Shown: one piece after another, positions 1 to 64,000 of the stretch | How the letters are laid out: each line of letters starts with the position of its first letter | Numbering within the stretch: position 1 is the first letter of the stretch | Origin: an uncultured Candidatus Actinomarinales bacterium | Lineage (GTDB): Bacteria; Actinomycetota; Acidimicrobiia; Actinomarinales; Actinomarinaceae | Direction: 5' to 3' | Length of the DNA stretch: 64,000 bases | Assembly (NCBI GenBank): GCA_943840565.1 | Contig: CALSUY010000001.1 | Location: forward strand, 124,001-188,000 | Notes under the pieces: model-generated | Told to the model about the DNA's origin: nothing | Database searches by the model: none | What the model saw: the letters and a program-made list of their open reading frames with translations, nothing else | Translations under genes and position numbers: made by a program

Positions 1-186
1 AAACCAGAATCCTTCAACAAGTCAGAAGTACAGGAAATTTTTTTCGTTTCTATTGATGAATTAAGTAATCAACAAAACTGGAGGTTTAGAGGAATTTATC
101 CAAATGATTGGATATTTAAAATCCATAATGAGACTCTATGGGGTGCAACAGCAAAAATGACACGGGAGTTACTTGGCTTGGCGTGA
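1..186 (+). CDS. Nudix hydrolase (CoA pyrophosphatase-like), C-terminal end only
   Basis: Partial gene: the reading frame is open from base 1 and stops at TGA 184-186, giving the last 61 residues. The tail has the pattern EIFFVSIDEL, then a segment with YPNDW, then LWGATAKMTREL. This matches the C-terminus of the CoA pyrophosphatase (NudL/YeaB-like) branch of the Nudix family, which hydrolyses CoA and its derivatives to phosphopantetheine and 3',5'-ADP. The catalytic Nudix box would lie upstream of the window, so activity cannot be judged. The 3' end overlaps the convergent transporter gene by 18 bases. The family call rests only on the C-terminal pattern. Confidence 0.65.
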   Translation, partial: KPESFNKSEVQEIFFVSIDELSNQQNWRFRGIYPNDWIFKIHNETLWGATAKMTRELLGLA

Positions 187-1083
187 ATTGGTGAGTTCAT
201 CTTTTACAGCTAGATAAAGAGAGATAAATATCATTGTCAAAGTGACAAAAAATATATTACTTATAACTTCGTCTAGAAAAATGTACCCAACTATTATTCC
301 AACAATTGGAACAACATAATCAACAAGAGTTGTAAACGTAGCGGAAAGTCTTTTGATGGTGTAAAAAAATAATGAGTAGTTGAAAATATCTATAAAAACT
401 AAACCAAGAAGCTTCAAAATCTCTAGCTGGGTTAAAAGTACCACTCTTCCACCAAGGAAATTGAATAATACTATTGAGATAAGGGTTGCAGCAATCCACT
501 GTGTTAAGAGGTAAGTTTTCGCTGGAATAATTTGTGAATCTTTTTTATTTGTAATATTACTTATTGCTAGACCCTGAACCCCAAGTAAGGCCAACAATCC
601 ACCAATTAAAAGACTACCTTCCTCCGACAGTCCTGTTACCCCAGATAAAAATAATGCAATTAACCCTAGTAAACCTATTGCAACAGATGAAACTTTTAAT
701 TTAGTAATTTTTTCTTCCTTGTAAAAAAAATATACCCAAAATACTGTAAACATAGGAATTGTTGAAATAAATATACTTTGTAATCCAGACGAGATATTTT
801 TTAAAGCATATATAAAAGTCCATCCTGGAATAAAAATCGCAAGAAAGCCGGTCCAACTACCTCTTAATAGGTAATTAAAATTTATTTCAGATTTAAATTC
901 CCTAAAGCAGTAGAAAAAAAGAATCAGTGTAACAATTGTGATACGAGATGTGACAATATAGATTTCTTCCACACCATCAATAAGTAGACTTCTATTAAGT
1001 AAACCGTGAAAACCAAATAGTGAGCCAATTAATATAATATTCCTTAATCCTGAGTATGGAGACATTGTATATTCAGGTTTCAT
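169..1083 (-). CDS. EamA/DMT-superfamily exporter
   Basis: A 304-residue, very hydrophobic protein with about ten predicted transmembrane helices arranged as two EamA-like repeats (about residues 10-145 and 155-295). This is the usual size and architecture of drug/metabolite transporters that export amino acids or other small metabolites from the cytoplasm. The short YFFYKEEKITKLK stretch after helix four is the typical EamA 'GE+' loop region. The substrate cannot be read from sequence. The ATG at 1081-1083 has a GGAG six bases upstream on the minus strand; Met7 is an alternative start. It diverges from trpS with only 40 bases between the start codons. Confidence 0.85.
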   Translation of the reverse strand: MKPEYTMSPYSGLRNIILIGSLFGFHGLLNRSLLIDGVEEIYIVTSRITIVTLILFFYCFREFKSEINFNYLLRGSWTGFLAIFIPGWTFIYALKNISSGLQSIFISTIPMFTVFWVYFFYKEEKITKLKVSSVAIGLLGLIALFLSGVTGLSEEGSLLIGGLLALLGVQGLAISNITNKKDSQIIPAKTYLLTQWIAATLISIVLFNFLGGRVVLLTQLEILKLLGLVFIDIFNYSLFFYTIKRLSATFTTLVDYVVPIVGIIVGYIFLDEVISNIFFVTLTMIFISLYLAVKDELTNSRQAK

Positions 1084-1110
1084 AAGCTACTCCAAATTGA
1101 TTTAAGACAT

Positions 1111-1116
1111 TAGAAT
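1111..1116 (+). promoter_or_regulatory. Candidate -10 box of a leaderless trpS transcript
   Basis: TAGAAT ends seven bases before the trpS ATG at 1124, the spacing expected if transcription starts at the A of the start codon. No Shine-Dalgarno sequence precedes trpS. No convincing -35 box is visible. Other genes here show the same spacing (27412, 29434, 33147, 34646, 61294). Confidence 0.5.
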
Positions 1117-1123
1117 AGCACAT

Positions 1124-2095
1124 ATGAAAACTGTTTTTTCTGGCATACAGCCAACAGGAAAAGTTCACTTAGGAAACTTTTTGGGCGCAATAAAAAATTG
1201 GGTCCATCTATCAAATGAAGAAAATAAAAACTTTTTTTGTGTTGTAGATCTTCATTCCATTACAACACACCCAGATCCCAAGGAATTGAAATCCAATATT
1301 GAACAGACTCTTAAGTTGCTAATTGCTGCCGGTATAAATTTAGATAATTCAATTATTTATGCACAAAGTAGTGTCCCTCAACATGCATATTTATCATGGA
1401 TACTCTCAAGTTTTTGTCAAGTTGGAGAACTTCAAAGAATGACACAATACAAAGAAAAAGCTGACAGTCTTGGGAGTCATGCTGGGATTTTTACATATCC
1501 TGTGCTTATGGCATCTGATATATTAATTCATAAAGCTAATGAAGTACCCGTAGGAGATGATCAAACGCAACACTTGGAGTTAACTAGAAATATCGCTGAA
1601 AGGTTTAATAATAAATATGGAGTAGTTTTTCCTTTACCTGAAAAATCTTCTGGAAAATCTGGGGCTAGGTTAATGTCATTGAAACATCCTGATAGTAAAA
1701 TGTCTAAAAGTTCAGATGATATCAATGGCACAATTTATTTTGATGATGATAAGGATACAATAATGAAAAAATTTAAATCATCGGTTACAGATTCAGACGA
1801 TATTATTCAATATAATTTAAGTGAAAAAAAAGGGATAAGCAATCTCATAGACATATATGCTTCTATAAATGGGCTGTCTCATAAGGAAGTCGAAAAAACA
1901 TTTACAGATTCCCGGTATGGAGAATTTAAAATGGCAGTTGGTGAATGTGTCGCAGAATACTTAAACCCAATTAATCTTAAATTTACAGAACTTGAAAAAG
2001 AAAATATTTCGGAAATAGTCGAAATCAATCTTCAAGAGGCCAAAACTTCTGCAGAAGTAACGATAAAAGAAGTAAATAATATTCTAGGTCTCTGA
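1124..2095 (+). CDS. trpS: Tryptophanyl-tRNA synthetase
   Basis: Class I aminoacyl-tRNA synthetase that charges tRNA-Trp in the cytoplasm. The 323-residue length is typical of bacterial TrpRS. The HIGH-type signature is HLGN at residues 15-18, preceded by PTG, and the KMSKS loop is intact at residues 192-196. The tryptophan-pocket region with DILIHKA and VPVGDDQTQHLE is also present. The gene is followed four bases later by the helicase gene, so the two are probably co-transcribed. The ATG is close behind a TAGAAT -10 box with no ribosome-binding site, consistent with leaderless expression. I see no T-box leader or other attenuator here; the 40-base upstream gap is too short for one. Confidence 0.97.
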   Translation: MKTVFSGIQPTGKVHLGNFLGAIKNWVHLSNEENKNFFCVVDLHSITTHPDPKELKSNIEQTLKLLIAAGINLDNSIIYAQSSVPQHAYLSWILSSFCQVGELQRMTQYKEKADSLGSHAGIFTYPVLMASDILIHKANEVPVGDDQTQHLELTRNIAERFNNKYGVVFPLPEKSSGKSGARLMSLKHPDSKMSKSSDDINGTIYFDDDKDTIMKKFKSSVTDSDDIIQYNLSEKKGISNLIDIYASINGLSHKEVEKTFTDSRYGEFKMAVGECVAEYLNPINLKFTELEKENISEIVEINLQEAKTSAEVTIKEVNNILGL

Positions 2096-2099
2096 AATC

Positions 2100-4235
2100 A
2101 TGGTTAATAATCTACCTATTCCAGAAGAGTGGAAGAGTCTAGTTAACGAAAAGCAAAAAGAAGCAATTGAATATACAGATGGACCGTTACTTATAGTTGC
2201 TGGAGCGGGATCGGGTAAAACAAGGGTATTAACCTATAGGTACGCGCACTTAGTCATGAACTGTTCAATAAACTACTCAAATATATTAGCAATTACTTTC
2301 ACTAACAAAGCAGCAAACGAAATGAAGGAAAGAATTAGTAAGCTCTTGGGTTTGGATGTTTCACCTAAATGGATTTCAACATTTCATAGTTCTTGTGTAA
2401 AAATTTTACGCACACATGGCCAGTTAATTGGATATAAAAATAATTTTACAATTTATGATCAATCAGATTCCTCAAAACTGATAAGGAATTGTATGAGAGA
2501 AAATAATGTGGATCTTAAACAATATTCACCTAGAAGATTTCAAGCTGCTATTTCTGGATTAAAAAATATGAGAACTAGTCCAGGGGAAGCAATTGAATTT
2601 GCTGAAACTTTTTTTGATGTAAAAGTTGCTGAAATTTATACTTCTTATGAAAAGAAACTAATGTTAGCCAATTCAATGGATTTTGATGATTTGCTAATTA
2701 AAACAGTAGATTTACTTGAAACAAATGAAGAAGCATTAAAATTTTGGTCATCGAAGTTCCAATATATTATGGTCGATGAATATCAAGATACAAACCTGGT
2801 GCAGTATAAGTTAATAGAACTTTTATCTTCTAGGCATAAAAATTTGTGTGTAGTGGGGGATTCAGATCAAAGCATATATGCATTTAGAGGTGCAGATATA
2901 AGAAACATACAAGAATTTGAAAAAGATTTCCAAAATGCAAAAATTATTACCTTAGATAAAAACTACCGATCTTCTCAAAATATTTTAGATATTGCAAATG
3001 CAGTAATTTCAAACAATCCAAGAACACAGGATAAAAAGTTATGGACTGACAATTCAAGCGGAATGGATGTAAATGTAGCAGAATTCAGCTCCGAAAGAGA
3101 TGAGGCAAAATGGATTACCTCTGAAATACAGGAGATTTTAAAAAAGGACAAAAAAATGGAAATTGCTATTTTTTATAGAACAAATAATCAATCAAGAATA
3201 TTTGAAGAAGAGTTAAGACGTAATAGCATTAATTATAAAATTGTTGGAAATGTGAGATTTTATGATAGAAAAGAAATAAAAGATATACTTTCGTATCTAA
3301 ATTATTTAGTAAATCCTGATGACACTGTTTCCTTTGAAAGGGTCCTCAATGTTCCAAAAAGAGGGATAGGGGAATCCACTTTACAAAAATTAAGAGATTT
3401 CTCTAGTTCAAAGGACTTATCAGTTTCGAATGCACTAGATGATTTTGAAAGTTTAGATTTCTTGTCAGCACGAATTCTTAATAAGCTTAAAGAATTCAAA
3501 GACCTAATAATAGATTTAAAAGGCCACGCAATAAAAGGTCCATCAGAAGCAATTATCAAAACCTTAGAGCTAACAGGATACAAAAATCAGCTAATTAAAG
3601 ATGGCACACTTGAATCCCAAATGAGAATTGAAAATCTTGATGAACTAATTAACTCAGCTTTCGAATTTGAAAACCTTTACGAAGAAGATGTTGACGATCC
3701 TTATATAGTTCTTAGAGATTATTTAGAATCTCTAGCTTTGTTCACAAACACTGACAGTATAGAAGATGAAGATAATGTATTGTTGATGACCTTACATAAC
3801 GCAAAAGGTCTTGAATTTCCATATGTTTTTATGACTGGTATGGAAGAAAATATTTTTCCTAGTCAAAAATCAGAAAGTGAATTTGAAGTACAAGAGGAAA
3901 GAAGACTATGTTATGTGGGAATGACCCGTGCTGAGCAAAAACTTTATTTAACCTACTCTCAAACAAGAACGCTATGGGGAGGTACTACGTATAATTTAAA
4001 AAGTCGATTTTTAGATGAATCAGAAAACTTTTTTAAAGAAATCAAAGTTAAAGATTTTAGTACCACTTCAGCTACCTCACCTGGGATTGGAAAAGTAGGA
4101 AATACTGTCACACATGAAAAATATGGAAAAGGATTAATTGAAGAAATTTCAGGCAATGAAATTACTATCAATTTTGGTGGTGAATGGGGTGTTAAATATC
4201 TAGATATAGAGTGGGCCCCGTTAAAATTTGATTGA
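2100..4235 (+). CDS. pcrA: ATP-dependent DNA helicase of the PcrA/UvrD family
   Basis: Superfamily 1A 3'-5' helicase of 711 residues, acting in nucleotide excision repair and replication-fork clearance. Visible motifs in order: Q motif (LNEKQ-like VNEKQKEAI, about residues 16-24), Walker A GAGSGKT (about 35-41), TFTNKAA, Walker B VDEYQDT starting at residue 225, GDSDQSIYAFRGA, and the C-terminal motifs LMTLHNAKGLEFPYV and EERRLCYVGMTRA. The end carries a Tudor-like PcrA tail (VTHEKYGKGLIEEI, about residues 675-690), which in PcrA/UvrD is the RNA-polymerase and UvrB contact region. That tail favours PcrA/UvrD over Rep or RecB. It follows trpS by four bases. The length is slightly short for the family. 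Confidence 0.93.
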   Translation: MVNNLPIPEEWKSLVNEKQKEAIEYTDGPLLIVAGAGSGKTRVLTYRYAHLVMNCSINYSNILAITFTNKAANEMKERISKLLGLDVSPKWISTFHSSCVKILRTHGQLIGYKNNFTIYDQSDSSKLIRNCMRENNVDLKQYSPRRFQAAISGLKNMRTSPGEAIEFAETFFDVKVAEIYTSYEKKLMLANSMDFDDLLIKTVDLLETNEEALKFWSSKFQYIMVDEYQDTNLVQYKLIELLSSRHKNLCVVGDSDQSIYAFRGADIRNIQEFEKDFQNAKIITLDKNYRSSQNILDIANAVISNNPRTQDKKLWTDNSSGMDVNVAEFSSERDEAKWITSEIQEILKKDKKMEIAIFYRTNNQSRIFEEELRRNSINYKIVGNVRFYDRKEIKDILSYLNYLVNPDDTVSFERVLNVPKRGIGESTLQKLRDFSSSKDLSVSNALDDFESLDFLSARILNKLKEFKDLIIDLKGHAIKGPSEAIIKTLELTGYKNQLIKDGTLESQMRIENLDELINSAFEFENLYEEDVDDPYIVLRDYLESLALFTNTDSIEDEDNVLLMTLHNAKGLEFPYVFMTGMEENIFPSQKSESEFEVQEERRLCYVGMTRAEQKLYLTYSQTRTLWGGTTYNLKSRFLDESENFFKEIKVKDFSTTSATSPGIGKVGNTVTHEKYGKGLIEEISGNEITINFGGEWGVKYLDIEWAPLKFD

Positions 4236-4267
4236 AATTCTTACCATGCATAAATTAATGAACTATA

Positions 4268-4273
4268 TATAAT
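4268..4273 (+). promoter_or_regulatory. Candidate -10 box for the sucCD-icd-mdh operon
   Basis: A perfect TATAAT lies in the 52-base gap between the helicase and sucC. Transcription would begin about 4280, giving a very short leader before the ATG at 4288. No good -35 match is visible 16-18 bases upstream. Confidence 0.5.
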
Positions 4274-4287
4274 TTGTAAGTTAAATT

Positions 4288-5421
4288 ATGGATTTATTTG
4301 AATATCAAGGAAAATCACTTTATGCAAACTATGATATTGCACATCCAAATTCTTTTCTTGTAAATAAAATTGAAGATTTAGAACATGGTTTCAATTTAAA
4401 TTACCCTGTTGTTGTTAAAGCCCAAGTCCAAGTTGGGGGTAGGGGGAAAGCTGGTGGTATCAAATTAGCCACTAATAATGATGAACTCATTACGCACACT
4501 AATGAAATTCTTGGAATGGACATCAAAGGCCACACTGTTGAAAAAATCTTGATTGAGGAGGCTTCTGATATAAAAGAGGAGTATTACTTATCATTTACTC
4601 TTGATAGGTCAGAAAAAAAATATTTAATGATGTTAAGCGCAAAGGGTGGAATGGATATTGAGGCTGTTGCTGAAGAAAATCCAGACGATCTAACAATGAT
4701 TCACATAGATCCCTCTAAAGAATTAGATGAAGCCGTGTTAATTGAGGCAATAACTAACTCCAAGTTAAATCTAGATTATGAATCTGATTTAGTGGCAATA
4801 ATAACTAGATTATTTAAACTATTTATTTCTGGTGATTGTGACTTAGTAGAGGTAAATCCATTAGCAATAACTAGTAGCGGGGTAATGGCGTTAGATTCTA
4901 AAGTTTCATTGGATATGAATGCAAAATATAGGCACGAAGACTTTGATCAAATTGAAAAAGATATACCAATTCCTCCTTCAGAAAAGTCTGCTAAAGAAAA
5001 GGGCTTAAATTTTATTAAACTTGATGGCTCAGTAGGCATCATTGGCAATGGGGCAGGACTTGTTATGTCAACTCTTGATGTTGTAGCTGAATATGGTGGT
5101 AGTGCTGCTAATTTCCTAGACATAGGAGGTGGGGCAAAAGCAGAAACTGTGAGTGCTGCGCTTGAAGTTCTTGAAACAGATGACTCAGTATCCAGTGTTT
5201 TTATAAATATATTTGGGGGAATAACAAGATGTGATCTTGTTGCGCAAGGAATTGTTGAAGCAACTAAAGGAAAAGATCTTAAATGGCCAATAGTGATTCG
5301 ACTTGATGGAACAAATGCTACAGAGGGATTAAAGATTCTCAGAGATAACCCTAATGAAAAAATAATTATTACTGAAACTATGAATGAAGCAGCTGAGTTA
5401 TCCGTGAAAGGAAATAGATAA
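4288..5421 (+). CDS. sucC: Succinyl-CoA synthetase beta subunit (ADP/GDP-forming)
   Basis: ATP-grasp subunit of the TCA enzyme that converts succinyl-CoA to succinate with substrate-level phosphorylation. It has 377 residues, within the family range (about 385-390). The N-terminus [11 protein letters not shown], the glycine-rich nucleotide loop [13 protein letters not shown] (about residues 48-61), and the C-terminal CoA-ligase segment with [10 protein letters not shown] are all recognisable. The stop codon shares a base with the ATG of sucD (TAATG), so the two subunits are translationally coupled. It is the first gene of a four-gene TCA operon. Confidence 0.97.
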
Positions 5422-6290
5422 TGGCAATACTCATAGATGAAAATTCAAAGGTGGTTGTTCAAGGAATAACTGGAAGAGAGGGTCAATTCCATGCTCTCAG
5501 AAATAGAGATTATGGAACAAAGATAGTCGCAGGAACACGTCCTGGCAAAGGTGGAGAGCAAGTAGAGTCAATCCCTATATTTAATACAGTACAAGAAGCA
5601 ATTGACGAAACAGGGGCAAATGTTGCTCTAACTTTCGTACCACCTGCTTTTGCAAAAGATGCTGTTCTTGAAGCTGCTTATGCAGACTGTCAGTTAATTG
5701 TTTGTATAACGGAAGGAATTCCTGCCAAAGATGAAGCTGAAATGTACAATCTAATTAAAAACAACACTAAATCTAAATTGCTTGGACCTAATTGTCCTGG
5801 TTTAATTTCTCCTGGAAAATCAAACGTTGGTATTATGCCTCATGAAATTACACTTCCTGGAAACGTAGGAGTTGTATCTAGGTCAGGAACACTAACTTAT
5901 CAAGCTGTACATGAATTAACTCAATTAAATATCGGCCAATCAACATGTATTGGAATTGGTGGAGATCCAGTTCCAGGAATGTCATTTATAGATATTCTTA
6001 AAGAATATCAAGAAGATGAAGAAACAAATGCCATAGTAATGATTGGTGAAATAGGAGGAACTGCTGAAGAGGAAGCGGCTGAGTATATTAAAAATAATAT
6101 AACCAAGCCAGTAGTTTCATACATTGCAGGTGTAACAGCCCCTCCAGGTAAAAAAATGGGTCATGCGGGAGCAATTGTTTCTGGTAATAAAGGTACGGCA
6201 AAAGCCAAAATGGAAGCTTTAGAGGAAGCAGGAGTATTAGTTGTTAGCAATCCAACAAAGATTGGAAAAGCGGTAAAGGAAGTAATCTAA
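5421..6290 (+). CDS. sucD: Succinyl-CoA synthetase alpha subunit
   Basis: 289-residue partner of SucC. The N-terminal Rossmann CoA-binding domain begins [10 protein letters not shown]. The phosphorylated active-site histidine is H248 in the GHAGAIVSG motif, equivalent to H246 of the E. coli enzyme. [10 protein letters not shown] and GIGGDPVPG are also intact, so the subunit looks fully active. It overlaps both sucC and icd by one base (TAATG junctions), which implies coordinated translation of the operon. Confidence 0.97.
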
Positions 6291-7519
6291 TGGTTGAAAA
6301 TTTGAATAGAAGCGAATTAAATATTGCAATTAATAAAACTAGAGAGTCTTTTGATACAGATAATCCAACGGTTCCATTTATAGAAGGTGATGGTATTGGA
6401 ATAGATATATGGCCAGCATCACAATCAGTTTTTGATGCAGTTGTAGAAAAAGCTTACAACGGTGAAAGAAAAATTAACTGGGTTGAAGTTTTAGCTGGGC
6501 AAAAAGCTTACGATACTGTATCAGAATGGTTACCTAAAAAGACATTAGATACTTTTGATGAACATGGAGTGGGAATAAAAGGTCCTTTAACAACTCCAGT
6601 TGGAGAAGGTATAAGATCAATAAATGTTGCAATAAGACAAGAACTGGACCTTTATGTATGCTTAAGGCCAATAAAGTACTTTAAGGGGATTGAAACACCA
6701 ACGAAAAGTCCTCAAGACGTAGATATTGTGCTCTTCAGAGAAAATACAGAAGATGTTTACTCAGGTAAAGAATTAGAAGAGGGCAGTGATGAAGTTTTAA
6801 AATTAAATAGCTTTCTTGAAGATGAATTTGGTTGGAAAATTCGAAAAGATAGCGGAATCGGCATAAAGCCAATCTCCAACACTGGATCAGAAAGACTTAT
6901 AAGAGCTGCTATCAATTTTGCTGCAGAAAATGGAAAGAAAAATCTAGCTATTGTTCATAAAGGCAACATTATGAAATTTACAGAGGGAGCTTTCAGAAAA
7001 TGGGGCTATGAGTTAATAGAGCGAGAATTTTCAGATGTTGCTGTTTCGTGGGAGGATTCAAATGGTAATCCAGGTGATAAAATATTGGTGCAAGATGTTA
7101 TAGCTGATGCTTTCTTACAGCAGATATTGATTAAACCCCAAGAATTTGACGTTATTGCAACTACCAACTTAAACGGAGACTATGCTTCCGATGCATTAGC
7201 AGCACAAATAGGGGGAATAGGTATAAGTCCAGGTGGGAATATTAATTATGAAAATGGGAAAGCAGTTTTTGAGGCAACACATGGTACAGCTCCAAAATAT
7301 GCTGGAATGAATAAAGCAAATCCTGGCTCGTTGATTCTATCAGGTGAAATGATGTTCAGGTATATGGGATGGAATGAAGCTGCAGACTTAATAATTACTA
7401 GCATGGAAAAGTCAATTCTTGAAGGAAATGTTACTTATGATCTTGCAAGAGGAAGAGAAGATGCAACTATTCTATCAACCTCTGAATTTGCAGATTCTCT
7501 TGTCCGAAACATACAATAA
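6290..7519 (+). CDS. icd: Isocitrate dehydrogenase, NADP-dependent, E. coli type
   Basis: Oxidative decarboxylation of isocitrate to 2-oxoglutarate. At 409 residues it belongs to the homodimeric prokaryotic subfamily I (E. coli Icd, 416 residues). It is not the long monomeric NADP-IDH common in many actinobacteria. The substrate segment [16 protein letters not shown] contains the serine equivalent to E. coli S113. The cofactor determinants are HGTAPKYAG (near residue 335, equivalents of K344/Y345) and the Tyr and Arg in TYDLARG (equivalents of Y391/R395). All are the NADP-type residues, so NADP specificity is inferred. It is embedded between sucD (one-base overlap) and mdh (18-base gap). Confidence 0.95.
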
Positions 7520-7537
7520 GATTATCGAAAGGAAGTT

Positions 7538-8476
7538 GTGAAAAAAGTTACAGTAGTTGGCGCAGGTAAATATGGCTCGATGACCGCTTTACGGGTTGCA
7601 GAATACAATTTAGCAAGCGAAGTTGTAATGACAGATATAGTGGAGGGCTTACCCCAGGGGCTTGCTTTAGACATAAATCAGTCAAGATTCGTTGAAAAAT
7701 TTGATACAAAGGTTTCTGGTACCAATGATTATAAAGAAACAGCTGAAAGTGATGTGGTTGTTATCACTGCAGGTTTGCCTCGAAAACCGGGCATGTCACG
7801 TATGGACTTACTAGAAGTAAATGCTGGAATTGTTACTGATGTTACTAAACAAATATTAGAGCATTCCGAAGATCCAATAATAATTGTAGTTACAAATCCT
7901 TTAGATCAGATGACAACTCTAACTGCTGAAGTTTCAAAACTCTCTAAAGGCAGAGTTATAGGTCAAGCAGGTATTCTTGACTCTTCTAGGTTTGCATACT
8001 TCATATCTGAAAAACTAAATGTCAAGATGAGTGACGTTTATGCTCTAACACTAGGTAGCCATGGTGAGACAATGGTTCCAGTACCGTCTCTTTGCACAGT
8101 TAGTGGCGAGCCACTAGTCGATATTTTATCTGAAAAAGATATTGATGAACTTGTGAAAAAAACTTCGGAAGGTGGAGCTGAAATAGTCGGGCTTCTCAAA
8201 ACAGGAAGTGCTTATTTTGCCCCAGCATCTTCTGCAGCAACTATGGTAAAGTCAATAATCTCTGATTCAAATGAAGTTTTTCCAGTATGTGCATGGCTTG
8301 AAGGGGAGTATGGAATAAATGATGTTTATCTTGGAGTCCCTGCAAAACTTGGTAAAGAGGGAGTCACTGAAATTGTGGAGTATGACTTAACCACAAGTGA
8401 GCTAGATGCATTAAGAGAAGCTTCAAAAGCGGTAAAAGATAAGGTTTCTGAGCTTAATAGCATAAATAGTCAATAA
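7538..8476 (+). CDS. mdh: Malate dehydrogenase (LDH-like type)
   Basis: Interconverts malate and oxaloacetate using NAD. It has 312 residues and starts at GTG 7538 behind a GGAAG ribosome site. The NAD-binding loop is GAGKYGS (about residues 8-14) and the acidic residue ending the second strand is D33, which favours NAD. Substrate and catalytic residues are R82 and R88 in RKPGMSRMD and H175 in GSHGETMVP. The arginine at position 82, where LDH has glutamine, marks malate rather than lactate specificity. It belongs to the LDH-like MDH group also found in Bacillus and Chloroflexus. Last gene of the sucC-sucD-icd-mdh operon. Confidence 0.95.
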   Translation: MKKVTVVGAGKYGSMTALRVAEYNLASEVVMTDIVEGLPQGLALDINQSRFVEKFDTKVSGTNDYKETAESDVVVITAGLPRKPGMSRMDLLEVNAGIVTDVTKQILEHSEDPIIIVVTNPLDQMTTLTAEVSKLSKGRVIGQAGILDSSRFAYFISEKLNVKMSDVYALTLGSHGETMVPVPSLCTVSGEPLVDILSEKDIDELVKKTSEGGAEIVGLLKTGSAYFAPASSAATMVKSIISDSNEVFPVCAWLEGEYGINDVYLGVPAKLGKEGVTEIVEYDLTTSELDALREASKAVKDKVSELNSINSQ

Positions 8477-8540
8477 AATCAGCCTTTTAATAAAAAAAGC
8501 CATTAATTATTGAATAATAAGATAATTTATTTAAAAAAAC

Positions 8541-8546
8541 TATAAT
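8541..8546 (+). promoter_or_regulatory. Candidate -10 box for the HU gene
   Basis: A perfect TATAAT lies 40 bases upstream of the HU start, in the AT-rich gap 8477-8585. A second candidate TATAGT is at 8552-8557. No clear -35 box is visible at 16-18 bases for either. Confidence 0.45.
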
Positions 8547-8585
8547 TAATATATAGTAAAACGCAATAAGAAAGGCAAAACAGCT

Positions 8586-8858
8586 ATGAATAAAGATCAA
8601 TTAGCAAGCGTTGTAGCAGCAGAAGTAGGGTTGTCACAGACAGACGCTAAAGCAGCTGTGGAAGCAGTGTTTGGCGGAATAACAAACGGAATGAAAAATG
8701 GCGACAAAGTAAGTATTGCTGGTTTCGGACAGTTTGAATCAAGATACAGGGCTGCAAGACAAGGGAGAAATCCTGCGACAGGTGAAACAATCCAAATAGC
8801 TGCTAAAAATGCACCAGCATTTAAGGCTGCAAAAGGATTAAAAGATAGTCTAAACTAA
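8586..8858 (+). CDS. hup: HU-family histone-like DNA-binding protein
   Basis: 90-residue nucleoid protein that binds and bends DNA non-specifically as a dimer. It starts MNKDQLASVVA and contains the HU arm signature GFGQFESRYRAARQGRNPATGE (described by its ends, residues about 46-67) and the closing segment with NAPAFKAAKGLKD. There is no long lysine/alanine-rich C-terminal tail of the mycobacterial HupB type, so this is the short bacterial form. It stands alone, with its own upstream AT-rich promoter region and a strong terminator, as expected for a highly expressed gene. Confidence 0.95.
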   Translation: MNKDQLASVVAAEVGLSQTDAKAAVEAVFGGITNGMKNGDKVSIAGFGQFESRYRAARQGRNPATGETIQIAAKNAPAFKAAKGLKDSLN

Positions 8859-8878
8859 GACATCTTAAAACCTTATTG

Positions 8879-8912
8879 AAAAGACGGCTTAGCCGTCTTT
8901 TCTTTTTTATTT
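8879..8912 (+). terminator. Intrinsic terminator of the HU gene
   Basis: Perfect inverted repeat AAAAGACGGCT (8879-8889) and AGCCGTCTTTT (8891-8901), folding as a nine-pair stem with a five-base loop and followed by a T-rich tract to about 8912. It lies 20 bases after the HU stop. It touches the end of the convergent minus-strand gene at 8907 and might serve both directions, although the T run on the minus side is only four bases. Confidence 0.9.
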
Positions 8913-9197
8913 AAGTAAATCTAAGTTACCCTTAATTTTAATTTTTTCATCGAACATCAAGTCTTCTGGATGCTTTATATTATCCCTAAGCTCAAAGAAA
9001 GTTGATTCTTCCATTTTTATTGTTAAGTTATCTACATTATTTTCTAAATTTGTGTTCTCTTCTAGAGTCCCTAAATTTATACTCCAAACATTATCTTGAG
9101 ACGTTATTTGTAGATATATTTTGTTTAGATTTTCTTTTTTATTTAAGTTTAAATTTTGTGTAATAATTTCGAGATAGTTTATTATTTCTTTGTTCAA
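8907..9197 (-). CDS. Small SCP2 sterol-carrier-like protein downstream of sdhB
   Basis: 96-residue protein, soluble and acidic, with no signal peptide or membrane helix. The C-terminal half (about residues 35-96) alternates strands and helix in the order of an SCP2 domain. There is a VWSINLG strand, then LTIKMEESTFFELRDN, then a helix, and it ends in KIKIKGNLDLL, close to the SCP2 ending G-K-hydrophobic-x-hydrophobic-x-G-D. SCP2 domains bind lipids, sterols or fatty acyl-CoA. The ATG overlaps the sdhB stop by four bases, so it is translated as the fifth gene of the sdh operon. Its role there is unknown; SCP2 membership is moderate and needs a profile search. Confidence 0.55.
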   Translation of the reverse strand: MNKEIINYLEIITQNLNLNKKENLNKIYLQITSQDNVWSINLGTLEENTNLENNVDNLTIKMEESTFFELRDNIKHPEDLMFDEKIKIKGNLDLLK

Positions 9198-9889
9198 TTA
9201 TTTAGTAGAGTTTCTCTTTTAACATCTTCAATTGCTTTTGTTACTTGTATTCCCCTTGGACATGCACTTGTACAGTTAAAAGCGGTACGGCATCTAAATG
9301 CCCCGTTGACATCTTTCATGATTTCTAGTCTTTGTTTAGATCCCTGGTCTCTTGAGTCCATTACAAATCTATGAGCATTAACAATTGCCGCTGGACCAAT
9401 GTATGAGTCAGCAGTCCAAAAGACAGGACAGCTTGTAGTACAAGCAGCACAGAGAATGCATTTTGTTGTATCTTCAAATTTATCTCTATCTTCAGGTGAT
9501 TGAAGTCTTTCTCTATCTCCGGGTTCATCATCATTAATTAAAAATGGCATAACCTTTTTGTAACTATCAAAAAATGGTTCCATATCTACTATTAAATCTT
9601 TTAATACTGGTAGGCCCCTTATCGGTTCGATTTTAATCGGATTGCTTACTTCCTTTACTAATACTTGACAGGCAAGCATGTTTTCACCATTTACTACCAT
9701 TGCATCCGAACCACATACGCCATGAGCACAAGACTTTCTGAATGACAGCGATCCATCTTCAAACCATTTTATTTTGTGGAGTAAATCAAGGATTCTTTCC
9801 TCTGGTTCAGCATCAACTTTGTAATATTCCCAATGTCCCTTTTTATCATTCTCGGGGTCATATCTTAATATTTTTAAATCAATTTCCAT
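9194..9889 (-). CDS. sdhB: Succinate dehydrogenase iron-sulfur subunit
   Basis: 231-residue electron-transfer subunit of complex II. Three cluster sites are visible. The [2Fe-2S] ligands are in CAHGVCGSDAM plus a later Cys (LACQ), with Asp at the third ligand position as in E. coli SdhB. The other two are the ferredoxin motifs CILCAACTTSCP and CRTAFNCTSACP, which supply the [4Fe-4S] and [3Fe-4S] clusters. It overlaps the upstream sdhA stop by one base and the downstream small gene by four bases. Confidence 0.97.
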   Translation of the reverse strand: MEIDLKILRYDPENDKKGHWEYYKVDAEPEERILDLLHKIKWFEDGSLSFRKSCAHGVCGSDAMVVNGENMLACQVLVKEVSNPIKIEPIRGLPVLKDLIVDMEPFFDSYKKVMPFLINDDEPGDRERLQSPEDRDKFEDTTKCILCAACTTSCPVFWTADSYIGPAAIVNAHRFVMDSRDQGSKQRLEIMKDVNGAFRCRTAFNCTSACPRGIQVTKAIEDVKRETLLNN

Positions 9890-11631
9890 TAGTATTTTCT
9901 TTCCATTGGTTCATACTTTCCAAGTTCAACATCTTTATATTCTAGTTTTACAGAATCACCATTTTTAAATGCAAACGAGTGTTTCATAAACTTTGTGTCA
10001 TCTCTATCTGGATAATCTTCTCGTGAATGAGCCCCTCTTGATTCTTTTCTTGCTAAAGCACTAGCTACAGTTGTATCTGCCATATCTAGTAAGTAATCAA
10101 GCTCAATTGCTTCAAGGAGTTCACTGTTGAATACCTTGCTCTTGTCTGAAATAGTAACATTTTTGTATCTTTCTCTTAGGTCAGAGAGAATTTCTGTTTG
10201 ATTATCTAATGTCTCTTTAGACCTGAAAATTTTAGCATTTTCTTCCATTGAATCTTGTAGTTCTGATCGAATTTTTGCTACTGAAAATTCTGTAGTATGT
10301 TCTTTTTCCATAAACCCAGAAATTTTGTTCGATAAATCATCTGCAGCTGATTCATTAAGAGGGGAGGCCTTAGTGCTAGATACGTAATCAACCATACTTT
10401 GTCCAGCTCTTTTTCCAAAAACAACAATATCTAATAAAGAGTTAGTCCCTAAACGATTTGCTCCATGAACACTAACACAGGCAGCTTCACCTGCTGCATA
10501 GACTCCCTCAATGACGCCTCCTTTATGATCACTAAGAACTCTACCATTAACATCAGTAGGGATACCTCCCATTGCATAGTGAGCTGTTGGTTGAACTGGA
10601 ATAGGGTCATTTATTGGTTCTATCTTTACATACGTTCTAACAAAGTCTGTTATATCAGGAAGTTTTTTCATAATAGCTTCCTCACCTAAGTGGGTTAAGT
10701 CGAGGAATACATAGTCATTATTAGGACCTGCACCGTTGCCTGCACTTATCTCAGTTGCTATTGCTCTTGAAACCATATCTCTTGGTGCTAAATCTTTAAT
10801 AGAAGGTGCATATCTTTCCATAAATCTTTCACCATCCTTGTTTCGAAGAATGCCTCCTTCACCTCTAGCAGCTTCAGATAGGAGTATTCCAAGTCTGTAG
10901 ATTCCTGTCGGATGAAATTGATAAAATTCCATATCTTCAAGAGGAATACCTTTCTGATACAGCATGCCAGGTCCATCTCCAGTGAGAGAGTGTGCATTTG
11001 AGCTGACTTTGAAAATCTTACCAAATCCACCGGTTGCAAATGTTACTGCTCTTGCTTCAAAAACATGTAGATCACCAGTTGCGATTTCATATGCCACTAC
11101 ACCTTTACAAACACCGTCTTCAATTTTTATATCTAAAACTTGAAATTCATCAAAAAACTCGACACCCATAGACACGCATTTCTGATACAAAGTTTGGAGG
11201 ATCATATGCCCGGTCCTGTCAGCTGCATAACATGCCCTAAATGCAGGTGCAGCGCCTTCTTTCACTGTGTGACCACCAAATCTTCTTTGAGCAATCTTTC
11301 CGCTTTCTAATCTACTGAACGGGAGTCCCCAATGTTCCAATTCAACAACTGCATCAATAGCTTCTTTACATAAAATATCTACAGCTGGTTGGTCTGCTAA
11401 ATAATCAGACCCCTTTACTGTGTCAAAAGCATGCCAATTCCAATTATCTTCTTCTACATTTGCTAAGGCTGCACTCATTCCACCTTGAGCTGCACCAGTA
11501 TGAGATCTTGTAGGGTAGAGTTTGGTGATTACTGCAAGTTTCATTGTTGGCGCTGCTTCAATAGCAGCTCTAAGACCTGCTCCACCAGCTCCAACAATTA
11601 TTCCATCAAAGGAATGTTTAACTATCTTCAT
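9889..11631 (-). CDS. sdhA: Succinate dehydrogenase flavoprotein subunit
   Basis: 580-residue catalytic subunit that oxidises succinate to fumarate. It has the FAD-binding GAGGAGLRAA near the N-terminus (about residues 14-23). The histidine that carries covalent FAD is H44 in RSHTGAAQGG. The substrate-domain signatures HPTGIY and LLSEAARGEGG follow, and the C-terminal helical domain contains the ESRGAHSREDYP signature. Sequence and genetic context fit the aerobic succinate:quinone reductase rather than fumarate reductase. It overlaps sdhD by four bases. Confidence 0.97.
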   Translation of the reverse strand: MKIVKHSFDGIIVGAGGAGLRAAIEAAPTMKLAVITKLYPTRSHTGAAQGGMSAALANVEEDNWNWHAFDTVKGSDYLADQPAVDILCKEAIDAVVELEHWGLPFSRLESGKIAQRRFGGHTVKEGAAPAFRACYAADRTGHMILQTLYQKCVSMGVEFFDEFQVLDIKIEDGVCKGVVAYEIATGDLHVFEARAVTFATGGFGKIFKVSSNAHSLTGDGPGMLYQKGIPLEDMEFYQFHPTGIYRLGILLSEAARGEGGILRNKDGERFMERYAPSIKDLAPRDMVSRAIATEISAGNGAGPNNDYVFLDLTHLGEEAIMKKLPDITDFVRTYVKIEPINDPIPVQPTAHYAMGGIPTDVNGRVLSDHKGGVIEGVYAAGEAACVSVHGANRLGTNSLLDIVVFGKRAGQSMVDYVSSTKASPLNESAADDLSNKISGFMEKEHTTEFSVAKIRSELQDSMEENAKIFRSKETLDNQTEILSDLRERYKNVTISDKSKVFNSELLEAIELDYLLDMADTTVASALARKESRGAHSREDYPDRDDTKFMKHSFAFKNGDSVKLEYKDVELGKYEPMERKY

Positions 11632-12023
11632 AATTTACTCACAAAAGCCACAATAACATAAGTTCCTAAAATAAAGAAAACAGTGCTTGTCACATAAAGT
11701 GCTGATAATGAGAGTTTCCTTACAGTTTGATCCGATATATTGTCATGAAGGACTACCCTGAGTCCATTTGTACCATGAAGAAGACTTAAGGCTAAAAGTA
11801 ACCAGTCAAAAGCTCGCCAATAAGGTGTATCCCATCTTGCAGCAACAAATTCATAATCAAGATTAAGAGTATCATTGAATACATGCATAATGAACATATG
11901 TCCAACTGCCAGAAGTACAAGTAGTAGTCCACTGACTCTCATAAAAAACCATGCGTACAACTCGAAACTAGATCCTACTAGAGGTGGCTGCCTTCGGCCC
12001 CAGTCTGTCCTTTGAGTTTTCAT
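11628..12023 (-). CDS. sdhD: Succinate dehydrogenase membrane anchor subunit D
   Basis: 131 residues with three predicted transmembrane helices (about 27-48, 70-88 and 105-128). A histidine within helix one (VGHMFIMH) and one after helix two (LLHGTNGLR) are candidate haem or quinone-site residues. Together with SdhC it anchors complex II and forms the haem b/quinone site. Its identity rests mainly on position between sdhC and sdhA, the hydrophobic profile and the HGxNGLR pattern, since the family is weakly conserved. The four-base gap after sdhC and four-base overlap with sdhA indicate one transcript. Confidence 0.88.
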   Translation of the reverse strand: MKTQRTDWGRRQPPLVGSSFELYAWFFMRVSGLLLVLLAVGHMFIMHVFNDTLNLDYEFVAARWDTPYWRAFDWLLLALSLLHGTNGLRVVLHDNISDQTVRKLSLSALYVTSTVFFILGTYVIVAFVSKL

Positions 12024-12027
12024 ATCC

Positions 12028-12483
12028 CTACTTCCAATCCGGAATAGGTCTTACAATACAATCAGTGACGGTGGTTCCTGGTGAACTTTTCTCTAAACAT
12101 AAATCAAAATATGAATCTACCATTTTGTATGTAGAGGGAACAAAAACACCGATAAAAATTACTAAAGATATTACATTAAGCTGTTTTTGATAATCAGAAC
12201 CTTTTCTCCATAGGTCTACAGTAATTATTCTAAGACCATTTATCGCATGTGCTAACACTGCTCCAAATAAGCCTATTTCAGCTACTCTAAAATAAAAATT
12301 CTTGTATATTGCTTCAGCACCCTCATAAACCTCAGGTCCTAAAAGAATTAAAGCTGTTGAAATGATATGCAGTAAAAGATATCCAAATAAAGCTACACCA
12401 GTAACTCTATGAAATATGTAGAGCCACATGCTTGTCTTACCTTTGTAAATTCCTCCAGAGGAAACTAATTTTTGATTAGGCAT
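12028..12483 (-). CDS. sdhC: Succinate dehydrogenase cytochrome b556 subunit C
   Basis: 151 residues with three membrane helices. It has the SdhC signature region FHRVTGVALFGYLLLH (about residues 24-39), where the His-Arg-x-Thr-Gly motif shapes the quinone pocket. A second motif, HAINGLR (about residues 81-87), carries the histidine expected to ligate haem b. It is the first gene of the minus-strand sdhC-D-A-B operon. Its promoter region is shared with the divergent whiB gene. Confidence 0.93.
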   Translation of the reverse strand: MPNQKLVSSGGIYKGKTSMWLYIFHRVTGVALFGYLLLHIISTALILLGPEVYEGAEAIYKNFYFRVAEIGLFGAVLAHAINGLRIITVDLWRKGSDYQKQLNVISLVIFIGVFVPSTYKMVDSYFDLCLEKSSPGTTVTDCIVRPIPDWK

Positions 12484-12518
12484 TATTTAATTATCCTACA
12501 TATCTAAAATTACGCTAA

Positions 12519-12546
12519 ATTAAATGAAGAATTAGCCCCTTGACAA
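12519..12546 (-). promoter_or_regulatory. Candidate sdhC promoter
   Basis: Reading the minus strand, TTGTCA (12546-12541) is followed after 16 bases by TTTAAT (12524-12519). Transcription would start near 12512, about 30 bases before the sdhC ATG. Its -35 box overlaps that of the divergent whiB promoter almost completely. The -10 match is imperfect (5 of 6). Confidence 0.4.
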
Positions 12547-12568
12547 TTGTTGTAAAACTATATAGATT
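12540..12568 (+). promoter_or_regulatory. whiB promoter with consensus -35 box
   Basis: A perfect TTGACA (12540-12545) is followed after 17 bases by TAGATT (12563-12568), a 4-of-6 match to the -10 consensus. Transcription would begin near 12575, about 30 bases before the whiB start, and a ribosome site AAGGAGC lies at about 12596-12602. This is the best sigma-70-type promoter visible in the window. Confidence 0.65.
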
Positions 12569-12606
12569 ACACACATGTAATTTAGTTTTCTATATAAGGA
12601 GCAAGG

Positions 12607-12888
12607 GTGGAAAATTCAAAAATGGAAGATCTAATTGGAGGAATGCCTTCATGGACTGAGGAAGCAAACTGTAAGGGTGCAGACGCCGATATATTTTTCC
12701 CCGAGAGAGGTGCTTCAACAAGAAAAGCCAAGTCTATTTGTAGAGCCTGCAACGTCCAGGAAGATTGCCTAGAATTTGCCATAGAGCAATCTGAAAAGTT
12801 TGGTATATGGGGCGGACTCTCTGAAAGAGAACGTAGACGTATCAAAAGACAGAGAGTACAAAGTTTTGATATTAGGGAAGTTAGTTAA
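12607..12888 (+). CDS. whiB: WhiB-family iron-sulfur transcriptional regulator
   Basis: 93-residue protein of a family found almost only in actinobacteria and their phages. Four cysteines, C22, C45, C48 and C54, have the canonical spacing C-x22-C-x2-C-x5-C that binds a [4Fe-4S] cluster sensitive to O2 or NO. These are followed by the GIWGG turn (residues 66-70) and a basic tail RERRRIKRQR that contacts DNA or sigma factor. The start is GTG 12607 behind AAGGAGC; ATG 12622 is an alternative. It is divergent from sdhC and convergent with ahpE (four-base overlap at the 3' ends). The regulon is unknown; control of the neighbouring sdh operon is only suggested by position. Confidence 0.95.
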   Translation: MENSKMEDLIGGMPSWTEEANCKGADADIFFPERGASTRKAKSICRACNVQEDCLEFAIEQSEKFGIWGGLSERERRRIKRQRVQSFDIREVS

Positions 12889-13340
12889 AAGCCAAAACTT
12901 TCTTTATATTCACTAAAGTCTCTCTCAACACCAATTTCATCACTTTTGATTATTTCAGTGATTACATTATTTTCATCAGTTATGTAAGAGTACCTTAAAG
13001 AAATACCAGCTTTTTCATGGAAGCAACCAAATTTTTGTGACACTGCTCCATGAGGCCAAAAATCTGCAAGTATTGGAAACTCAATACCATAATGTGCAGC
13101 CCATGCACTATTTGTTGGACTTGCACCTACTGTGATTAAAACCGTATCAGTTCCATTTTCTTCTAAAGATGCTTTATTATCTCTGAGTTCACACATTTCT
13201 TTGTCACAGACACTGCTGAATGGAAAGGGAAGGAAAACAAACATTGTTTTCTTACCTAAAAAATCTTTATCTTCATAGGCATTTTTATCGTAATTGTATA
13301 ATTTAAATTCAGGTATAGTATCTCCAACTTGTAAGCTCAT
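12885..13340 (-). CDS. ahpE: AhpE-type peroxiredoxin
   Basis: 151-residue AhpC/TSA-family peroxidase that reduces hydroperoxides. The peroxidatic site is P38-x3-S42-x2-C45, with serine in the usual threonine position, which the family permits. A second cysteine, C50, and C106 could act in resolution. The segment DFWPHGAVSQKFG (about residues 93-105) is strongly AhpE-like, the actinobacterial one-Cys/atypical group best known from M. tuberculosis. No signal peptide is present, so it is cytoplasmic. It follows the DUF2342-like gene on the same strand after a 36-base gap and may be part of that transcript. Confidence 0.88.
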   Translation of the reverse strand: MSLQVGDTIPEFKLYNYDKNAYEDKDFLGKKTMFVFLPFPFSSVCDKEMCELRDNKASLEENGTDTVLITVGASPTNSAWAAHYGIEFPILADFWPHGAVSQKFGCFHEKAGISLRYSYITDENNVITEIIKSDEIGVERDFSEYKESFGF

Positions 13341-13376
13341 TTGTTTCTCCTTTTTTCTACACTTTAGTAACTTTTT

Positions 13377-14417
13377 TTAAATAGGCGGTAAAGAAGTTCT
13401 TGCAGCCCAAGAGATTGGGTCTTCAATCTCACTCCTGCTTGGTATTAAGTCCTTATCCAAAAGCATGTCATCAATTGAGTATTGACTATTAGACGATATT
13501 AGGAAATCAAAGAAAAGTGATGTTGATTCGTCTAGCTCATCTATACTTTTTTCAATTTCACCAAGAGGACTCTCACCAAATGTAAAACTCAGATCCATCA
13601 GAAGGTCATATGTTGCATTGTCTTGAATTAAATTCAAACTTTTAGCTTTTGATTTTATGACACCCCTATAAAAACTAAGCGGTGCAACAATCTCTTCAAT
13701 TATTTTTGAAGAGTCAAATCCTTCAAGTCCTGAGAAATTTTGCAACATATCCTCAGGGTTTGCCATCTTTGATGGATCTAGATCTAAGTCTTTAAATCCT
13801 TCCATCATCTCTTTACTTGCTTTTTCAAGATTCTCAATTATTTTTTCAAAAGGGGAGGTATATTTACCAAGACTTAATGCGACAACTTCCAAGGTTAGCA
13901 GTGATAGAGCAAGTTCATTTATATCGGTTTCAAATTGTTCTATTCGTTCAAAATATTTATTTTTATTAATAGCGAGAATGTCTGATTGTGGAAGAATAAT
14001 TCCAAACTGGCTAAGTCCCCACATATTCTTACTGATCATTCCAGCCAAGTTACCTAGTTGCATACCAATTATGGAAGATTGGATGTTTCCTATTTGTAGT
14101 CCTCCAGGAAGGTCACCAATACTAAATTTTGAAAAGTCAAAATGTTGTATTGAGTTCAAGAACCATTCACCATAAAGACTTGGCTCAAGTATTTGAATAC
14201 TTGTTTGCTCTGAATCAAAATTACCTACATTATGAATATTTAACTCTAAGAACCTAAAGATTTCATTCAAATCTAGTTGATCATTAGAGAGTTCAAGAAT
14301 TTCTTCCGAACTATCTTTGTTTAAATGTTTGTTAATTTGTTTTGAAAGCTCCCAATTAACATCTGAGTCATTGTTATTAAACAGATTAAAGAATTGAGAG
14401 AAAATATCCTCAGACAT
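13377..14417 (-). CDS. DUF2342-like (zinc-metalloprotease-related) protein with a degenerate active-site helix
   Basis: 346-residue soluble protein. The middle shows a GMQLGNLAGMIS segment (residues 118-129) followed by a helix LLTLEVVALSLG (about 173-184). This resembles the actinobacterial DUF2342/TIGR03624 family (Rv3195-like), in which a G-x-Q-x-G-x2-L-G segment precedes a helix carrying an H-E-x2-H or degenerate R-E-x2-H motif. Here neither histidine is present (LEVVA at 176-180), so if the assignment is right the protein is probably not a zinc protease. It lies one base from the HtrA gene and is co-transcribed with it. A distinct uncharacterised protein is the alternative; I do not recognise it beyond the family pattern. 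Confidence 0.5.
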   Translation of the reverse strand: MSEDIFSQFFNLFNNNDSDVNWELSKQINKHLNKDSSEEILELSNDQLDLNEIFRFLELNIHNVGNFDSEQTSIQILEPSLYGEWFLNSIQHFDFSKFSIGDLPGGLQIGNIQSSIIGMQLGNLAGMISKNMWGLSQFGIILPQSDILAINKNKYFERIEQFETDINELALSLLTLEVVALSLGKYTSPFEKIIENLEKASKEMMEGFKDLDLDPSKMANPEDMLQNFSGLEGFDSSKIIEEIVAPLSFYRGVIKSKAKSLNLIQDNATYDLLMDLSFTFGESPLGEIEKSIDELDESTSLFFDFLISSNSQYSIDDMLLDKDLIPSRSEIEDPISWAARTSLPPI

Positions 14418-15634
14418 TAGACATCAGATGGTCTTAGGTCTAATAAGAATTCCAAAGTTATGGTTTGGCCATTTCTAATTATTTCAATAGAAATTTCATC
14501 TCCAGCTTTTTTGCCCCTCAAAAAACTTATCAATCCATCTAAGGTTTTAATATTTTTTCCATTAACTTTTTTAATAATATCACCAGGTAATGCCCCAGCT
14601 TTACCAATTGCATATATATCGTTAGCTGGTCCGTACAATTCCTGGATTTCGACTCCTGAGAAAATTCTTGCTCCATCTTCAGCTACTTCAAAGTGTTGTG
14701 CGCCTAAAATTCCAAGGAATGAATGATAAACTTTTCCATCATCAATTAAGTCCTGGCTTATGTTTAAGGCTAAATTTATTGGCACTGCAAATCCGAGACC
14801 CTCGGCGCCGACATCAGCGGTAGCGATAGCAGTAGTAATACCAATTAATTCACCTCTTTGATTTAAAAGAGCCCCACCACTTGATCCTCTAGTTATAGGT
14901 GCATCAGTTTGTATGAGTCCAAATAAAGTAACCGACGAGTTCATGTCCTGTCCACCAACATCGAGTCTTCTCTCTAATGCGGAAACGATACCAGTAGTAA
15001 CAGTTGGGGCTGCTCCTAGCGTAAGTGGATGACCAATAGCTACTGCCAAATCTCCAACAAGTAGTATGTCACTGTTTCCAATAACAATTGGTGTTAAGCT
15101 ACTTGATTCAATTTTGACTAAACCAATGTCAGTAAGTTTATCTGAACCGATAATTTCAGCTTTATACATCCTTCCATCTTCAAAAATAACCCTAACAGAA
15201 GAAGCCTCATCAATTACATGATGATTTGTTATGATTAACCCCTCTGCCGATATAACTACTCCAGAACCACCACCTAAAGAAATGAATTCATCATTTTCGT
15301 TAACTTGCCCTACTTGAATTTGAACTATAGTTTTTGTAGCAATTTCAGCAATTGAAACAATTTCAGTTGAATCAATTCTTGGCATGATCACTTCTGTTTC
15401 AGTAACCGTTTCGGTGATAGTTACTGGGTCAGGAATGATAATTTCATTTTCATCAAATATTCCGTAAACATAGAGAAAAGATAAAACAATGATGCTTGTA
15501 AGTATTGAGCTTCCAAAAATTGTGTTTAGTGAAGATTTATTTTTTGGAGTTTTTTGCTCTAGTAAATCAGAAATATACTTTTCTTGCTTAAATAATTCTT
15601 GTTGCTCGAAATTTTCATTATCCATATACACCAT
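14417..15634 (-). CDS. HtrA/DegP-like membrane-anchored serine protease with PDZ domain
   Basis: 405 residues. A cytoplasmic N-terminus of about 40 residues precedes one membrane helix (about 41-60), a Thr/Glu-rich linker, and a trypsin-fold S1C domain outside the membrane. The catalytic triad is visible as H139 (TNHHV), D169 (LTDIGLVK) and S252 (TRGSSGGAL). The C-terminal 100 residues form a PDZ domain with a GxAGxLPGDIIKKVNG-type carboxylate-binding loop. Such proteases degrade or sense misfolded envelope proteins. ATG 15634 is used here; Met4 is an alternative. It is the promoter-proximal gene of a minus-strand unit with the DUF2342-like gene. Confidence 0.93.
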   Translation of the reverse strand: MVYMDNENFEQQELFKQEKYISDLLEQKTPKNKSSLNTIFGSSILTSIIVLSFLYVYGIFDENEIIIPDPVTITETVTETEVIMPRIDSTEIVSIAEIATKTIVQIQVGQVNENDEFISLGGGSGVVISAEGLIITNHHVIDEASSVRVIFEDGRMYKAEIIGSDKLTDIGLVKIESSSLTPIVIGNSDILLVGDLAVAIGHPLTLGAAPTVTTGIVSALERRLDVGGQDMNSSVTLFGLIQTDAPITRGSSGGALLNQRGELIGITTAIATADVGAEGLGFAVPINLALNISQDLIDDGKVYHSFLGILGAQHFEVAEDGARIFSGVEIQELYGPANDIYAIGKAGALPGDIIKKVNGKNIKTLDGLISFLRGKKAGDEISIEIIRNGQTITLEFLLDLRPSDV

Positions 15635-15747
15635 CTTATATGTAGTTCAAATGTAATGATATTTATGCAGAAAGGAGATTATTTTGAAATTTGATGTCAT
15701 GACTAAATCATAGATATTTGGTTTCTGTTTTTTTATTCATCTTTAAT

Positions 15748-15764
15748 TTGAATTGTGAATTCAA
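15748..15764. promoter_or_regulatory. 17-base palindrome upstream of the ABC-importer operon, possible operator
   Basis: TTGAATT-GTG-AATTCAA is a perfect inverted repeat with 7-base arms in the 158-base divergent gap between the HtrA gene and livF, 28 bases before livF. Its form fits a homodimeric regulator site, but no regulator gene is adjacent. The same gap holds a strong unused ribosome-binding site, AAAGGAG at 15671-15677, followed by a ten-codon TTG ORF (15684-15713). Confidence 0.35.
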
Positions 15765-15792
15765 TAAATCATCAGTTAAAGTAATAAGGTAC

Positions 15793-16581
15793 ATGTTAGC
15801 TATTGAAAACCTAGAAGTAGTTTACCAAGATGTAATCCTCGTCTTAAGAGGAGTTTCTTTAGAGATTAAAAAAGGAGAAATTGTTGCATTACTCGGCAGC
15901 AATGGCGCAGGTAAAACTACAGTCATTCGATCAATTACTGGTCTTTTAGATGTTCAAAATGGTGATATAACAAAGGGATCAATTTCAGTAGACGGAGAGG
16001 ACATTACAAACTTAGATCCCTCAAAAATTGTTGAAAAAGGTATAGCACAGGTTCTTGAGGGAAGAAGAATCTTTTCTGAGCTAACTGTTATTGAAAACTT
16101 AAGACTTGGTGGACATACAAATAGTAATGACATTAAAGATAATATCGATAAAGTTCTAGATCTGTTTCCAATCCTTAAAGAGAGATCAAAAGGGAAAGCT
16201 GGCTACCTTTCTGGGGGAGAGCAGCAAATGTTGGCAATTGGACGAGCGTTAATGTCTGATCCGAGCTATCTTCTCTTAGATGAGCCAAGTCTCGGCTTAG
16301 CTCCAAAACTCGTCGATGAGGTTGCAGAATTGATTCAAGAAATAAACTCTCAAGGGGTAACAGTTCTACTTGTCGAACAGAATGCAAATATGGCCCTTAA
16401 TATTTCCGATCATGGTTATATTATGGAAACGGGCAATGTCGTAATGGACAATAAAAGCAATATGTTGCTTAATGATGAGGATGTAAGAGAGTTTTATTTA
16501 GGTTTGAATGCTGAGGGAACAAAAAGAAAATCTTTCAAAGACGTAAAGCACTACAAGAGAAAGAAAAGGTGGTTGTCATAG
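15793..16581 (+). CDS. livF: LIV-type ABC importer ATPase (LivF)
   Basis: 262-residue ATP-binding subunit of a branched-chain-amino-acid-type (HAAT family) ABC importer. Walker A is GSNGAGKT (residues 35-42), the ABC signature is LSGGEQQ and Walker B is LLLDEPS. The length and the QVLEGRRIFSEL segment are typical of LivF. The frame stays open upstream to a TTG at 15718, but that extension (25 residues) is not LivF-like. ATG 15793, with AAGG just upstream, gives the conserved N-terminus MLAIENLEV. The 3' end overlaps livG by 13 bases. A basic tail (KRKSFKDVKHYKRKKR) exceeds the usual LivF end by about 20 residues. Confidence 0.93.
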   Translation: MLAIENLEVVYQDVILVLRGVSLEIKKGEIVALLGSNGAGKTTVIRSITGLLDVQNGDITKGSISVDGEDITNLDPSKIVEKGIAQVLEGRRIFSELTVIENLRLGGHTNSNDIKDNIDKVLDLFPILKERSKGKAGYLSGGEQQMLAIGRALMSDPSYLLLDEPSLGLAPKLVDEVAELIQEINSQGVTVLLVEQNANMALNISDHGYIMETGNVVMDNKSNMLLNDEDVREFYLGLNAEGTKRKSFKDVKHYKRKKRWLS

Positions 16582-17339
16582 AATCTTTAAAGTTTGAGAA
16601 TGTGACATTAAAATTTGGTGGTATTACAGCATTGAATGAGATAAGTTTTGAGGTCAAGCCAAAAAAGCTATATTCAATAATAGGTCCAAATGGTGCCGGT
16701 AAAACCTCAATATTCAACTGCATAAGTGGCATATATAGACCAACCACCGGCACAGTAAAATATGGAGATAATAACATTAATGAACTAAGACCAGATGAAG
16801 TTGCTTCACTAGGGATCGCAAGAACTTTTCAGAATATAGAATTATTTGAAAATATGACTGTACTAGACAATATTCTAATTGGATGCCACAGACAATTAAA
16901 TTATGGACCCGTATCAAGTTTGCTATTTAGTAAAAAGGTTAAGAAAAATGAAATTGAGGCAAGAAAAAATGCTGAAGAAATTATCGATTTTCTTGAAATA
17001 GAACAATTTAGATACTCTTATATCATGTCATTACCTTATGGTGTTCAAAAAAGAGTTGAATTGGGAAGGGCACTTGCAATGAATCCTGACTTACTTTTAC
17101 TTGATGAGCCTGCTGCAGGAATGAATAATGAGGAAACTGAAGATATCGCAAGATTTATTATTGACATACATGAAGAAATGAAAAAGACCATAATTATGGT
17201 TGATCACGATATGAACATGATTATGGATATTGCAGAAGAGGTCATGGTATTAAATTTTGGAGAAAAATTAGCTGAAGGTGTTCCAAATGAAATTGTTAAA
17301 GATAAAAAAGTTATTGATGCATATTTGGGAGTGAGTTAG
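16569..17339 (+). CDS. livG: LIV-type ABC importer ATPase (LivG)
   Basis: 256-residue second ATPase of the importer. Walker A is GPNGAGKTS (about residues 38-46), the signature region is LPYGVQKRVELGRAL (LivG proteins carry S-Y-G-x-Q rather than LSGGQ), and Walker B is LLLLDEPAAGMN. The GTG at 16569 lies inside livF, and the first residues after it run directly into the conserved SLKFENVTLKFGG start. It forms a heterodimer with LivF on the LivHM permease. It is followed two bases later by the CoA-ligase gene. Confidence 0.93.
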   Translation: MVVIESLKFENVTLKFGGITALNEISFEVKPKKLYSIIGPNGAGKTSIFNCISGIYRPTTGTVKYGDNNINELRPDEVASLGIARTFQNIELFENMTVLDNILIGCHRQLNYGPVSSLLFSKKVKKNEIEARKNAEEIIDFLEIEQFRYSYIMSLPYGVQKRVELGRALAMNPDLLLLDEPAAGMNNEETEDIARFIIDIHEEMKKTIIMVDHDMNMIMDIAEEVMVLNFGEKLAEGVPNEIVKDKKVIDAYLGVS

Positions 17340-17341
17340 TT

Positions 17342-19192
17342 ATGGCATTATCCATGGATCAAATTTATCAAGAAATCTTGAGGGATGGGGGAGAGACTCC
17401 ATCTAAAAAAGTAAGAGAAACGGCTCAAAGATTTCCAGATATGATTGCAATGAGATATAAAGAATTTGGATTATGGCAGGAAACTACTTATGAAGACTTT
17501 TGGCTTAAGTCAAACTACTTAGGTATGGCACTTAGACACTTTGGAGTTGAGAAGGGAAATTCAGTAGCAATTCACTCTGAAAATAGACCAGAATGGTTTA
17601 TTGCAGATATCGGAATTCAGTCAATGGGCTACGTAAGCGTTGGCTTGTATCCTTCAAATCCATCATCAGAAGTACAGTATTTACTTTCGCATTCTGAATC
17701 TAAAATATTATTCGCAGAAGATCAAGAACAAGTTGATAAAGCACTTGAAGTTATCGATGATTTACCTGGATTAGAAAAAATAATTTATTTTGAGGAAAGA
17801 GGTCTCTATAACTATGACCATCCAAAGTTAATGAAATTTGCTGAGTTTCTAGAAATTGGTAAAACTGAATATAACTCCCATCCAACTTGTGTAGATGAAC
17901 ATTTAGATGCCATAGAAGATGAAGACATTGCTTTTTTGGTGTACACATCAGGAACCACAGGTCCACCAAAAGGTTCTATGATTTCACATGGAAATATTAA
18001 ATGGGTTGGCTCTCAAATCCCAAACTTCTCATTAGTAGAGTCAGTTACCGCAACTAATCCTCAATTCTTATCCTATCTGCCCTTATGCCACATATTTGGG
18101 AGACTTACAGACTTATTAATTGCTACTCATACTCACGCGACAATTAATTTTGCAGAGTCAATTGATACAGTTCAAATGGATTTAGTAGAAATACAGCCAA
18201 CAATTTTTCCAGCAGTTCCAAGAATTCTTGAAAGGATGCATGCTGGTGCAATAGTACGAATGAAAGATGCTACCTTTCTTAAAAAACAATTATTTCAAAT
18301 TTCAATGTACTTTGGGAATTTAGGTGCTGAACGTAAAATTGAAAAAGGTTTTAATGATAAAGTCGCACAAATTTATATTGGAATTGGATGGTTACTTGCA
18401 TTTAGAACTTTAAAGAAAAAGTTAGGCCTTAGTAAAGCAGAAACAGCTATTTCTGGTGCAGCACCTATTGCTCCCGAAATACTTAAATTTTTCTTAGCGC
18501 TTGGTGTTCCAATTTTTGAAGGTTATGGTATGACGGAAAACTGCGCATATGCTTCGGGTAATAATGATAAAAAGATGAAATTAGGAACAGTAGGAGTTCC
18601 TAATCATGGAGTAGAGATAAAGCTAGCTGATGATGGTGAAATTTTAGTAAAATCACCAGCAGTCTTTAAGGGTTACTTTAAAGATGAAGCTGCTACAAAA
18701 GAATGTATAGATGAAGAAGGTTGGCTGTATACAGGTGATGTAGGTGTTTTTGATGGTGAGTTTCTTAAAATTGTTGACAGAAAAAAAGACATCATAATTA
18801 CAAGTGGTGGAAAGAATGTTTCCCCACAAGAAATTGAAAATAAGATAAAGATATCACCTTTTATTAAAGATGCACTTGTAATTGGGGATAAACGAAAATT
18901 CTTATCAGTTTTAATCGCAATAGAGTTTGAGACTGTATCCAATTGGGCTCTTCGTAAAAATATTCCTCACACTACTTATAGAGATTTGTCTGAAAAAAAA
19001 GAAGTAAAAGATCTTGTGTGGAGTGAAATACTTAAGGCAAATGCCGAAACCTCTTCCTTAGAAATTAGAAAATTTCAAATGATTCCTAAAGAACTCGACC
19101 ATGAAGATGGAGAGATGACAGCTACTCAAAAAATTAAAAGAAATGTTTTAATGGAGAAGTTTAGTGACCTAATAGAGGAGATGTACAGTTGA
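17342..19192 (+). CDS. Acyl-CoA ligase (AMP-binding, FadD15-like) within the importer operon
   Basis: 616-residue ANL-superfamily enzyme that activates a carboxylic acid to its CoA thioester through an acyl-adenylate. The P-loop-like motif YTSGTTGPPKG (about residues 200-210), the A5 region GYGMTENC and the A8-type hinge region YTGDVG...DRKKDIIITSGGKNVSP are intact, and a long-chain-type C-terminal domain follows. Size and the QTPxxx/long N-terminus fit the long-chain FACS group. It sits between livG (two-base gap) and livH (four-base overlap), so it is made together with the transporter. The transported solute or its product may therefore be an organic acid; the true substrate is unknown. 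Confidence 0.92.
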   Translation: MALSMDQIYQEILRDGGETPSKKVRETAQRFPDMIAMRYKEFGLWQETTYEDFWLKSNYLGMALRHFGVEKGNSVAIHSENRPEWFIADIGIQSMGYVSVGLYPSNPSSEVQYLLSHSESKILFAEDQEQVDKALEVIDDLPGLEKIIYFEERGLYNYDHPKLMKFAEFLEIGKTEYNSHPTCVDEHLDAIEDEDIAFLVYTSGTTGPPKGSMISHGNIKWVGSQIPNFSLVESVTATNPQFLSYLPLCHIFGRLTDLLIATHTHATINFAESIDTVQMDLVEIQPTIFPAVPRILERMHAGAIVRMKDATFLKKQLFQISMYFGNLGAERKIEKGFNDKVAQIYIGIGWLLAFRTLKKKLGLSKAETAISGAAPIAPEILKFFLALGVPIFEGYGMTENCAYASGNNDKKMKLGTVGVPNHGVEIKLADDGEILVKSPAVFKGYFKDEAATKECIDEEGWLYTGDVGVFDGEFLKIVDRKKDIIITSGGKNVSPQEIENKIKISPFIKDALVIGDKRKFLSVLIAIEFETVSNWALRKNIPHTTYRDLSEKKEVKDLVWSEILKANAETSSLEIRKFQMIPKELDHEDGEMTATQKIKRNVLMEKFSDLIEEMYS

Positions 19193-20109
19193 TTATCTTT
19201 CTACAAGCTACAGTTGAGGGGCTATCGTTAGCAGCTATTTATTCACTAGTTGCTATAGGCTTTGTATTGATTTACAAAGCAATGGAAGTTTTAAGTTTTG
19301 CTCAACCAGCACTTGCAGTAGTAGGAGCGGGGATCATTAGTTCATTAGCTATAGATAGAGGTATCCCGTTTTGGCTAGCATTATTTTTAGGGGTTATTTT
19401 AACTGGAATTTTGGGACTACTTATAGAAAGAACCTTCTTAAGACCTATGGTGGGTGAACCTGTTTTTTCTGTTGCAGTTCTAACTATTGGAATTGATATT
19501 TTATTGAGAACTGTTCTTGATAGTTGGATTGGCATAAATCCAAAATACATGGGTGACCCATTTCCTAGCTATGGAAATTTTGGCGCAGTAAAACTTGGAG
19601 GTGTCAATATTAAATATCTTGAGTTGGCAGCACTTGTCACAGCAATATTGTTGATTATCCTTTTAACAATTTTCTTCAGAAAGTCAAAATATGGAATTGC
19701 AATGAGAGCAACTTCCTATGATCAAGAAGCAGCAATGGCTCAAGGGATTAATGTTGGTAGAATATTTGGTCTTGTTTGGATGATAGCGGGTATATTAGCC
19801 GCCTTTGCTGGTTTTTTCATCACCGGAGGATTCAATACCTTATCACAATTTAGTTTCATATCAGCATTAAGAGCATTGCCAGCAGTAGTAATTGGAGGCT
19901 TAGATTCAATACCTGGAGCAGTAGTTGGATCAATCATCATCGGTCTAACTCAGGGATATGTGGCCTACTATCAGCTAAGCTTTGAAAGTCTCATTGGCTT
20001 TTCATTTGGAAATGGTTTTTCTGTAGTTGCTCCATATCTGATTATGTTTGTAATTTTAATTTTTAAACCTGATGGATTATTTGGTACTGAGGAGGTTGAA
20101 AGAGTATGA
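19189..20109 (+). CDS. livH: LIV-type ABC importer permease (LivH)
   Basis: 306-residue integral membrane subunit with about eight helices and the LivH signature region MRATSYDQEAAMAQGIN (about residues 172-188), the cytoplasmic coupling segment that contacts the ATPases. The start is a TTG at 19189 overlapping the TGA of the CoA ligase. No upstream ATG is possible without running into that gene. The C-terminus reads FKPDGLFG, the usual ending of LivH. The stop overlaps the livM start (ATGA). Confidence 0.94.
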   Translation: MIIFLQATVEGLSLAAIYSLVAIGFVLIYKAMEVLSFAQPALAVVGAGIISSLAIDRGIPFWLALFLGVILTGILGLLIERTFLRPMVGEPVFSVAVLTIGIDILLRTVLDSWIGINPKYMGDPFPSYGNFGAVKLGGVNIKYLELAALVTAILLIILLTIFFRKSKYGIAMRATSYDQEAAMAQGINVGRIFGLVWMIAGILAAFAGFFITGGFNTLSQFSFISALRALPAVVIGGLDSIPGAVVGSIIIGLTQGYVAYYQLSFESLIGFSFGNGFSVVAPYLIMFVILIFKPDGLFGTEEVERV

Positions 20110-21209
20110 GAGGTAGGCCAAATCTTTATATTGACTACCAAAAGGAATCATCCATATTCTCTAATAATACACAAAAAAGTTGGTTTGGATTATTAGTCAT
20201 TTTGTCTGTTGCTTTTTGTTTTCTAGCAAGCGATTACTGGATACTTCTTTTAACGACTTCTTTTTTGATAGCTATTGCTGGTTGGGGTTTGAATATTGTC
20301 TCAGGATTAGCGGGTCAAATTAACCTCGCACACGGAGTATTCATTGGAGTTGGAACTTATGCTTCTGCTGTAATCGGGGGAATTTCTACTTCGAGTGTAG
20401 TTGGTTTCGATTTAGATATGATTTTTTGGTTACCATTAGCTGGTGTAGCTGCTGCCATCGTTGGTTTATTAATTGCCCCAATTACCGTCAAGCTAAAAGG
20501 TCTTAATCTTGCTTTAGTAACACTTGCCCTAGTATTTATAGGCTCTCATTTATTTTCAAACTTTAAATCTGTTACTGGTGGAGCAGGTCTAGGACGAAAG
20601 GTAGCAACTCTAAAACTATTTGGTGTCAATCTAGAAAAAGGAATTGAAATTGGAACTTTTTATTTACAAAAAAACCAAATTCTTTATCTGTTCTGTCTAC
20701 TTACATGTGTTCTTGCTGGTTTAGGTTTTAAAAATCTAGTCAGATCAAGAGCTGGCAGAGCTTACTCCGCAATTCGTGACGGAGATATTGCTGCAGAGGC
20801 ACTGGGTATTAATCTGTTTAGATATAAAGCATCAGCATTCGCTTTATCAAGTTTTTATGGTGGTATAAGTGGGGCACTCTTTTTTACAGTCTCTGGAGGA
20901 GTTGAACCAGGTACTTTTAGTCTTTTGTACTCTATTACTTTTGTAGCAATAGTGGTTATTGGCGGGGCAGGAACAGTACTGGGACCTTTATTCGGGGCTC
21001 TGTTTTATACCTTATTTCCTGCTTTGATACAGTTGTTACTTCATACTTTTGAGATTGGAGAACAATCACTACCTTTAAATCTTGGTCAGCTTGAAAGACT
21101 ATTGTTTGGTTTATTCATCATTCTTTTCTTAATTTTTGAACCCAGAGGCCTATGGGGCATTTGGTTTAGGTTACGTAATTATTTTAAAGCCTGGCCATTT
21201 TCCTACTAA
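20106..21209 (+). CDS. livM: LIV-type ABC importer permease (LivM)
   Basis: 367-residue second permease with about nine to ten helices. It contains the LivM motif AGQINLAHGVF (about residues 69-79), the coupling segment GRAYSAIRDGDIAAEALGIN (about 218-237) and the ending FEPRGLWGIW. It overlaps livH by four bases. A 56-base gap with AAAGGGGGA then precedes the substrate-binding protein gene, so the latter may get extra translation or a separate transcript. Confidence 0.94.
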   Translation: MRGRPNLYIDYQKESSIFSNNTQKSWFGLLVILSVAFCFLASDYWILLLTTSFLIAIAGWGLNIVSGLAGQINLAHGVFIGVGTYASAVIGGISTSSVVGFDLDMIFWLPLAGVAAAIVGLLIAPITVKLKGLNLALVTLALVFIGSHLFSNFKSVTGGAGLGRKVATLKLFGVNLEKGIEIGTFYLQKNQILYLFCLLTCVLAGLGFKNLVRSRAGRAYSAIRDGDIAAEALGINLFRYKASAFALSSFYGGISGALFFTVSGGVEPGTFSLLYSITFVAIVVIGGAGTVLGPLFGALFYTLFPALIQLLLHTFEIGEQSLPLNLGQLERLLFGLFIILFLIFEPRGLWGIWFRLRNYFKAWPFSY

Positions 21210-21265
21210 CTTGATGAAAACCTAGTAACCTAAATTTATTAGTACTAATTATAAAAGGGGGAATA

Positions 21266-22642
21266 ATGAAACCATTGCGTAAGCAGGGAATCATTCTTTT
21301 TACAGTTCTAGCCCTTGTCTTAGTAGCTTGCGGCGGAGCCGCTGAAGAAACAGTAGAGGAAACAACTCCTGAAGTTGTTGAATCTCTGGAATCTCCAGCT
21401 GTTACCACTGCCAGTACTGTAGACACAGGTGTTGGAGTTACAGCAGAGCCATGTCCTGAAGCAATAGGCGGAGTACCAACAGGTGCTGATCCTACAAAAG
21501 GTTGTATATATCTTGGTTTACTCAATGATTATACAGGACCATACGGTCCCCTTGGACCTGCTTTAGAAACAGGCCAAAGAGCTTTTTGGCTCTGGGCAAA
21601 CCAAACAGGTGGAGTTGGAGACTATAGTGTCGCAATCGTTGAAGGTTTTGATACAGGTTACAATCCTCAAAAACATCTAGAAGGATATAACGCGCAACGC
21701 GATAGTGTTGCAGCTTTAGCTATGTCACTTGGTACGCCACAAACAGTATTTATCCTTGATAATATGGACACAGACAACATGATTGCAGCTCCTATGAGTT
21801 GGTACTCAGGTTGGTCTTATAAGTCTGTTGATAGAGGATTGGTAATTGAATTCGGTTCAGCATATTGTGCTGATGGTATGAATGCAGTTGATTGGGCGTT
21901 AGCTAACTATCCAGTAGATGTTAAAACTATTGGAATTATGGGATACGCTGGTGACTACGGTGGCGATTATGCCAAGGGTGTACAAGCTGCTGCAGAAGCA
22001 AACGGTCTTACTGTTGCTTGGGAATACATTGTTCCAAGTCCAGAGTTTGACGTTGCTCAAGCAGTTGGTCTAATGGTTACAAAACCAGTAGATGCATACT
22101 TTCCAGCAATAGGGCCTACTCATATGGCACAAGTAGCTGGTGGAGCTTTCCAACAAGGATTGACACCACTATCTATGATGGCTGCACCATCTTTCAATGA
22201 TGCATTCGTTAGAGAAGGTTTTGCATTGGCACCATTATTTACTTCTGGTTCAATGTACCTTATGGCCTTCGTTGCACCGTATGAAGCTGAAACAGCTGGT
22301 CATGCAACTATGAGAGCTACATTTACAGCAATGGGAATTGATTCAGCGAATACATTCTTAGTTGCTGGTTGGTCTTCACAACATCACTTAAAAGGTGTTC
22401 TTGAAGCTGCCAACAAAGGTGGAGATCTAACAAGAGCAGGTATAAGAAGAGCTGCTGGTAGCGTTTATGTTGACTCTGATGGCATGATGCCACAAAGAGA
22501 ACTTGGACAAAACAGAGCAGATGCTGAGAGCTTCATTGCTGTTCCAGATGGAACAATTGCTAGTGGAGTTAAATTATTGGCAGGAAACTATGTTGGTCCA
22601 TCAGCCGGTGGATACGACTGGGAATCTGGTCCATGTAGTTAA
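21266..22642 (+). CDS. LIV-type ABC importer substrate-binding lipoprotein
   Basis: 458-residue extracytoplasmic binding protein. The signal peptide ends in the lipobox LVAC with acylation site C22. A Thr/Glu-rich flexible linker (about residues 25-65) precedes a two-lobe periplasmic-binding-protein-like type I domain that starts IYLGLLNDYTGPYGPLGPA, the LivJ-type N-lobe motif. The ligand is unknown; this family binds amino acids, amides, urea or aromatic and short acids. The strong ribosome site and the terminator straight after the stop suggest high expression. It closes the livF-livG-ligase-livH-livM operon. Confidence 0.92.
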   Translation: MKPLRKQGIILFTVLALVLVACGGAAEETVEETTPEVVESLESPAVTTASTVDTGVGVTAEPCPEAIGGVPTGADPTKGCIYLGLLNDYTGPYGPLGPALETGQRAFWLWANQTGGVGDYSVAIVEGFDTGYNPQKHLEGYNAQRDSVAALAMSLGTPQTVFILDNMDTDNMIAAPMSWYSGWSYKSVDRGLVIEFGSAYCADGMNAVDWALANYPVDVKTIGIMGYAGDYGGDYAKGVQAAAEANGLTVAWEYIVPSPEFDVAQAVGLMVTKPVDAYFPAIGPTHMAQVAGGAFQQGLTPLSMMAAPSFNDAFVREGFALAPLFTSGSMYLMAFVAPYEAETAGHATMRATFTAMGIDSANTFLVAGWSSQHHLKGVLEAANKGGDLTRAGIRRAAGSVYVDSDGMMPQRELGQNRADAESFIAVPDGTIASGVKLLAGNYVGPSAGGYDWESGPCS

Positions 22643-22662
22643 TTTTTATTAACTTAGTTATT

Positions 22663-22698
22663 TAAAGAGCCGACTTTTGTCGGCTCTTTATTTATTTA
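22663..22698 (+). terminator. Intrinsic terminator of the ABC-importer operon
   Basis: Perfect 12-base stem TAAAGAGCCGAC (22663-22674) and GTCGGCTCTTTA (22679-22690) with a TTTT loop, followed by a T-rich tract. It lies 20 bases after the stop of the substrate-binding protein and 20 bases before the next gene, so it separates the two. Confidence 0.92.
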
Positions 22699-22717
22699 GA
22701 TAACCTAAAATTTTATT

Positions 22718-23746
22718 GTGAAAAAATTATCTACATTTGAGAAAAAGCGACTCCTAGTTATTTTATTAATAACTTCTTCTCTATCTTATTTCGGCCTGTT
22801 TGTAGATACAGAATATTACTATATGTCACCTGGTCCTCCATATGAGTGGGATATAAATATCGAAGCTGCTGAGCAATATGAATCTGATGGAAATCTTTAC
22901 CAACTAACTGTTCGTAGAGATGTTGCTAATTATTTTTTATATTCTTGGGCTTATTTAAGTGATTCTGTTGATTTATACCCAAAAGAAGTGATATTACCAA
23001 AGGGTGTTACACCCAGTGAGCTTAGTGAAATAAGTCTTCAAAATATGCGAACGTCCGAAAATGTTGCGATTGCTGTAGCTTTGAATTCTCTTGGTTACGA
23101 TGTACAGTCTGAGGGAGACGGTGTTTTAGTAGTTGGGATACTAGATGACTCTCCAGTAAAAGATAAACTCTTAAAAGATGATTTGATAACCTCTATTAGT
23201 GGAGAGGATAAAATAACTTACAGTATTAACTCATCAACACAATTTATTTCTTTACTAAGAACCTTTTCTATTGGAGAGACCGTTTATATTGGTGTTCAAC
23301 GAAATGACAAAGAAGTTCAAATTGAGACACAATTAATAGAACATATTGAGTACAAGAATGAGCCAATGGTCGGCTTCCTGGCATCGACACCAAATCAAAG
23401 GTTTGTCTTTCCGATAAATGTAGATATTGATACAGGAAGTGTTGGCGGCCCTTCTGCTGGTTTAATGATGGCTCTAAATGTTTATAATAAATTAACGGAA
23501 GCTGATATAACAAATAGCACGGTCATTGCCGGTACTGGAACTATTGAGATCGACGGTTCAGTTGGACCAGTCGGTGGAGTTAAACAAAAAGTAATAGCAG
23601 CCAAAAAAGCAGGAGCGACCCTGATATTAGTTCCTACCGCTAACTATCAAGATGCAAAACCTTACGAAGATAATGAAACTTTAATTGTGGCTGTTGAAAC
23701 CTTTGACAATGCATTAAAAGTAATTTCTGAGTATAGTTCACGTTAA
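22718..23746 (+). CDS. Membrane-anchored PDZ-S16 Lon-like protease
   Basis: 342 residues: a signal-anchor helix (about 10-30), an extracytoplasmic region with a degenerate PDZ domain (about 110-200), and a Lon-type S16 protease domain (about 220-335). The catalytic dyad is S246 (GGPSAG) and K289 (GGVKQK), 43 residues apart exactly as S679/K722 in E. coli Lon. There is no ATPase domain. This is the Rv3194c/YlbL family. It starts with GTG 22718. In mycobacteria the homologue neighbours UPF0182 and a DUF2342 protein; here the UPF0182 gene follows directly. Confidence 0.93.
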   Translation: MKKLSTFEKKRLLVILLITSSLSYFGLFVDTEYYYMSPGPPYEWDINIEAAEQYESDGNLYQLTVRRDVANYFLYSWAYLSDSVDLYPKEVILPKGVTPSELSEISLQNMRTSENVAIAVALNSLGYDVQSEGDGVLVVGILDDSPVKDKLLKDDLITSISGEDKITYSINSSTQFISLLRTFSIGETVYIGVQRNDKEVQIETQLIEHIEYKNEPMVGFLASTPNQRFVFPINVDIDTGSVGGPSAGLMMALNVYNKLTEADITNSTVIAGTGTIEIDGSVGPVGGVKQKVIAAKKAGATLILVPTANYQDAKPYEDNETLIVAVETFDNALKVISEYSSR

Positions 23747-23774
23747 ACGCAGGACATAAATACAATATATTTAG

Positions 23775-26594
23775 ATGGTAAACATAGGAAATGTTAACAA
23801 CGCAGGTTCAGAGAGACGGGGACTTTCTTTTCTTGTCTTTATAGGAATAATTGGATTTTCCGTAGCAAGAGGGATTGCAACTTTTTTTACAAATTATCTT
23901 TGGTTTGATTCGGTAAACCTCAATGAAGTATGGGTAAAGATACTGTTAACCCGACTAGGGCTTGTTGGAGCAACAACGACAATTGCTTTCGCTTTTATAT
24001 TTATCAACCTAAGATTGGCTACACGTGCAACCCCAGTTATAGATATATTTGAAGCTTTCGACACGCAAGATCCTCTAGCTCGATTTAGGAGTTGGGTAAG
24101 CGAGAGGTTTGCTAGATTTAGACTTACAGGCGCACTTGCTTTATCTCTATTTTTGGGTGCGGGGTCTTCAACTCTTTGGGAGCAGGTTTTATTATTCATT
24201 AATCAGGAAAATTTTAATATCACAGATCCAGTTTTTAATAATGACATATCAAATTACATTTTTGGTCTACCTCTTTACAGACTTTTCGTTTCATGGGGTT
24301 TTCAATTAATAACTTTAACTTCAATAGTGGTTGTTCTTTATTTCATTGCCACAGGAGCTATGCAACTTCGTCCACAAAAACTTCCTGAGGTAAGTAGTGG
24401 AGGGAAAGCACATTTATCAGTTCTTTTAGCATTTGTTGCTATATTAAAAGCTGTTGCTTACCGCTTAGATGCCATGGAGCTACTTTATTCACCAAGGGGT
24501 AAAGTTTTTGGAGCAAGCTACACGGATGTAACTGCTCATCTCCCGGCACTTCAGTTACTAGTCTTAATTTCATTATTTGGTGCAGGACTGTTATTAGTTA
24601 ACATAAGAAGAAGGGGCTGGTTACTTCCAGCAACCGCATTAGGACTTTGGCTCGCTGTTTCTATAGTTGTCGGAGGGGTAGTTCCAAGTGCTATTCAGAG
24701 GTTTAGAGTTCTTCCAGATGAGTTAAACAAAGAGCTTCCTTATGTTGAGGAACATATTGACTATACAAGGCTAGCTTACGGCCTAGATGCTATTGAAGAA
24801 AGACCATTTGAAGCAAGTCCTTCGTTATCTAATGAAGACATTACTCAAAATGCACAAACTGTGAATAACATAAGATTATGGGATCCAACTGTGTTGGCCG
24901 AAACATATAGCCAGTTACAAGAAATAAGAGCATACTATGCCTTGGATGAGGTAGATGTTGATCGCTACACAATAGATGGTAAATTAACACAAGTAATGGT
25001 CTCAGCAAGAGAATTAGATCAAACAAACCTACCTGCTCAAGGTTGGGTTAACCAAAGACTCCAATACACACATGGCTATGGAGTAGTTTTCAGCCCAGCA
25101 AACAATGTTGCAAGCCAAGGGCAGCCAGACTTCTATGTAAAAGGTGTTCCAGCCACCACAACAGCACCTGAGCTTGAAGTATCTCAGCCAAGAATTTATT
25201 TTGGTGAATCAGCAGAGTCTCAAGAATATGTCGTAGTTAACTCACTCCAGGAAGAGGTTGATTATCCTTTGTCAACTGAAGGCCAATCTGTTGCATATAC
25301 AAATTACTCTGGTCAAGGTGGAGTTGGAATAGGTTCTTTCTTTCAGAGACTTGGTTTCTCACTTAGATATAGCGAGCTAAATCTAATGATTTCAAATCAG
25401 TTGAGTGATGACTCCAAAATTATTATGGAGAGAAATGTTACAAGTAGAGTAAAAAAGGCAGCACCATTTTTATATACTGACAATGATCCGTACCTTGCAC
25501 TAATTGAGGGTGACCTCTTTTGGATTATTGATATGTATACAGTGAGTGACAAATATCCATATGCCCAGCCGGCGGATACTAGAAGAATTAATGAAAGATC
25601 TGGATTACCCATGAACTTTAACTACATTAGAAACTCTGTAAAAGCAGTTGTTAATGCTTACGACGGAACTATGAAATTTTATGTTTTCGATGAAGCGGAT
25701 CCACTGATACAATCTTATGCAAATATCTTTCCGTCATTGTTTACTGATAAATCAGAAATGTCATCTAGCCTTTTAGATCACATAAGATACCCAGAAGATT
25801 TATTTACAATTCAATCAGATATGTACAAAGATTATCACATGACAGATCCTCGAGTTTTTTATGCTGATGAAGACCCATGGGAAATTCCTACAGATTCCTC
25901 TACAACCCCAAGAGTGGCAACGCTACGTGGTGAATTTACAGAACTTGGCTACAAACCAATGCTTCCTTATTATCTACTAATGACACTTCCAGAAGAAGAT
26001 GACCTCAGCTATTTAATCTTTCAGCCATTTAATCCTGAAAATAGACCTAATATGCAATCCTTTTTAGTTGCAGATGCTGATCCTGAAAATTATGGTCAGT
26101 TAATTGACTACAGGCTACCAAAAGGTGAATTTGTTGATGGCCCCTCACAGGTTTCAACTAGAATAAACCAGGATCCAGACATTTCTCAGATATTTACCTT
26201 ACTTGACCAGCAGGGATCAAGTGTTATTAGAGGTAACCTTTTTGTAGTCCCGATTAATCAATCTGTGTTGTATTATCAACCAATTTACCTGCAAGGTGAA
26301 CAAAATCCACTTCCTGAATTTAAGTTTGTTGTTGTTATTTTCCAAGACAAAATAATAATGGAGGAGTCTCTTGGTGAGGCACTTCAAGGTATTTTCGAAG
26401 GTTCAAGCTTTGGTGAGGGTAACATTTCTGACAATGACGATGGACTTGGCGCTATCCAGCTTCTCGAAAAAGCAAACGTTGCGTTTAATCAAGCTCAAGA
26501 CGAACTCATTTCAGGTAACTTAGGTAGATACCAAGAACTTATAGAGTTGGCAGAAGAGTATGTTGCCTTAGCAATTGAAGAATTAAACAAATAA
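23775..26594 (+). CDS. UPF0182-family membrane protein
   Basis: 939-residue protein of the UPF0182 (COG1615) family, common in actinobacteria and some cyanobacteria and clostridia. The N-terminal third (about residues 15-320) has about seven membrane helices, including the hallmark region TFFTNYLWFDSVNLNEVW. The rest is a large extracytoplasmic domain with SNQLSDDSKIIMERN- and ARELDQTNLPAQGWVN-type blocks characteristic of the family. A short acidic C-terminal helical tail follows. The molecular function is not established for the family. It follows the Lon-like protease by 28 bases, the same pairing as Rv3193c/Rv3194c in Mycobacterium. Confidence 0.95.
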   Translation: MVNIGNVNNAGSERRGLSFLVFIGIIGFSVARGIATFFTNYLWFDSVNLNEVWVKILLTRLGLVGATTTIAFAFIFINLRLATRATPVIDIFEAFDTQDPLARFRSWVSERFARFRLTGALALSLFLGAGSSTLWEQVLLFINQENFNITDPVFNNDISNYIFGLPLYRLFVSWGFQLITLTSIVVVLYFIATGAMQLRPQKLPEVSSGGKAHLSVLLAFVAILKAVAYRLDAMELLYSPRGKVFGASYTDVTAHLPALQLLVLISLFGAGLLLVNIRRRGWLLPATALGLWLAVSIVVGGVVPSAIQRFRVLPDELNKELPYVEEHIDYTRLAYGLDAIEERPFEASPSLSNEDITQNAQTVNNIRLWDPTVLAETYSQLQEIRAYYALDEVDVDRYTIDGKLTQVMVSARELDQTNLPAQGWVNQRLQYTHGYGVVFSPANNVASQGQPDFYVKGVPATTTAPELEVSQPRIYFGESAESQEYVVVNSLQEEVDYPLSTEGQSVAYTNYSGQGGVGIGSFFQRLGFSLRYSELNLMISNQLSDDSKIIMERNVTSRVKKAAPFLYTDNDPYLALIEGDLFWIIDMYTVSDKYPYAQPADTRRINERSGLPMNFNYIRNSVKAVVNAYDGTMKFYVFDEADPLIQSYANIFPSLFTDKSEMSSSLLDHIRYPEDLFTIQSDMYKDYHMTDPRVFYADEDPWEIPTDSSTTPRVATLRGEFTELGYKPMLPYYLLMTLPEEDDLSYLIFQPFNPENRPNMQSFLVADADPENYGQLIDYRLPKGEFVDGPSQVSTRINQDPDISQIFTLLDQQGSSVIRGNLFVVPINQSVLYYQPIYLQGEQNPLPEFKFVVVIFQDKIIMEESLGEALQGIFEGSSFGEGNISDNDDGLGAIQLLEKANVAFNQAQDELISGNLGRYQELIELAEEYVALAIEELNK

Positions 26595-26636
26595 AACTTG
26601 AGTTTAAACTTATTCTAATTACTATTGATTATTCAG

Positions 26637-26713
26637 CGCGGGGTGGAGCAGTCTGGTAGCTCGCTGGGCTCATAACCCAGAGGTCGTAGGTTCAAATCCT
26701 ACCCCCGCTACCA
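26637..26713 (+). tRNA. Initiator tRNA-fMet (CAU)
   Basis: 77-base cloverleaf with anticodon CAT. Initiator hallmarks are an unpaired position 1-72 (C1 and T72) and three consecutive G-C pairs at the bottom of the anticodon stem (CTGGG/CCCAG). The acceptor stem is CGCGGGG with CCCCGCT, the T arm is GTAGG-TTCAAAT-CCTAC, and the discriminator A is followed by an encoded CCA. C1-U72 differs from the common bacterial C1-A72 mismatch but equally blocks pairing. Confidence 0.97.
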
Positions 26714-26719
26714 ATAAGA

Positions 26720-26857
26720 TTATCTTATAAAGAAATCAAGTATTCTTTTTCTTCCTGTTGATGCAGCAAGCAGCTTAAGAGTAAAAATCCCCATAACACC
26801 AAGAAAAGTAAGTATGCCACCTAGTAAAAAAATTCTCCAAAAAAGTATTTGATCCAT
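26720..26857 (-). CDS. Small single-span membrane protein, unknown function
   Basis: A 45-residue ORF on the minus strand, ATG at 26857-26855 and TAA at 26722-26720. It has a hydrophobic stretch (about residues 9-32), then a basic segment TGRKRIL, which would place the C-terminus in the cytoplasm. It lies 30 bases downstream of the thioredoxin-like gene on the same strand, which suggests co-transcription. The ribosome site is weak (AGG about 14 bases upstream). I recognise no family. A role with the neighbouring redox protein is possible but only inferred from position. Coding status rests on the plausible protein character and filling of an otherwise empty 174-base gap. Confidence 0.5.
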   Translation of the reverse strand: MDQILFWRIFLLGGILTFLGVMGIFTLKLLAASTGRKRILDFFIR

Positions 26858-26887
26858 ATTTAATTATAAACCTGTCTTGAATAACAC

Positions 26888-27379
26888 TTACTTTGAAATA
26901 TCGTTAATCATGGCGTATGTAATAGGTCCATTAAAAGTTTTTATTATCACATAATCAAGATCTAGCACTACTGAGGTTGGAATACCACTCCACTTAAATT
27001 CAGTGAGAATAACTTCCACATCATCTTGATTAAGTTGATTTTCATACTCTATGTCATATTCTTTAATAAATTCTTTACCATTCTCCATAGAGTCATCAAC
27101 TAAAAGACCAATTACATAAAATCTACTGTCATTTGAAATTTTTTTAAGTTCGTCCACTTCTTCAATACAAGGTATGCACCAACTTGCCCAAAGGTTAACA
27201 ATTATGAAACTCTCACCACTTAAGTTCTCGTGAACAGAAGTAATATTTCTGATTGAGGACAACTCAACAGATTCATTGTTATTCTCAGAAATTTCTACCT
27301 CAGCAGGAGGATTGTAAGTCAAAAATGTGACTGAAATAATCAGAACCAATATTGATAATATGAAATTTCTTTTCAACAT
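26888..27379 (-). CDS. Membrane-anchored thioredoxin-like protein (TlpA/ResA/CcmG type)
   Basis: 163 residues: a single N-terminal signal-anchor helix (about 5-21), then a thioredoxin-fold domain outside the membrane. The active site is W-A-S-W-C68-I-P-C71 and the cis-proline loop is SGIPTS. This arrangement is typical of TlpA/ResA/CcmG proteins that keep cytochrome c apoproteins or other envelope thiols reduced. The domain is short, lacking the longer insertion of many ResA proteins. It is divergent from mrp with only 32 bases between starts, and may share a transcript with the 45-residue gene downstream. No cytochrome c maturation genes are in the window, so the client is unknown. Confidence 0.88.
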   Translation of the reverse strand: MLKRNFILSILVLIISVTFLTYNPPAEVEISENNNESVELSSIRNITSVHENLSGESFIIVNLWASWCIPCIEEVDELKKISNDSRFYVIGLLVDDSMENGKEFIKEYDIEYENQLNQDDVEVILTEFKWSGIPTSVVLDLDYVIIKTFNGPITYAMINDISK

Positions 27380-27411
27380 ATGTTTAATTTAATCACTAAT
27401 GAACATAATAT

Positions 27412-28446
27412 ATGTGTATGAGTATTGAAGATATAGTTTATCCCGGATTTAACAAAAGTTTAATGGAACTTAATTGTCTAGAAAAGATTGATGATAAGAC
27501 ATACGAGGTTCTTGATTTTACAGATATTGAATGGGTTCGCTCCGCATTAAATGAATCAGCTCTATCTATTGATAACTTGATCAAACTTGAATTTAGAAAA
27601 CCTACTGATGAGGAAATGACCAAGGTGTTAAAAAAAATTGGAGCTGATAAAACACCAGATCAAGTTAAAGATGCTTTTAATGATGGAAAACGTGTTATTG
27701 GTATTTCATCGGGAAAAGGTGGAGTTGGAAAGTCTACAGTTACCTCACTACTTGCTCTAGCGTACGCAGAAAAAGGTAAGAAGGTAGGAATAGTTGACGC
27801 AGACATCTGGGGGTATTCAATACCTAAAATCCTAGGTGCAAAGTTTCCACCAATTCCATTTAGTAACAGAATATTTCCTTCAAAAATAAATGATTTAAAT
27901 GTTATGTCTATGGAGTACTTCGTAAAGCAAGATGAGGCTGTAATTTGGCGAGGGCCAATGTTACATAAGGCAATAGAGCAATTTCTTTTTGAAGTAATTT
28001 GGGAAGATATTGATATTTTATTAATAGACATGCCTCCAGGAACTGGTGATGTCTCCATTTCACTTTCACAGCTGCTTACTTTTTTTGAGACGATTATAGT
28101 CACAACACCACAATCAAATGCAACGCTGGTCGCAGAGAGAGCTGGGATAATGTCAAAAAAAGTTAACTCCAGCATTATTGGGGTAATTGAAAACATGTCT
28201 TATATGAAAATTGAGGATTCAATTATTCATCCATTCGGTGAGGGGGGAGGAGCAACTCTATCTGAAAAATTAGATGTACCTTTAGTAGGGCAGATTCCAC
28301 TTGATAAATTAATCGCTAGTTACTGTGAGATGGGTAGATTACAAGATATTACTTCACATAAAATTTTTAAAGATATTTTAGAATTTTCTGACAAAATTGA
28401 TAATATTGCTCCTAAGAAAAAGCCTATTAATTTAAAAATTAATTAA
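27412..28446 (+). CDS. mrp: Mrp/ApbC-family Fe-S cluster carrier ATPase
   Basis: 344-residue ParA-like P-loop protein that carries Fe-S clusters to apo-enzymes. The deviant Walker A is GKGGVGKST (about residues 101-109) and DMPPGTGD is the switch II/Walker B region. A short N-terminal domain (about 1-75) is reminiscent of the DUF59/MIP18 module. The CxxC motif that many homologues carry after GVIENMSY is absent here (MKIEDSIIHPFG follows instead), so cluster ligation must differ or be lost. Two starts are possible: ATG 27412 and ATG 27418. A TAATAT box (27406-27411) six bases before the second fits a leaderless start at 27418. The 3' end overlaps uppP by eight bases. Confidence 0.93.
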   Translation: MCMSIEDIVYPGFNKSLMELNCLEKIDDKTYEVLDFTDIEWVRSALNESALSIDNLIKLEFRKPTDEEMTKVLKKIGADKTPDQVKDAFNDGKRVIGISSGKGGVGKSTVTSLLALAYAEKGKKVGIVDADIWGYSIPKILGAKFPPIPFSNRIFPSKINDLNVMSMEYFVKQDEAVIWRGPMLHKAIEQFLFEVIWEDIDILLIDMPPGTGDVSISLSQLLTFFETIIVTTPQSNATLVAERAGIMSKKVNSSIIGVIENMSYMKIEDSIIHPFGEGGGATLSEKLDVPLVGQIPLDKLIASYCEMGRLQDITSHKIFKDILEFSDKIDNIAPKKKPINLKIN

Positions 28447-29191
28447 TAAAACAAAATACTGATAATAAAAGGCAATACAATCCAAAATATTGCAGCTTTG
28501 CGTTAACAGTAATATTTACAAGAATCTTAATAGCAAAAAGTCCAGAAATAAATGCAACAATAGTTGGCCCTAACATCGCTGAATTAAGATTAAAAGATGA
28601 CTCTGCAAAAGTAAGAAGCCAGGCCCCAAAAATTGTTGGAATTCCTAGTAGTAGCGAAAAGTATATTGCTTCAGTTTTTTTTATTCCTAGATACATCCCA
28701 GTTAATAAAGTTATTCCCGATCTCGATACGCCAGGGATAAGGGCAAATGCTTGAGCTAGGCCAACAATAAAAGACTGACTCAATGAGATTTCATTAAAAT
28801 TAATATCGCTATCATTTTTTATTTTGTTTGAAAATAATAAAATAATTGAAAATATTAGATAAGCTGCACCGGTAATTTGAAGAATGTTCTTATTCGAATC
28901 AATAATATCCTGCAACGGCGAGAAAAGCCCAACGGCTACTGCGGGTATTAAAGCTACAGAAATTACTTTTAATGAAGTTTTGAAACTCTCTTTGTCAGAA
29001 AATATATCAAGAATTCTTTCCCTGTAGTAGATAAAAATTGATAAAAGAGTTCCAACATGTAAAAAAGCTATGTCGTAAGTATCTAGGTCTAGTGATTCGT
29101 TTAATGATGAAAGAATGACAAGATGACCACTTGAAGACACAGGAAGAAATTCTGTAATTCCTTGTAATAGTCCTGCAATATATTCGTACAT
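28439..29191 (-). CDS. uppP: Undecaprenyl-diphosphate phosphatase (BacA/UppP)
   Basis: 250-residue integral membrane enzyme that dephosphorylates undecaprenyl pyrophosphate to recycle the lipid carrier of peptidoglycan. Both catalytic motifs are present: GITEFLPVSSSGH (residues 11-23, with E14 and the SSSGH serines) and PGVSRSGITLL (about residues 153-163). About eight membrane helices. Length is slightly short of the usual 265-275. It is co-transcribed with the 50-residue gene immediately upstream (three-base gap) and is convergent with mrp. Confidence 0.95.
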   Translation of the reverse strand: MYEYIAGLLQGITEFLPVSSSGHLVILSSLNESLDLDTYDIAFLHVGTLLSIFIYYRERILDIFSDKESFKTSLKVISVALIPAVAVGLFSPLQDIIDSNKNILQITGAAYLIFSIILLFSNKIKNDSDINFNEISLSQSFIVGLAQAFALIPGVSRSGITLLTGMYLGIKKTEAIYFSLLLGIPTIFGAWLLTFAESSFNLNSAMLGPTIVAFISGLFAIKILVNITVNAKLQYFGLYCLLLSVFCFIN

Positions 29192-29194
29192 GTC

Positions 29195-29347
29195 TTATTT
29201 AATACTAGCTAAATGCCAGCCACTGCAACTTGAACATCTATAAACACTATATTTTTGCTTATTTTCAGTTTCGAGCCAACCTCTATTTCTTCGCGCCTCG
29301 ATCTCTGTTTCATATCTAACTTTAGATTTACAGTTATTTTGAAACAT
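29195..29347 (-). CDS. Small Cys/His protein (C-x2-C-x2-W-H type), unknown function
   Basis: A 50-residue ORF, ATG at 29347-29345 and TAA at 29197-29195. It is basic, has an early cysteine (NNCKSKVRY), a helical ET-x-I-E-A-R-R region, and ends YRCSSCSGWHLAS. The ending Y-R-C-x2-C-x-G-W-H-L recurs in many very small proteins of actinobacteria and their phages and looks like half of a zinc site (C-x2-C with a nearby His). It ends three bases before the uppP start, so the two are surely co-transcribed. Function unknown; nucleic-acid binding is a guess from the family's zinc-ribbon look. Confidence 0.7.
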   Translation of the reverse strand: MFQNNCKSKVRYETEIEARRNRGWLETENKQKYSVYRCSSCSGWHLASIK

Positions 29348-29421
29348 AATTTTTTTTAAATATCATTTTCTTTATTTATTTTATCGTTTACTTTCTTTAA
29401 AACACTCTTCAAATTATTAAG

Positions 29422-29427
29422 TACAAT
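29422..29427 (+). promoter_or_regulatory. Candidate -10 box of a leaderless plsY transcript
   Basis: TACAAT ends six bases before the ATG at 29434, with no ribosome-binding site between. This is the spacing expected for transcription starting at the start codon. Confidence 0.5.
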
Positions 29428-29433
29428 TAATAT

Positions 29434-30042
29434 ATGATTTATATAGTTTTATCTATAAGTTACCTTTTAGGTTCAGTAAATTTTGCAATAATTATCAGTA
29501 AATATAAAGGCATAGACATTAAAAGTGAAGGTAGCGGCAATCCTGGATCATCAAATGCACTAAGAGTTCTCGGTAAAAAATATGCAGCAGGTGTTTTGGC
29601 TGGAGACATGTTAAAAGGAATTATTAGCATAGCCTTAGGTATTTTTTTTGTTGAATCTGTAAATCCATTCATATTTGGATTGGCAAGTGTTCTAGGGCAC
29701 TGCTTTCCGATATACCACAAATTTAGGGGTGGAAAAGGAGTTGCAACATTTTTAGGCTCTTATTTAGGATATCTGATACTTGTACCATCAACAAAATATA
29801 CCGAGAGTTTTAAAATAATAATTTTTTTAATTCTACTGTCAAGTTTTATAGTGATCGCAAAATTTTTTCGAATTTCAGCACTTGCAAGCTTATTTACAGT
29901 TATTATTTCAGGATATTTCGTTATTACAGATACAAATAACACATCAGCTCAAATAGGTACTCTTCTAATAATTTTAATTATCATTTTTCAACATCGTTCA
30001 AATATAGAAAGACTACTAAAAGGAAATGAAAATAAATTTTAA
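29434..30042 (+). CDS. plsY: Glycerol-3-phosphate acyltransferase PlsY
   Basis: 202-residue membrane enzyme that transfers the acyl group of acyl phosphate to glycerol 3-phosphate, the first step of phospholipid synthesis. The three conserved cytoplasmic motifs are visible: SGNPGSSNALRVLG (about residues 33-46), the HCFPIYHKFRGGKGVAT block (about 90-106) and a weaker third loop around HRSNIERLLKGNE at the C-terminus. About five helices. The length is normal. It is expressed alone or with the next small membrane protein gene. Confidence 0.95.
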   Translation: MIYIVLSISYLLGSVNFAIIISKYKGIDIKSEGSGNPGSSNALRVLGKKYAAGVLAGDMLKGIISIALGIFFVESVNPFIFGLASVLGHCFPIYHKFRGGKGVATFLGSYLGYLILVPSTKYTESFKIIIFLILLSSFIVIAKFFRISALASLFTVIISGYFVITDTNNTSAQIGTLLIILIIIFQHRSNIERLLKGNENKF

Positions 30043-30100
30043 AGCGAAGAATATAATTATTTTTTTCTGTAATATGAAATTAGAAAGTTGAGGCAGGGCA

Positions 30101-30469
30101 ATGAGTTCAACATTTGTTTTGATTAGTTTATTATTATCGTTATCGATGGCAGTTTTAGTGCCTGAACTGAAAGATTCCAAAAAACCTATTTTTTCACTAT
30201 CACCAGAGTATGATTACATGGTTAGTAAACAACGTAAAGGGTTTCTAACAATAGGACTTCTTGCAGTCTCAACATTTTTTGTTTCAATACAAACCCTATC
30301 AGTCGCATTATTTGTTTTTCATCTATTTCTCGATCTCCTTTTTGGCCTATACGCGTATACTTCTTTTCAAGTTAGGAGAACCACATTGCTTCAGAATTCT
30401 CTAGTTGGCTCTAGTTTTATAAGTGAAAATATTACTCAGCAGGAGGAGTACCTCCAAGAAGCTGGTTAG
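30101..30469 (+). CDS. Hypothetical membrane protein, three predicted helices
   Basis: 122 residues, with hydrophobic segments at about 3-22, 46-66 and 68-92. A basic turn separates the first two, and a polar, acidic C-terminal tail (about 95-122) ends QQEEYLQEAG. I do not recognise a family. The ATG at 30101 follows GAGGCAGGG and is 58 bases after plsY on the same strand, so it may share that transcript. No catalytic motif is visible. Confidence 0.7.
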   Translation: MSSTFVLISLLLSLSMAVLVPELKDSKKPIFSLSPEYDYMVSKQRKGFLTIGLLAVSTFFVSIQTLSVALFVFHLFLDLLFGLYAYTSFQVRRTTLLQNSLVGSSFISENITQQEEYLQEAG

Positions 30470-30549
30470 TCCTTAATTAAATACTTAATTTAAAACTAGG
30501 TTATTAATGAAATCTAAAGAAAAAATTACTAACGTAGTAAGTTATTTCT

Positions 30550-31053
30550 ATGGAATATAAATACATCTCAGGAATATCTTTACCTCTTCCCAGTAAAACA
30601 GTTTGGGAAGAAGGCATGCTACTTCAGGATATTTATCCTGACTCCTCATTTGTAAGTGGGAGTAAAAATCCACAAAGTATGAGAATGAAGCCTATCGTAA
30701 AAAATAATTTTGTATATGCTAACTACATTTTTGAAGATCGTTTTGCGGGTGGACCTGGTTTAGTACATGGTGGAATTTTATCGGCCGCACTTGATGATTT
30801 AATGGGATACGCAACAGTCCTTCACAATAGAATGTGTGTAACAGCAAATTTAGAAGTAAACTTTATTACCCCAGTCCCAGTTGAGAAAGAATATGAATTA
30901 TTTGCATGGGTGAAAGATATCGACGGAAAAAAAATATCAACAGAATCAGTCATTAGAACTAAAGAGAAGATTCATGTAGAGTCGAGAGCTCTTTTTATTG
31001 ATTTAGGTGAAAATGCATTTAAACATTTTGCACCAGAAAAGAATTATCCTTAA
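30550..31053 (+). CDS. PaaI-type hotdog thioesterase
   Basis: 167-residue 4HBT-superfamily protein. The core helix motif is GPGLVHGGILSAALDDLMGYA (described by its ends, about residues 76-96), in which the HGG turn and the following acidic residue are the catalytic region of PaaI/YdiI-like acyl-CoA thioesterases. The substrate is unknown. A small imperfect hairpin, TTACTA-ACG-TAGTAA, lies ten bases before the start (30526-30540). The 3' end abuts the convergent GMC oxidoreductase gene with one base between stop codons. A second, distinct thioesterase of this type occurs at 43106. Confidence 0.88.
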   Translation: MEYKYISGISLPLPSKTVWEEGMLLQDIYPDSSFVSGSKNPQSMRMKPIVKNNFVYANYIFEDRFAGGPGLVHGGILSAALDDLMGYATVLHNRMCVTANLEVNFITPVPVEKEYELFAWVKDIDGKKISTESVIRTKEKIHVESRALFIDLGENAFKHFAPEKNYP

Positions 31054-31054
31054 C

Positions 31055-32896
31055 TCAAATTTTACTTGCTAAGAAATGACTCATTGCTTGGATGGTAATC
31101 ATAGGATTGACTCCAGAACATCTTGGGAACGTTGAGGAGTCAGTTATATAAACATTTTCGAGTCCATGCACTTTTCCATTTAAGTCAACAACACCTTCAG
31201 AGGGATTTGGATGTATTCTGGCGGTTCCCATTTGATGAGCTGAACCTAAGAGTATTCGAAATGGCTCATTTCTAACTTTTCTAACTTTGCCTATAAAGCT
31301 TTCAATATCTTCATTTGATTCTCTTTTCCAATGCATAGTTGGAGATGTTGCAACCATTATCTCTTCTGCACCAGCTAAAAAGTTTGCCTTAACTAGGCTT
31401 TCTATTCCATGTAATAAATTTCCATGATCAAAATCATTTAAGTTGTATTTCCATAAATGTTGAGGGTTTTTATTAATAATTGAACCAGAACTTGTATCAG
31501 AGGTTAATACAATTGAGCCTGACCAATAATTATAACTTGAGATAAAGTCTCCAAAATCGTCTTGATTGTTTGGAAAGAAAGGAAAGAAAAGACTTGGATG
31601 CATTGGTAGACCCTCAAGGAGGTATCCATAGTTATCTTTCCTGAATAAATGATCATCTGAATAAATACCCTGCATGCTCCCTGCCCATGGATTTTGTAAC
31701 TCAGAAAACTTTCCAGCAACTCCAGAAACAGGGTGTAGCTTTAAATGCTGACCGAGATGTTTATTTTTATAACCACTATTCAGCAATATTTTTGGTGTAT
31801 TTAAAGAACCTGAAGCTAGTATTACTTTTTCAACTGCTACTGAGTAAGATTGGCCATTATGCTCAACATTAACATGAGTTGCTTTGCCATTTAATATAGA
31901 GAGGCTTTTTACATGGGTGTTACTGTATATATTTTCTTCATTAAATTTATCTTTTGAAAACCAAGATTTATAGGATGAATTTATAGTGTCATCAGAATGT
32001 CCAAATGTACTAAAACCAGACTCAAGACAATCATTATTTTTAGTATTCCTAGGAATTATTTTGTAACTGGTTTTATTAAGGTCTAGGCCCTGCGCCAATT
32101 TGATTTCTTTTTGAGGAATTTTATTATTTGTCTCATCAACATTTAAGTTTTGGCATATATAGTCTAGGCTTTTATTAAATGAATCTGAATTAAAGTGATT
32201 ATTCTGTTGGGTAAGAGCATCCCATTCACTTAAGATATTGTCAGGAGTCCTAAGAGATGTAGTCCAGTTAATACTCGTACCTCCACCAATACCCATTCCA
32301 GCTAGAAGCTGAACTTTGTATCCTCGAGTTTGTTGAATTGCATTTGTTTCATAGAAGTTGTGATAGCCAAAAGTTTCGTTATTTGTTTCACCATTTGGAA
32401 AATGACCTTTATCAAATATACCTACTTCATATTTTTGATTCAATAAATTAGCTGCAATGCCTCCACCTGCACCACTGCCAATTACTGCAACCTCAAGATT
32501 TTTTGGAATAGAGTTTTCTCTTTTTTTTATCTTTGAATTTTTATAAACTGGATAATCTAGATATTTATATACAGAACCTTCTCCACTGAGTGAACGAGCA
32601 GTGCTCAAGCCAAAAAGTGCAGTAATGCTAAAGCCAAGTTTTCTTAGTGTTTCTACATTAGAACTTTGTAATTTATTTATTAAATTAGATATGTTTTGAT
32701 CTCTTATTATTAATGTTCTTACTTTGAAAGAAAATATAAAAAATAAAGCTTTTAACTGTATGATTTCAGACTTATCAGGATAATTACTTAATATAAAGAA
32801 AAAATACTCTTCTGAGTTTTCTATCTCACTTTCATTAAAGTTTGGATATAAACTTTTAAAAATTGTTTTAAAACTTTTACTTATTCTTCTGTTCAT
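31055..32896 (-). CDS. GMC-family FAD oxidoreductase (alcohol/cholesterol-oxidase-like)
   Basis: 613 residues. An N-terminal helical region (about 1-130) precedes the FAD-binding site VAVIGSGAGGGIAAN (about residues 136-150) and the ribose-binding acid FDKG. The middle shows the GMC signature GMGIGGGTSINWT. The C-terminal catalytic block contains SAHQMGTARI (active-site His region) and NPMITIQA (active-site Asn). The long N-terminus and overall order resemble long-chain alcohol oxidases and steroid-oxidising GMC enzymes. There is no signal peptide or Tat motif. Substrate unknown. Its start lies in the 250-base gap shared with the divergent nuclease gene. Confidence 0.88.
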   Translation of the reverse strand: MNRRISKSFKTIFKSLYPNFNESEIENSEEYFFFILSNYPDKSEIIQLKALFFIFSFKVRTLIIRDQNISNLINKLQSSNVETLRKLGFSITALFGLSTARSLSGEGSVYKYLDYPVYKNSKIKKRENSIPKNLEVAVIGSGAGGGIAANLLNQKYEVGIFDKGHFPNGETNNETFGYHNFYETNAIQQTRGYKVQLLAGMGIGGGTSINWTTSLRTPDNILSEWDALTQQNNHFNSDSFNKSLDYICQNLNVDETNNKIPQKEIKLAQGLDLNKTSYKIIPRNTKNNDCLESGFSTFGHSDDTINSSYKSWFSKDKFNEENIYSNTHVKSLSILNGKATHVNVEHNGQSYSVAVEKVILASGSLNTPKILLNSGYKNKHLGQHLKLHPVSGVAGKFSELQNPWAGSMQGIYSDDHLFRKDNYGYLLEGLPMHPSLFFPFFPNNQDDFGDFISSYNYWSGSIVLTSDTSSGSIINKNPQHLWKYNLNDFDHGNLLHGIESLVKANFLAGAEEIMVATSPTMHWKRESNEDIESFIGKVRKVRNEPFRILLGSAHQMGTARIHPNPSEGVVDLNGKVHGLENVYITDSSTFPRCSGVNPMITIQAMSHFLASKI

Positions 32897-32970
32897 CCTG
32901 TAATTTTAGTAATTATTAAAGATAGAAGTCTAGATAATCATGGTCTTTTTATATTTTTGATTTGAAACAG

Positions 32971-33020
32971 AAAAGAGAATTCTTTTGTCAGATCTTTATA
33001 AATCTAACGAATCCTCTTTT
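32971..33020. promoter_or_regulatory. Imperfect inverted repeat in the GMC/nuclease intergenic gap
   Basis: The 250-base gap 32897-33146 separates two divergent genes. It contains AAAAGAGAATTC (32971-32982) facing GAATCCTCTTTT (33009-33020), which is 11-of-12 complementary, with a smaller AGAT/ATCT pair inside. A 12-base direct repeat CTCAAAGTTTAG occurs at 33022-33033 and again at 33112-33123, the second in the -35 zone of the nuclease promoter. These may be regulator sites; their role is unknown. Confidence 0.35.
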
Positions 33021-33134
33021 CCTCAAAGTTTAGTAAACATCTACTTCACTTTGTAAAGGTATTGTAAGTGTTTTTGCTGTTTAAAAATGTTTAAAATATA
33101 TTTTTTAATTACTCAAAGTTTAGATGCCTTTTAG

Positions 33135-33140
33135 TATCTT
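33135..33140 (+). promoter_or_regulatory. Candidate -10 box of a leaderless nuclease transcript
   Basis: TATCTT ends six bases before the ATG at 33147, with no ribosome-binding site. One copy of the 12-base repeat CTCAAAGTTTAG (33112-33123) occupies the expected -35 position, so a factor binding there would directly affect polymerase. Confidence 0.45.
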
Positions 33141-33146
33141 TAATAT

Positions 33147-34607
33147 ATGAGCGAAAAGCCATTAAGTTTTTCTACTACAAAAGTTAATAAAATAGCACAA
33201 TGTCCTGGATCCGAATATAAGAAATTCAACACAACATATACCCCAAATTCCAACTTACAAAGGTGGAAAAGTATTAATGATGCGATTATAGACTGGTTAG
33301 TAAATCAGGCTCCAAATGAAGTTGCAATCAATCAAGCAGAAGAAAACAACTTCAAATATTTTGACAAGTTACAGCAAAAAATTTCTTCAGAATTATTTTC
33401 GCAGTTTAGAAATATATATCATAAAAATACTGCAGACCTGAATGCAGATTTTCCCAGCAGTAGTATTTCTAAGTTTATAAATGATGAGGAAGTTTTTATT
33501 AATGCTCACACACAATTTGAATTTGAAGATGAAGTCTCTACGGAATATGTAAAGTTAAAAACTGGTAAGAAGGGTGTTAGTGATTTAGACAAAGCAATAA
33601 TTTTAAAAACACGTTTAGAAAATGAAACCTTTTATGTTGCAGATCTTTATAACAACGATTTACTTGAAATTAGCAGTATAGAAAATGCCGATGAGGTAAT
33701 AGATGATAATTTTTTGTTGCTTGAAGGTTTTATCAATGAAAACATAAAGCTTATACCAGGGAATCATTGTACCCTTTGCGAGAGATCATCTTCATGCGGA
33801 GAATATCCCAGTATCAATGGAGAAGGAACTAAGAAAAGTTATAGAGGAATTGTTATTTCTAAAACTAACTTATTAAATAAAGATAATTGTGAGAGACAGT
33901 TCGCATGGAAAACACAATACGGCATTCCGAAAGAAGAAAAAGAGTCCGATCCATTCCCAATGAAAGTTGGAATTAGTTTTCATAAATTCTCTGGAATGAT
34001 GCTTTTAAACAATCAAGATTCTCAAAAATCAGGAGAAATAGAAAGATTGAAAAATTTGCTTAAAGAAGAAGATGGAGAAGTTGCAATAGAAGTAATTAAG
34101 AAATATGAACAACTCTTAAATCAAATTAAGGATTTTAATAATCTTGAAATAACAGCAAGAGAAAGAGTTCTTGGTTTTACTGCAATAACGGATGCAATAG
34201 TTCAAAATAAAAGTCATAAAGTCTATGAGGGTAAAATTGCTGCAACATTTATGGGTTCTGCTGATTTAGTTGGCAGACTGGATGGAGCTCCTCTAGTTGT
34301 AGAACTAAAAACTGGGGCACAGCTTCCTCAACATTCAGCTGAAGCAGAGCTCTATGCATTAGGTGCATTTATTCAAACAAAGGAAAAAGAAGTAGTTGTC
34401 CTTCATATTTATGTAAGTGATAAAGAAGAAAAAATTGTTGAAAGGAGATTTACACACGACCAGATTGAAGCTTTAAAGGAAAAGTTTGATTCAATTGCTA
34501 AAACTATAGGCCAATGGGATCCGAGTGATGCCTTACAACCTGGATTTTCAGAAGGTGATTGGTGTAATTTTTGTGATTTTCAAAAAACTTGTCTTGAATT
34601 TAGATAA
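33147..34607 (+). CDS. Duplicated RecB/Cas4-like Fe-S nuclease with a degenerate first half
   Basis: 486-residue PD-(D/E)XK-superfamily protein that looks like two fused nuclease units. The C-terminal unit (about 232-486) has the ordered motifs of RecB/Cas4/AddB nucleases: C248, GISFH (H279), GSADLVG (D373), VELKTG (E386, K388) and the terminal cysteines C473-x2-C476-x5-C482, forming a four-Cys Fe-S site with C248. The N-terminal unit (about 1-220) repeats the plan: C19 after an LSFSTTKV start, then VKLKTG (135-140), then C208-x2-C211-x5-C217. In it the catalytic Glu is Lys136 and the Asp is missing, so it should bind a cluster without cutting. No CRISPR or RecBCD/AddAB genes are nearby. Cytoplasmic; function unknown, DNA repair likely. 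Confidence 0.75.
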   Translation: MSEKPLSFSTTKVNKIAQCPGSEYKKFNTTYTPNSNLQRWKSINDAIIDWLVNQAPNEVAINQAEENNFKYFDKLQQKISSELFSQFRNIYHKNTADLNADFPSSSISKFINDEEVFINAHTQFEFEDEVSTEYVKLKTGKKGVSDLDKAIILKTRLENETFYVADLYNNDLLEISSIENADEVIDDNFLLLEGFINENIKLIPGNHCTLCERSSSCGEYPSINGEGTKKSYRGIVISKTNLLNKDNCERQFAWKTQYGIPKEEKESDPFPMKVGISFHKFSGMMLLNNQDSQKSGEIERLKNLLKEEDGEVAIEVIKKYEQLLNQIKDFNNLEITARERVLGFTAITDAIVQNKSHKVYEGKIAATFMGSADLVGRLDGAPLVVELKTGAQLPQHSAEAELYALGAFIQTKEKEVVVLHIYVSDKEEKIVERRFTHDQIEALKEKFDSIAKTIGQWDPSDALQPGFSEGDWCNFCDFQKTCLEFR

Positions 34608-34632
34608 CCCCATCTTTAGATGAAATCAATAA

Positions 34633-34638
34633 TATAAT
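34633..34638 (+). promoter_or_regulatory. Candidate -10 box of a leaderless aconitase transcript
   Basis: A perfect TATAAT ends seven bases before the ATG at 34646. No ribosome-binding site lies between, and the 38-base gap to the nuclease leaves little room for a conventional leader. Confidence 0.55.
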
Positions 34639-34645
34639 CATCAAT

Positions 34646-36910
34646 ATGGATTTATCTAGAACCCAAGTTGAACTAGTTTCAAATGCTTATAAGAAAATAA
34701 TAAATAACATTGAAATTCTTAGAGAGAGAAAAAGTGCTCCACTTACTCTCGCTGAGAAGTTACTCTTTGGTCACGCTAAGGACGTCACAACTATTTCTTT
34801 AAACAAAGGCGAAGATTTTGGAGATTTCCTTCCTGACAGGGTAGCTATGCAAGATGCGACAGCACAAATGGCTATTCTTCAATTCATGCAAGCGGAACTA
34901 CCTAAAACAGCTGTTCCTACAACAGTGCATTGCGACCACCTAATCCAAGCCTATGAAGGTGCTAATAATGACCTTCAGGTGGCCAATAAAACCCATAAAG
35001 AAGTTTTTGATTTTTTGAGGTCTTCATCTGAAAAATATGGCATCGGTTTCTGGGGACCAGGAGCTGGAATTATTCACCAAGTTGTCTTGGAGCAATATGC
35101 CTTTCCAGGTGGAATGATGATTGGTACTGACAGTCACACTCCAAATGCAGGTGGAATAGGAATGATAGCTATAGGTGTCGGTGGAGCTGATGCTGTTGAT
35201 GTTATGGCGGGCATGCCATTTAATACAAAAATACCAAAGTTAATTGGTATAAAACTTACAGGCTCAATAAGTGGATGGACCGCTCCAAAAGACATAATTT
35301 TAAAAGTTGCCGAAATATTAACTGTAAAAGGGGGGACAAATGCAATTGTCGAATATTTTGGAGAAGGAACAAAAACTATATCCACTACTGGTAAAGCAAC
35401 AATTACAAACATGGGAGCTGAGATTGGAGCAACATGTTCAGTATTCCCTTTTGATGAAAAAGGTAAAGACTACTTAATCGCTACAGATAGAGAAGATTTA
35501 GCTAACTTAGCTGCAGAGAATATGGATATTCTTACTGCTGATGAGGAAGTATTGGAGTCTCCAGAAAAATATTTTGATCAAGTTATAGAGATTAATCTTG
35601 ATTCATTAGAGCCACATATAGTAGGTCCTCACACACCAGATTTAGCAAGACCGGTCTCAAAGTTAAAAGAGGATGCACTCAAGAATGAATATCCAATAGC
35701 TATATCCAGTGCATTAATCGGTTCGTGTACAAATTCATCTTATGAAGATATTGGAAGAGCAGCATTTATTGCACGTGAAGCTGCAAAAAAAGGACTTAAA
35801 TCAAAAGTTCCTTTGATGGTCACTCCTGGCTCAGAACAAACTAGAGCAACAATTGAAAGAGATGGTTATTTAAAAGATTTGGAAGCAATTGGTGCGACAG
35901 TACTTGCAAATGCTTGTGGACCTTGTATCGGACAGTGGAAAAGAGATGATATCAAAGAAGGAGAGAGCAACTCAATTGTATCTTCTTACAATAGGAACTT
36001 TCCAGCTCGTAATGATGGCAATGCAGAAACTTTATCTTTCATTGGATCACCTGAAAGTGTTATTGGACTTGCCTTAGGAGGATCTCTTGATTTCGACTTT
36101 TTATCTGAAACTCTTACCAACGAGAATGGGGAGGAAGTAAAGTTAACCCCTCCTGTTGCAGATGAACTTCCTTCAGAGGGGTTTGAACAAACTCTTGAGG
36201 GATTTATTCAACCTTCTGAATCTACTGAGGGTATTGAAGTAATTATTGATCCCAACTCATCTAGGCTGCAAGTATTAGAGCCATTTGAAGAATTTAATAA
36301 AAATAACTACGACTCTTTAACTGTGTTAATGAAAGCAAATGGAAAATGCACAACAGATCATATTTCTCCAGCTGGTAAGTGGCTGCAGTTTAGAGGCCAC
36401 CTAGAAAATATATCTCAAAATTTATTTATTGGTGTCAATAATTCCTATACAACAGATTCAGGAATGGGAAATAATCTATTAACCAATGAAATTATGTCTC
36501 TACCAGATCTTGCAAAAAGTTATCATGAAAACTCTATCAACTGGATAGCAATTGGAGATGAAAACTATGGTGAAGGTTCTTCTCGAGAACATGCTGCTAT
36601 GGAACCTAGGTTTCGAGGTTGCAAAGTAGTCCTTGTAAAAAGCTTTGCAAGAATTCATGAAGCAAATTTGAAAAAACAGGGCATACTGCCTTTAACATTC
36701 GACAATAAAGATGATTATGAATTAATTGAACAGGATGATAAGTTAACAATTGAAGATCCTTCTAACATAGAGCCTGAAAAGCAGGTGATTGTCAATATTG
36801 AAAAATCTGATGGTAAAATTTTAGCTATTGCAACCAACCACTCACTATCCGATGAACAGATAACATGGTTCAAAGCTGGATCGGCCTTAAATTATATAAA
36901 ATCTAGTTAA
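34646..36910 (+). CDS. acnA: Aconitate hydratase (mitochondrial-type)
   Basis: 754-residue aconitase converting citrate to isocitrate through a labile [4Fe-4S] cluster. The cluster ligands are C361 (GSCTNSS), C424 and C427 (CGPC). The substrate-binding segment GTDSHTPNAGG and the swivel-domain motif NYGEGSSREHAA are intact. The length and ligand spacing match the shorter, mitochondrial-like aconitase rather than the roughly 900-residue bacterial AcnA/IRP1 type common in actinobacteria; the gene symbol is therefore loose. It supplies substrate for the icd product encoded 28 kb away. The stop overlaps the pdxH start by one base (TAATG). Confidence 0.96.
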   Translation: MDLSRTQVELVSNAYKKIINNIEILRERKSAPLTLAEKLLFGHAKDVTTISLNKGEDFGDFLPDRVAMQDATAQMAILQFMQAELPKTAVPTTVHCDHLIQAYEGANNDLQVANKTHKEVFDFLRSSSEKYGIGFWGPGAGIIHQVVLEQYAFPGGMMIGTDSHTPNAGGIGMIAIGVGGADAVDVMAGMPFNTKIPKLIGIKLTGSISGWTAPKDIILKVAEILTVKGGTNAIVEYFGEGTKTISTTGKATITNMGAEIGATCSVFPFDEKGKDYLIATDREDLANLAAENMDILTADEEVLESPEKYFDQVIEINLDSLEPHIVGPHTPDLARPVSKLKEDALKNEYPIAISSALIGSCTNSSYEDIGRAAFIAREAAKKGLKSKVPLMVTPGSEQTRATIERDGYLKDLEAIGATVLANACGPCIGQWKRDDIKEGESNSIVSSYNRNFPARNDGNAETLSFIGSPESVIGLALGGSLDFDFLSETLTNENGEEVKLTPPVADELPSEGFEQTLEGFIQPSESTEGIEVIIDPNSSRLQVLEPFEEFNKNNYDSLTVLMKANGKCTTDHISPAGKWLQFRGHLENISQNLFIGVNNSYTTDSGMGNNLLTNEIMSLPDLAKSYHENSINWIAIGDENYGEGSSREHAAMEPRFRGCKVVLVKSFARIHEANLKKQGILPLTFDNKDDYELIEQDDKLTIEDPSNIEPEKQVIVNIEKSDGKILAIATNHSLSDEQITWFKAGSALNYIKSS

Positions 36911-37560
36911 TGGAAAAAATTTCAAGTACTTTAGCATCTCTCAGAAAAGAATATGGAAATAAAGAGCTCGATGTTAATGAACTTTCCGAAAATCCGATTA
37001 ATCAATTCAAAAAATGGTTAGATGAAGCTATAAAAATTGAAGCAAATGAGCCGAATGCAATGGCAATTTCTACAGTAACAGATGAGAATAAGCCACGATC
37101 TAGATATGTTTTATTCAAAGATCTTGTAGAGGAGGAAATAATCTTCCATAGCCATTACGAGAGTCCTAAAGCGAAAGAAATCTTTAATAATCCTAATGTT
37201 TCGGGTGTATTTTATTGGCCAGAGATTCATAGACAGATTAGATTTGAAGGTGTTTGTAAAAAAGCTTCACCAGAAGTATCTGATGATTATTTCAACTCAA
37301 GGCCTAGAGGTGGTCAACTGAGTGCTATTGTTTCAAATCAAAGCCAAAAAATACAGGGGAGAGATGAGATTGAAGAAAAGATAGCTGAATTAGAAATTAA
37401 ATATAAAAATAAAGAAATCAAAAGACCAGATAATTGGGGTGGGTTTAGTATAAAAATAGTTTATTGGGAATTTTGGCAGGGAAGAGATAACAGGACCCAC
37501 GATAGATTCTCTTATTCTTTATTAGATAATGAATGGAAAATAGAAAGGCTTTCACCGTAA
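36910..37560 (+). CDS. pdxH: Pyridoxamine/pyridoxine 5'-phosphate oxidase
   Basis: 216-residue FMN enzyme that makes the active cofactor pyridoxal 5'-phosphate. Recognisable family segments are the NAMAISTV..G.PRSRYVLFK-like block (about residues 50-75), FYWPEIHRQIRFEG (about 103-116), SRPRGGQLSAIVSNQS (about 131-146) and the terminal pattern with a WGGF strand, the REW-like EFWQGRDNRTHDRF block and RLSP end. These contain the FMN- and PLP-contact residues. It overlaps the aconitase stop by one base and is one base from rph, so it is part of a tightly packed operon. Confidence 0.95.
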   Translation: MEKISSTLASLRKEYGNKELDVNELSENPINQFKKWLDEAIKIEANEPNAMAISTVTDENKPRSRYVLFKDLVEEEIIFHSHYESPKAKEIFNNPNVSGVFYWPEIHRQIRFEGVCKKASPEVSDDYFNSRPRGGQLSAIVSNQSQKIQGRDEIEEKIAELEIKYKNKEIKRPDNWGGFSIKIVYWEFWQGRDNRTHDRFSYSLLDNEWKIERLSP

Positions 37561-37561
37561 C

Positions 37562-38227
37562 ATGAGGGAAATAAAAATAACAAAAGATTTTATCAATTCT
37601 AAAAATACATCTGTACTTTACGAGTCTGGCAATACAAAAGTTTTGATAACTGTATCAATTTCGGATAGGTTACCAAGATGGCTTGAGAATGGAGATTCTG
37701 GATGGGTAACTGCTGAGTACAGTATGCTCCCTGGTTCATCGGGCAGCAGGGTTCCTAGAAAATCTTATGAAGGTGGAAGATCTAAGGAAATCTCTAGATT
37801 GATTGGAAGGTCATTAAGAGCAGTTTGTAATTTGAAACTATTAAATGGATATTCAGTAACAGTGGATTGTGATGTCTTAGAGGCTGATGGTGGAACGAGA
37901 ACAGCTTCAATTAACGGTTCATGGATAGCATTAAACGAGTCATTTAATAAATTAGTTGAAAATGGAAAAATGAATCAAAATCCTTTGATGAACCATGTTG
38001 CAGCTTTATCCGTGGGAATTGTTGAAGGTGAGTACATAGTTGATCTTGATTATAAAAATGATTCGAATGCGCAAGTAGATTTAAATATTGTATTAAATGA
38101 TAATTTTGAGATTCTAGAAATTCAAGGAACTGCTGAGAAGAAACCATTCTCCAAAGAAGATCTTGATAAGTTATTTGAAATAACAAAACCAGAAATAGAA
38201 AAAATAATAACTCTTCAAAAAGACTAA
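37562..38227 (+). CDS. rph: Ribonuclease PH, missing the conserved N-terminal R-x-D-G-R segment
   Basis: 221-residue phosphorolytic 3'-5' exoribonuclease that trims tRNA precursors. The core is well conserved: GWVTAEYSMLPGSS, GGRSKEISRLIGRSLRAV (phosphate-binding arginines) and DCDVLEADGGTRTASING. The usual opening (R-x-D-G-R-x4-L-R, about a dozen residues) is absent. It cannot be recovered by a different start, because an in-frame TAG at 37541-37543 is followed by no ATG, GTG or TTG until 37562. Family members are mostly 235-260 residues. The missing segment is near the active site and subunit contacts, so activity may be altered. Overlaps rdgB by one base. Confidence 0.93.
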   Translation: MREIKITKDFINSKNTSVLYESGNTKVLITVSISDRLPRWLENGDSGWVTAEYSMLPGSSGSRVPRKSYEGGRSKEISRLIGRSLRAVCNLKLLNGYSVTVDCDVLEADGGTRTASINGSWIALNESFNKLVENGKMNQNPLMNHVAALSVGIVEGEYIVDLDYKNDSNAQVDLNIVLNDNFEILEIQGTAEKKPFSKEDLDKLFEITKPEIEKIITLQKD

Positions 38228-38799
38228 TGAATATACTTCTTGCAACTAAAAATATCAACAAGCATAGAGAAATTTCTAAAATATTAAATGATACTGGTAA
38301 CTTCCATCAAGCTATCTACAAAGAAGATTTATTAGATGTTGTGGAGGATAAAAATACAATTTTAGAAAATGCTCAAAAAAAAGCACATGAAATTTATGAT
38401 CATTATCAGGTTCCTGTAATTTCTGATGATTCTGGTTTATTTGTAAATTCACTCGATGGGATGCCTGGCCTTCATTCAAAAAGGTATGCAGGAGAGAATG
38501 CAACCGATCTTCAAAATATTGACAAGCTGTTGGCAAACCTCATCGAAGAAGAGGATAGAAGTGCATACTTTCAAACAGTCTTATATTTCTACGATGGTGT
38601 AACTGAAATTTCTACAGATGGAATTCTTGAAGGTATGATTACTAAAAAACCTAGAGGTACAAATGGATTTGGTTATGATTCTATATTTGAAAATAAGGGT
38701 AAAACCCTTGCTGAATTATCTTCAGAGGAGAAAAATAGTATTAGTCACCGCAAGATTGCTACAAATAAAATGATTGGAATTCTAAATGAAAAAATCTAA
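38227..38799 (+). CDS. rdgB: XTP/dITP pyrophosphatase (RdgB/HAM1)
   Basis: 190-residue house-cleaning enzyme that hydrolyses ITP, dITP and XTP. It has the family N-terminus LLATKNINKHREI (about residues 3-15), the metal and base-recognition block ISDDSGLFVNSLDGMPGLHSKRYAG (described by its ends, about 66-90), GTNGFGYDSIF and the ending ELSSEEKNSISHR. The start ATG overlaps the rph stop. The 3' end overlaps the lipoprotein gene by 14 bases. The rph-rdgB pair is a common bacterial arrangement. Confidence 0.95.
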   Translation: MNILLATKNINKHREISKILNDTGNFHQAIYKEDLLDVVEDKNTILENAQKKAHEIYDHYQVPVISDDSGLFVNSLDGMPGLHSKRYAGENATDLQNIDKLLANLIEEEDRSAYFQTVLYFYDGVTEISTDGILEGMITKKPRGTNGFGYDSIFENKGKTLAELSSEEKNSISHRKIATNKMIGILNEKI

Positions 38800-39469
38800 G
38801 AATCTTCTCATAGTATTTTTATTTTTATTCTTCTCAGCATGTGAAGCAACTTGGACAATGGAAATAGAACTTAATGATGATAATTCTGGAGATTACAGAA
38901 TAGCTATTCTTCTTGACCAAGAAGCACAGCTATACGCAGTAGAGACAGGCCAAACTTCTATTGGTGGTTTAAATGCCATACTTACAGCTATGCCAGATGG
39001 TTTTGGCTCAACTATTTACGAGGATAATGATAAATTGGGTATCTTAATCAGAAATAATTTTCAAAATATTGAAGAGTTCGAGAATCAATTAGAAATTCTT
39101 CGTGAAAATGAGAATACTGAACTGTTGCTACTCCCTTTATCTAATATTTCAATATCTTCTGATGGAAATAAAAGAAGTATCTCAGGTTCTTTTGCAAAAA
39201 TACTCAATGGTGCAGATGAAGAGATAGAAGGAATAGAAAATATTTATTCTGGTAGCTTAAGCATTCAGCTCCCGGGAAGAGTAACAGAACCAAAAATTGA
39301 AAATATTGTAGATAATAAAATAATATTTCAACACTCAGGTTTACTTGAGCAAACCTTCCTGATGTCATCAAACACACAAGAGTTAACACAAGTTTATGTT
39401 GTTGGTTTATTATTTTCCCTCTTACTACTTGGCTATATAATTGCTAGACAACGGAATAGAAATAAGTAA
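38786..39469 (+). CDS. LppM-like lipoprotein with C-terminal membrane helix
   Basis: 227 residues. The signal peptide ends in the lipobox FSAC with lipidation site C19. The mature part starts with a strand-rich WTMEIELNDDNSGDYRI segment, the first strand of the LppM-type domain found in actinobacterial lipoproteins. A C-terminal membrane helix (about residues 203-220) and a basic end (RQRNRNK) follow, giving anchoring at both ends as in LppM. Biochemical function is unknown; mycobacterial LppM affects phagosome manipulation, which is not relevant to a free-living cell. It is the last gene of the pdxH-rph-rdgB cluster. Its 3' end contains the candidate promoter of the citramalate synthase leader. 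Confidence 0.65.
   Translation: MKKSKNLLIVFLFLFFSACEATWTMEIELNDDNSGDYRIAILLDQEAQLYAVETGQTSIGGLNAILTAMPDGFGSTIYEDNDKLGILIRNNFQNIEEFENQLEILRENENTELLLLPLSNISISSDGNKRSISGSFAKILNGADEEIEGIENIYSGSLSIQLPGRVTEPKIENIVDNKIIFQHSGLLEQTFLMSSNTQELTQVYVVGLLFSLLLLGYIIARQRNRNK
39436..39441 (+). promoter_or_regulatory. Candidate -10 box for the isoleucine-responsive cimA leader
   Basis: A perfect TATAAT lies inside the end of the lipoprotein gene, 38 bases before the leader-peptide ATG. Transcription would start near 39448-39450, giving an RNA that carries the leader ORF and both hairpins. No consensus -35 box is visible at 16-18 bases, so read-through from the upstream operon is also possible. Confidence 0.5.
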
Positions 39470-39478
39470 TATTGTTAC

Positions 39479-39505
39479 ATGATGAATATCATAATTATTA
39501 ATTAA
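39479..39505 (+). CDS. Isoleucine-rich leader peptide (MMNIIIIN) of the cimA attenuator
   Basis: A nine-codon ORF, ATG-ATG-AAT-ATC-ATA-ATT-ATT-AAT-TAA. Four consecutive isoleucine codons (39488-39499) use all three Ile codons, including ATA. It sits between the lipoprotein stop (39469) and a pair of hairpins leading into citramalate synthase, the committed enzyme of threonine-independent isoleucine synthesis. In classical ilv leaders a ribosome stalls at such codons when charged tRNA-Ile is scarce. No strong ribosome-binding site precedes it; translation may be coupled to the gene ending ten bases upstream. Either ATG could be used. The peptide is expected to act only through its translation, not as a product. 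Confidence 0.75.
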   Translation: MMNIIIIN

Positions 39506-39533
39506 GGACAACGAACGTATCGTTGTTACCCTT
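39504..39533 (+). promoter_or_regulatory. Antiterminator hairpin of the cimA leader
   Basis: The stem ACAACGA (39508-39514) / TCGTTGT (39520-39526) with loop ACGTA is extended outward by AAGG (39504-39507) pairing with CCTT (39530-39533) across a three-base bulge. The CCTT half belongs to the 5' arm of the terminator, so the two structures exclude each other. A ribosome resting on the leader stop codon (39503-39505) would cover AAGG and part of the stem, disfavouring this hairpin. A ribosome stalled at the first Ile codons would leave it free. Confidence 0.6.
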
Positions 39534-39554
39534 GCATGGCAGGGGTTTTTTTTT
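39528..39554 (+). terminator. Intrinsic terminator (attenuator) just before cimA
   Basis: ACCCTTGC (39528-39535) pairs with GCAGGGGT (39539-39546) around an ATG loop. That is eight pairs with one G-U, followed by nine consecutive T residues (39546-39554). It ends only four bases before the cimA start, so any promoter of cimA must be upstream and polymerase must pass this site. The purine run AGGGG, the only possible ribosome site of cimA, lies in the 3' arm. Confidence 0.85.
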
Positions 39555-39558
39555 AGAT

Positions 39559-41115
39559 ATGAAAATAGATATATTTGATACAACTTTGAGAGATGGCTTT
39601 CAGCAGGAAGGGATATCACCTTCTGTGAAGGACAAGCTTGCTATTGCAGAATTACTTGATGAACTAGGTGTAGCCTTTATAGAGGGTGGCTGGCCGGGTG
39701 CTTCACCCAAAGAAGAAGAATTTTTTGATAGGGCTAAAACTGAACTTAAACTTAAAAATGCAAAACTAGTAAGTTTTGGATCTACAAGAAAACTAAATTC
39801 AAAAGTTGATGAAGATCCACAAGTCCAGGCGCTCATTGACTCTGGAACAGAGTATGTCTGTATTGTAGGAAAATCATCAAATTTACATATTACAAAAGCA
39901 ATTCAAACTGATGTTAAAACTGCTATAGAAATGGCTGTTGACACAATTGAACATCTTAGTTCCAAAGGCAAAAAAGTCTTTTTTGATGCTGAGCATTTTT
40001 TTGATGGATATAAAGAGGACTCCAAAACAAGTCTTGAAATAATGGATGCAGTTATGGCTGCTGGTGTAGATTGTTTCATATTTTGTGATACAAATGGAGG
40101 AACATTACCGTCAGAAGTCACTGCAATATTAACCGAAATATTGCCAAGGTATGAAGGCCAAAAGTTTGGTGTACATTTTCAAAATGATAATGGATGTGCA
40201 GTTACAAATTCCATGGCAGCAGTCAATTTGGGAGTGAACCATGTTCAAGGGACCATGAACGGCTATGGAGAGAGAACTGGAAATGCGGATCTTTGTACTC
40301 TTGTACCAAACTTATCTTTAAAAATGGGTCATGAAACAATAAATTTAGAATCTTTAAAAAAGCTAACACCTATAGCAAATCACATTGCTGAACTAGTCAA
40401 TATCACTATCGATTCTAGACAGCCATATGTTGGTTCAGCTGCTTTTACTCACAAAGCTGGATTACATGCTTCCGGTATGGCTAAAGACAGCTCACTATAC
40501 GAACACATTGACTCTTCTGCTGTAGGGAACTATACACGAACTACGGTCTCAGAACTAGCTGGTAGGGCAAGTGTAATTACTAAAGCAAATGAGTTTGGTT
40601 TAGAGTTTTCAAATGATGATGCGAAAGAATTAATTAATCATGTGCAGAATTTAGAACATGCAGGATATCAATTTGAGGCTGCAGATGCATCTTTATTTTT
40701 ACTTATGAATAAAGTAAAAAATGTAGTTCCAGAGTTTTTTAGTTTTGAGAGTTTTCGTGTATTTTCAGAAAGGCGCAATTCGGAAAATGTTATCTCAGAA
40801 GCTGTAACAAAATTAATTGTCAATGAGAATAGATACGTCACAACTGGTGAGGGGGTCGGCCCTGTAGACGCTCTAAGTAAGGCCCTTGTAGCAGCATTAG
40901 AGGCTGATTACCCAAATGTTACAACCATCAAATTAGTTGATTACAAAGTAAGAATTATTGATTCTTCTGATGGTACCGAAGCAAAAACAAGGGTCTTAAT
41001 TGAATTTACAGATACAACTAAAAACTGGAGCACTATAGGTGTCCATGAAAATATTATCAATGCCTCATGGAATGCGCTTTGTGATGGATTTAATTATTAT
41101 TTTATGACAAGCTAA
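39559..41115 (+). CDS. cimA: (R)-citramalate synthase
   Basis: 518-residue DRE-TIM metallolyase that condenses acetyl-CoA with pyruvate to citramalate, opening the threonine-independent route to 2-oxobutyrate and isoleucine. It begins MKIDIFDTTLRDGFQQEG with the catalytic Arg-Asp pair. IEGGWPGASPKEEEFF, the metal motif HFQNDNG and GTMNGYGERTGNADL follow. These features and the length match the TIGR00977 citramalate-synthase group rather than LeuA. A LeuA-type regulatory domain occupies about residues 395-515. The frame is open back to a TTG at 39523, but that would translate the terminator stem; ATG 39559 gives the family N-terminus. Control by isoleucine attenuation is indicated by the leader. 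A weak terminator follows. Confidence 0.92.
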   Translation: MKIDIFDTTLRDGFQQEGISPSVKDKLAIAELLDELGVAFIEGGWPGASPKEEEFFDRAKTELKLKNAKLVSFGSTRKLNSKVDEDPQVQALIDSGTEYVCIVGKSSNLHITKAIQTDVKTAIEMAVDTIEHLSSKGKKVFFDAEHFFDGYKEDSKTSLEIMDAVMAAGVDCFIFCDTNGGTLPSEVTAILTEILPRYEGQKFGVHFQNDNGCAVTNSMAAVNLGVNHVQGTMNGYGERTGNADLCTLVPNLSLKMGHETINLESLKKLTPIANHIAELVNITIDSRQPYVGSAAFTHKAGLHASGMAKDSSLYEHIDSSAVGNYTRTTVSELAGRASVITKANEFGLEFSNDDAKELINHVQNLEHAGYQFEAADASLFLLMNKVKNVVPEFFSFESFRVFSERRNSENVISEAVTKLIVNENRYVTTGEGVGPVDALSKALVAALEADYPNVTTIKLVDYKVRIIDSSDGTEAKTRVLIEFTDTTKNWSTIGVHENIINASWNALCDGFNYYFMTS

Positions 41116-41137
41116 TTAGATATTTTCTAATTTTTTT
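41114..41137 (+). terminator. Weak terminator after cimA
   Basis: AATTAGA (41114-41120) pairs with TCTAATT (41126-41132) around a TATTT loop, and T residues continue to 41137. The stem overlaps the cimA stop and is mostly A-T, so termination is probably partial. A strong ribosome site AAAAGGAG follows for acs. Confidence 0.5.
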
Positions 41138-41166
41138 ATTTATACTTATAAAAAAGGAGTATTCCT

Positions 41167-43113
41167 ATGAATGAAAAAATAGAAAACCTATTAGAAGAAA
41201 ATAGAAAATTTAGCCCATCTGAAAATCTTGTTAACAATGCAAATGCAACAAGTGATTGGTTTACAGAAGCAAATGAAGACCGTATAGAGTTTTGGAAAAA
41301 ACAAGCCCTTGAACGTATTACGTGGTACAAAGAACCAACAGAAGTTTTAGATGATTCAAATGCACCTTTTTACAAATGGTTCAAAGATGGAGAGCTGAAC
41401 CTTTCGTATAACTGTTTGGACAGACATCTTGAAACTGATGCTGACAGAGTAGCATTTTACTGGGAAGGGGAGCCCGGAGATACTCAGGAAATTACTTATC
41501 AAGATCTGTATGAAAGAGTTTGTAGGCTTTCAAACGCACTAAAAAAATTAAATGTTGGAAAGGGTGATAGGGTAGCAATCTACCTCGGCATGACTCCTGA
41601 AATAGTTGTATCAATGCTAGCTTGTGCAAGAATAGGAGCGGTCCATTCAGTTGTTTTCGGAGGCTTTTCGTCAGAAGCTTTAGCTGATAGAATTAACGAC
41701 GCACAAGCTAAATTAGTCATTACTGCTGATGGTGCCTGGAGAAGGGGAGATATAGTGCCTCTAAAAGAAAATGTTGACGGATCTCTTTCATTGACTGAAT
41801 ACATAGAAAATGTAATTGTAGTTAAAAGAACCAATCAAGAAATCTCAATGGTTGAAGGTAGAGATCACTGGTACGAAGACATTACAAAAAATGAATCTTC
41901 AGAATGTGAACCTGAAGTAATGAATGCTGAAGATATGCTTTACATTCTTTACACATCCGGTACTACAGCGAAACCGAAAGGAATAGTTCACACCCAGGCA
42001 GGATATCTAACTGGAGTTACAACGACTCACCATGAAGTTTTTGACATCAAAGATGACGATATTTATTGGTGTGCTGCTGATTGTGGTTGGGTTACTGGCC
42101 ATAGTTATATTGTTTATGGACCTCTTGCAAATAAAACTACAAGTGTGATGTACGAGGGAGCTCCTAATGCTCCAGATGAGAAAAGACTATGGAATATAAT
42201 TGAAAAGTATAAGGTAAATATTTTCTACACAGCACCAACCGCTATTAGGGCATTTATGAAATGGGGAGTAGAACATCCGCAAGCTCATGACCTATCATCA
42301 CTGAGACTTTTAGGTACAGTTGGTGAGCCAATTAATCCTGAGGCATGGATGTGGTATCACCAAAATATAGGTAACGAGCAATGCGCAATTGTTGATACCT
42401 GGTGGCAAACGGAAACGGGTTCCATTATGATTTCACCATTACCAGGAATAACCGATACTAAGCCTGGGTCTGCATGTGGACCTCTTCCAGGAATAGAGTC
42501 TGCCATCATAGACGAAAAAGGAAACGAAGTTGGTAAAGGAGAAGGTGGTTATTTGGCTATTAAAACACCATGGCCATCAATGTTAAGAACAGTGTATGGG
42601 GATGATCAGAGATATATTGATACTTATTGGTCACAACATAAAGGTCTATATTTTGCTGGCGATGGAGCGAAATATGATGATGAAGGCTATGTATGGCTTT
42701 TAGGCAGAGTAGACGACGTTATGAATATTTCAGGACATAGAATTTCAACAGCTGAGGTTGAAAGTGCTTTAGTCTCACATGAAGCAGTAGCTGAGGCTGC
42801 TGTAATTGGAAGATCTGATGAGATATCAGGCGAAGCGATTGCAGCATTTGTTTCTTTAATAGGAACTGATCAAGGTGATGAAAATTTAATCTCGGAATTA
42901 AGGCAACATGTAAGTGATAAAATTGGACCGATAGCTAAACCAAAAAGTATCGTGATAACCGCAGACTTACCAAAAACTCGAAGTGGTAAAATTATGCGTA
43001 GGCTTCTCAAAGATATTTCAGAGGAGAGAAAACTAGGCGATGTTACTACATTGGCTAATGCTGACATAGTCTCTGAGCTACAATCGAGAGCGATAGATTC
43101 CGACGATGAGTGA
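41167..43113 (+). CDS. acs: Acetyl-CoA synthetase
   Basis: 648-residue ANL-family enzyme, the usual length of AMP-forming Acs, that activates acetate to acetyl-CoA. The adenylate-forming P-loop is YTSGTTAKPKG (about residues 260-270). DTWWQTETGS is the acetate-pocket signature containing the conserved tryptophan, and the hinge/A8 region is GRVDDVMNISGHR. The catalytic and acetylatable lysine is in PKTRSGKIMRR near the C-terminus. It feeds acetyl-CoA to the TCA cycle and to citramalate synthase just upstream. The stop overlaps the start of the next thioesterase gene by eight bases. Confidence 0.96.
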   Translation: MNEKIENLLEENRKFSPSENLVNNANATSDWFTEANEDRIEFWKKQALERITWYKEPTEVLDDSNAPFYKWFKDGELNLSYNCLDRHLETDADRVAFYWEGEPGDTQEITYQDLYERVCRLSNALKKLNVGKGDRVAIYLGMTPEIVVSMLACARIGAVHSVVFGGFSSEALADRINDAQAKLVITADGAWRRGDIVPLKENVDGSLSLTEYIENVIVVKRTNQEISMVEGRDHWYEDITKNESSECEPEVMNAEDMLYILYTSGTTAKPKGIVHTQAGYLTGVTTTHHEVFDIKDDDIYWCAADCGWVTGHSYIVYGPLANKTTSVMYEGAPNAPDEKRLWNIIEKYKVNIFYTAPTAIRAFMKWGVEHPQAHDLSSLRLLGTVGEPINPEAWMWYHQNIGNEQCAIVDTWWQTETGSIMISPLPGITDTKPGSACGPLPGIESAIIDEKGNEVGKGEGGYLAIKTPWPSMLRTVYGDDQRYIDTYWSQHKGLYFAGDGAKYDDEGYVWLLGRVDDVMNISGHRISTAEVESALVSHEAVAEAAVIGRSDEISGEAIAAFVSLIGTDQGDENLISELRQHVSDKIGPIAKPKSIVITADLPKTRSGKIMRRLLKDISEERKLGDVTTLANADIVSELQSRAIDSDDE

Positions 43114-43591
43114 AAGAACATTTAGCTGGAATTTACCCCAAGATGCTGTTCAAAAATTAATAAGTCTCGACCGTTTCCAAAGAATGGAATTTTTTAGAGA
43201 CCTACCTATGGAAAATGTTCCGATAGGTGCGTTAATGGGTTTTTCTGAGATAGATATTGATGATAAAGGGCAAGTAACCTTTACTATTACACCTCAAGAA
43301 TTTCATTACAACCCTCTAGGCACAGTACACGGAGGACTAGCTGCTACTTTATTAGATTCTTGCAATAGTATTTCAGCAAACTGTCAGGTTGATAAAGGAT
43401 TTCTAACAATGACAACGGATATCAGAGTAAATTATTTAAGACCAATGACTATAAAAACCGGTGAAGTAACTGCTACTGCGATTATCGAAAAAGTAGGTAG
43501 AAAAGTTATTTTTGTTAAGGGGTCACTTGCTGACAAAGATGGAAAAGTATATGCCACAGCTAGTTCTACCGAACTTGTGGTTGAAGCTTAA
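43106..43591 (+). CDS. PaaI-type hotdog thioesterase
   Basis: 161-residue 4HBT-family protein with the core LGTVHGGLAATLLDSCNS (about residues 71-88), in which HGG and the acidic D84 are the catalytic region. Strands VNYLRPMT and AIIEKVGRKVIFV complete the hotdog fold. Its coupling to acs (eight-base overlap) suggests a role in acyl-CoA balance, perhaps recycling CoA or hydrolysing toxic acyl-CoA. The substrate is not predictable from sequence. It is clearly different from the thioesterase at 30550. Confidence 0.88.
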   Translation: MSERTFSWNLPQDAVQKLISLDRFQRMEFFRDLPMENVPIGALMGFSEIDIDDKGQVTFTITPQEFHYNPLGTVHGGLAATLLDSCNSISANCQVDKGFLTMTTDIRVNYLRPMTIKTGEVTATAIIEKVGRKVIFVKGSLADKDGKVYATASSTELVVEA

Positions 43592-43608
43592 TTCAACTTA
43601 AAAATCTG

Positions 43609-43691
43609 TGCGGATGAGAGGACTCGAACCTCCACGAGCAAAGCTCACTGGATCCTAAATCCAGCGCGTCTACCAGTTCCGCCACATCCGC
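43609..43691 (-). tRNA. tRNA-Leu (UAG)
   Basis: 83-base class II tRNA on the minus strand with a long variable arm. Acceptor stem GCGGATG/CATCCGC, anticodon loop TTTAGGA giving anticodon TAG, discriminator A. The CCA end is not encoded. It reads CUN leucine codons. Confidence 0.95.
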
Positions 43692-43703
43692 TAAAATGTC
43701 GCG

Positions 43704-43776
43704 TGGGTCGCCGGGGACTTGAACCCCGAACCTGCGGATTAAGAGTCCGATGCTCTGCCAGTTGAGCTAGCGACCC
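43704..43776 (-). tRNA. tRNA-Lys (CUU)
   Basis: 73-base cloverleaf on the minus strand. Acceptor GGGTCGC/GCGACCC, anticodon loop CTCTTAA giving anticodon CTT, discriminator A, no encoded CCA. It lies 12 bases upstream of tRNA-Leu in the same direction, so the two are probably one transcript. A CTT tRNA reads only AAG; the more general UUU lysine tRNA must be elsewhere. Confidence 0.95.
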
Positions 43777-43821
43777 TTTTATACAGATTAACCGAAGTAA
43801 GATTACTTAACTATTATTTTT

Positions 43822-43865
43822 TAATTAATTGTTTCCATAAAACCAGTATCATGGAACAATAATTA
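43822..43865. repeat. Imperfect inverted repeat between the divergent tRNA groups
   Basis: Left arm 43822-43838 (TAATTAATTGTTTCCAT) and right arm 43851-43865 (ATGGAACAATAATTA) are complementary apart from two single-base bulges, with a 12-base loop. The element ends six bases before tRNA-Pro. It is not a tRNA relic that I can fold. It may be an operator, a promoter-associated element or a chance structure in AT-rich DNA. Confidence 0.4.
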
Positions 43866-43871
43866 GACGTA

Positions 43872-43946
43872 CGGGCTGTGGCTCAGCTTGGCTAGAGCGC
43901 CTGCTTTGGGAGCAGGAGGTCGTGAGTTCGAATCTCACCAGCCCGA
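43872..43946 (+). tRNA. tRNA-Pro (UGG)
   Basis: 75-base cloverleaf. Acceptor CGGGCTG/CAGCCCG, anticodon loop TTTGGGA giving anticodon TGG, T loop TTCGAAT, discriminator A, no encoded CCA. First of four plus-strand tRNAs separated by 5-14 bases. Confidence 0.95.
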
Positions 43947-43960
43947 CGAATCGCATTATT

Positions 43961-44031
43961 GCGGGTGTAGCTTAATGGCAAAGCTCCAGCCTTCCAAGCT
44001 GGCTATGAGGGTTCGATCCCCTTCACCCGCT
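43961..44031 (+). tRNA. tRNA-Gly (UCC)
   Basis: 71-base cloverleaf. Acceptor GCGGGTG/CACCCGC, anticodon loop CTTCCAA giving anticodon TCC, T loop TTCGATC, discriminator T, no encoded CCA. Confidence 0.95.
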
Positions 44032-44035
44032 CGAG

Positions 44036-44109
44036 GCTCTCGTAGCTCAAATGGATAGAGCAACAGACTTCTAATCTGTAGGTTATAGGTTCGAGTCCTA
44101 TCGAGAGCG
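44036..44109 (+). tRNA. tRNA-Arg (UCU)
   Basis: 74-base cloverleaf. Acceptor GCTCTCG/CGAGAGC, anticodon loop CTTCTAA giving anticodon TCT, T loop TTCGAGT, discriminator G, no encoded CCA. It reads AGA and AGG, the arginine codons favoured in AT-rich genomes. Four bases after tRNA-Gly. Confidence 0.95.
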
Positions 44110-44114
44110 CGCGT

Positions 44115-44192
44115 GGTGGTCGTAGCTCAGTTGGTTAGAGCACCTGGTTGTGGTCCAGGATGTCGCGGGTTCGAATCCCGTCGATCACCCCA
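44115..44192 (+). tRNA. tRNA-His (GUG)
   Basis: Acceptor GTGGTCG/CGATCAC with the extra 5' G at 44115 (G-1) opposite C73, the identity element of histidine tRNA. Anticodon loop TTGTGGT gives anticodon GTG. Unlike its neighbours it has an encoded CCA (44190-44192). The gene ends 22 bases before the tig start. Confidence 0.95.
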
Positions 44193-44214
44193 ATTTTATT
44201 AATTAAGGAGAAAA

Positions 44215-45534
44215 TTGAAATATAAGATTAAAAAAGAATCAGAATTCGAAAAGAATCTTGAAATCAAGGTCGAACTTGAAGACCTAGATGATCATAGAGA
44301 TGAAGCCATAAAAAAAATTGGTAAACAAATTAAAGTGGACGGGTTCAGGACTGGAAAAATTCCTGCCAATATTGTAAAAAGGGAAGTTGGAGAAGATTAT
44401 ATAAATGAAGAAGCCATAGAACTATTTTTACCACAAACATTATTTTCTATTCTCAATGATGAAGAAATATCACCAGCAACTAGACCCGCTATTAAAGAAA
44501 TTAAAAAAGAAAAAAGTCATTTTGATGTAAATGTTTTGATTACTCTCTGGCCAACGCTTTCGAAATTACCAAAACTTAGTCAAACAGTAGAGGTTGATTC
44601 AATTACACCTACAGATGACGAAATCGCAGATCAGATAGAGAGAATAAAATCACAATTTGCAGAGGTTTCTAAAGTTGAAAGGCCACTCAATTCTGGAGAC
44701 TTTGCGATGATGAACTTATCAGCAACAAAAAATGGTGTTGAAGTAAAAGATTTTACATATAATGACTACCTTTATGAAGTCGGAACTGGTGCTCTTACTC
44801 CATCTTTAGACTCCAAACTCGAAGGAGTTGCACCTGGGGCTATTATAAAATTTAATGATTCTATCCCACAACTAAATGAAGAGAATGTTGAGGTGACTGT
44901 TTTATTAAAGGAAGTTAGAGAAAAGATACTACCTGAATTAACCGATGAATGGGTTTCTGATACTACTGAGTTCGAGAATGTTGATTCTCTAAAAAAAGAA
45001 CTGGTAGTAAATATTGAGAATGTTAAAAAACAACAGATAGCATCTCAGTATCAAGGTCAACTTACAAATAAGCTAATTGAAGAGGTAGACATGAAACTTC
45101 CTGAACAATTAGTAATTGCAGAAATGGATAGTATTCTACAAAATTTTCTAAATGAATTAAAGCAAAGCAATATTCAATTAGAAGATTATTTTAAAATAAC
45201 TGGATTAACTGAAGAAACACTCAGAGATGACCTCAATAAACAAGCTTCAAGAAATTTAACAATGGTACTAATACTTGATAAAGTTATCGCAGATTTAGAC
45301 ATGAAGCTTGATGAGAAGGATATCGCATTGGTTGACGAACACATGGTTACCCACAAAGATGATGCGGAAGATTCTGATCAAAGTAGCCACAGGATGAATT
45401 TAGAAGCTGAATCTCTTCGTAACAAAGCGATGCTTCACATATTACAACAAGGTATCTCAGTTGATAAGGACGGCGAAAAAGTATACCTACAGGATGTATA
45501 CAATAGGGATACAGATTTAGGAGAGGAAGAATAA
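44215..45534 (+). CDS. tig: Trigger factor
   Basis: 439-residue ribosome-associated chaperone and peptidyl-prolyl isomerase. The ribosome-docking signature GFRTGKIP (about residues 43-50) is intact in the N-terminal domain. A PPIase-like domain (about 150-235) and a helical C-terminal chaperone domain follow. The start is TTG 44215 preceded by AAGGAG with good spacing; no ATG lies nearby in frame. It heads the tig-clpP-clpX block, the classic bacterial arrangement, with one base before clpP. Confidence 0.95.
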
Positions 45535-45535
45535 A

Positions 45536-46153
45536 ATGGAAAAAATACCTTCAAATTATGTAATACCTACAGTTATTGAAAATACCAGTAGGGGAGAAAG
45601 AGCTTTTGATATATATTCAAGGCTATTGAAAGATAGAATTATTTTTCTTGGTACGCCGATCGATGACGGTGTAGCTAACTCAATCATGGCTCAGTTATTA
45701 CATCTAGAATCAGAAGATCCTGAAAAAGATATCTTTATGTATATCAACTCACCAGGTGGCTCTATTACTTCATTGTTTACAATTTTTGACACAATGAACT
45801 ATATCAGACCAGATATTTCAACAGTCTGTATGGGGCTTGCAGCCTCGGCTGCATCAGTAATTTTAGCTGGTGGAACTAAAGGTAAAAGATATAGTCTTCC
45901 AAATGCAAGGATTATGCTCCATCAACCATCTGGAGGTATGGAAGGAACTGTAGCTGATATGGAGAGGAATTTTGACTTAATTGTCTCAATGAGAACTCAA
46001 CTAAACCAATTATTGGCAGATTTTACCAATCAGGATGTAGAGAAAGTTACTGCTGATACTGATAGGGATTTTTGGATGACTGCACAAGAAGCTTTAGAAT
46101 ACGGTATAGTAGATGAAGTACTAACTCAAAGGGAGTTAGTCGACAAAAAATAA
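45536..46153 (+). CDS. clpP: ATP-dependent Clp protease proteolytic subunit
   Basis: 205-residue serine peptidase that forms the tetradecameric Clp barrel. Catalytic S104 (GLAASAAS), H129 (MLHQPSGG) and an Asp near residue 178 are present, along with YINSPGGSI. Most actinobacteria carry a clpP1-clpP2 pair at this locus; only one clpP is here, directly followed by clpX. A second copy elsewhere in the genome is possible and cannot be excluded. Confidence 0.96.
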
Positions 46154-46171
46154 AATAACAGGGTAGTAAAT

Positions 46172-47440
46172 ATGGCTAATAAAGAATCGTCATCCGAACC
46201 TCTAAAATGTAGTTTCTGTGGAAAATCTCAGAAACAAGTAATTAAATTAATTGCTGGTCCAGGTGTTTACATTTGTGATGAATGTATTGAGCTTTGTACT
46301 GAAATCATTGAAGAAGAGAAAATTGACTCAATTGAAAACACCGACGAAGTAAATCTTCCATTACCTAAAGAAATTAATCATTCTTTAAATGAATTTGTTA
46401 TAGGTCAAAACGATGCAAAGAAAACGCTTGCGGTTGCTGTTTATAATCATTACAAAAGAATTTATAAAGACGACACAATTAAAGATGATCTCGAAATACA
46501 AAAATCTAACGTTTTAATTTTAGGACCAACAGGAAGCGGTAAAACTCTATTGGCGCAAACGCTTGCAAAGATATTAAATGTACCATTCGCTATAGCAGAT
46601 GCTACTACGCTTACTGAAGCGGGTTATGTTGGTGAAGATGTTGAAAACATATTACTTTCACTAATAAATGCTGCAGATTTCGATATCCAAAAAGCAGAAA
46701 AAGGCATAATTTACATTGATGAAATAGACAAGATTACCAGAAAATCTGATAATCCTTCAATAACACGAGATGTGTCCGGTGAAGGAGTCCAGCAAGCACT
46801 GTTAAAAATATTAGAAGGTACTGTAGCCCAGGTTCCACCCCAAGGTGGTAGAAAACATCCTCAACAAGAGTATCTCCAAATAGATACGACCAACATCTTA
46901 TTTATTGTTGGTGGTGCATTTGATGGGCTTGAAGAAATTATAACTAAGAGATTAGGCGAGAATTCAATTGGCTTCTCAGCTTCCTTAGATGGCACTAGCA
47001 AAATAAATCAAAATGAAATATTTCAAAATGTTGAGACTAAAGATTTAATAAAGTTTGGTTTAATTCCAGAGTTTATTGGAAGACTTCCTATTGTCACGAA
47101 TGTAAATGAATTGGAAAAAGAGTCACTTATTAAAATTTTGACAGAGCCAAAGAATGCAATTACTAAACAATTTAAAAAAATGTTTGCGTTAGATGATATT
47201 GATTTAATATTTACAGATGACTCACTTGATGCTCTTGCTGACTTAGCACTGGAAAGAAATACAGGAGCAAGAGGTTTAAGGTCAATACTCGAAAAAATAC
47301 TATTAAATGAAATGTATGAATCTCCATCAAGAAAAGATATAGATCAGATTATCTTAGATAAAGAAAATGTTCTTGATGGTATCCAGCCCAAGCTAGTTTT
47401 AAATCCAAACAAAGATTCTAAAAATTCAAAACCTGCATAG
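46172..47440 (+). CDS. clpX: Clp protease ATPase subunit ClpX
   Basis: 422-residue AAA+ unfoldase. The N-terminal zinc-binding domain has C13, C16, C35 and C38 (CSFC and CDEC). Walker A is GPTGSGKT (about residues 115-122), with GEDVENIL, Walker [11 protein letters not shown] and the sensor/arginine finger region in [10 protein letters not shown]. All features of a functional ClpX are present. Eighteen bases after clpP and four before valS, so this is one operon. Confidence 0.97.
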
Positions 47441-47444
47441 TTAC

Positions 47445-50039
47445 ATGCGAGATGAACAATACGAGCCACTAAAAATAGAAAAAAAATGGCAACAAGTCTG
47501 GGAAGACCAAAATAAATTTAAGCCTAAACCTTCAGATAAGCAATTTTCTATAGTTATCCCTCCACCAAACGTAACGGGATCTCTACATATGGGGCATGCC
47601 TTGGAGCACTCTATTATTGACGTTCTAGTTAGATATAAAAGGCTAAATGGGTTTGAAGCATTATGGGTTCCCGGAACAGATCATGCTGGAATTATTACCC
47701 AATTACTTGTCGAAAAAGAACTATCTTCTCAAGGCACAAGTAAAGAGTTACTTGGCAGAGACAAATTTATTGATGAAGTATGGAAGTGGAAAGAGACATC
47801 TGGTGAGAATATTTCAAATCAAATGAAAACACTTGGTATGAGCTGTGATTGGAGTATGGAAAGATTTACTATGGATGAAGGTCTTTCCGATGCTGTTCAG
47901 CAGGTATTCGTTGATTTGTACGAAAAAGATCTGATATACAAAGGAACTCGGATGGTTAACTGGGACACAACACTCATGTCTGCAGTCTCTGATCTGGAAG
48001 TAAACATGACTTCTAAGCAGGGAAAACTATGGAATCTCAGATACAAAGTAGGAGATGAGCATTTAGTAATCGCAACAACACGTCCCGAAACATTATTAGG
48101 AGATTCAGCAATTGCTGTTAATCCTAATGATGAACGGTATAAAAAATTAATCGGCAAAAAAGCAATCATCCCTTTAGTTAATAGAGAAGTTCCAATAATT
48201 GCAGATGAATATGTTGATATCGAATTTGGATCAGGCTGTGTAAAAATTACACCAGCACATGATTTTAATGATTACGAGATTGGCATTAAGCATTCACTAG
48301 AATTAATTAGTTGTATGAATCTTGATGGTTCAATTTCTAATGACGAGTTTATCCCCAAAAATCTAAGGGGGCTTGATAGGTTCGAAGCAAGAAAAATAAT
48401 TATTCAAGAATTACAAAAGCTTGATCAAGTTGAAAAGATCGATGATTATACAAATCAAATACCAATAGGAGATAGGTCAAAAAGCATACTTGAACCCATG
48501 ATTACAGAACAATGGTTTGTTAAAACTAAAGATATTGCTAAGGATGCAATTAAAGCTGTTGAGACCGATGAAATTAAGTTTATCCCAAAAAACTGGGAAA
48601 AGACTTATTTTGAATGGATGTACAACATTCAAGACTGGTGTATATCAAGACAAATATGGTGGGGACATAGAATTCCAGCTTGGTATGACGATAATGGCAA
48701 CATATATGTGGGTTTATCAGAAGAAGATGTGAGAAGTAAAAATAATCTATCGAACGAGATAGCTCTTATTCAAGATGAAGATGTCCTCGATACATGGTTC
48801 TCGTCAGCATTGTGGCCATTTTCAACCCTTGGTTGGCCAGAGGATACTGATAAATTAAAACAATATTACCCAACTTCATTACTAGTTACAGGATTTGATA
48901 TTATATTTTTTTGGGTAGCCAGGATGATAATGATGGGTTTACATGTTCAGAAAGAGGTACCTTTTCAAGATATATTAATTCATGGTTTAGTAAGAGATTC
49001 AAAAGGTCGTAAAATGTCCAAAAGTTTAGGTAATACAATTGACCCTCTAGAGTTATCTGTAAATCATGGGGCGGATGCACTAAGGTTTTCTTTAATAGAA
49101 AAGGCATCACCAGGTCAAGATGTCCCATTCGATGAAGAGTGGACCGTAGCAGCCAAAAAATTTGGTAACAAGATTTGGAATGCTGCAAAATTTGTACATC
49201 TTTACACAGACGACTCTGATGATCTAAAAAATGATGAGATTATAAGTAAGGAAAATATATGGATACTCACAAGATTTAACCAAGTATTAAATGAATTCGA
49301 ACTCTTATTCAATGACTATAAAGTATCTGATGCCTATAAAGTATTTTATAATTTTCTATGGTCAGATCTGTTTGATTGGTATTTTGAATTATCTAAAAAT
49401 CTTATTACAAACAATATTAATAAAGAAGAAACTAGCTATGTCCTGAGATCTGTATTTTTAAAATCATTAAAGATTTTAAATCCAGCAATGCCGCACATCA
49501 CAGAGGAAATATGGAGTTCATTTGATGAAACTTTACTAATTGACAATGTATGGCCTGATAAATATAAAATCAATCAAAATGATACACAAGAAGTAGAAGC
49601 ACTGAAAAATATAATTAGTCAGATACGAAACTTTAAAGTTACGTATGGACTTAAAAATTCACAATCCATTGAACTACATAGTTCAACGAATTTTGAAGAC
49701 TGGTTCATAATGCAGCTAGAGGTACTAACAAAGTGTACCGTTCAGAAAGATAGTGATATCTTTTCTAAAGAGAAGAATTTAGTAGTTTTTCAGCATCAGA
49801 ACTTTAAGTTTGGACTAGTTCCTGGAGAGTATATTGATATTGAAGTCGAAAAGAAAAAATTGAACAAAAAATTAGCTGAACTCAGTAAAACTCTAGATGT
49901 CTCAAAATCGCGTTTAGATAATAAAAAGTTTGTAGAAAATGCAAAACCTGAATTGATTCAACAAGAAAAGAAAAACCTCGCTAATGTTACATTAGAAATT
50001 GACACTATTAATGAAACTTTAAATACTCTTAATGGATAA
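47445..50039 (+). CDS. valS: Valyl-tRNA synthetase
   Basis: 864-residue class I synthetase. HIGH motif is HMGH in PNVTGSLHMGHALEH (about residues 43-57). The CP1 editing domain with TTRPETLLGDSAIAVNP follows, then KMSKS (about residue 525) in GRKMSKSLGN and the anticodon-binding domain. The C-terminal coiled-coil arm is present (about 800-864). WWGHRIPAWY is the ValRS-type zinc-less substrate region. It overlaps folC by eight bases. No T-box precedes it; the gap to clpX is four bases. Confidence 0.97.
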   Translation: MRDEQYEPLKIEKKWQQVWEDQNKFKPKPSDKQFSIVIPPPNVTGSLHMGHALEHSIIDVLVRYKRLNGFEALWVPGTDHAGIITQLLVEKELSSQGTSKELLGRDKFIDEVWKWKETSGENISNQMKTLGMSCDWSMERFTMDEGLSDAVQQVFVDLYEKDLIYKGTRMVNWDTTLMSAVSDLEVNMTSKQGKLWNLRYKVGDEHLVIATTRPETLLGDSAIAVNPNDERYKKLIGKKAIIPLVNREVPIIADEYVDIEFGSGCVKITPAHDFNDYEIGIKHSLELISCMNLDGSISNDEFIPKNLRGLDRFEARKIIIQELQKLDQVEKIDDYTNQIPIGDRSKSILEPMITEQWFVKTKDIAKDAIKAVETDEIKFIPKNWEKTYFEWMYNIQDWCISRQIWWGHRIPAWYDDNGNIYVGLSEEDVRSKNNLSNEIALIQDEDVLDTWFSSALWPFSTLGWPEDTDKLKQYYPTSLLVTGFDIIFFWVARMIMMGLHVQKEVPFQDILIHGLVRDSKGRKMSKSLGNTIDPLELSVNHGADALRFSLIEKASPGQDVPFDEEWTVAAKKFGNKIWNAAKFVHLYTDDSDDLKNDEIISKENIWILTRFNQVLNEFELLFNDYKVSDAYKVFYNFLWSDLFDWYFELSKNLITNNINKEETSYVLRSVFLKSLKILNPAMPHITEEIWSSFDETLLIDNVWPDKYKINQNDTQEVEALKNIISQIRNFKVTYGLKNSQSIELHSSTNFEDWFIMQLEVLTKCTVQKDSDIFSKEKNLVVFQHQNFKFGLVPGEYIDIEVEKKKLNKKLAELSKTLDVSKSRLDNKKFVENAKPELIQQEKKNLANVTLEIDTINETLNTLNG

Positions 50040-51246
50040 CCTTCATTACCTATTACAAAAAGCGTCATCTAACTCAAACAAGAACTTAGAAATATTATCA
50101 AACTTTTTTTCCCAAGAAGAGAAACAACTATTAAGCCAGAGATCAGTTTCAATAGTTGGTACAAATGGTAAGACTTCAACGGCTACTGTTCTAAATGAAT
50201 TGTTATCTAGAAATGGCTTAAGTACGCTACTTTTTACATCCCCTCACTTAGTCAATGTGAATGAAAGGATTCAAATTAAAAAAGAAATTATAAAAGATAT
50301 TGATCTTGATAGGGGAATGAAGAAGGTAAGAGTATTTGAAGATACAAATAAAATTACTCTTGGATATTTTGAGTCGATTTTTTTGATTGCTGCAACTTAT
50401 TTTTTAAACAATAATTTAGATATCTTTATTGTTGAGGCTGGTATTGGAGGACGGCTAGATACAACTTCAATATTAAATAGCCAGATAGTGTGTTTAACCA
50501 ATATTGGTTTAGATCATACTGAACTGCTAGGTACGACTATAGAAGAAATTTTACATGAAAAAATATTGGTATCAAGAAATGTAAAAAAATTCATAAACGG
50601 AAGCATAGAAATACATACAAAGTATGAACATCTCATCAAAGATTCTCTAAAAGTAAAAAATGAAGACTATTATTTAGGTTTTATAGCTGATGAATATGCT
50701 AATTCATCAAGTATTGTTAAAACAAATTATTTGGAATCTAATCAAAGTAATGCAATTAAAGTATCGAAAGTTATTCTTAGTAATCTAAATAAAACTGATA
50801 ATTTTGACAATGATCCGTTTTATCTTAAAAATATTAACAAAATGAAAACAGAAGGTAGGTTTCAGATAATCCAAAATCTCCCTAGTCTAAAAATTATCGA
50901 TGGCGCGCACAATCCTTCAGGAATTAAGGCTTTTTTTGATCTACTTGAATATTCCTACAACATAGATGATGTTAAAAATTTTGATTGTTATGTCGGCTTC
51001 AATAAAAATAAGGATTATAGGGAAATGCTAAAAACAATATGGTTAAAGAATTATCTGAATATTAAGGTTCTCGAAGATGGTAGTTTTTTTAAACAACAAA
51101 AAACTTATACGTTGGAAAATTTTTTTATAGCTAATAATAAAGATATCCAAAAAAGTACATTAAAAGAATTTCATTTGTCTAACAAGCCATCTATTTTGTT
51201 AGGTAGTTTATATTTAATTGGAGAATATATAAAGGAATACAAATGA
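50032..51246 (+). CDS. folC: Folylpolyglutamate/dihydrofolate synthase
   Basis: 404-residue Mur-ligase-family enzyme that adds glutamate to folates (and in bifunctional forms makes dihydrofolate). The P-loop VGTNGKTST (about residues 43-51), [25 protein letters not shown] and DGAHNPSGI are characteristic of FolC. It is slightly shorter than most (420-480 residues). It overlaps valS by eight and ndk by four bases. The valS-folC-ndk order is the actinobacterial one. Confidence 0.93.
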
Positions 51247-51638
51247 AAACATTTTTTATGATTAAACCCGACGGAGTTAAAAGAAACATAATTGGCGATG
51301 TTGTCAATAGAGTAGAAAAAGAAGACTTTGTAATTACAAAGATGAAAATGATGCAAATTTCTACTGAACTAGCAGAAATGCACTATGCAGAGCACTCAGA
51401 AAAACCCTTTTTTGGTGATTTGGTCACTTTTATAACCAGCGGTCCAGTTGTTGCAATGCAAGTTGAGGGAGATAATGCTGTTCTTGCTGTTAGAGAACTC
51501 ATGGGAGCAACAAACCCCGCAGATGCTGAACCTGGAACAATTAGAGGAGATTTGGCATCTAAGCTTGAGGAAAATGTAGTCCACGGCTCTGACTCTGAAG
51601 AGAGTGCTACAAGAGAATTGGGACTATTTTTTAACTAA
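51243..51638 (+). CDS. ndk: Nucleoside diphosphate kinase
   Basis: 131-residue enzyme that equilibrates nucleoside di- and triphosphates by a phosphohistidine mechanism. Catalytic H114 is in NVVHGSDS. The N-terminus [29 protein letters not shown] and the Kpn-loop region are intact. The length is normal for bacterial Ndk. Its ATG overlaps the folC stop by four bases. A 47-base AT-rich gap with TATTAT (51669-51674) then precedes mreB, so the cell-shape genes may have their own promoter. Confidence 0.97.
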
Positions 51639-51685
51639 AAAAATTCTATTTCACTTGAATATTTAGTCTATTATTCTGAATATAC

Positions 51686-52729
51686 ATGGCAGGATTAAAT
51701 CTTAGAAGAACTTTATTTGGCGGTAATGATATTGCAATAGATCTTGGAACCGCAAATACCCTTATTTATGTAAAAGGTGTAGGCGTAGTGGTTGATGAAC
51801 CTACAATACTTGCCATAAACAAAGGTGATGGAAGTATTTTAGCTGTTGGAAATGAAGCCAAAAAGCTTATTGGACGCGTTCCAGACTCAATTGAACTAGT
51901 AAAACCCCTGCGAGATGGAGTAATCTCAGAGATTGAAATGGCTGAGGAACTAGTCAAAACCTTGTTAACTAGGGCAATAGGTAGAGCTTATTCAAAACCA
52001 AGAATAGTCATATGCGTTCCAAATGGTGTAACTAGTGTTGAGCAAAGGTCAATTGAAACAGCAGCTCATGCCACAGGTGCATCTGAAGTCTTTACTATAG
52101 AAGAGCCAATGGCAGCCTCAATAGGTGCAGGCTTACAAGTTTTTGAACCAGTCGGAAATATGGTTATTGATATTGGTGGTGGTACAACTGAAATTGCAGT
52201 GATCTCCATGGGTGATGTTGTAAATGCTAACTCTGTTCGTATAGGCGGAGAGGATATGACAGAGAGACTAATTGAATATCTTAGAAGTGAACATGCAATG
52301 TTAATTGATGAGGGAATTGCAGAGTCCCTTAAACATGCTGTTGGATCTGCTTTTCAATTCGACAAGGAACCACAGGTTACAGTGACAGGTAGAGATATAG
52401 TGAAAGGTGTACCAAAACAGGTATTGCTAGAGGCCTCAGATGTACGAGATGCTTTGGCCCCAATAGTAAATGAAATTATTGAGGCTATAAGAATTTCACT
52501 ATCTAAAACACCCCCAGCTCTAGTTTCTGATATTGATAAAGATGGTGCCTGGCTCACAGGTGGCGGGTCAATTCTAAAACAGCTTGATAGAAAAATTGCA
52601 GAAGAGCTAGGTATTCCAATAAATATGACAGATGACCCACTAAGCACAGTCGTAGTAGGTTCAGGCATTTGCCTCGAAAGGTTTGAAGATTTTAGGACAG
52701 TATTGAAGTCATCACCAAAACCAAATTAA
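51686..52729 (+). CDS. mreB: Rod-shape-determining actin homologue MreB
   Basis: 347-residue actin-fold ATPase that forms membrane-associated filaments guiding lateral wall synthesis. The phosphate-1 motif is DLGTANTL (about residues 19-26) and phosphate-2 is DIGGGTTE (about 161-168). The adenosine motif is LTGGGSILKQL (about 290-300). The N-terminal segment NLRRTLFGGNDIA is a short amphipathic-like region. First gene of mreB-mreC-mreD-mrdA-rodA, so the organism probably elongates by a lateral-wall system, unlike polar-growing actinobacteria such as Mycobacterium that lack mreB. Confidence 0.97.
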   Translation: MAGLNLRRTLFGGNDIAIDLGTANTLIYVKGVGVVVDEPTILAINKGDGSILAVGNEAKKLIGRVPDSIELVKPLRDGVISEIEMAEELVKTLLTRAIGRAYSKPRIVICVPNGVTSVEQRSIETAAHATGASEVFTIEEPMAASIGAGLQVFEPVGNMVIDIGGGTTEIAVISMGDVVNANSVRIGGEDMTERLIEYLRSEHAMLIDEGIAESLKHAVGSAFQFDKEPQVTVTGRDIVKGVPKQVLLEASDVRDALAPIVNEIIEAIRISLSKTPPALVSDIDKDGAWLTGGGSILKQLDRKIAEELGIPINMTDDPLSTVVVGSGICLERFEDFRTVLKSSPKPN

Positions 52730-52732
52730 ACC

Positions 52733-53527
52733 ATGATTAATAACAACAGTCCTAAAAGACGAGTATATGTTTTTTACATTTTGGGTATTCTTTTATCTGC
52801 AACAGTACTTACAGTTGATATTTTTTCTGACAAAAGTGTATCAACCTACTTAAGTAATAAATTGAGTGTATTGTCACCTACACCACTAGTAAGTTCAAAT
52901 TTCCGTTTTCCTGAAATCGAAATATTTAAAAGTAAGAGTAATTTAATAAATGAAAATATTAGATTAAAAAATGAAGTCATTGAATTACGTAAACTCAAAG
53001 TTGAAAACGAAAAACTTAAGATTGAGAATGAGGCAAATAAATTTGTTGTTAAAGAGGTTGATTCTTCAATTTATGATATTTTTGAATCTTCGATTATATT
53101 TAAAACTCTCACAAACCAATACATTATCTCAGGTGGAGAAAACCTTAACCTTAGTGAAAAAGATTTAGTTATAAACGATAATTCTTACGTAGTTGGTGTC
53201 ATTTCAGAAGTTAGACAAGATAGATCTATTGTTTCCACAATTCTTAATCCTTCTTTTTCAATCGAAGGTATCGATAAATATGGTAATGAGTATTTAATAA
53301 CTTCAGATAGTAAAAATTTATATGTCAACTCAACGAACCTAAAGGAAGAAAATACTGACATAAAGTACATTTATACAGATATTACTTTTGGCCATCCTGG
53401 ACAATTCCCAATTGTTGATTTGTCCTCCACGTCAGTGAATATCGCCAATAATAAAATTACTGCCGAACAAGAGATAGATTTTAATATCAATTACTTTTCA
53501 AATATTTATTTATTGAAAACAAAATGA
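52733..53527 (+). CDS. mreC: Rod-shape-determining protein MreC
   Basis: 264 residues: one N-terminal membrane helix (about 11-30), a coiled coil (about 65-105, rich in E-N-x-K-L repeats), and an extracytoplasmic double beta-barrel domain. NDNSYVVGVISEV and DRSIVSTILNPSFSI are the recognisable core strands. It scaffolds the elongation complex between MreB and PBP2. The call rests on architecture and position; the barrel is more diverged than the other Mre proteins. It overlaps mreD by four bases. Confidence 0.9.
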   Translation: MINNNSPKRRVYVFYILGILLSATVLTVDIFSDKSVSTYLSNKLSVLSPTPLVSSNFRFPEIEIFKSKSNLINENIRLKNEVIELRKLKVENEKLKIENEANKFVVKEVDSSIYDIFESSIIFKTLTNQYIISGGENLNLSEKDLVINDNSYVVGVISEVRQDRSIVSTILNPSFSIEGIDKYGNEYLITSDSKNLYVNSTNLKEENTDIKYIYTDITFGHPGQFPIVDLSSTSVNIANNKITAEQEIDFNINYFSNIYLLKTK

Positions 53528-53994
53528 CGTACCTTAAGAATCTCATTTTAACTTTTGCAACATTCTTTTTAATATTTACTGAAACAAGAGTTAATACTTT
53601 TCTAACTAATAACGTGTATTTTGAATTTTATCCTTTTCTTGTTTATCTTTTTCATGTCTCAACAAATTATTTCTCAAGGAGTTCTGTATTGATTATTGTC
53701 TTAAATGGTTTTTATTATGATATTTTTTATACCTCTAACTTTTTAGGAGAAACTTCAATCAAATTTTTATTTATTTGTATTGTTACCCATTTCATTTCAA
53801 CAAAATTGAGTACGAGTATTTTTAATAATTTTTTATTATTTTTTATATGTTTGTTACTTTATAAATATGAGCTGATTGTTACAGATATCGGTATGTCACT
53901 ATTTTATTTTTTAGTTATTTGTTTACCTAATTTCCTTTTATTTAGAGCATTGAACAGTAATCTTAGAAGAGATGTTTTTTCAGCAAAAATTTAG
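53524..53994 (+). CDS. mreD: Rod-shape-determining protein MreD
   Basis: 156-residue integral membrane protein with about five helices and very few charges, matching MreD in size and topology. The FYYDIFYTSNFLGETS segment (about residues 61-76) corresponds to the conserved G-x2-x-D-hydrophobic-hydrophobic region of MreD. The family is poorly conserved, so the assignment leans on the mreC-mreD-mrdA order. It overlaps mreC by four bases and mrdA by 23 bases. Confidence 0.85.
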   Translation: MTYLKNLILTFATFFLIFTETRVNTFLTNNVYFEFYPFLVYLFHVSTNYFSRSSVLIIVLNGFYYDIFYTSNFLGETSIKFLFICIVTHFISTKLSTSIFNNFLLFFICLLLYKYELIVTDIGMSLFYFLVICLPNFLLFRALNSNLRRDVFSAKI

Positions 53995-55807
53995 ACTACT
54001 TACTACCTTAATAGGCTTAATCTTTCTCACATTACTTTTTAATGTTTACAATTTACAAACATCTGATAGGGAAGCTTCTTTAGTATCGGTAAATAAACAA
54101 ACACTTGATACATTCTATATTCCATCTCCAAGGGGTGAAATTTTTGATGCGAACAATAATAAGCTTGTATCTTCCTCCTTAGAGCCACATCTTTTTTTAA
54201 ATCTTAGAAAAATTAATGCTAACAATCGAAGCCAATATGAACAGTATATACAATATAACTTTGTTGATTTAGGAGAAGACCTTATTGATGAGATATTCGA
54301 AAGTGAAGATCTATTAGTAAGAATTGTCAACATTCAAGACCTTAATTTTGATAACAGACAAAGCTTGATCTCGCTAGAGGCATTTGAAATTTTTGATTTT
54401 CCCGTACGAAAATATGAATATAATAATATTGCATCGCATATTGTAGGCTACTTGGGAGAACCGTCATTCGAAGATGCTAAAGATTTCCCTCTTTCGATTA
54501 ACCCAAATATAGTAGGTAAAAGCGGTTTGGAAAGATATTATCAAGATGATTTAGCAGGCCAACCTACCGAAATAATATTCAAAGATGATGAAATAGCCCA
54601 GATAATAAAGGGTACTCCTGGAAAAGACATATTTACAAGTTTAGATATCAAGCTTCAAACAATAGCAACAGAGTCTTTATTACAGGGTATTGAATTAGCA
54701 AACGAAAAATATGAGACAAAAAATAAAGTACAAAAAGGGGCTATTGTTGTTTTAGATATCAGAACAAATGAAGTAATTTCGCTTGTTTCACTTCCTGATT
54801 ATAACCCTAACAATTTTGTTGATGGGATATCTCAGACAGATTTTAATAAACTAAATATATCAGGGGCTTTTATTAATTACCCTATTCAAGGTCAATATCC
54901 TCCAGGATCAGTTTTTAAAGTAGTTGCATACTGGCTTGCAGAGCAAGAAAATATCTTTCCAGAAGGCTTATCCTCAAGAAATCAGAGAATTAACTGCAAA
55001 GGTAGTCTTTCATTTGGTTTCGATGATGGGTCTCAACAAGTTTATAATGACTGGAAAGAAGACGGTCATGGAAATGTAGATTTAGGATCTTCTATTAAGC
55101 AGTCTTGTAATGTTTATTTCTGGGACATTGCTCTAAAAATATGGAGAGACTATGAAGGTACGACAGCGGAGTCAATTCTTCAGCAGTACGCCAAAAATTT
55201 GGGCTTTGGTACAGCCACAAATATTGATTTACCCTACGAAGCAAACGGAGTAGTGCCAGATAGAGAGCTTTTCGAAAACTGGGCAATATCTCAACCAGAG
55301 CGTGTTAGACCAGAGGGTTGGTTAGGTGGAGATTTAATGAACCTTATTATTGGTCAAGGAGCTATAACAAGTACACCCATCCAGGTTGCAAATGCATACA
55401 GAACTCTGATTTCTGGTAATTTAAGCTACCCATACATTAATAAGAATAGAGAGAGCCAATCAGAGGAATCTATTGGAGTAACTGAAGATTTTGTCAATTT
55501 TTTACTTAAAGATCTTAATTCTGTAACTAACGAGGGTGGCACAGCACATGCTTCTTTTTCAATCCTTGGTAATAAAGTCAAAGATGTTGGTGGAAAAACT
55601 GGAACGGCACAAAACTCAGGAGATAAAAATAATACTTCATGGTTTGTTGGCGTAGATTCAGTAAGCAACCCAAGATATATTATTGCCACGGTTGTAGAAG
55701 AGGGGGGTTCTGGGAGCGCTATAGCTGCACCAGTGACTCGAAGAGTTATACAGTCTTTAAGAGAGATGGAGATAACACCAGTTAAATTTGGAGAGATTAC
55801 CGAATGA
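53972..55807 (+). CDS. mrdA: Penicillin-binding protein 2 (class B transpeptidase, elongation)
   Basis: 611 residues: an N-terminal membrane anchor (about 10-26), a pedestal domain starting SPRGEIFDANNN (the class B motif 1), and a transpeptidase domain. Active-site motifs are S313-V-F-K316 (SxxK, in YPPGSVFK), SCN in KQSCNVYFW, and KTGTAQ. It crosslinks peptidoglycan during side-wall growth together with RodA. It overlaps mreD at its start and rodA by four bases at its end. Confidence 0.95.
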   Translation: MFFQQKFRLLTTLIGLIFLTLLFNVYNLQTSDREASLVSVNKQTLDTFYIPSPRGEIFDANNNKLVSSSLEPHLFLNLRKINANNRSQYEQYIQYNFVDLGEDLIDEIFESEDLLVRIVNIQDLNFDNRQSLISLEAFEIFDFPVRKYEYNNIASHIVGYLGEPSFEDAKDFPLSINPNIVGKSGLERYYQDDLAGQPTEIIFKDDEIAQIIKGTPGKDIFTSLDIKLQTIATESLLQGIELANEKYETKNKVQKGAIVVLDIRTNEVISLVSLPDYNPNNFVDGISQTDFNKLNISGAFINYPIQGQYPPGSVFKVVAYWLAEQENIFPEGLSSRNQRINCKGSLSFGFDDGSQQVYNDWKEDGHGNVDLGSSIKQSCNVYFWDIALKIWRDYEGTTAESILQQYAKNLGFGTATNIDLPYEANGVVPDRELFENWAISQPERVRPEGWLGGDLMNLIIGQGAITSTPIQVANAYRTLISGNLSYPYINKNRESQSEESIGVTEDFVNFLLKDLNSVTNEGGTAHASFSILGNKVKDVGGKTGTAQNSGDKNNTSWFVGVDSVSNPRYIIATVVEEGGSGSAIAAPVTRRVIQSLREMEITPVKFGEITE

Positions 55808-56874
55808 GAGAGAGAAAAATTACTCTTTTGGGTCCAGAGGGAACCAACCTAACACTACTAGTAATCTTTTTGGTTCTTAATTTTATTTCTTGGTTAACTC
55901 TATTTACTCTGTCGGATGGCTTATCTTTAGATTTAAATAACTCACTATTTAGGCAAATCGTCTTTACTTTGCTTTCGGTTATTTTATTTTTTGCGATTAC
56001 GTATATATCAATGGATCAAATTAATCTATATACATTTCCTTTTTTTGGACTTATAACAATTTTGCTTATTTTTATTTTTACGACAGACCCAAAAGAGGGT
56101 GTTCGTAGATGGTATGACTTAGGTGTAATAGATTTTCAACCTTCAGAATATATAAAAATTGCGCTTGTACTTTTTATATCCAAGTGTTTCGTTGAAAATT
56201 ATAATAAAGTTTATATTGGTATATTCTCATTATTTTCAATTTCCCTTGTTTTTTTCCAACCTGATTTAGGTACGACAACATTATTGATAGTCATTACTTT
56301 AAGTATGTTTCTCGTATCTGATATAAGAATTCGAAGTATTATATTTTTGTTATTACTTGGTGGCATATTTTTCTTTATTTTTCTGGAATTTGGATTAATT
56401 AATCAATATCAACTCAATCGCGTCACCAACTTTTTCGAGACAGTTGATTTTGCGCAGTCACAAAGTCGATTAGCAATTTCGAGTGGTGGAATTACTGGAC
56501 AGTTTTTTGAAGTCGATAAGATTAATCAGATTTTTATACCGGTCCAAAGCACTGATTTTATTTTTTCAGCATTTGCATATCAGTTTGGATTCCTAGGTGT
56601 TCTTTTATTATTCGGACTCTGGATATTTTTCTTTTATCGTGTTGCAAGGATAATATTAACTACTAATTCTGAGTTTGAAAAATTTGTTCTTGCTGGTTTC
56701 TCTGCTTCATTAATTTTTCAAATCTTTATTAATATATCAACAGTAATTGGGGTTATACCTGTTACTGGAATGCCATTTCCCCTTTTAAGCTTAGGTGGCT
56801 CTTCTATAATTGCTACTGCAGTTATTTTTGGAATTATAAATAGAATCTTTATTGAAAATAACGTAGTTATTTAA
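55804..56874 (+). CDS. rodA: Rod-shape SEDS glycosyltransferase RodA
   Basis: 356-residue polytopic protein of the SEDS family with about ten helices that polymerises lipid II into glycan strands with PBP2. The family signature is seen in GVRRWYDLG and FQPSEYIKIALVLF (about residues 99-121), the FFQPDLGTT loop (about 149-157) with the catalytic-region Asp, and the C-terminal TGMPFPLLSLGGSSI (about 320-334). The frame starts directly from the mrdA stop (ATGA). Last gene of the shape operon; a 57-base gap then leads to rng. Confidence 0.95.
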   Translation: MRERKITLLGPEGTNLTLLVIFLVLNFISWLTLFTLSDGLSLDLNNSLFRQIVFTLLSVILFFAITYISMDQINLYTFPFFGLITILLIFIFTTDPKEGVRRWYDLGVIDFQPSEYIKIALVLFISKCFVENYNKVYIGIFSLFSISLVFFQPDLGTTTLLIVITLSMFLVSDIRIRSIIFLLLLGGIFFFIFLEFGLINQYQLNRVTNFFETVDFAQSQSRLAISSGGITGQFFEVDKINQIFIPVQSTDFIFSAFAYQFGFLGVLLLFGLWIFFFYRVARIILTTNSEFEKFVLAGFSASLIFQIFINISTVIGVIPVTGMPFPLLSLGGSSIIATAVIFGIINRIFIENNVVI

Positions 56875-56909
56875 TATTCAATACCTATTACTCTTAGAGT
56901 ATGAGTTTT

Positions 56910-56915
56910 TATAAT
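56910..56915 (+). promoter_or_regulatory. Candidate -10 box upstream of the RNase G/E gene
   Basis: A perfect TATAAT sits in the 57-base gap after rodA. Transcription would start near 56922, and the ribosome site GGAGG (56934-56938) lies five bases before ATG 56944. No clear -35 box. Confidence 0.5.
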
Positions 56916-56943
56916 ATATTTTCACATCAACATGGAGGTTTTA

Positions 56944-58419
56944 ATGTTTGGATTATTCAAAAAATCAAAAGTAATACGAAAAAGCGATGAACCATTAAAT
57001 AAGACAGAAACTAAATGGTTTAAAGGTCAAAAAGTAAAGATTAAAACAGGAACTACTGTTAGTAGGCCTAATAGAAAAAACTACAGAAACAATAGGTCTA
57101 ACAATCAAACATGGTTTAAAGAAGCGCCTTTACCAGTCCCAAATGTAGAAAAGAAACAAATGCTTATAAGTTTCAAAGGGGGATCTTCGAAGATTGCAAT
57201 TCTTGAGGGAGCATCTCTCGTGGAGTATTATTCCGCGCAAGATAAGAAAAAATCACTTGTAGGCAACATTTATCTAGGAAAAGTAAAAAATATATTACCA
57301 GGGATGGAAGCTGCTTTCGTTTCATTCGGAGAAGAAAAAAATGGTGTAATTTATGTTGCAGATATCTCAAATTCAAAAAGAAATTCAAAAATTGAACATC
57401 TTTTGAAACCTGAGCAGGAAATTTTAGTGCAAGTTGTGAAAGATGCAATGGGGGAGAAAGGAGCTAGATTAACTGGTCAAATTTCTTTTCCTGGAAGATA
57501 TTTAGTATTAATTCCCAACTCCAACACAAAGGGTATTTCTAGAAGACTCCCTGAGCAAGAAAGGTCAAGACTGGATAGGATAATTAGAAAAATTAAACCT
57601 GAGGGCTTCGGAGTTATTGTTAGAACAGCCGCTGAGGGTGTTTCTGAATCTTCTTTAAAAAATGATATAGATAAATTAGCCGATGAATGGGCTGCTGTTT
57701 CCTCAAGCAATCAAGGTACTGCTCCTGTTCTCATTCACGAGGAACCTGATGTATCAATCAAAGTTATAAGAGAGCATTTGAACTCAAATTTTAAAAAACT
57801 TTTAATTGAGAAGAACAAAAATTTTGATAATGTAAAAAAATATGTAGAGGACACCTCTCCAGAACTCACTAACATAATCGAAAGCTATGACGATAAGTTG
57901 GATTTATTTGAGAGGTATCACATAGAAGATCAAATTCAAAAAGCTCTAGATAGAAAAGTATGGTTACCATCAGGAGGTCACTTGATAATTGATCCTACTG
58001 AAGCTTTAACAGTTATTGATGTCAATACAGGTAAATTTGTTGGTAAGGATAGTCTGGAAGAAACAGTCTATGAAAATAATCTTGAAGCAGCGGAGGAAAT
58101 TGCTCGTCAACTTAGGTTAAGAGATATTGGTGGAATTATTGTAATTGATTTTATTGACATGGAATCAATTAAAAAACAACAAAGTTTACTTACTAAATTA
58201 AAACAAGAACTAGCAAAAGACAAAACAAGAACACAGGTATTTGAAGTATCTAGATTAGGGCTTGTTGAGATGACACGAAAAAATGTAGCAGCTGGTCTAA
58301 TTGAAACATTCTCTGAGGAATGCGAAGAATGCAATGGAAGGGGTCTAATTATAAATGATATCTTTTCAAATAATTCACAAGAAAATAATATACTTGAATC
58401 TGAAGCCGTAGTAGAGTGA
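56944..58419 (+). CDS. rng: Ribonuclease E/G
   Basis: 491-residue endoribonuclease for rRNA, tRNA and mRNA processing. It has an S1 RNA-binding domain (about residues 85-165, with GNIYLGKVKNILPGMEAAFV), a 5'-sensor/RNase H-like region, and the DNase-I-like catalytic part. The catalytic acids are in VIDVNTGKFVGKD and VIDFIDME. The zinc-link CxxC is in CEECNGRG near the C-terminus. There is no long disordered extension, so it is a minimal RNase G-like form. ATG 56932 is in frame upstream, but GGAGG at 56934-56938 overlaps it and is correctly spaced for ATG 56944, which I choose. Confidence 0.95.
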   Translation: MFGLFKKSKVIRKSDEPLNKTETKWFKGQKVKIKTGTTVSRPNRKNYRNNRSNNQTWFKEAPLPVPNVEKKQMLISFKGGSSKIAILEGASLVEYYSAQDKKKSLVGNIYLGKVKNILPGMEAAFVSFGEEKNGVIYVADISNSKRNSKIEHLLKPEQEILVQVVKDAMGEKGARLTGQISFPGRYLVLIPNSNTKGISRRLPEQERSRLDRIIRKIKPEGFGVIVRTAAEGVSESSLKNDIDKLADEWAAVSSSNQGTAPVLIHEEPDVSIKVIREHLNSNFKKLLIEKNKNFDNVKKYVEDTSPELTNIIESYDDKLDLFERYHIEDQIQKALDRKVWLPSGGHLIIDPTEALTVIDVNTGKFVGKDSLEETVYENNLEAAEEIARQLRLRDIGGIIVIDFIDMESIKKQQSLLTKLKQELAKDKTRTQVFEVSRLGLVEMTRKNVAAGLIETFSEECEECNGRGLIINDIFSNNSQENNILESEAVVE

Positions 58420-58426
58420 TTTAGTT

Positions 58427-58753
58427 ATGAGTATATATGCAGTAATTAAAGTTGGAGCAATTCAGCAAAGAGTATCAGTAGGGGACACAATTGAAGTTCC
58501 TCACAATTTCCCTAATGAAGCTATTGAGCCAATTTTTATGGGTTCTAGCAAGGGAAGTATAAAAGCTGATAAAGATTCTTTAAAAGGTTCATTGGTCGAA
58601 TTTGAATTTATGGGTGATACTAAAAGCAAAAAAATAAATATCTTCCAGTATAAAAACAAGACTGGTAACCGAAGAAAAATGGGTTATAGAGAAGACAAAA
58701 AGATAATAAAGATAACCTCTATTTCTAATTCTGAATTTGGAGAAGAGGAGTAA
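58427..58753 (+). CDS. rplU: 50S ribosomal protein L21
   Basis: 108 residues; the N-terminus [17 protein letters not shown] and the closing [22 protein letters not shown] with the RRKxGxR signature identify L21 (described by its parts). It binds 23S rRNA domain I of the large subunit. Seven bases after rng and immediately before rpmA, the order rng-rplU-rpmA-obgE being typical. Confidence 0.97.
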
Positions 58754-58754
58754 T

Positions 58755-59006
58755 ATGTCAAAAACTAAAGCTGGTGGTTCAACAAGAAATGGTAGAGATT
58801 CCGAATCCAAACGATTAGGCACAAAAGTTTTTGATGGTCAAGATATTTCTGCAGGTTCTATTGTTATTAGACAACGTGGAACCAAAATCCACCCCGGAGA
58901 GAATGTCTCCAAAGGTGGGGACGACACTCTTTTTGCAAAAATAGATGGAGTAGTCAAGTATTCTTCAAGGAATGGTAGAAAACTAGTAAATATCATTCCA
59001 AAATGA
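58755..59006 (+). CDS. rpmA: 50S ribosomal protein L27
   Basis: 83-residue protein beginning [16 protein letters not shown], matching the L27 N-terminus that reaches the peptidyl-transferase centre. The core has [13 protein letters not shown]. An in-frame TTG at 58737 would add six residues from inside rplU; ATG 58755 with GAGGAG just upstream gives the conserved start. The start codon follows the rplU stop by one base. Confidence 0.97.
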
Positions 59007-59010
59007 AGCA

Positions 59011-60210
59011 ATGTTCATCGACAAGATTGATCTAACACTTTTTTCTGGCTCTGGGGGATCCGGCTCAATTAGCTTCAGTTCTAAAAGCTCTAAAACTTCA
59101 CCTAATGGCGCTAGTGGTGGTAAAGGCGGATCGATAATCATAAGAACAAATAGAAAGCTATTTGATTTCAGCCATATTTATTCTAAAAGCATATTTAAAG
59201 CTGAAAATGGTGGTGATGCATCTAAAAATTTACAATCTGGTAAAAATGCCAATGATTTAATAGTAGAGGTCCCACTAGGTACAAGTGTTATTGATAGTGA
59301 AGGGTTAGTTGCTAAATTAATTCATGAAAATCAAGAATTAAAAATACTACAAGGTGGAAGAGGTGGCTTAGGAAATAGGGAGTTAAAATCTAGCAGAAAC
59401 ATTAATCCAGGAATTGCAGAGCAAGGTCAAAAAAGGGTTAAAAAAGAAATAAAACTTGAATTAAGTTTAATTACAGATATTGCAATTTTAGGGTTGCCCA
59501 ACTCAGGTAAAAGCACGCTAATTAAAAAAATTACAAACTCAAATGCTAAAACTGATTCATATCCCTTTACTACAGTGTCACCAAACCTAGGAGTCATTGA
59601 AAATCTAGAAAGCAAGTATATAATCTGTGATCTTCCAGGCCTCATAAAAGGTGCTGCATCAGGAGTGGGGCTAGGTAAATCAATTTTGAAACACCTAATT
59701 AATACAAAAGTACTTATTTTTTTATTAGATCCGTCAAACATAGAACTAAATACAGATCAGCAAATTAAATTACTCCAAAATGAAGTATATAGCTATGATA
59801 AAAAATTAGAAAAGCTTCCTGTTTTACACATTGTTAATAAAGCAGACTTAGATGTAAAGGAAGATGGGATGCTAAACATATCTGCATTAGAAGAGACGAA
59901 CATAGATATTCTACTTCAAAAAATAGAAGAACTTAACATTAACAATCTGGAGACGCTTAACAGAAGTTTTTTAAGAACAGAACTACACAAAAATAATTTC
60001 AGTATTGAAAATTCATCCGCTGACTATTGGAATGTTGAGGGTCCTGAAGTAGATAGAATTACTGGCTTATTAGGAAATGAGAGTGATGTTTTTAATGAAA
60101 TCTCTTATAGATTTGAAAATTCTGTCATTCCAGAGGAATTAAAATTGTTAGGAGTTAAAAAAGGAAGTACTATCAAATTGGGCAGTTTTGAGTTTATATA
60201 TGAAAATTAA
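59011..60210 (+). CDS. obgE: Obg-family GTPase (ribosome assembly)
   Basis: 399 residues in three parts. The glycine-rich Obg fold (about 1-155) contains GGSGSISF and GGKGGSIII. The G domain has G1 GLPNSGKST (about residues 163-171), G2 with YPFTT, G3 DLPGL and NKAD. A C-terminal OCT-type domain (about 320-399) is characteristic of actinobacterial and firmicute Obg. It is essential for late 50S assembly and stress responses. Four bases after rpmA; the end overlaps proB by 11 bases. Confidence 0.96.
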   Translation: MFIDKIDLTLFSGSGGSGSISFSSKSSKTSPNGASGGKGGSIIIRTNRKLFDFSHIYSKSIFKAENGGDASKNLQSGKNANDLIVEVPLGTSVIDSEGLVAKLIHENQELKILQGGRGGLGNRELKSSRNINPGIAEQGQKRVKKEIKLELSLITDIAILGLPNSGKSTLIKKITNSNAKTDSYPFTTVSPNLGVIENLESKYIICDLPGLIKGAASGVGLGKSILKHLINTKVLIFLLDPSNIELNTDQQIKLLQNEVYSYDKKLEKLPVLHIVNKADLDVKEDGMLNISALEETNIDILLQKIEELNINNLETLNRSFLRTELHKNNFSIENSSADYWNVEGPEVDRITGLLGNESDVFNEISYRFENSVIPEELKLLGVKKGSTIKLGSFEFIYEN

Positions 60211-61252
60211 GAAAAATATTGTTATTAAAATTGGAACCACCTCCATAATTAAAGATGGACTGCTTAATAAACAATTTATAGAGTCTCTGGCAAGAAGTGT
60301 AAAATTACTTAAATCACAAGGGGTTAATACTCTTATTGTCACATCTGGAGCTGTACAATTAGGTGCAAATGAATTAAATTTAAAAAAAAGACCAACCAAC
60401 TTAAAATCACTCCAAGTAGCTTCTTCGGTTGGACAGATTGAATTAATAAATTCTTTTAAAAGTATATTTAATAACCATAATTTAAAAATAGGACAAGTGC
60501 TGATATCTAAGAACGTGTTAGAAGATAGATTTCAATTTGTGAACACTACTGAGGCCTTAAATGAACTTTTAAATCAAGACATTATTCCTGTGATCAATGA
60601 AAATGATATCGTTGCAACAGAAGAACTTAAATTTGGAGATAATGATCGACTTTCTGCAATTGTGGCGATTATCACAAAGGCAGACAAACTAATAATTGTT
60701 ACCGACCAAGAGGGTTTATTCAATGCAGATCCAACCTCAACTAAAGATGCTCAAAAAATTGATTATATCGAATTTGATTCAGAGGAACTCACAAATTTAA
60801 TAGAAAAATCATCTTCCGGAAGAGGTATGGGTGGATTTTCTACAAAAATAATGGCTGCTCAAATGGCTGGTTTTTCAGGAATACCAACACAAATTATTCC
60901 TTGGACCAACGAAGCGGTTCTTGACTGTATTAACGAGCTAGAAATAGGCACATTAATCAAGCCATCAATAAAAAAAGTGAAGTTAAAAAAACTATGGATT
61001 GCTTATGGATTGCCAGTTATTGGAAAAATAATAATAGATACTGGAGCTGTAGAAGCAATAAGTTCCGATGCATCCCTTTTGTCAATAGGAATCAAAGAGA
61101 TAATAAAAAACTTCGATAATGATGAAGGCGTCGAAATCTTTGATGATCAAAATAATCTTATTGCTAAAGGAATATCAAAAATACATAGTTCAGATATCTC
61201 TAATAAAAATAATGAAATTGTCATTCATAAAGATAATTTATTAATCTTATAA
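60200..61252 (+). CDS. proB: Glutamate 5-kinase
   Basis: 350-residue first enzyme of proline synthesis, phosphorylating glutamate. The amino-acid-kinase domain (about 1-255) has the N-terminal NIVIKIGTTSI, a GAVQLG loop, NENDIVATEELKFGDNDRLSA and GRGMGGFSTKI. A PUA domain follows (about 265-350), as in feedback-regulated ProB. A TTG at 60188 is in frame upstream but lies inside obgE and adds four unconserved residues; ATG 60200 is preferred. A 41-base gap separates it from proA. Confidence 0.95.
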   Translation: MKIKKNIVIKIGTTSIIKDGLLNKQFIESLARSVKLLKSQGVNTLIVTSGAVQLGANELNLKKRPTNLKSLQVASSVGQIELINSFKSIFNNHNLKIGQVLISKNVLEDRFQFVNTTEALNELLNQDIIPVINENDIVATEELKFGDNDRLSAIVAIITKADKLIIVTDQEGLFNADPTSTKDAQKIDYIEFDSEELTNLIEKSSSGRGMGGFSTKIMAAQMAGFSGIPTQIIPWTNEAVLDCINELEIGTLIKPSIKKVKLKKLWIAYGLPVIGKIIIDTGAVEAISSDASLLSIGIKEIIKNFDNDEGVEIFDDQNNLIAKGISKIHSSDISNKNNEIVIHKDNLLIL

Positions 61253-61281
61253 AAATGATTTTTATTATTGTGATAATCAAA

Positions 61282-61287
61282 TAAACT
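61282..61287 (+). promoter_or_regulatory. Candidate -10 box of a leaderless proA transcript
   Basis: TAAACT ends six bases before the proA GTG at 61294. No ribosome-binding site is present in the 41-base gap after proB. The match to the consensus is only TAnnnT, so confidence is low on its own. Confidence 0.35.
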
Positions 61288-61293
61288 TGATAT

Positions 61294-62535
61294 GTGTTAA
61301 AAGATATAGGTATTAAAGCTCAAAAAGCTGCTGAACAGGTAAAAAAACTTGATTCAGATTTAAAAAATAAAATTATTGATGATATGTCAAGTCAATTACT
61401 TGAAGATAAGGATTCAATTCTTGATGCAAATAATCAAGACCTACAAAATGCCTCAAATTTAAACCTCTCAAGTGCCTTAGTTGATAGGTTGACACTTTCA
61501 AAAGAGCGTTTAGTCGGTATGAGTGAGGGACTTCAAAAAATTATAGATTTAGAAGATCCTGTAAACTTAGTCACTAAATCCTGGAAAACAAAAGAAGGAT
61601 TGAATATAGATAAAAAAAGATCTCCATTTGGTGTTATTGGTGTTATTTATGAGGCTAGACCAAATGTAACAAGTGATGTATCTGCATTATGTTTAAAATC
61701 AGGCAATGCCGTGGTACTAAAGGGATCAAGTTACTGTGTTGACTCAAACAATGCAATTTTGAAATCATTACAAAAAGCGCTTAAATCTAACCATGTTGAT
61801 GAAAACTCGATTCAACTTATTAAGAGTAAAGATCGGGATGATGCAATTAAATTTATGCAGCTGAAGGAGTACATTGATTTGATTGTCCCAAGAGGAGGAA
61901 GAGGTCTTATCGATACTCTTGTTGAAAATGCGAAGGTCCCATTCATACTTGATGGTGATGGAAATGTTCATTTGTACATTCATGATGATGCCAAAAAAGA
62001 ATACATTAATGACATCATCATTAATTCTAAAGTCCAGAGACCAGGAGTATGTAACGCACTTGAGACACTCTTAATAAATCGTAAAGTTTACAATGAAATC
62101 GGTAAAGAAATCATTTCTGAATTAATCAACAACGATGTTGAGTTATTTGTTGATAAAGATATTAAGAATGAGTTTCCATCACTTGAAGAGGTCACAGATA
62201 CTCATTTCGCAACTGAGTTCCATGATCTTAAGTTAGCAGTTGGCATTGTAGACACACTAGACGAAGCCATAGAGCATATCCAGGAATATTCGTCTGGGCA
62301 CACAGAAGGTATCATTTCCGAATCTACAAAAGTCGCTGAACAATTTTCTAAAAGTATTGATTCCTCTGTCATTTTTATTAATACCTCAACTAGATTTACA
62401 GATGGAGAAATGTTTGGATTTGGAGCAGAAGTCGGTATAAGTACTCAAAAACTTCATGTGAGAGGGCCTATGGGTTTGGAGGCGTTAACCACCGAAAGGT
62501 ATGTTGTAACTACTGAAGGGATAATTAGAAAATGA
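61294..62535 (+). CDS. proA: Gamma-glutamyl phosphate reductase
   Basis: 413-residue aldehyde-dehydrogenase-fold enzyme that reduces glutamyl phosphate to glutamate semialdehyde with NADPH. GVIGVIYEARPNVTSD (about residues 108-123), the catalytic C253 in RPGVCNALETLL, and the signature YSSGHTEGIISE followed by NTSTRFTDGEMFGFGAEVG are all intact. The start is GTG 61294, with no Shine-Dalgarno sequence. The stop overlaps the MoxR gene by four bases. Confidence 0.96.
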   Translation: MLKDIGIKAQKAAEQVKKLDSDLKNKIIDDMSSQLLEDKDSILDANNQDLQNASNLNLSSALVDRLTLSKERLVGMSEGLQKIIDLEDPVNLVTKSWKTKEGLNIDKKRSPFGVIGVIYEARPNVTSDVSALCLKSGNAVVLKGSSYCVDSNNAILKSLQKALKSNHVDENSIQLIKSKDRDDAIKFMQLKEYIDLIVPRGGRGLIDTLVENAKVPFILDGDGNVHLYIHDDAKKEYINDIIINSKVQRPGVCNALETLLINRKVYNEIGKEIISELINNDVELFVDKDIKNEFPSLEEVTDTHFATEFHDLKLAVGIVDTLDEAIEHIQEYSSGHTEGIISESTKVAEQFSKSIDSSVIFINTSTRFTDGEMFGFGAEVGISTQKLHVRGPMGLEALTTERYVVTTEGIIRK

Positions 62536-63362
62536 ATATAGAAGATTTGAGTCTTAAGGATTTACAGAAAAGTGGATACTTTGCTGATCAAGCCTTACTG
62601 GATGTAGTTAATGCAGCTCGTTTTTTAAATAAACCATTACTGATAGAAGGACCAGCAGGTACCGGAAAAACATTTTTAGCGAAAACCCTCTCAGGGATTC
62701 TTAATTTAAAATTAATCCGTCTCCAGTGTCATGAGGGCATTGATGAGGACAGAGCTGTATATGAATGGAATTATAAAAAACAACTTTTATCTATTCAAAC
62801 TAAATCTGATACGAGTAATCTTTTCGCTGAAGAATATCTTATAAAAAGACCTCTATTAAAAGCATTGACCTCTGAAGTTGATAACTTACTTCTTATCGAT
62901 GAAATAGACCGAGCTGATGAAGAATTCGAAGCATTACTCTTAGAAATACTTGCAGAAAACCAAATCACAATTCCTGAAATGGGAACCATTACAGGCGAAG
63001 AGAACAAGGTTATAATACTGACCTCTAATAACACCAGAGAGCTATCAGATGCATTAAGAAGAAGGTGCATATATCTATATCTTGATTTTCCAAACATTGA
63101 GATAGAAAAAAAGGTACTAATGAATACTGTTGAGGGAATATCAGAAGATGAAGCTATAAAATATGCCTCACTCATTGCTTTTGTAAGAAATCTCAACTTA
63201 AATAAAATACCCTCATTAATTGAATCTGTTGAATGGGTAAAATTTAATATTTTCAGCAAAAGTCAAACTGATGAAAACTTAGGTATATTACTTAAAGATA
63301 AGTCAGACCATAAATTATACCTTGAAAGTATGGAACATTTTAATGAGTCTAACAACAAATGA
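62532..63362 (+). CDS. MoxR-type AAA+ ATPase
   Basis: 276-residue AAA+ ATPase. Walker A is GPAGTGKT (residues 40-47), Walker B is LLIDEIDR (about 119-126), and sensor 1 is in ILTSNNTRELSDALRRRC, containing the arginine finger. This matches the MoxR branch (APE2220/CoxD-like) that works with a von Willebrand factor A (VWA) protein to mature or load metal cofactors of enzymes such as CO-dehydrogenase-like proteins. It overlaps proA by four bases and the next gene by 20 bases, which fits a MoxR-VWA pair. Client unknown. Confidence 0.93.
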   Translation: MNIEDLSLKDLQKSGYFADQALLDVVNAARFLNKPLLIEGPAGTGKTFLAKTLSGILNLKLIRLQCHEGIDEDRAVYEWNYKKQLLSIQTKSDTSNLFAEEYLIKRPLLKALTSEVDNLLLIDEIDRADEEFEALLLEILAENQITIPEMGTITGEENKVIILTSNNTRELSDALRRRCIYLYLDFPNIEIEKKVLMNTVEGISEDEAIKYASLIAFVRNLNLNKIPSLIESVEWVKFNIFSKSQTDENLGILLKDKSDHKLYLESMEHFNESNNK

Positions 63363-64000
63363 GTTAGCTAAATTTTCTGCTTTTTGCAAAGATAATAACT
63401 TCTATATTCCCGTAGAATCAAGCGAAACATTTTTAAAGTATAAAATACAAAAGGATTTAAATTCACTTGAAGACAGCATAAAATATTTATATTACTTACT
63501 ACCAAAAGACTATGAAAGCCAACAAACTCTTAAAAGCTTAATTTATAAATATTTTCATTATGTGATTGAAGACTTGAATAGTACAACATTTCACATCATC
63601 GATGAATATCAAAACAATAATCAAAAACTTCTTGAAATACTTGAAGACATAAATTTAGGTAATTTAGAAGAACTCGAACGTATGTCTGTAGATCTTATTA
63701 TGAACGATATAGATGCTGATTTCACGAGACCAGTGTCAGACTTATATTGGTTAAATCAAATTAAAAAATCCAAAAAATATCAAGAATTTTTTGATATGTT
63801 TAATAATCTGGAAATGTCTAAATTCTCAGAACTCACTAATCAGTTGAATAAAGAAAACATGCAGAGATTATTAGATAACTCTATTTTGGAAAAAATTATA
63901 GAGGAAAGAAATAAACAAAAAGCAGCTTATAAGCCCTCAGAGCTTGAACCAAGAACACAACTTAATGAAAAAGATTTTTTATTTACCAATCAAGAGGAAC
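63343..64000 (+). CDS. Probable VWA-domain partner of MoxR, N-terminal part only
   Basis: Open frame from ATG 63343 to the window end, at least 219 residues and continuing. The visible part is helical and charged (many Lys, Glu and Asn), with no signal peptide or membrane helix. The MIDAS motif of a VWA domain is not reached, so the identification rests on position: it overlaps the MoxR gene by 20 bases, and CoxE-type VWA proteins following MoxR have a similar long helical N-terminus. It could instead be an unrelated helical protein. Confidence 0.45.
   Translation, partial: MSLTTNELAKFSAFCKDNNFYIPVESSETFLKYKIQKDLNSLEDSIKYLYYLLPKDYESQQTLKSLIYKYFHYVIEDLNSTTFHIIDEYQNNNQKLLEILEDINLGNLEELERMSVDLIMNDIDADFTRPVSDLYWLNQIKKSKKYQEFFDMFNNLEMSKFSELTNQLNKENMQRLLDNSILEKIIEERNKQKAAYKPSELEPRTQLNEKDFLFTNQEE

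Follow-up and report, generated by a model that had tools for sequence, protein, structure and literature searches.

Pseudo-enzyme halves are well known, but an apparently dead RecB/Cas4-type unit that keeps its cluster ligands beside a live one, in a short chain free of helicase domains, would be a simple test case. A gene predicted to encode such a protein lies in the window analyzed here, a 64,000-nucleotide stretch (G000:C1:124001-188000) of a four-contig, 640 kb assembly from Candidatus Actinomarina, a streamlined marine actinobacterium, of the class Acidimicrobiia by established taxonomy. The locus raises the question of whether the first half of the protein is a nuclease fold at all and, if so, what a dead nuclease with a retained cluster site still does.

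Architecture of the Tandem Nuclease

The gene and its two units are as follows.

33147..34607, + strand: tandem RecB/Cas4-like Fe-S nuclease gene (predicted), an ATG open reading frame of 486 amino acids
33147..33824, + strand: N-unit, residues 1-226, predicted pseudo-nuclease of RecB/Cas4 fold with its metal site lost (AlphaFold2 model of the unit alone and structure matches)
33825..34604, + strand: C-unit, residues 227-486, predicted active PD-(D/E)XK nuclease (PF12705 and structure matches)

The open reading frame and the 13 residues named in a first-pass annotation are all found where it placed them, and the eight cysteines it cited (C19, C208, C211, C217, C248, C473, C476, and C482) are all the cysteines of the protein. 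In both units, a four-cysteine pattern, C...C-x2-C-x5-C, flanks the nuclease core. This pattern is present in 35 of 35 aligned homologues, comprising 27 sequences from Actinomarina and close kin and eight that belong to other Acidimicrobiia and are 23-27% identical. Loss of the cysteines in orthologues would have refuted the first-pass annotation; instead, the full set of eight is kept down to 23% identity and is no chance feature. Only L076 lacks one of them, C19, and there the contig ends, hence the denominator of 34 for that residue. Orthologues at 40-45% identity are full length, at about 480-490 amino acids, with no internal stops.

A Pfam family search detected no helicase domain in the 486 amino acids, and a PDB sequence search with the protein returned no relative. 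The full-length AlphaFold2 model (pLDDT 70.3, pTM 0.51) places the N-unit and C-unit relative to each other with low confidence. Within each half, however, the model runs in the same order of strand, helices, strand run, helix, two strands, helix, and cysteine motif, and both units align to one reference domain (9iac residues 7-274 and 7-249). Taken from sequence and models, the protein is predicted to comprise two homologous RecB/Cas4-type folds in one chain, with one metal site and two cysteine sites.

The N-Unit Has Lost Its Predicted Metal Site

Residues 1-226 have no family match in Pfam, NCBIfam, or PADLOC beyond noise such as Triabin. Predicted alone, the N-unit gave an AlphaFold2 model with a pLDDT of 77.6 and a pTM of 0.72, whose best Foldseek match in the PDB is ACE1 (9iac, E 1.6e-6), with AdnA, Cas4 SSO0001, AddA, Dna2, and RecE among the other top matches. 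By VIA-align, the model matches 9iac with a Z of 11.9 over 205 residues, and rows 1-41 are all RecB/Cas4-type and related nucleases. The restriction-endonuclease-like fold previously proposed for this half is therefore borne out by a prediction run on the half by itself. Four conserved features stand out in the N-unit.

33201..33203, + strand: C19, first cysteine of the putative N-unit cluster site, in 34 of 34 homologues reaching it
33261..33266, + strand: R39-W40, at the head of the helix corresponding to the C-unit motif I helix, invariant in 35 of 35 (model helix 35-52)
33552..33560, + strand: K136-L137-K138, former (D/E)xK motif with the acid changed to Lys/Arg; K/R at 136 and K138 each in 35 of 35
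33768..33797, + strand: C208-x2-C211-x5-C217, second half of the putative N-unit cluster site, in 35 of 35

Position 136, the equivalent of E386 in the C-unit, is Lys in 24 and Arg in 11 of the 35 homologues and acidic in none. Position 123, the hairpin-register equivalent of D373, varies among Gln, Ala, and Thr in the same set, and position 44, the equivalent of H279, among Asn, His, Arg, and Trp. With Lys or Arg replacing the acid, the N-unit lacks the D...(D/E)xK metal site, in agreement with the first-pass view of a dead unit in which Glu had become K136 and no metal-binding Asp was left. Of the VKLKTG motif that had been singled out, the replaced acid and K138 are conserved features, but the terminal 'TG' is not, as LKTA, LKAG, and LKVG are seen in homologues. 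L137 and K138 are invariant in the genus alignments; L075, a relative outside the 35-sequence set, has Val at 138. One further candidate ligand was considered: hhalign pairs D128 with D373, and D128 is invariant within Actinomarina. It was rejected as a surviving metal ligand because it falls within the turn of the hairpin and the rest of the class does not conserve it. As judged from alignments and models, the N-unit has lost its metal ligands yet kept its predicted fold and cysteine site.

The C-Unit Is the Predicted Live Half

The C-unit matches PF12705 over residues 242-482 (E 1.9e-10; 41.6 bits against a cut-off of 22), as do 20 of 20 members of homologue set A1. In comparisons of its model with the PDB, AdnA (Z 13.2) and ACE1 (Z 12.6) are found together with Dna2 and AddAB. 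Its predicted cluster and catalytic residues are as follows.

33888..33890, + strand: C248, N-terminal cysteine of the putative C-unit cluster site, 35 of 35
33981..33983, + strand: H279, motif I histidine, 35 of 35
34263..34265, + strand: D373, metal-binding aspartate, 35 of 35
34302..34310, + strand: E386-L-K388, predicted active (D/E)xK motif (386: Glu 30, Asp 5; 388: Lys 33, Arg 2)
34563..34592, + strand: C473-x2-C476-x5-C482, remaining three cysteines of the putative C-unit cluster site, 35 of 35

H279, D373, E386, and K388 are invariant in the genus alignments, and the metal-site residues are present in all Actinomarina members. The domain match and this conservation uphold the earlier assignment of a RecB/Cas4-like C-unit built on these four residues and four cysteines. 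Three relatives (L065, L075, and L076) carry Arg in place of the C-unit's catalytic Lys, giving E-H-R or E-C-R. Catalysis in these proteins is therefore in question, and the second unit of these lineages may be weakened or dead too.

Duplication or Fusion of Two Units

Compared half against half, BLAST and single-sequence hhalign gave nothing significant over length. Profile comparison of the halves reached a best P of 3e-5, and a second alignment gave 3.5e-4. The half-versus-half profile score is 20.0 with the cysteines masked and 11.8 with the cysteines and KTG masked, the best of 40 column shuffles scoring 19.6; since the match rests on the Cys and KTG columns, it was not used as proof of duplication.

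The same genome encodes a single-unit PF12705 protein (L085, G000:C1:512827-513558) of the same fold family, with Cys motifs shared by both proteins, which differs from the tandem nuclease in having one unit and a C-terminal extension. L085 is far nearer the C-unit (hhalign P 1.1e-5) than the N-unit (P 0.006). The N-unit profile scores 33.8 against the C-unit, 26.5 against this single-unit nuclease, and at most 19.4 against unrelated proteins of the window. The internal duplication proposed in the first-pass annotation is compatible with the N-unit being nearer the C-unit than L085, but it is unproven, as the signal vanishes when the motifs are masked. Duplication is the favored and plausible origin; alternatively, the two units may have arisen as paralogues that were fused.

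Distribution and Selection

A profile search of 296 genomes of the class found the two-unit protein beyond Actinomarina in families f10, f7, and f20. The open frames of these relatives are mostly about 476-496 amino acids, with a truncated copy in f2. With a broader profile, the Acidimicrobiia relatives outside Actinomarina match nearly the whole model length, while 396 phylum genomes gave weak and partial matches, chiefly to the C-unit region within other proteins. In the searches run, every complete two-unit protein came from the class Acidimicrobiia. These searches yielded no N-unit-only protein apart from two short or disrupted copies, L073:292-1335 and L074:4552-5574 (genomes G137 and G215), in which the N-unit is kept and the C-unit lost, which may reflect truncation, frameshift, or assembly error. 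No relatives turned up in viral contigs or in phage or plasmid records, and a phage origin was not supported.

Each half shows pairwise dN/dS values of about 0.01-0.12, and divergent members of the genus are on average 47% identical in the N-half and 49% in the C-half. These values indicate that both halves are under purifying selection, with the dead half as constrained as the live one. Purifying selection on the N-unit implies, in turn, that the dead half has a function. In the literature searched, a limited library, no description of tandem Fe-S RecB/Cas4 units was found. The tandem live/dead Fe-S nuclease is thus apparently new, although kindred nuclease families are already known.

Genomic Setting

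The gene is followed by a conserved neighbor.

34646..36910, + strand: acnA, aconitase gene, downstream neighbor (name assigned from its sequence)

The gap between the nuclease gene and acnA is 35-38 bp in 14 of 14 Actinomarina loci checked, and the two genes are probably co-transcribed. On the upstream side, the distance to the GMC oxidoreductase gene varies widely among Actinomarina loci, from 28 bp to more than 5 kb. Positions 32897-33146 of the window and the matching gap in L025, L044, L115, L119, and L121 form a hypervariable insertion spot in Actinomarina. As assigned from sequence, L025 has a type I restriction-modification set here and L044 has a cytosine methyltransferase, while other loci carry proteins that look secreted or surface-exposed. 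For the Actinomarinales, flexible islands have been described, of which some hold restriction-modification systems, and CRISPR is reported to be absent (PMC7771536).

The nuclease gene is present in the great majority of genomes with a readable site, and its divergence tracks that of the neighboring genes. In three genomes (G003, G004, and G011), acnA is present and the nuclease gene is absent, with G004 and G011 retaining the other upstream genes too; the other genomes without a nuclease match mostly lack an intact acnA region. The three absences indicate that loss is tolerated, so that the enzyme is not essential for repair.

No conserved partner or repair neighbor was found across the families examined. 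Most Actinomarina genomes encode a single UvrD-family helicase of about 715 amino acids. No helicase-nuclease of the AddAB, AdnAB, or RecBCD type was seen in these small genomes; as the assemblies are incomplete, this absence is provisional. In f10 genomes, a fusion of a UvrD helicase with a Cas4-like Fe-S nuclease domain (L066:8154-11444, - strand; partly also in L067 and L070) is encoded on the same strand, one or two genes from the tandem nuclease. An anti-correlation with AddAB/AdnAB was considered, and strict complementarity was rejected because of this fusion. The earlier description of a stand-alone gene with no helicase neighbor is therefore right as regards the window and the genus, and f10 departs from it. 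In genome G121, an 831-residue open reading frame (L065:6784-9279, - strand) overlaps the start of the tandem nuclease; it has no Pfam match, and a McrBC component lies nearby.

Comparison with Known Nucleases

AddB carries a four-cysteine cluster site with the spacing C...C-x2-C-x5-C around its nuclease fold, and the cysteine sites of the tandem nuclease are alike. AdnA and AddAB are also among its best solved-structure Z matches. However, the nuclease domains of AddB and AdnA/AdnB are helicase-fused, while the tandem nuclease has no SF1 helicase domain. For the dead nuclease domain, RecC is a better comparator than AddB. To our knowledge, RecC retains no cluster site; the tandem nuclease has cysteine sites in both units. 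In RecC, the dead nuclease domain is preceded by dead helicase domains, whereas the tandem nuclease has a dead nuclease domain and no helicase domains. RecB and RecC of RecBCD (PMC1185551) share with the tandem nuclease one live and one dead RecB-type PD-(D/E)XK domain on the same DNA, but theirs lie in separate chains with helicase modules, unlike the one helicase-free chain of the tandem nuclease. The dead nuclease domain of RecC passes ssDNA, and the DNA-binding modes of the RecB-type nuclease fold vary widely (PMC1185551).

Cas4 proteins, including the solo Sso0001, share with the tandem nuclease the size of each unit, the cluster site, and, in the C-unit, the predicted exonuclease residues, but they are single units rather than two (PMC3466216; PMC5704561). 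Sso0001 is a 5'-3' ssDNA exonuclease with a stabilizing 4Fe-4S cluster, and the cluster cysteines of Cas4 are required for folding, with Cys-to-Ala variants being insoluble (PMC3466216). Identity as a CRISPR Cas4 is not supported, as TIGR00372 scores 26.8 against a cut-off of 65 bits and cas1 is present in 0 of 39 genus genomes, consistent with the earlier statement that there is no CRISPR neighbor. ACE1, an Argonaute-associated Cas4 family protein (PDB 9iac and 9iab), is the best Foldseek match of both models; it is a single unit tied to Argonaute, whereas Piwi was found in 0 of 39 genus genomes, and an Argonaute association is likewise not supported. Since the genomes are incomplete, the absences of cas1 and Piwi are provisional. 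A catalytically dead Cas4-like fold in a new role is also seen in the virus TTV1, in which an inactivated Cas4 has turned nucleocapsid protein (cited in PMC5704561), although that protein is viral, a single unit, and structural.

Proposed Function and Alternatives

The preferred reading, to which we give about an even chance, is a helicase-free Fe-S nuclease, most likely an exonuclease and a single-chain counterpart of the RecB/RecC pair, whose C-unit trims DNA while its dead N-unit holds it, with a role in repair or recombination in small genomes. Judging from the chemistry of Cas4 and AddB, the C-unit would degrade or trim single-stranded DNA ends (PMC3466216). The N-unit, stapled by its own cluster, would have a basic pocket of R39, W40, K/R136, and K138 where metals would sit; in analogy to RecC beside RecB, it would bind DNA without cutting and hold or feed the strand to the C-unit (PMC1185551). 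The protein would serve DNA-end processing in repair and recombination, in genomes where no AddAB, AdnAB, or RecBCD-type helicase-nuclease was seen. DNA binding by the N-unit is inferred from this analogy; the repair role is an inference as well. Points against this reading are the low-confidence placement of the two units, the tolerated loss of the gene, the want of a conserved repair neighbor, the Arg substitutions in some C-units, and the variety of DNA-binding modes of this fold (PMC1185551). A more specific and rather doubtful version sees an undescribed family confined to Acidimicrobiia, in which a one-chain, helicase-free protein with two cluster sites uses the basic-for-acid swap to grip DNA metal-free and steer it into the active unit, as a minimal RecB/RecC pair. 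A dead unit with its cluster ligands beside a live one would be a simple system for the role of an Fe-S cluster after catalysis is lost and for DNA handling by a dead nuclease fold, and it would give very small marine genomes a candidate enzyme for end processing.

The main rival reading, unlikely though not far-fetched, keeps the same anatomy but assigns the protein to defence: an accessory nuclease, retained at the border of a variable island that can hold defence genes, would break down phage or plasmid DNA entering the cell. The restriction-modification and methyltransferase genes on the hypervariable upstream side (L025 and L044), the absence of the gene from three genomes, and the McrBC component near the distant relative L065 are in keeping with defence, as are the defence-linked Cas4-like/UvrD fusions (PMC5704561) and a Cas4-like nuclease that limits plasmids in S. 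elongatus (PMC10653904). Yet the gene sits on the conserved side of the island, at its fixed distance from acnA in each locus checked, and is present in the great majority of genomes with a readable site; its PADLOC matches are weak, to generic Cas4/DruK. Because its position is stable, its divergence follows that of its neighbors, and phage, viral, and plasmid relatives were not found, repair and recombination are ranked before defence.

Two further explanations would leave the DNA work entirely to the C-unit or deny the N-unit any active part. An improbable one makes the N-unit a protein-docking or redox-sensing module that recruits a partner or reports cluster state. Cas4 does act docked on Cas1/Cas2 (Cas4-Cas1-Cas2 complexes are among the structure matches), the N-unit site is kept without catalysis, and the adjoining acnA encodes another Fe-S protein; the Lys/Arg charge reversal and the conservation of K138 and R39-W40 nevertheless better suit nucleic-acid binding, and no partner gene is conserved across families. 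The first-pass suggestion of a DNA-binding or regulatory platform is divided by these data: the conserved basic residues fit DNA binding, but kept cysteines alone do not imply regulation, because Cas4 and AddB need the cluster as a staple for folding (PMC3466216). In the related protein 3L0A, zinc occupies the equivalent four-cysteine site (PMC3466216). The N-unit cysteines may be a mere structural staple. That the whole N-unit is only a scaffold, its stapled fold packing on the C-unit for stability, is a long shot: it accords with the folding requirement in Cas4 (PMC3466216) and with the low-confidence placement of the two units in the full-length model, but a pure scaffold would not be expected to keep R39-W40 and K136/K138 invariant where the active site used to be, and nucleases that resemble the C-unit in fold act as single units.

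Separately from the tandem gene, three loci encode a single-unit Cas4-like protein of about 250 amino acids (L119:3300-5172, L121:3519-5356, and L115:4694-5434), of which the L115 copy matches PF12705. Its gene is preceded in L119 and L121 by small genes of 175-178 and 104-110 amino acids, and in L119 it adjoins a DNA methyltransferase. From its gene content, this set is possibly a small defence or mobile module.
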